Of a DNA stretch of 7,120 nt, positions 1 through 7,120 are shown in pieces. Under the pieces are notes generated by a model. It had not been told where the DNA came from. It searched no databases and saw nothing but the letters and a program-made list of their open reading frames with translations. This DNA comes from an uncultured Clostridia bacterium (GTDB taxonomy: Bacteria; Bacillota_A; Clostridia; Christensenellales; UBA3700): the NCBI GenBank assembly GCA_946545105.1, contig CAMNMY010000043.1:1-7120 (forward strand), read 5' to 3'. A program made the translations under genes and the position numbers. Each line of letters begins with the position of its first letter. The stretch's first letter is position 1.

Positions 1-1425
1 GATTCAGTATTGGAAGCAAAGGCCGAAGAATTAAAGCAAACACTTGCAAACTTCAAAATTAATGTAGAAATCGTGGGAACAATTAAAGGACCTACATTCT
101 CAAGAGTTAACTTTAGATTGGAGCCAGGTACACCAGTTAAGAACTTAACAGCTAAATTTGATGATATTAAGATGGGACTTGCTGTTCCAAGTATGAGACT
201 TTTAGCACCAGTTCCAGGAACAAACTACTGTGGTGTAGAAATTCCAAATAAAGCAAGATCAAAAGTAAACCTAAAAGATATGTGGAAGAGTGCGGATTAT
301 CAAAAGGCTAGAACAAAGGATTCTGGTTTGATATTCGCTTTAGGTAAAGATATTAACGGTAAGACATATACATTTGATTTAACAACAGCTCCTCATATGT
401 TGGTCTGCGGACAAACAAGATCAGGAAAATCTGTAGCACTAAATGTAATGTTGATATCTCTACTATGTAGATATTCTCCAGAAGAGATGAGATTAATCCT
501 ATTTGATCCAAAGCAGGTAGAATTCGCCGTATATGCGGGTATTCCTCACTTGTTGATACCAAATATCCTAACAGAGCCAGCTAAGGCTATAAACGCCATG
601 AATTGGGCTGTACAAGAGATGGAGAGAAGATATGAACTAATCAAATCTGCTGGCGCTAGAAATCTAGAAGAATATAACGCTAAACCAGAAATTAAGCGCG
701 ACCCAACAATGAGAGTTCCATACATTGTAATTATCATTGATGAATTCGCAGAAGTTGTATCTCAAGACCAAGGCATTAAGAAGCAATTTAATATGGTTAT
801 TCAAAGACTTGCTGCAAAAGCAAGAGCTGCAGGTATTCACTTAGTACTTGCTACGCAAAGACCATCTGTTGATGTCGTAACAGGTACAATTAAGGCTAAC
901 TTGCCAACAAGAATGGCGCTAAAGACTTCAGATGCTGTAAACTCTATGACTATTTTGGGATCTGGCGGTGCAGAAGAATTGTTAGGCTATGGTGATATGT
1001 TGTTTGTTAACCCATATGAAGCAGGACAACAACGTATTCAAGGCGCCTTTATATCAACAGAAAATATCGAAGAAATGATTCAATATATCAAAGACCACAA
1101 TGATAAATATTTTGACGAAGAAGCCGAAAAGATGATTATGGCAGATCCTCAAAAAGAACAAGCTCAACAAATGGAGATGGATCTTGGCGATGGAAACAAA
1201 GGTGGCGTAGATCCTCAATTTATTGATGCACTTGAATTATGTATCAAGTACGATAGAGTATCAACATCATTCTTACAAGCTAAATTGTCTGTTGGATTCC
1301 CAAGAGCATCTAAGATTATTAACTGGATGGAAGAGAGTGGTTACATAAAAATTGAAGGTACGAAAAAGACTATCCTTGCTACGCAAGCAGATGTAGATAA
1401 GTTAAGAGGTGAAGGAGAAGAGTAA
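1..1425 (+). CDS. ftsK: DNA translocase FtsK/SpoIIIE family, 5'-truncated by window edge
   Basis: Motor and DNA-reading part of a hexameric, ATP-driven double-stranded DNA pump that moves chromosome ends through the division septum. The frame is open from base 1, so the N-terminal membrane anchor and linker lie outside; the TTG at 10 is internal. Counting residues from base 1 (474 visible), the first ~110 form the alpha/beta entry region, with the family-typical KAEELKQTLANF opening. The Walker A motif GQTRSGKS is at residues 137-144 (bases 409-432) and the Walker B motif YIVIIIDE at 241-248, followed by the conserved LVLATQRPSVDVVTG segment. The C-terminal gamma winged-helix domain, which in known family members recognises polar chromosome motifs (KOPS/SRS), spans about residues 401-465 (bases 1201-1395) after a short acidic linker. 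The stop shares one base with the pgsA start. Whether this is a vegetative FtsK or a sporulation SpoIIIE cannot be told from this part. Confidence 0.95.
   Translation, partial: DSVLEAKAEELKQTLANFKINVEIVGTIKGPTFSRVNFRLEPGTPVKNLTAKFDDIKMGLAVPSMRLLAPVPGTNYCGVEIPNKARSKVNLKDMWKSADYQKARTKDSGLIFALGKDINGKTYTFDLTTAPHMLVCGQTRSGKSVALNVMLISLLCRYSPEEMRLILFDPKQVEFAVYAGIPHLLIPNILTEPAKAINAMNWAVQEMERRYELIKSAGARNLEEYNAKPEIKRDPTMRVPYIVIIIDEFAEVVSQDQGIKKQFNMVIQRLAAKARAAGIHLVLATQRPSVDVVTGTIKANLPTRMALKTSDAVNSMTILGSGGAEELLGYGDMLFVNPYEAGQQRIQGAFISTENIEEMIQYIKDHNDKYFDEEAEKMIMADPQKEQAQQMEMDLGDGNKGGVDPQFIDALELCIKYDRVSTSFLQAKLSVGFPRASKIINWMEESGYIKIEGTKKTILATQADVDKLRGEGEE
1412..1417 (+). promoter_or_regulatory. ribosome binding site of pgsA
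   Basis: AAGGAG lies 7 bases before the pgsA ATG and inside the last codons of ftsK. With the TAATG stop-start overlap it supports ATG 1425 as the true pgsA start and suggests translational coupling of the two genes. Confidence 0.75.
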
Positions 1426-2309
1426 TGAATTTACCTACCAAAATTACGACAATTAGACTAGCTATGATCCCAGTTATAATTGTGTCATTCTGTCTAGAGA
1501 GTGCGCTACCACAATTTAACTGGATATTTATTATTACAGCATCGCTATTCTTTATTGCATCAATGACAGACTTTGTTGATGGATATATTGCAAGAAAATA
1601 CAAAATGGTTACAACACTTGGAAAATTCTTAGATCCAATTGCGGATAAAGTATTAGTAGTAACAGCACTTGCATTTGGAATAGCAGCAACTGATAGAGTT
1701 GGAATCCCATATCTTATGATATGTGTAACAATTGTTATCATAACAAGAGAATTTGCAGTTTCTTTATTTAGACAAATTGCAGCTTCAAAGAATATCATTT
1801 TGCAAGCAGGACAAGCCGGGAAATGGAAAACATTAACAACAATGGCTTCGCTAAATGCTATGTTGTTTATTCCTTTTGAAAATTGGGAAGGTAATCGTGC
1901 TGCATATGTAGCCGGAAAAGTATTCTGGTGGCTATTTATTGTATTTTTAGGTATTGCTGTTGTTTTAACAATCTATTCAGGTATTGATTATGTGTTAAAG
2001 AATAAGCAAGTATTTAAAGACCAAAAGAAGAGCGTAGATATTATCGAAGAAGAAGATGTTGAATTCCCAGATGAGAAGATTATCGATGCATTAGAACTTT
2101 GTAGAAAGCATAATTCGGTAGAAATTTCTATGCTACAAAGAGAATTGGGCATTACATACAAAAGAGCTATTAAAATCAGAGTTTGGCTTGAGATTATGAA
2201 TTTCGTAGAAATTGAGAACAATCAAAGAGTTTTCAAAATCTCTGATGAAGAATTAGCAAAGATTAAAGAAAGAAAAGAAGCATATTATGCAAAATTAGGA
2301 CAAAAATGA
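1425..2309 (+). CDS. pgsA: CDP-diacylglycerol-glycerol-3-phosphate 3-phosphatidyltransferase with C-terminal FtsK-gamma-like winged helix
   Basis: Integral membrane enzyme that joins CDP-diacylglycerol and glycerol-3-phosphate to phosphatidylglycerophosphate, the committed step to phosphatidylglycerol and cardiolipin. The CDP-alcohol phosphotransferase signature is complete: D49, D52, G53, A56, R57, G66, D70, D74. Hydrophobic segments fall near residues 8-23, 32-48, 75-88, 94-111, 135-150 and 164-190. The TREF (108-111) and GKWKT (132-136) stretches are typical of PgsA rather than other members of the superfamily. PgsA is usually about 180-200 residues, but this protein has 294. After a charged, acidic linker (about 196-215, with EEEDVEFPDE) comes a winged-helix domain (about 216-275) that resembles the FtsK gamma domain encoded just upstream, then a basic/acidic helical tail. 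The reading frame is continuous with no sign of a frameshift, and the stop overlaps rimO by 4 bases. In the family both termini are expected in the cytosol, so the extra domain could reach DNA. Enzyme function is confident; the role of the extension is unknown. Confidence 0.95.
   Translation: MNLPTKITTIRLAMIPVIIVSFCLESALPQFNWIFIITASLFFIASMTDFVDGYIARKYKMVTTLGKFLDPIADKVLVVTALAFGIAATDRVGIPYLMICVTIVIITREFAVSLFRQIAASKNIILQAGQAGKWKTLTTMASLNAMLFIPFENWEGNRAAYVAGKVFWWLFIVFLGIAVVLTIYSGIDYVLKNKQVFKDQKKSVDIIEEEDVEFPDEKIIDALELCRKHNSVEISMLQRELGITYKRAIKIRVWLEIMNFVEIENNQRVFKISDEELAKIKERKEAYYAKLGQK
2070..2249 (+). other. FtsK-gamma-like winged-helix domain encoded at the 3' end of pgsA
   Basis: Encodes PgsA residues about 216-275. 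Aligned by hand without gaps to the FtsK gamma domain (bases 1219-1407), I count about 22 identities in 63 positions. They include an IDALELC block (bases 1222-1242 and 2082-2102), the LQ pair, and RA-x-KI-xx-W-x-E in the putative recognition helix. At DNA level the shared leucines use swapped codons (CTT/TTA against TTA/CTT), so the copy is old and has been kept at protein level. Homology is clear from the sequence; DNA binding is inferred. Confidence 0.85.
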
Positions 2310-3631
2310 AAATAGGAACAGTATCGCTAGGTTGCGATAAAAATAGAATAGATACAGAAAACATGCTTGCATTCTTGCAAGATGACGGATATGAATTAAC
2401 ACAAGATCCAGAACAAGCAGATATTATCATTGTAAATACATGCGCATTTATTGAAAGCGCTAAAACTGAATCCATTGATACAATCTTTGAAATGGCACAA
2501 TACAAAAAGACAGGCAAGTGCAAATATTTGGTTGTAACGGGCTGTTTATCTCAAAGATACATGAAGGATTTATACAATGAAATGCCAGAAGTTGATTTGT
2601 TTGTTGGAACAGCTTCATATTCTAAGCTTCCACAATATATCAAAGAAATGGTTGATTCAGGAAAGAGAAACTATTACGAAAATGATATCAACGATAGATA
2701 TTTTTCACCAAAGAGAGTCCTAACAACTCCACAACATTTTGCATATGTAAAGATTGCAGAAGGATGTAACAACAAATGCACATACTGTGCAATTCCAGCA
2801 ATTAGAGGTAAATATACATCAAGATCAATTGAGGATATTGTAGACGAAGTAAAGGAATTAGAGTCTAAATATGGAGTACAAGAAATTGTACTCGTGGCTC
2901 AAGATGTCTCAATATTCGGACAAGACAATTACGGCAGTAAAAAAATCGTTGACTTATTAAAAGAATTATGTAAAACTAATATTGCGTGGATAAGATTGTT
3001 GTATCTATATCCTGAAAACATAACAGATGAACTTTTAGATTTTATGGCTAAAGAAGATAAGATTTGCAAGTATTTAGATATACCATTGCAACATGTATCA
3101 AATAAGATCTTAAAGTTGATGAATAGGCACCTTCAAAAATCCGATATCGAAAAGCTATTTGAAAGAATTGAGAAATATAACTGTTTCACAATTCGCTCGA
3201 CATTTATTGTAGGGTTCCCAAGAGAAGATAAAGAGGACTTCGAAGAATTAGAAGAATTTATCAAGAGCGGAAGAATTGATAGATGCGGATTCTTTGCTTA
3301 TTCACAAGAAGAAGGTACTGCGGCAGCTAGATTAAGCGGACAAATAGAGGAAAGTGTTAAGCTTTCAAGACAAGCTAAGTTATATAAGCTTCAACAGAAA
3401 GTAATGACATCGCGAATGGCAAGGAACATAGGGAGAGAACTTGAAGTAATTTACGAAGGTATAGATTACGACAAGCAAGTGTTCGTAGGCCGTAGCAAGT
3501 CTGATGCCCCTGAAATAGATACGAAAGTGTATTTTACTTCAGATATCCCAGTAGATATCGGATCAATATATAAGGTTAAAATCGAAAAACTAGATGGCCT
3601 AGATTATGTAGGAAAGGTGGTGGAAGAATGA
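2306..3631 (+). CDS. rimO: ribosomal protein S12 methylthiotransferase RimO
   Basis: Cytosolic radical-SAM enzyme that adds a methylthio group to a conserved aspartate of ribosomal protein S12. Three domains are visible. The N-terminal methylthiotransferase domain has cluster ligands C10, C46 and C80, the radical-SAM core carries the CxxxCxxC motif at C154, C158 and C161, and a C-terminal TRAM domain spans about residues 375-441. RimO is preferred over the tRNA enzyme MiaB because of the SLGCDKNRIDTE opening and the DAPEID segment in the TRAM domain, both RimO hallmarks. The length of 441 residues is normal. The ATG overlaps the pgsA stop by 4 bases (ATGA), with only a weak AGGA at 2297-2300, so translation probably relies on coupling. 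The stop in turn overlaps cinA by 4 bases. Confidence 0.96.
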   Translation: MKIGTVSLGCDKNRIDTENMLAFLQDDGYELTQDPEQADIIIVNTCAFIESAKTESIDTIFEMAQYKKTGKCKYLVVTGCLSQRYMKDLYNEMPEVDLFVGTASYSKLPQYIKEMVDSGKRNYYENDINDRYFSPKRVLTTPQHFAYVKIAEGCNNKCTYCAIPAIRGKYTSRSIEDIVDEVKELESKYGVQEIVLVAQDVSIFGQDNYGSKKIVDLLKELCKTNIAWIRLLYLYPENITDELLDFMAKEDKICKYLDIPLQHVSNKILKLMNRHLQKSDIEKLFERIEKYNCFTIRSTFIVGFPREDKEDFEELEEFIKSGRIDRCGFFAYSQEEGTAAARLSGQIEESVKLSRQAKLYKLQQKVMTSRMARNIGRELEVIYEGIDYDKQVFVGRSKSDAPEIDTKVYFTSDIPVDIGSIYKVKIEKLDGLDYVGKVVEE

Positions 3632-4332
3632 TAGAAGAGTATAAAGACTATTGTGTATTAAAAGCATTCGACTTATCTCATAAGCAAATTGAAGAGATTA
3701 ACAATTTGTCTCAAAAGGGTGTTTTTATTCAAGTATCACAAGATTATTTAGACGATACTATTGTTATAATCAATCAATCAGAATCTGAAGTAGTGTTCCA
3801 AGAGATCTTAAATAAGATTGAGGTAATTGCTAAAGATGCTATATATGCTGATTGTGATACATCACTTGAGGAATGTGTAGTTCGTTTAGCTACAACAAAG
3901 AACCTAAAGGTTGCAGTTGCTGAATCTTTAACTGGCGGATTGGTTTGTGCATCAATTGTTAATGTATCTGGTGCAAGCAATGTTTTATATGAAGGATTTG
4001 TAACTTATGCATCACAAGCAAAAGTTAGAAGACTACATGTAAAGAGCACAACTATTGATACATATGGTGCTGTTTCTAAAGAAACATGCGAAGAGATGGT
4101 ACAAGGACTTTTAGCAAACAAGGAGATTCAAATTGCAGTTTCAACAACAGGATGCGCTGGTCCTAATTCAGATGAATTCGGAACTGAGGTTGGTCTAGTA
4201 TATGTGGGTGTAGGTTCACAAAAGGGCATTGAGGTTAAAGAATGTCACCTTGATGGAAATAGAGAAACTATTCGTAAAATGGCAGCGAATACGGCTCTAT
4301 TTATGTTATTAAACTTAGTAAAAAATTATTGA
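3628..4332 (+). CDS. cinA: CinA/PncC-type nicotinamide-nucleotide amidase lacking the N-terminal CinA domain
   Basis: Probable cytosolic amidase that converts nicotinamide mononucleotide to nicotinate mononucleotide for NAD recycling. The C-terminal CinA domain covers about residues 78-234. It has AESLTGG with the presumed catalytic Ser100 (usual form AESCTGG, so Cys is replaced by Leu101), VTYASQAKVRRLHV, GAVSKE, and TTGCAGPNSDEFGTEVGLVYVG. Full-length CinA has over 400 residues with a MoaB-like N-terminal domain. That domain is absent here: the gene starts inside the end of rimO, with AAGGTGG (3614-3620) 7 bases before the ATG. Residues about 28-77 resemble the small KH-like middle domain that precedes the amidase domain in full CinA, so this is intermediate between full CinA and the free-standing PncC of about 165 residues. 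Its position directly before recA is classical for cinA. The amidase assignment is confident, the KH assignment moderate. Confidence 0.9.
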   Translation: MIEEYKDYCVLKAFDLSHKQIEEINNLSQKGVFIQVSQDYLDDTIVIINQSESEVVFQEILNKIEVIAKDAIYADCDTSLEECVVRLATTKNLKVAVAESLTGGLVCASIVNVSGASNVLYEGFVTYASQAKVRRLHVKSTTIDTYGAVSKETCEEMVQGLLANKEIQIAVSTTGCAGPNSDEFGTEVGLVYVGVGSQKGIEVKECHLDGNRETIRKMAANTALFMLLNLVKNY

Positions 4333-4333
4333 T

Positions 4334-4338
4334 GAGGT
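4334..4338 (+). promoter_or_regulatory. ribosome binding site of recA
   Basis: GAGGT lies 9 bases before the recA ATG and overlaps the last two bases of the cinA TGA stop. The 15-base gap between the genes holds only this site and an A/T-rich spacer, with no room for a promoter or an operator. Confidence 0.75.
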
Positions 4339-4347
4339 ATAAATAAA

Positions 4348-5370
4348 ATGGCTGGTAAGAAAGTAGAAGAATTAAACCAAGAAAAAACAGCTCTAATCGA
4401 TGAGGCAATCTCAAAGATTGAAAAGAGTTACGGTAAAGGCTCAATTATGAGATTGGGCGAGAAAAAGATTGAGAGTGTTGATGTTATTCCAACACAATGT
4501 TTAGCACTAGATGTTGCTTTAGGTGTTGGCGGATTCCCAAAGGGAAGAATCATCGAAATATATGGACCAGAATCTTCTGGTAAAACAACACTTGCATTAC
4601 ATGCAATTGCTTCTTGCCAACAACAAGGTGGAACGGCAGTATTTATCGATGCTGAACACGCTTTGGATGCTGTATATGCTAAAAAGCTTGGCGTAGATAT
4701 TGATAACTTATATGTAATTCAACCAGATTCAGGTGAACAAGCTTTAGATAACTTGGATACATTGGTAAGATCAAATTCTGTAGATATTATCGTTGTTGAC
4801 TCAGTTGCTGCTTTAACTCCAAAAGCTGAAATTGAAGGTGAAGTAGGACAATCAGTTATCGGTCTTCAAGCAAGAATGATGAGCCAAGGTCTAAGAAGAG
4901 TTACAAGCGTTATTGCTAAAGCAAACACATGCGTTATCTTCATTAACCAATTAAGAGAGAAGGTAGGCGTTATGTTTGGTAACCCAGAAACAACTCCAGG
5001 TGGTAAGGCTTTGAAGTTCTATGCAAGTATTAGAATTGATGTAAGAAAGGGCGATGCTATCAAAGATGGAGCTGAATTCATCGGAAATAGAACAAAGGCT
5101 AAGATTGTTAAGAATAAGGTAGCTCCTCCATTTAAAGTAGCTGAATTTGATATGTTATATGGCAAGGGTATTTCTCAAGAAGGTTGTATCGTAGATATGG
5201 CTATTCAAGAAGGAATCATGGCAAAGAGCGGTTCTTGGATTAGCTATATGGATGAAAAGATTGCTCAAGGTAGAGACAAGGCGATCCAATATCTTCAAGA
5301 TAATCCAGAAGTTGCAGAAGAGATTAAGGCGAAAGTAATTCAAAAAATACAAGAAGAATCTGTTGATTAA
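4348..5370 (+). CDS. recA: recombinase RecA
   Basis: Cytosolic ATP-dependent recombinase that forms filaments on single-stranded DNA, exchanges strands and promotes LexA self-cleavage in the SOS response. The Walker A motif is GPESSGKT at residues 73-80, the catalytic glutamate is E103 in DAEHAL, and the Walker B segment is [11 protein letters not shown] (146-156). The DNA-binding loop L2 with [19 protein letters not shown] is at about 206-224, and the [16 protein letters not shown] segment at 248-263. An N-terminal polymerisation helix (about 10-35) and the C-terminal domain are present. At 340 residues it is complete, though the tail (EESVD) is short and far less acidic than the C-terminus of the E. 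coli protein, which damps DNA binding there. It is the last gene of the ftsK-pgsA-rimO-cinA-recA unit and is followed 7 bases later by a terminator hairpin. No SOS-type operator is visible in its upstream gap. Confidence 0.98.
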
Positions 5371-5373
5371 TTT

Positions 5374-5405
5374 AAAGTTGGTGTCAATAAATGACACCAA
5401 TTTTT
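5374..5405 (+). terminator. intrinsic terminator of the recA unit
   Basis: A perfect 9-bp inverted repeat, TTGGTGTCA (5378-5386) and TGACACCAA (5392-5400), surrounds a 5-base loop and is followed directly by TTTTT (5401-5405). The AAAG before the stem can pair with the T run (one G-U) and extend the hairpin to about 13 bp. The 3' arm contains the -35 box of the next promoter. Confidence 0.92.
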
Positions 5406-5419
5406 ATTTATAGTATAAT
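5391..5419 (+). promoter_or_regulatory. sigma-A-type promoter of the membrane protein / PPTase unit
   Basis: The -35 ATGACA (5391-5396, 5 of 6 consensus bases) and -10 TATAAT (5414-5419, perfect) are separated by the ideal 17 bases. The predicted start is near A5426, leaving a leader of only about 15 bases that contains the ribosome binding site TGAGGT (5429-5434), 6 bases before the ATG at 5441. The -35 box lies within the terminator hairpin of recA. Confidence 0.8.
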
Positions 5420-5440
5420 GTGCATAATTGAGGTACGTTT

Positions 5441-6094
5441 ATGTTAACTAGATTGATAAAAAATAACTTTGGATTGTTTGAATATGTATTAATGGGTCTA
5501 TTGGGATTCATCATTTTATTCACAGGAATTACGACTTTTGGATCTTTTAATGACTTTCCTGCGGGAAATTTTGGAAGAATTCTTTGGTTTATTATCTATG
5601 TTGGGCTTATTGGCATTTTATTGTACTGTATAGCATCAAATAAAAAAGAGTATATTAAATTCTTAGCAAAAGCTTATTTAGCATACTATGCTATATCTAC
5701 TATGCTTAGCATATCTAATCCGTTTTTTGCGTTTTACGATAGAAACAATGCACTAAGAGTAGCAGAAGCAGTATTTGTAATGCTTGCGATATTTGTGTTT
5801 ATTGCGCTTGTGATTCTTGGAATTATTATAAAGATAAAAGGGGTAAACTTACAGTTTGTGTTTGATGTGCTTGCGCTTTGCTATTTAGCTTTAGAATTTA
5901 TTATTTGGATATTAGCACTATGTGTAGATGCTAAGGCAAAAACGGGCTGGACAACAGCAATGGGTGAATTCACATCTCATCTCTTAATACCATGGAGTGT
6001 AGGTGTTGGGTATTATTTATATCAAATAAAGTATGTTAATACTCCACAAGATGAAGAATACGTAGCTTTTGATGATATTGAAGATAGAAAATAA
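5441..6094 (+). CDS. multi-spanning membrane protein of unknown function
   Basis: I do not recognise a family. The 217 residues hold about six hydrophobic segments, near 13-33, 47-66, 75-98, 108-131, 137-162 and 180-196. They are joined by short loops, with lysine-rich patches at 68-76 and 131-133 that suggest cytosolic sides. There is no cleavable signal peptide: the N-terminus MLTRLIKNN is basic and short, as for an uncleaved first helix. The C-terminus (about 199-217) is hydrophilic and strongly acidic (QDEEYVAFDDIEDRK) and is likely cytosolic. No ATPase, protease or transporter motif is apparent. The start is supported by TGAGGT 6 bases upstream and a promoter just before it. It is separated by only 2 bases from the phosphopantetheinyl transferase gene, so the two are co-transcribed and perhaps functionally linked. 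It is a real gene by ORF length, signals and codon use like its neighbours. Confidence 0.85.
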   Translation: MLTRLIKNNFGLFEYVLMGLLGFIILFTGITTFGSFNDFPAGNFGRILWFIIYVGLIGILLYCIASNKKEYIKFLAKAYLAYYAISTMLSISNPFFAFYDRNNALRVAEAVFVMLAIFVFIALVILGIIIKIKGVNLQFVFDVLALCYLALEFIIWILALCVDAKAKTGWTTAMGEFTSHLLIPWSVGVGYYLYQIKYVNTPQDEEYVAFDDIEDRK

Positions 6095-6096
6095 GA

Positions 6097-6657
6097 ATGC
6101 AAAGATTAATTATTCTAAACAAAAACAATATATCTAAATTTGATTTGGCTCAAAAAATGGGGTCAAATGAGCAAATCTTTGAAAAAGATAAGGATTTATA
6201 TATTGCAACAAGAATAATTGAAAATATCATATTAAACGGCCGTGAAAAGCATATTGGCGTAGAAGGAAAGCCTTATATGAATGGCCAAGACAAATATAAT
6301 TTGTCAAATTATGGTGATTTTGCGTGTGGATATATCTCAACGGATGGAGAGGTTGGTGTAGATATTTTAAAGATACATCATTTTGATGATCACTTTATTG
6401 AAAGAATATATTCAAACGAAGAAAGAGAAAAAATAACAAGCGATATAGATGCTACAAAAGCATGGACTATAAAAGAAGCTTGTATAAAGTGTGTAGGAAT
6501 AGGGTTAAAAGGATTACATAACGTAGAAATAAAAAATGATTTTTGCTGTAAGTATTTGGATAGAGAATTTAACTATAAATCATTCGAATATAAAGGATAC
6601 ATGATTAGTGTCGTTTCTGGTGCGAAAATCGATATTGATAGCGTAGAAGAGATTTAG
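6097..6657 (+). CDS. divergent Sfp-type 4'-phosphopantetheinyl transferase
   Basis: Probable cytosolic enzyme that moves the phosphopantetheine arm of coenzyme A onto a serine of an acyl or peptidyl carrier protein. Family blocks appear in order: GKPYMNGQDKYNLSNYG (57-73, the usual GKP...NxSHSG block), GEVGVDI (84-90) with the metal-binding aspartate D89, the short spacer with YSNEERE (105-111), and WTIKEACIKCVGIGLKG (123-139) with the expected catalytic E127 and K131. Two departures stand out. The second acid of the Sfp GxDxE motif is a leucine (L91), and the histidine of the SHSG block is an asparagine (N71). The missing acid need not abolish activity, since the human enzyme also has a non-acidic residue there. 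The length of 186 residues is short against Sfp (about 224) but much longer than AcpS (about 120). No clear ribosome binding site precedes the ATG, which is 2 bases after the stop of the membrane protein gene, so coupled re-initiation is likely. No carrier protein or synthase gene is in the window. Confidence 0.8.
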   Translation: MQRLIILNKNNISKFDLAQKMGSNEQIFEKDKDLYIATRIIENIILNGREKHIGVEGKPYMNGQDKYNLSNYGDFACGYISTDGEVGVDILKIHHFDDHFIERIYSNEEREKITSDIDATKAWTIKEACIKCVGIGLKGLHNVEIKNDFCCKYLDREFNYKSFEYKGYMISVVSGAKIDIDSVEEI

Positions 6658-6704
6658 CACGTATATTTTTTATATATAAATAAGCGTTTTAGAAATTTTC
6701 ATTC

Positions 6705-6733
6705 TTGACTACTACATTTTGATAGAGTAAAAT
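6705..6733 (+). promoter_or_regulatory. sigma-A-type promoter of rny
   Basis: TTGACT (6705-6710) and TAAAAT (6728-6733) each match consensus at 5 of 6 bases and are 17 bases apart. The A/T-rich stretch upstream (about 6661-6704) could act as an UP-like element. The expected start is at T6740 or G6741. No convincing terminator is seen between the PPTase stop and this promoter, so read-through from upstream is possible. Confidence 0.8.
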
Positions 6734-6739
6734 TAACAT

Positions 6740-6753
6740 TGGGTTTAGGCCCA
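6740..6753 (+). promoter_or_regulatory. hairpin at the predicted 5' end of the rny mRNA
   Basis: TGGGTTTAGGCCCA can fold as a 5-bp stem (one G-U) with a 4-base loop. It starts exactly at the predicted transcription start and is followed by an A-rich, apparently unstructured leader (6754-6800) up to the ribosome binding site. It could shield the 5' end or take part in control of rny; that role is inference. Confidence 0.45.
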
Positions 6754-6800
6754 CAAAAATAAAAATAAAACATAGAAAATTGAAACTTAACAAGAGTATC

Positions 6801-6807
6801 AGGAGGT
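6801..6807 (+). promoter_or_regulatory. ribosome binding site of rny
   Basis: AGGAGGT is a full match to the anti-Shine-Dalgarno complement, 4 bases before the ATG at 6812. It is the strongest ribosome binding site in the window and fixes the rny start. Confidence 0.9.
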
Positions 6808-6811
6808 AATA

Positions 6812-7120
6812 ATGACAAGTAACGAAATTAGTTGCTTTAGTTTTCTTCTTGGAGCAGACGCAACTGGAATTATATTGGCTGCGATATTAGCACTAGTATT
6901 AGGTGCTTTAGCATCGTGGCTTGTGTATAGATTTTATGTACGTAAAAATGTTGGCAGCGTAAAGCAAGAGTGCGACAAATTGCGCGAATCAGCTCAAGCT
7001 GAGTCAAGAGAGTTCCTAAAGGAAGCAAAACAAGAAGCAAGAGAAGAAAGCCAAAGACTTCGCTCTGAAGTAGACAAAGAAATTAGAGAAAAAAGAGCTG
7101 AAGTTGCACGTAATAAACAC
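6812..7120 (+). CDS. rny: ribonuclease Y, N-terminal part (3'-truncated by window edge)
   Basis: Membrane-anchored endoribonuclease that starts mRNA decay in Bacillota. Only the first 103 codons are present and the frame is open to the last base, so the KH and HD catalytic domains lie beyond the window. The translation begins MTSNEISCFSFLLGADATG, has one transmembrane helix at about residues 18-39, a basic YRFYVRKN stop-transfer stretch, and then a long charged coiled coil rich in Glu, Lys, Arg and Ala (about 50-103), ending in KEIREKRAEVARN. This order and the REIRE(K/R)R-type coiled-coil pattern match RNase Y. About 17 residues precede the membrane helix, more than in the B. subtilis protein, but the perfect ribosome binding site and the lack of a later Met support this start. 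Location downstream of recA is usual for rny in Bacillota. Confidence 0.88.
   Translation, partial: MTSNEISCFSFLLGADATGIILAAILALVLGALASWLVYRFYVRKNVGSVKQECDKLRESAQAESREFLKEAKQEAREESQRLRSEVDKEIREKRAEVARNKH

Follow-up and report, generated by a model that had tools for sequence, protein, structure and literature searches.

PgsA (TIGR00560, PF01066; structure 7DRJ) is the phospholipid synthase to which the locus described here is most readily compared, and its ordinary members end soon after the last membrane helix. According to passages in two sources, PgsA-GFP is found at the Bacillus subtilis septum, which PgsA is said to reach by a route differing from that of ClsA (PMC4464175; PMC5073135), and the relevant passage of one of them, a review, calls its way to the septum unresolved (PMC4464175). 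In Bacillus another membrane protein with a helix-turn-helix, RodZ, is genetically linked to pgsA; as described in parts of PMC5073135, it is encoded before pgsA and has one membrane helix and a cytosolic helix-turn-helix for MreB contact. RodZ is, however, a separate protein, and its domain belongs to a family other than FtsK gamma. For the gamma domain of FtsK/SpoIIIE (PF09397; 2J5O, 2J5P, 2VE8, and 2VE9), passages of PMC2680272 indicate that in Escherichia coli R1300, E1303, and E1306 are needed for recognition of the KOPS motif. Sections of PMC5052618 report that XerD and KOPS use the same gamma surface, with R1289 as the key contact with XerD, and that gamma is functional when grafted onto XerC or XerD, while a passage of PMC4744071 has gamma regulating the SpoIIIE motor.

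In the window, which is the whole stretch of 7,120 nucleotides analyzed, PgsA carries at its C terminus a domain homologous to FtsK gamma, joined through a short conserved acidic linker. The catalytic part, signature motif, fold, and ftsK/cinA/recA neighborhood are those of other PgsAs, to which the window PgsA adds the linker, the winged helix, and one more helix. With FtsK gamma itself the extension shares sequence family and fold. It differs in its host protein, a lipid enzyme, in an additional helix at its C terminus, and in lacking an acidic residue at KOPS position 1303. The XerC-gamma and XerD-gamma laboratory fusions likewise place gamma on another protein (sections of PMC5052618); these are man-made and involve a recombinase, whereas PgsA-gamma is natural and involves a membrane enzyme. 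The earlier note on this DNA, prepared from the letters alone, knew of no report of this architecture, and none was found among the open-licence papers searched. The features of the window are as follows.

1..1425, + strand: 3' part of ftsK, comprising alpha part, FtsK_SpoIIIE motor, and gamma (PF17854 59.8, PF01580 189, and PF09397 45.7 bits)
1210..1353, + strand: FtsK gamma domain, the relative of the PgsA extension (PF09397 at residues 404 to 451 of the partial FtsK)
1423..1427, + strand: TAATG, one-base overlap of the ftsK stop TAA and the pgsA start ATG (read from the sequence)
1425..2309, + strand: pgsA-gamma fusion gene, 294 aa (open reading frame; TIGR00560 144.6 bits)
1425..2018, + strand: CDP-alcohol phosphotransferase (PgsA) membrane catalytic part, residues 1 to 198 (PF01066 at residues 1 to 170, 113.2 bits; fold match 7drj)
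2019..2066, + strand: acidic linker, residues 199 to 214, ending in a conserved EEEDVEF (invariant at 8 of its 16 positions across 22 clade rows)
about 2067..2243, + strand: FtsK-gamma-type winged helix, residues 215 to 273 (PF09397; Foldseek 2ve8, 2ve9, 2j5p, and 2j5o)
2157..2195, + strand: third helix, at the recognition-helix position, residues 245 to 257 (a helix in both models)
about 2244..2303, + strand: extra C-terminal helix, residues 274 to 293 (full-length model; residues 70 to 89 of the domain model)
2306..3631, + strand: rimO-type radical SAM methylthiotransferase gene (PF00919, PF04055, and PF18693)
3628..4332, + strand: cinA C-terminal-domain protein (PF02464 155.8 bits)
4348..5370, + strand: recA or recA-like gene (open reading frame; the name is our reading rather than the result of a family scan)
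5441..6094, + strand: membrane-like ORF, 217 aa, between recA and the phosphopantetheinyl transferase gene
6097..6657: phosphopantetheinyl transferase-like gene
6812..7120: start of another gene

The 5' end of ftsK lies beyond the window, and its frame is open at that end. As ftsK and pgsA overlap in TAATG, which makes translational coupling of this pair possible, and the pgsA stop overlaps the rimO ATG (ATGA at 2306 to 2309), the genes probably form one transcription unit with coupled translation. The window recA, used as a query, was found in the same neighborhood in relatives. The CinA protein is short (234 aa), with PF02464 spanning residues 78 to 230 and no further CinA domain in the Pfam scan, and a Pfam scan of the 217-aa ORF at 5441 to 6094 up to an E value of 1 gave no family.

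The earlier note had described an uninterrupted 294-residue PgsA ending in an FtsK-gamma-like winged helix, and had proposed a profile search, a structure prediction, and a survey of homologs and of their linkage to ftsK. The frame at 1425 to 2309 (+ strand) is indeed open over all 294 codons with zero internal stops, and its TIGR00560 score lies above the curated equivalog cutoff of 109.1 bits. The CDP-alcohol phosphotransferase signature, D-x2-D-G-x2-A-R-x8-G-x3-D-x3-D, is present at D49 to D74, and D49, D52, G53, A56, R57, G66, D70, and D74 were invariant in a 25-row alignment. The fusion is thus a PgsA with an intact catalytic signature, for which phosphatidylglycerol phosphate synthesis is predicted. 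Judged by the topology of the family, the C terminus on which gamma is always found would face the cytosol.

Of the three outcomes that the earlier note listed as refuting its reading, none was seen. Region 2013 to 2306 alone matched PF09397 FtsK_gamma with 31.4 bits (E = 1.5e-7; cutoff, 30.6), the same match within the whole PgsA scoring 28.9 bits (E = 9.6e-7), slightly below the cutoff. Against the gamma domain of the window FtsK, whose own PDB matches were 2j5o, 2ve8, and 2j5p, BLASTP aligned 24 of 70 residues as identical without gaps (E = 2e-15 in a single comparison), close to the hand count of about 22 of 63 given earlier. When 22 clade rows were compared with FtsK gammas profile to profile, the probability was 98.5% (E = 1.6e-15), while 20 column-permuted versions scored 0.1 to 5.8%. 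The extension is predicted to fold as helix-helix-helix-strand-strand plus one further helix that is absent from FtsK gamma itself; in a domain model made from PgsA extensions only (pLDDT 90.8), the 13 best Foldseek matches were all FtsK gamma chains. The full-length model has low confidence around residues 201 to 212, in the linker. A phmmer search of the region against PDB sequences returned only chance-level rows (E = 0.26 or worse).

To establish how widely the architecture occurs, the extension was used as a query and identified 30 database proteins, all with PF01066. One of these, P0021, has a foreign-looking N terminus and is probably a chimeric assembly; it was left out of the profile-profile comparison and of the 22-row conservation count. 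In a search of genome contigs the extension was found at 2 of 22 PgsA loci (L001, from Clostridiales bacterium SIG377, and L002, from an uncultured Clostridia), both with ftsK directly before pgsA. PgsA alignment surveys then covered 200 genomes of the order and 46, 147, and 43 genomes of three families, as well as 391 genomes of the class, 189 of which had matches at an E value of 1e-40 or better; a phylum survey of 398 genomes at a strict threshold of 1e-55 gave one match, G001. PgsA-gamma joins were identified in 14 surveyed genomes: 4 of 46 in the first family (G001, G002, G061, and G604), 6 of 147 in the second (G112, G030, G075, G127, G054, and G689), where 140 genomes had a match, 49 of them judged from their ORFs and the others from the match table, and 4 of 43 in the third (G004, G762, G745, and G747). 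The seven genomes of the class sample with a full-length match in one open frame were all already in the order survey, and none of 51 further or refetched loci from 50 genomes held an additional PgsA-gamma. An assembly join or frameshift artifact is ruled out by the open frame, the 30 proteins, and the same architecture in the four carriers of the first family.

The joins take several forms, a recurrence in other lineages and in different designs that the earlier note had missed. In the fusion encoded in the window, gamma stands behind PgsA and not behind an FtsK motor. PgsA-gamma proteins of 280 to 315 aa occur in the window clade, a second group of carriers, G689, and G004, and in G762 PgsA is followed by an acidic linker of about 400 aa and gamma in a 746-aa frame. 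In G745 (763 aa) and G747 (847 aa), a degenerate FtsK-like motor lies between PgsA and gamma in one frame, the G745 fusion scoring 102.9 (PF01066), 93 (PF01580), and 35.1 (PF09397) bits. Both motors keep Walker A, but the DE found in the window FtsK is replaced in them by DG or DN, with loss of the catalytic Glu, and they probably bind ATP without hydrolyzing it. The end of an ordinary ftsK is also present in G747, upstream of rimO. In a further design, a separate double-gamma gene stands just after pgsA in 10 genomes (G130, G763, G765, G080, G191, G764, G180, G156, G766, and G762), followed by cinA in the six with longer loci (G762, G191, G180, G764, G156, and G080). Many other PgsAs of the order have long disordered tails without gamma. 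A PF09397 scan of the carriers other than G747 placed the window region, G127, G689, and G745 above the cutoff and G061 (28.8 bits), G075 (23.9), G762 (22.4), G054 (19.8), G112 (19.1), G004 (18.0), G030 (13.7), and G002 (12.0) below it, with no row for the PgsAs of G001 and G604; detection by our own gamma model is partly circular, as the model was trained on such domains.

Gamma-like domains were also observed on other proteins. The double-gamma proteins (L163 to L171, L176, and L193) are about 186 to 200 aa or longer, with a basic first domain (+1 to +6) and a mildly acidic second domain bearing E at position 1300. Extra genes lie between ftsK and rimO at L178 (4210 to 5346), L179 (4219 to 5481), L180 (5376 to 6350), and L181 (4959 to 5678), the first encoding a second FtsK-like motor of 379 aa and the other three a gamma-like domain. 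In G004, a 429-aa multi-helix membrane protein (L083, 1444 to 2730, - strand) ends in an FtsK-gamma-like domain that scores 21.1 bits against PF09397, below the cutoff, and is nearest to G004's own FtsK gamma (43.1 bits). Stand-alone gamma-like ORFs of 86 to 87 aa were found in G140 (L072, 1474 to 1734, + strand; PF09397 32.6 bits) and G153 (L071, 1483 to 1740, + strand), each directly 3' of an ORF that by our reading resembles a type III restriction enzyme subunit. Finally, a 496-aa ORF in G104 (L074, 208 to 1695, + strand), just before a hisS-like gene, has an FtsK-like center and a C-terminal gamma nearest to that of its own FtsK.

On trees of the catalytic part, the gamma-bearing state required at least six changes, with 117 rows as well as with the 110 left after removal of seven far rows; G747 was coded without gamma in the former, where its locus was cut short, and as a carrier in the latter. 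AU tests rejected a single clade of all 15 carriers for both the catalytic part (p = 9e-11) and gamma (p = 4.6e-4), with constraint sets chosen after the trees were seen. The catalytic part also rejected joining the window clade to the second group (p = 2.5e-4) and the second group to G689 (p = 2.7e-7). For the gamma tree (77 columns) the corresponding values were 0.053 and 0.119, with 0.045 for the window clade plus G689, so the short gamma alone leaves the separateness of the groups unsettled. A single ancient fusion followed by losses is disfavored by the catalytic-part tree and AU tests, and the trees support six separate origins of the PgsA-gamma joins within the PgsA tree. In the gamma tree, conversion by ftsK sequence could give the look of independent origins; in the catalytic tree it could not.

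The earlier note had suggested a partial duplication of the 3' end of ftsK onto pgsA, and the gamma tree agrees with this. The PgsA gammas of the five window-clade members cluster together (100/98), nested inside their family's FtsK gammas (25 rows, 99/99), that of G689 joins the G689 FtsK gamma (3 rows, 96/81), and that of G762 joins its lineage's FtsK gammas (10 rows, 100/99). As the gammas of three lineages group with their own lineage's FtsK gammas, the ftsK 3' end appears to have been copied more than once. The second group is one gamma clade (100/100) of uncertain placement. In a nearest-FtsK test the four clade FtsKs of the window were the top 4 of 57, and the test supports a resident origin for the window, G061, G689, and G762, offers loose support for the second group and G004, and gives none for G604, whose own FtsK ranked last of 5, nor for G745 and G747. 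The window domain is thus supported as a copy of the resident FtsK's gamma. One simple route may have been a tandem duplication of the stretch from the ftsK 3' end to pgsA, which would place gamma behind pgsA at the junction; the second pgsA copy would then have been lost.

Whether the copied domain could still read DNA was considered from its residues. In our alignment, the five clade PgsAs have K/K/R/K/E at 1300, V/V/V/F/L at 1303, and E in all at 1306, while in their own genomes' FtsKs 1300 is always K and 1303 is N, D, D, D, and D (K, V, and E in the window PgsA against K, N, and E in its FtsK). The acidic residue at 1303 is therefore lost in five of five clade PgsAs. Across 22 clade rows the third helix has 6 of 13 positions invariant, with R252, W254, E256, and I257 in every row, and the mean frequency of the commonest residue is 0.85 in this helix, 0.81 in residues 215 to 294, and 0.85 in the catalytic part. 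As the third helix is conserved but 1303 is changed, the surface seems kept yet altered, for another DNA specificity or a protein partner. Deeper relatives show gamma changing faster than the catalytic part (41 against 63% identity between the window and G061, and 30 against 62% for G604). Where computable, gamma dN/dS was below 1 (0.02 to 0.59 in 7 of 10 window-clade pairs and 0.16 to 0.30 in 7 of 10 second-group pairs) and mostly above that of the catalytic part, values that are rough because every gamma pair has dS above 1 and most are near saturation; this suggests purifying selection on the extension.

These data bear on a reading in which gamma binds chromosomal DNA, with its own motif or none, and PgsA links the nucleoid to sites of anionic-lipid synthesis. 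The fold is nearest to the KOPS-binding gamma, few parts are as well conserved as the third helix, and PgsA, a homodimer in related structures, would present two gamma domains. Against this, position 1303 is hydrophobic throughout the clade, and the net charge of gamma is -5 to 0 in clade PgsAs and -6 to -10 in the second group, compared with -2 to 0 in the FtsK gammas of the same genomes, the strong acidity of the second group arguing against DNA binding there. Since the KOPS-reading residues are altered, reading of KOPS-type motifs by the clade PgsAs is unlikely; the FtsKs of the window clade have themselves diverged from the E. coli residues, and the local motif may differ from KOPS. Overall, we regard a DNA tether as unlikely.

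We tentatively favor, at somewhat short of an even chance, a gamma extension acting as a module that docks PgsA onto FtsK, or onto its DNA, at the septum, because the surface is kept but changed, XerD uses the KOPS surface of gamma, and B. subtilis PgsA is septal. At the closing septum, gamma would bring PgsA into contact with the assembled FtsK pump or with DNA being handled by FtsK, and anionic lipid would thereby be made at the point of chromosome clearance and septum sealing. The one-base overlap and probable co-translation of ftsK and pgsA would favor matched amounts of the two proteins. Candidate contacts are, in descending order, FtsK's own gamma or motor, XerD, and DNA without a KOPS motif. 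Domain identity, fold, conservation, recurrence, copying from the resident FtsK, the motor fusions, and the double-gamma neighbors were counted in favor. Counted against docking were the rarity of the joins in the three families, which means that PgsA normally does without gamma, the faster divergence of gamma in deeper relatives, and the acidity of the second group, unlike a DNA binder. Also counted against it were the adjacency of ftsK and pgsA, so that the recurrent copying might reflect a mutational tendency of the locus, and the gamma copies found there alone or on other proteins.

The last two points lead to a more doubtful alternative than the DNA tether, in which frequent local duplication at ftsK-rimO-pgsA-cinA-recA spreads gamma copies that are tolerated on PgsA or have a minor stabilizing role. 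It would account for the copies elsewhere at the locus, after pgsA and between ftsK and rimO, and elsewhere in genomes, and the gamma-less tails indicate that the PgsA C terminus tolerates additions; however, conservation of the clade extension comes close to that of the catalytic part, half of the linker positions are invariant, and the dN/dS values, rough as they are, stay below 1. A sensor in which gamma signals the state of PgsA or of the lipids to the FtsK motor, or competes for gamma sites on XerD or FtsK, would fit the reported contacts of gamma with XerD and the SpoIIIE motor and the pseudo-motor look of the two PgsA-motor fusions, but is improbable, the XerD contact R1289 being R in the window PgsA yet variable in the clade (R in 12 of 22 rows at residue 239 of our alignment).

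Docking at the septum remains our preferred reading. Of the hints at functional partnership that sequence can give, gene fusions rank among the better ones, and about six times within one order a phospholipid synthase seems to have acquired the domain with which the chromosome pump reads DNA, once as PgsA-motor-gamma. This recurrence hints that lipid synthesis and chromosome segregation are physically linked in a way not recognized before. More speculatively than for docking itself, PgsA and FtsK may be physical partners in septum closure, with gamma on PgsA, the double-gamma proteins, and PgsA-motor-gamma as repeated independent ways of tying the local synthesis of anionic lipid to that pump; other Firmicutes may have the same coupling with the two proteins unfused. 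Whether septal lipid supply is coupled to chromosome translocation can be approached directly, and in testable form, through the fusion.
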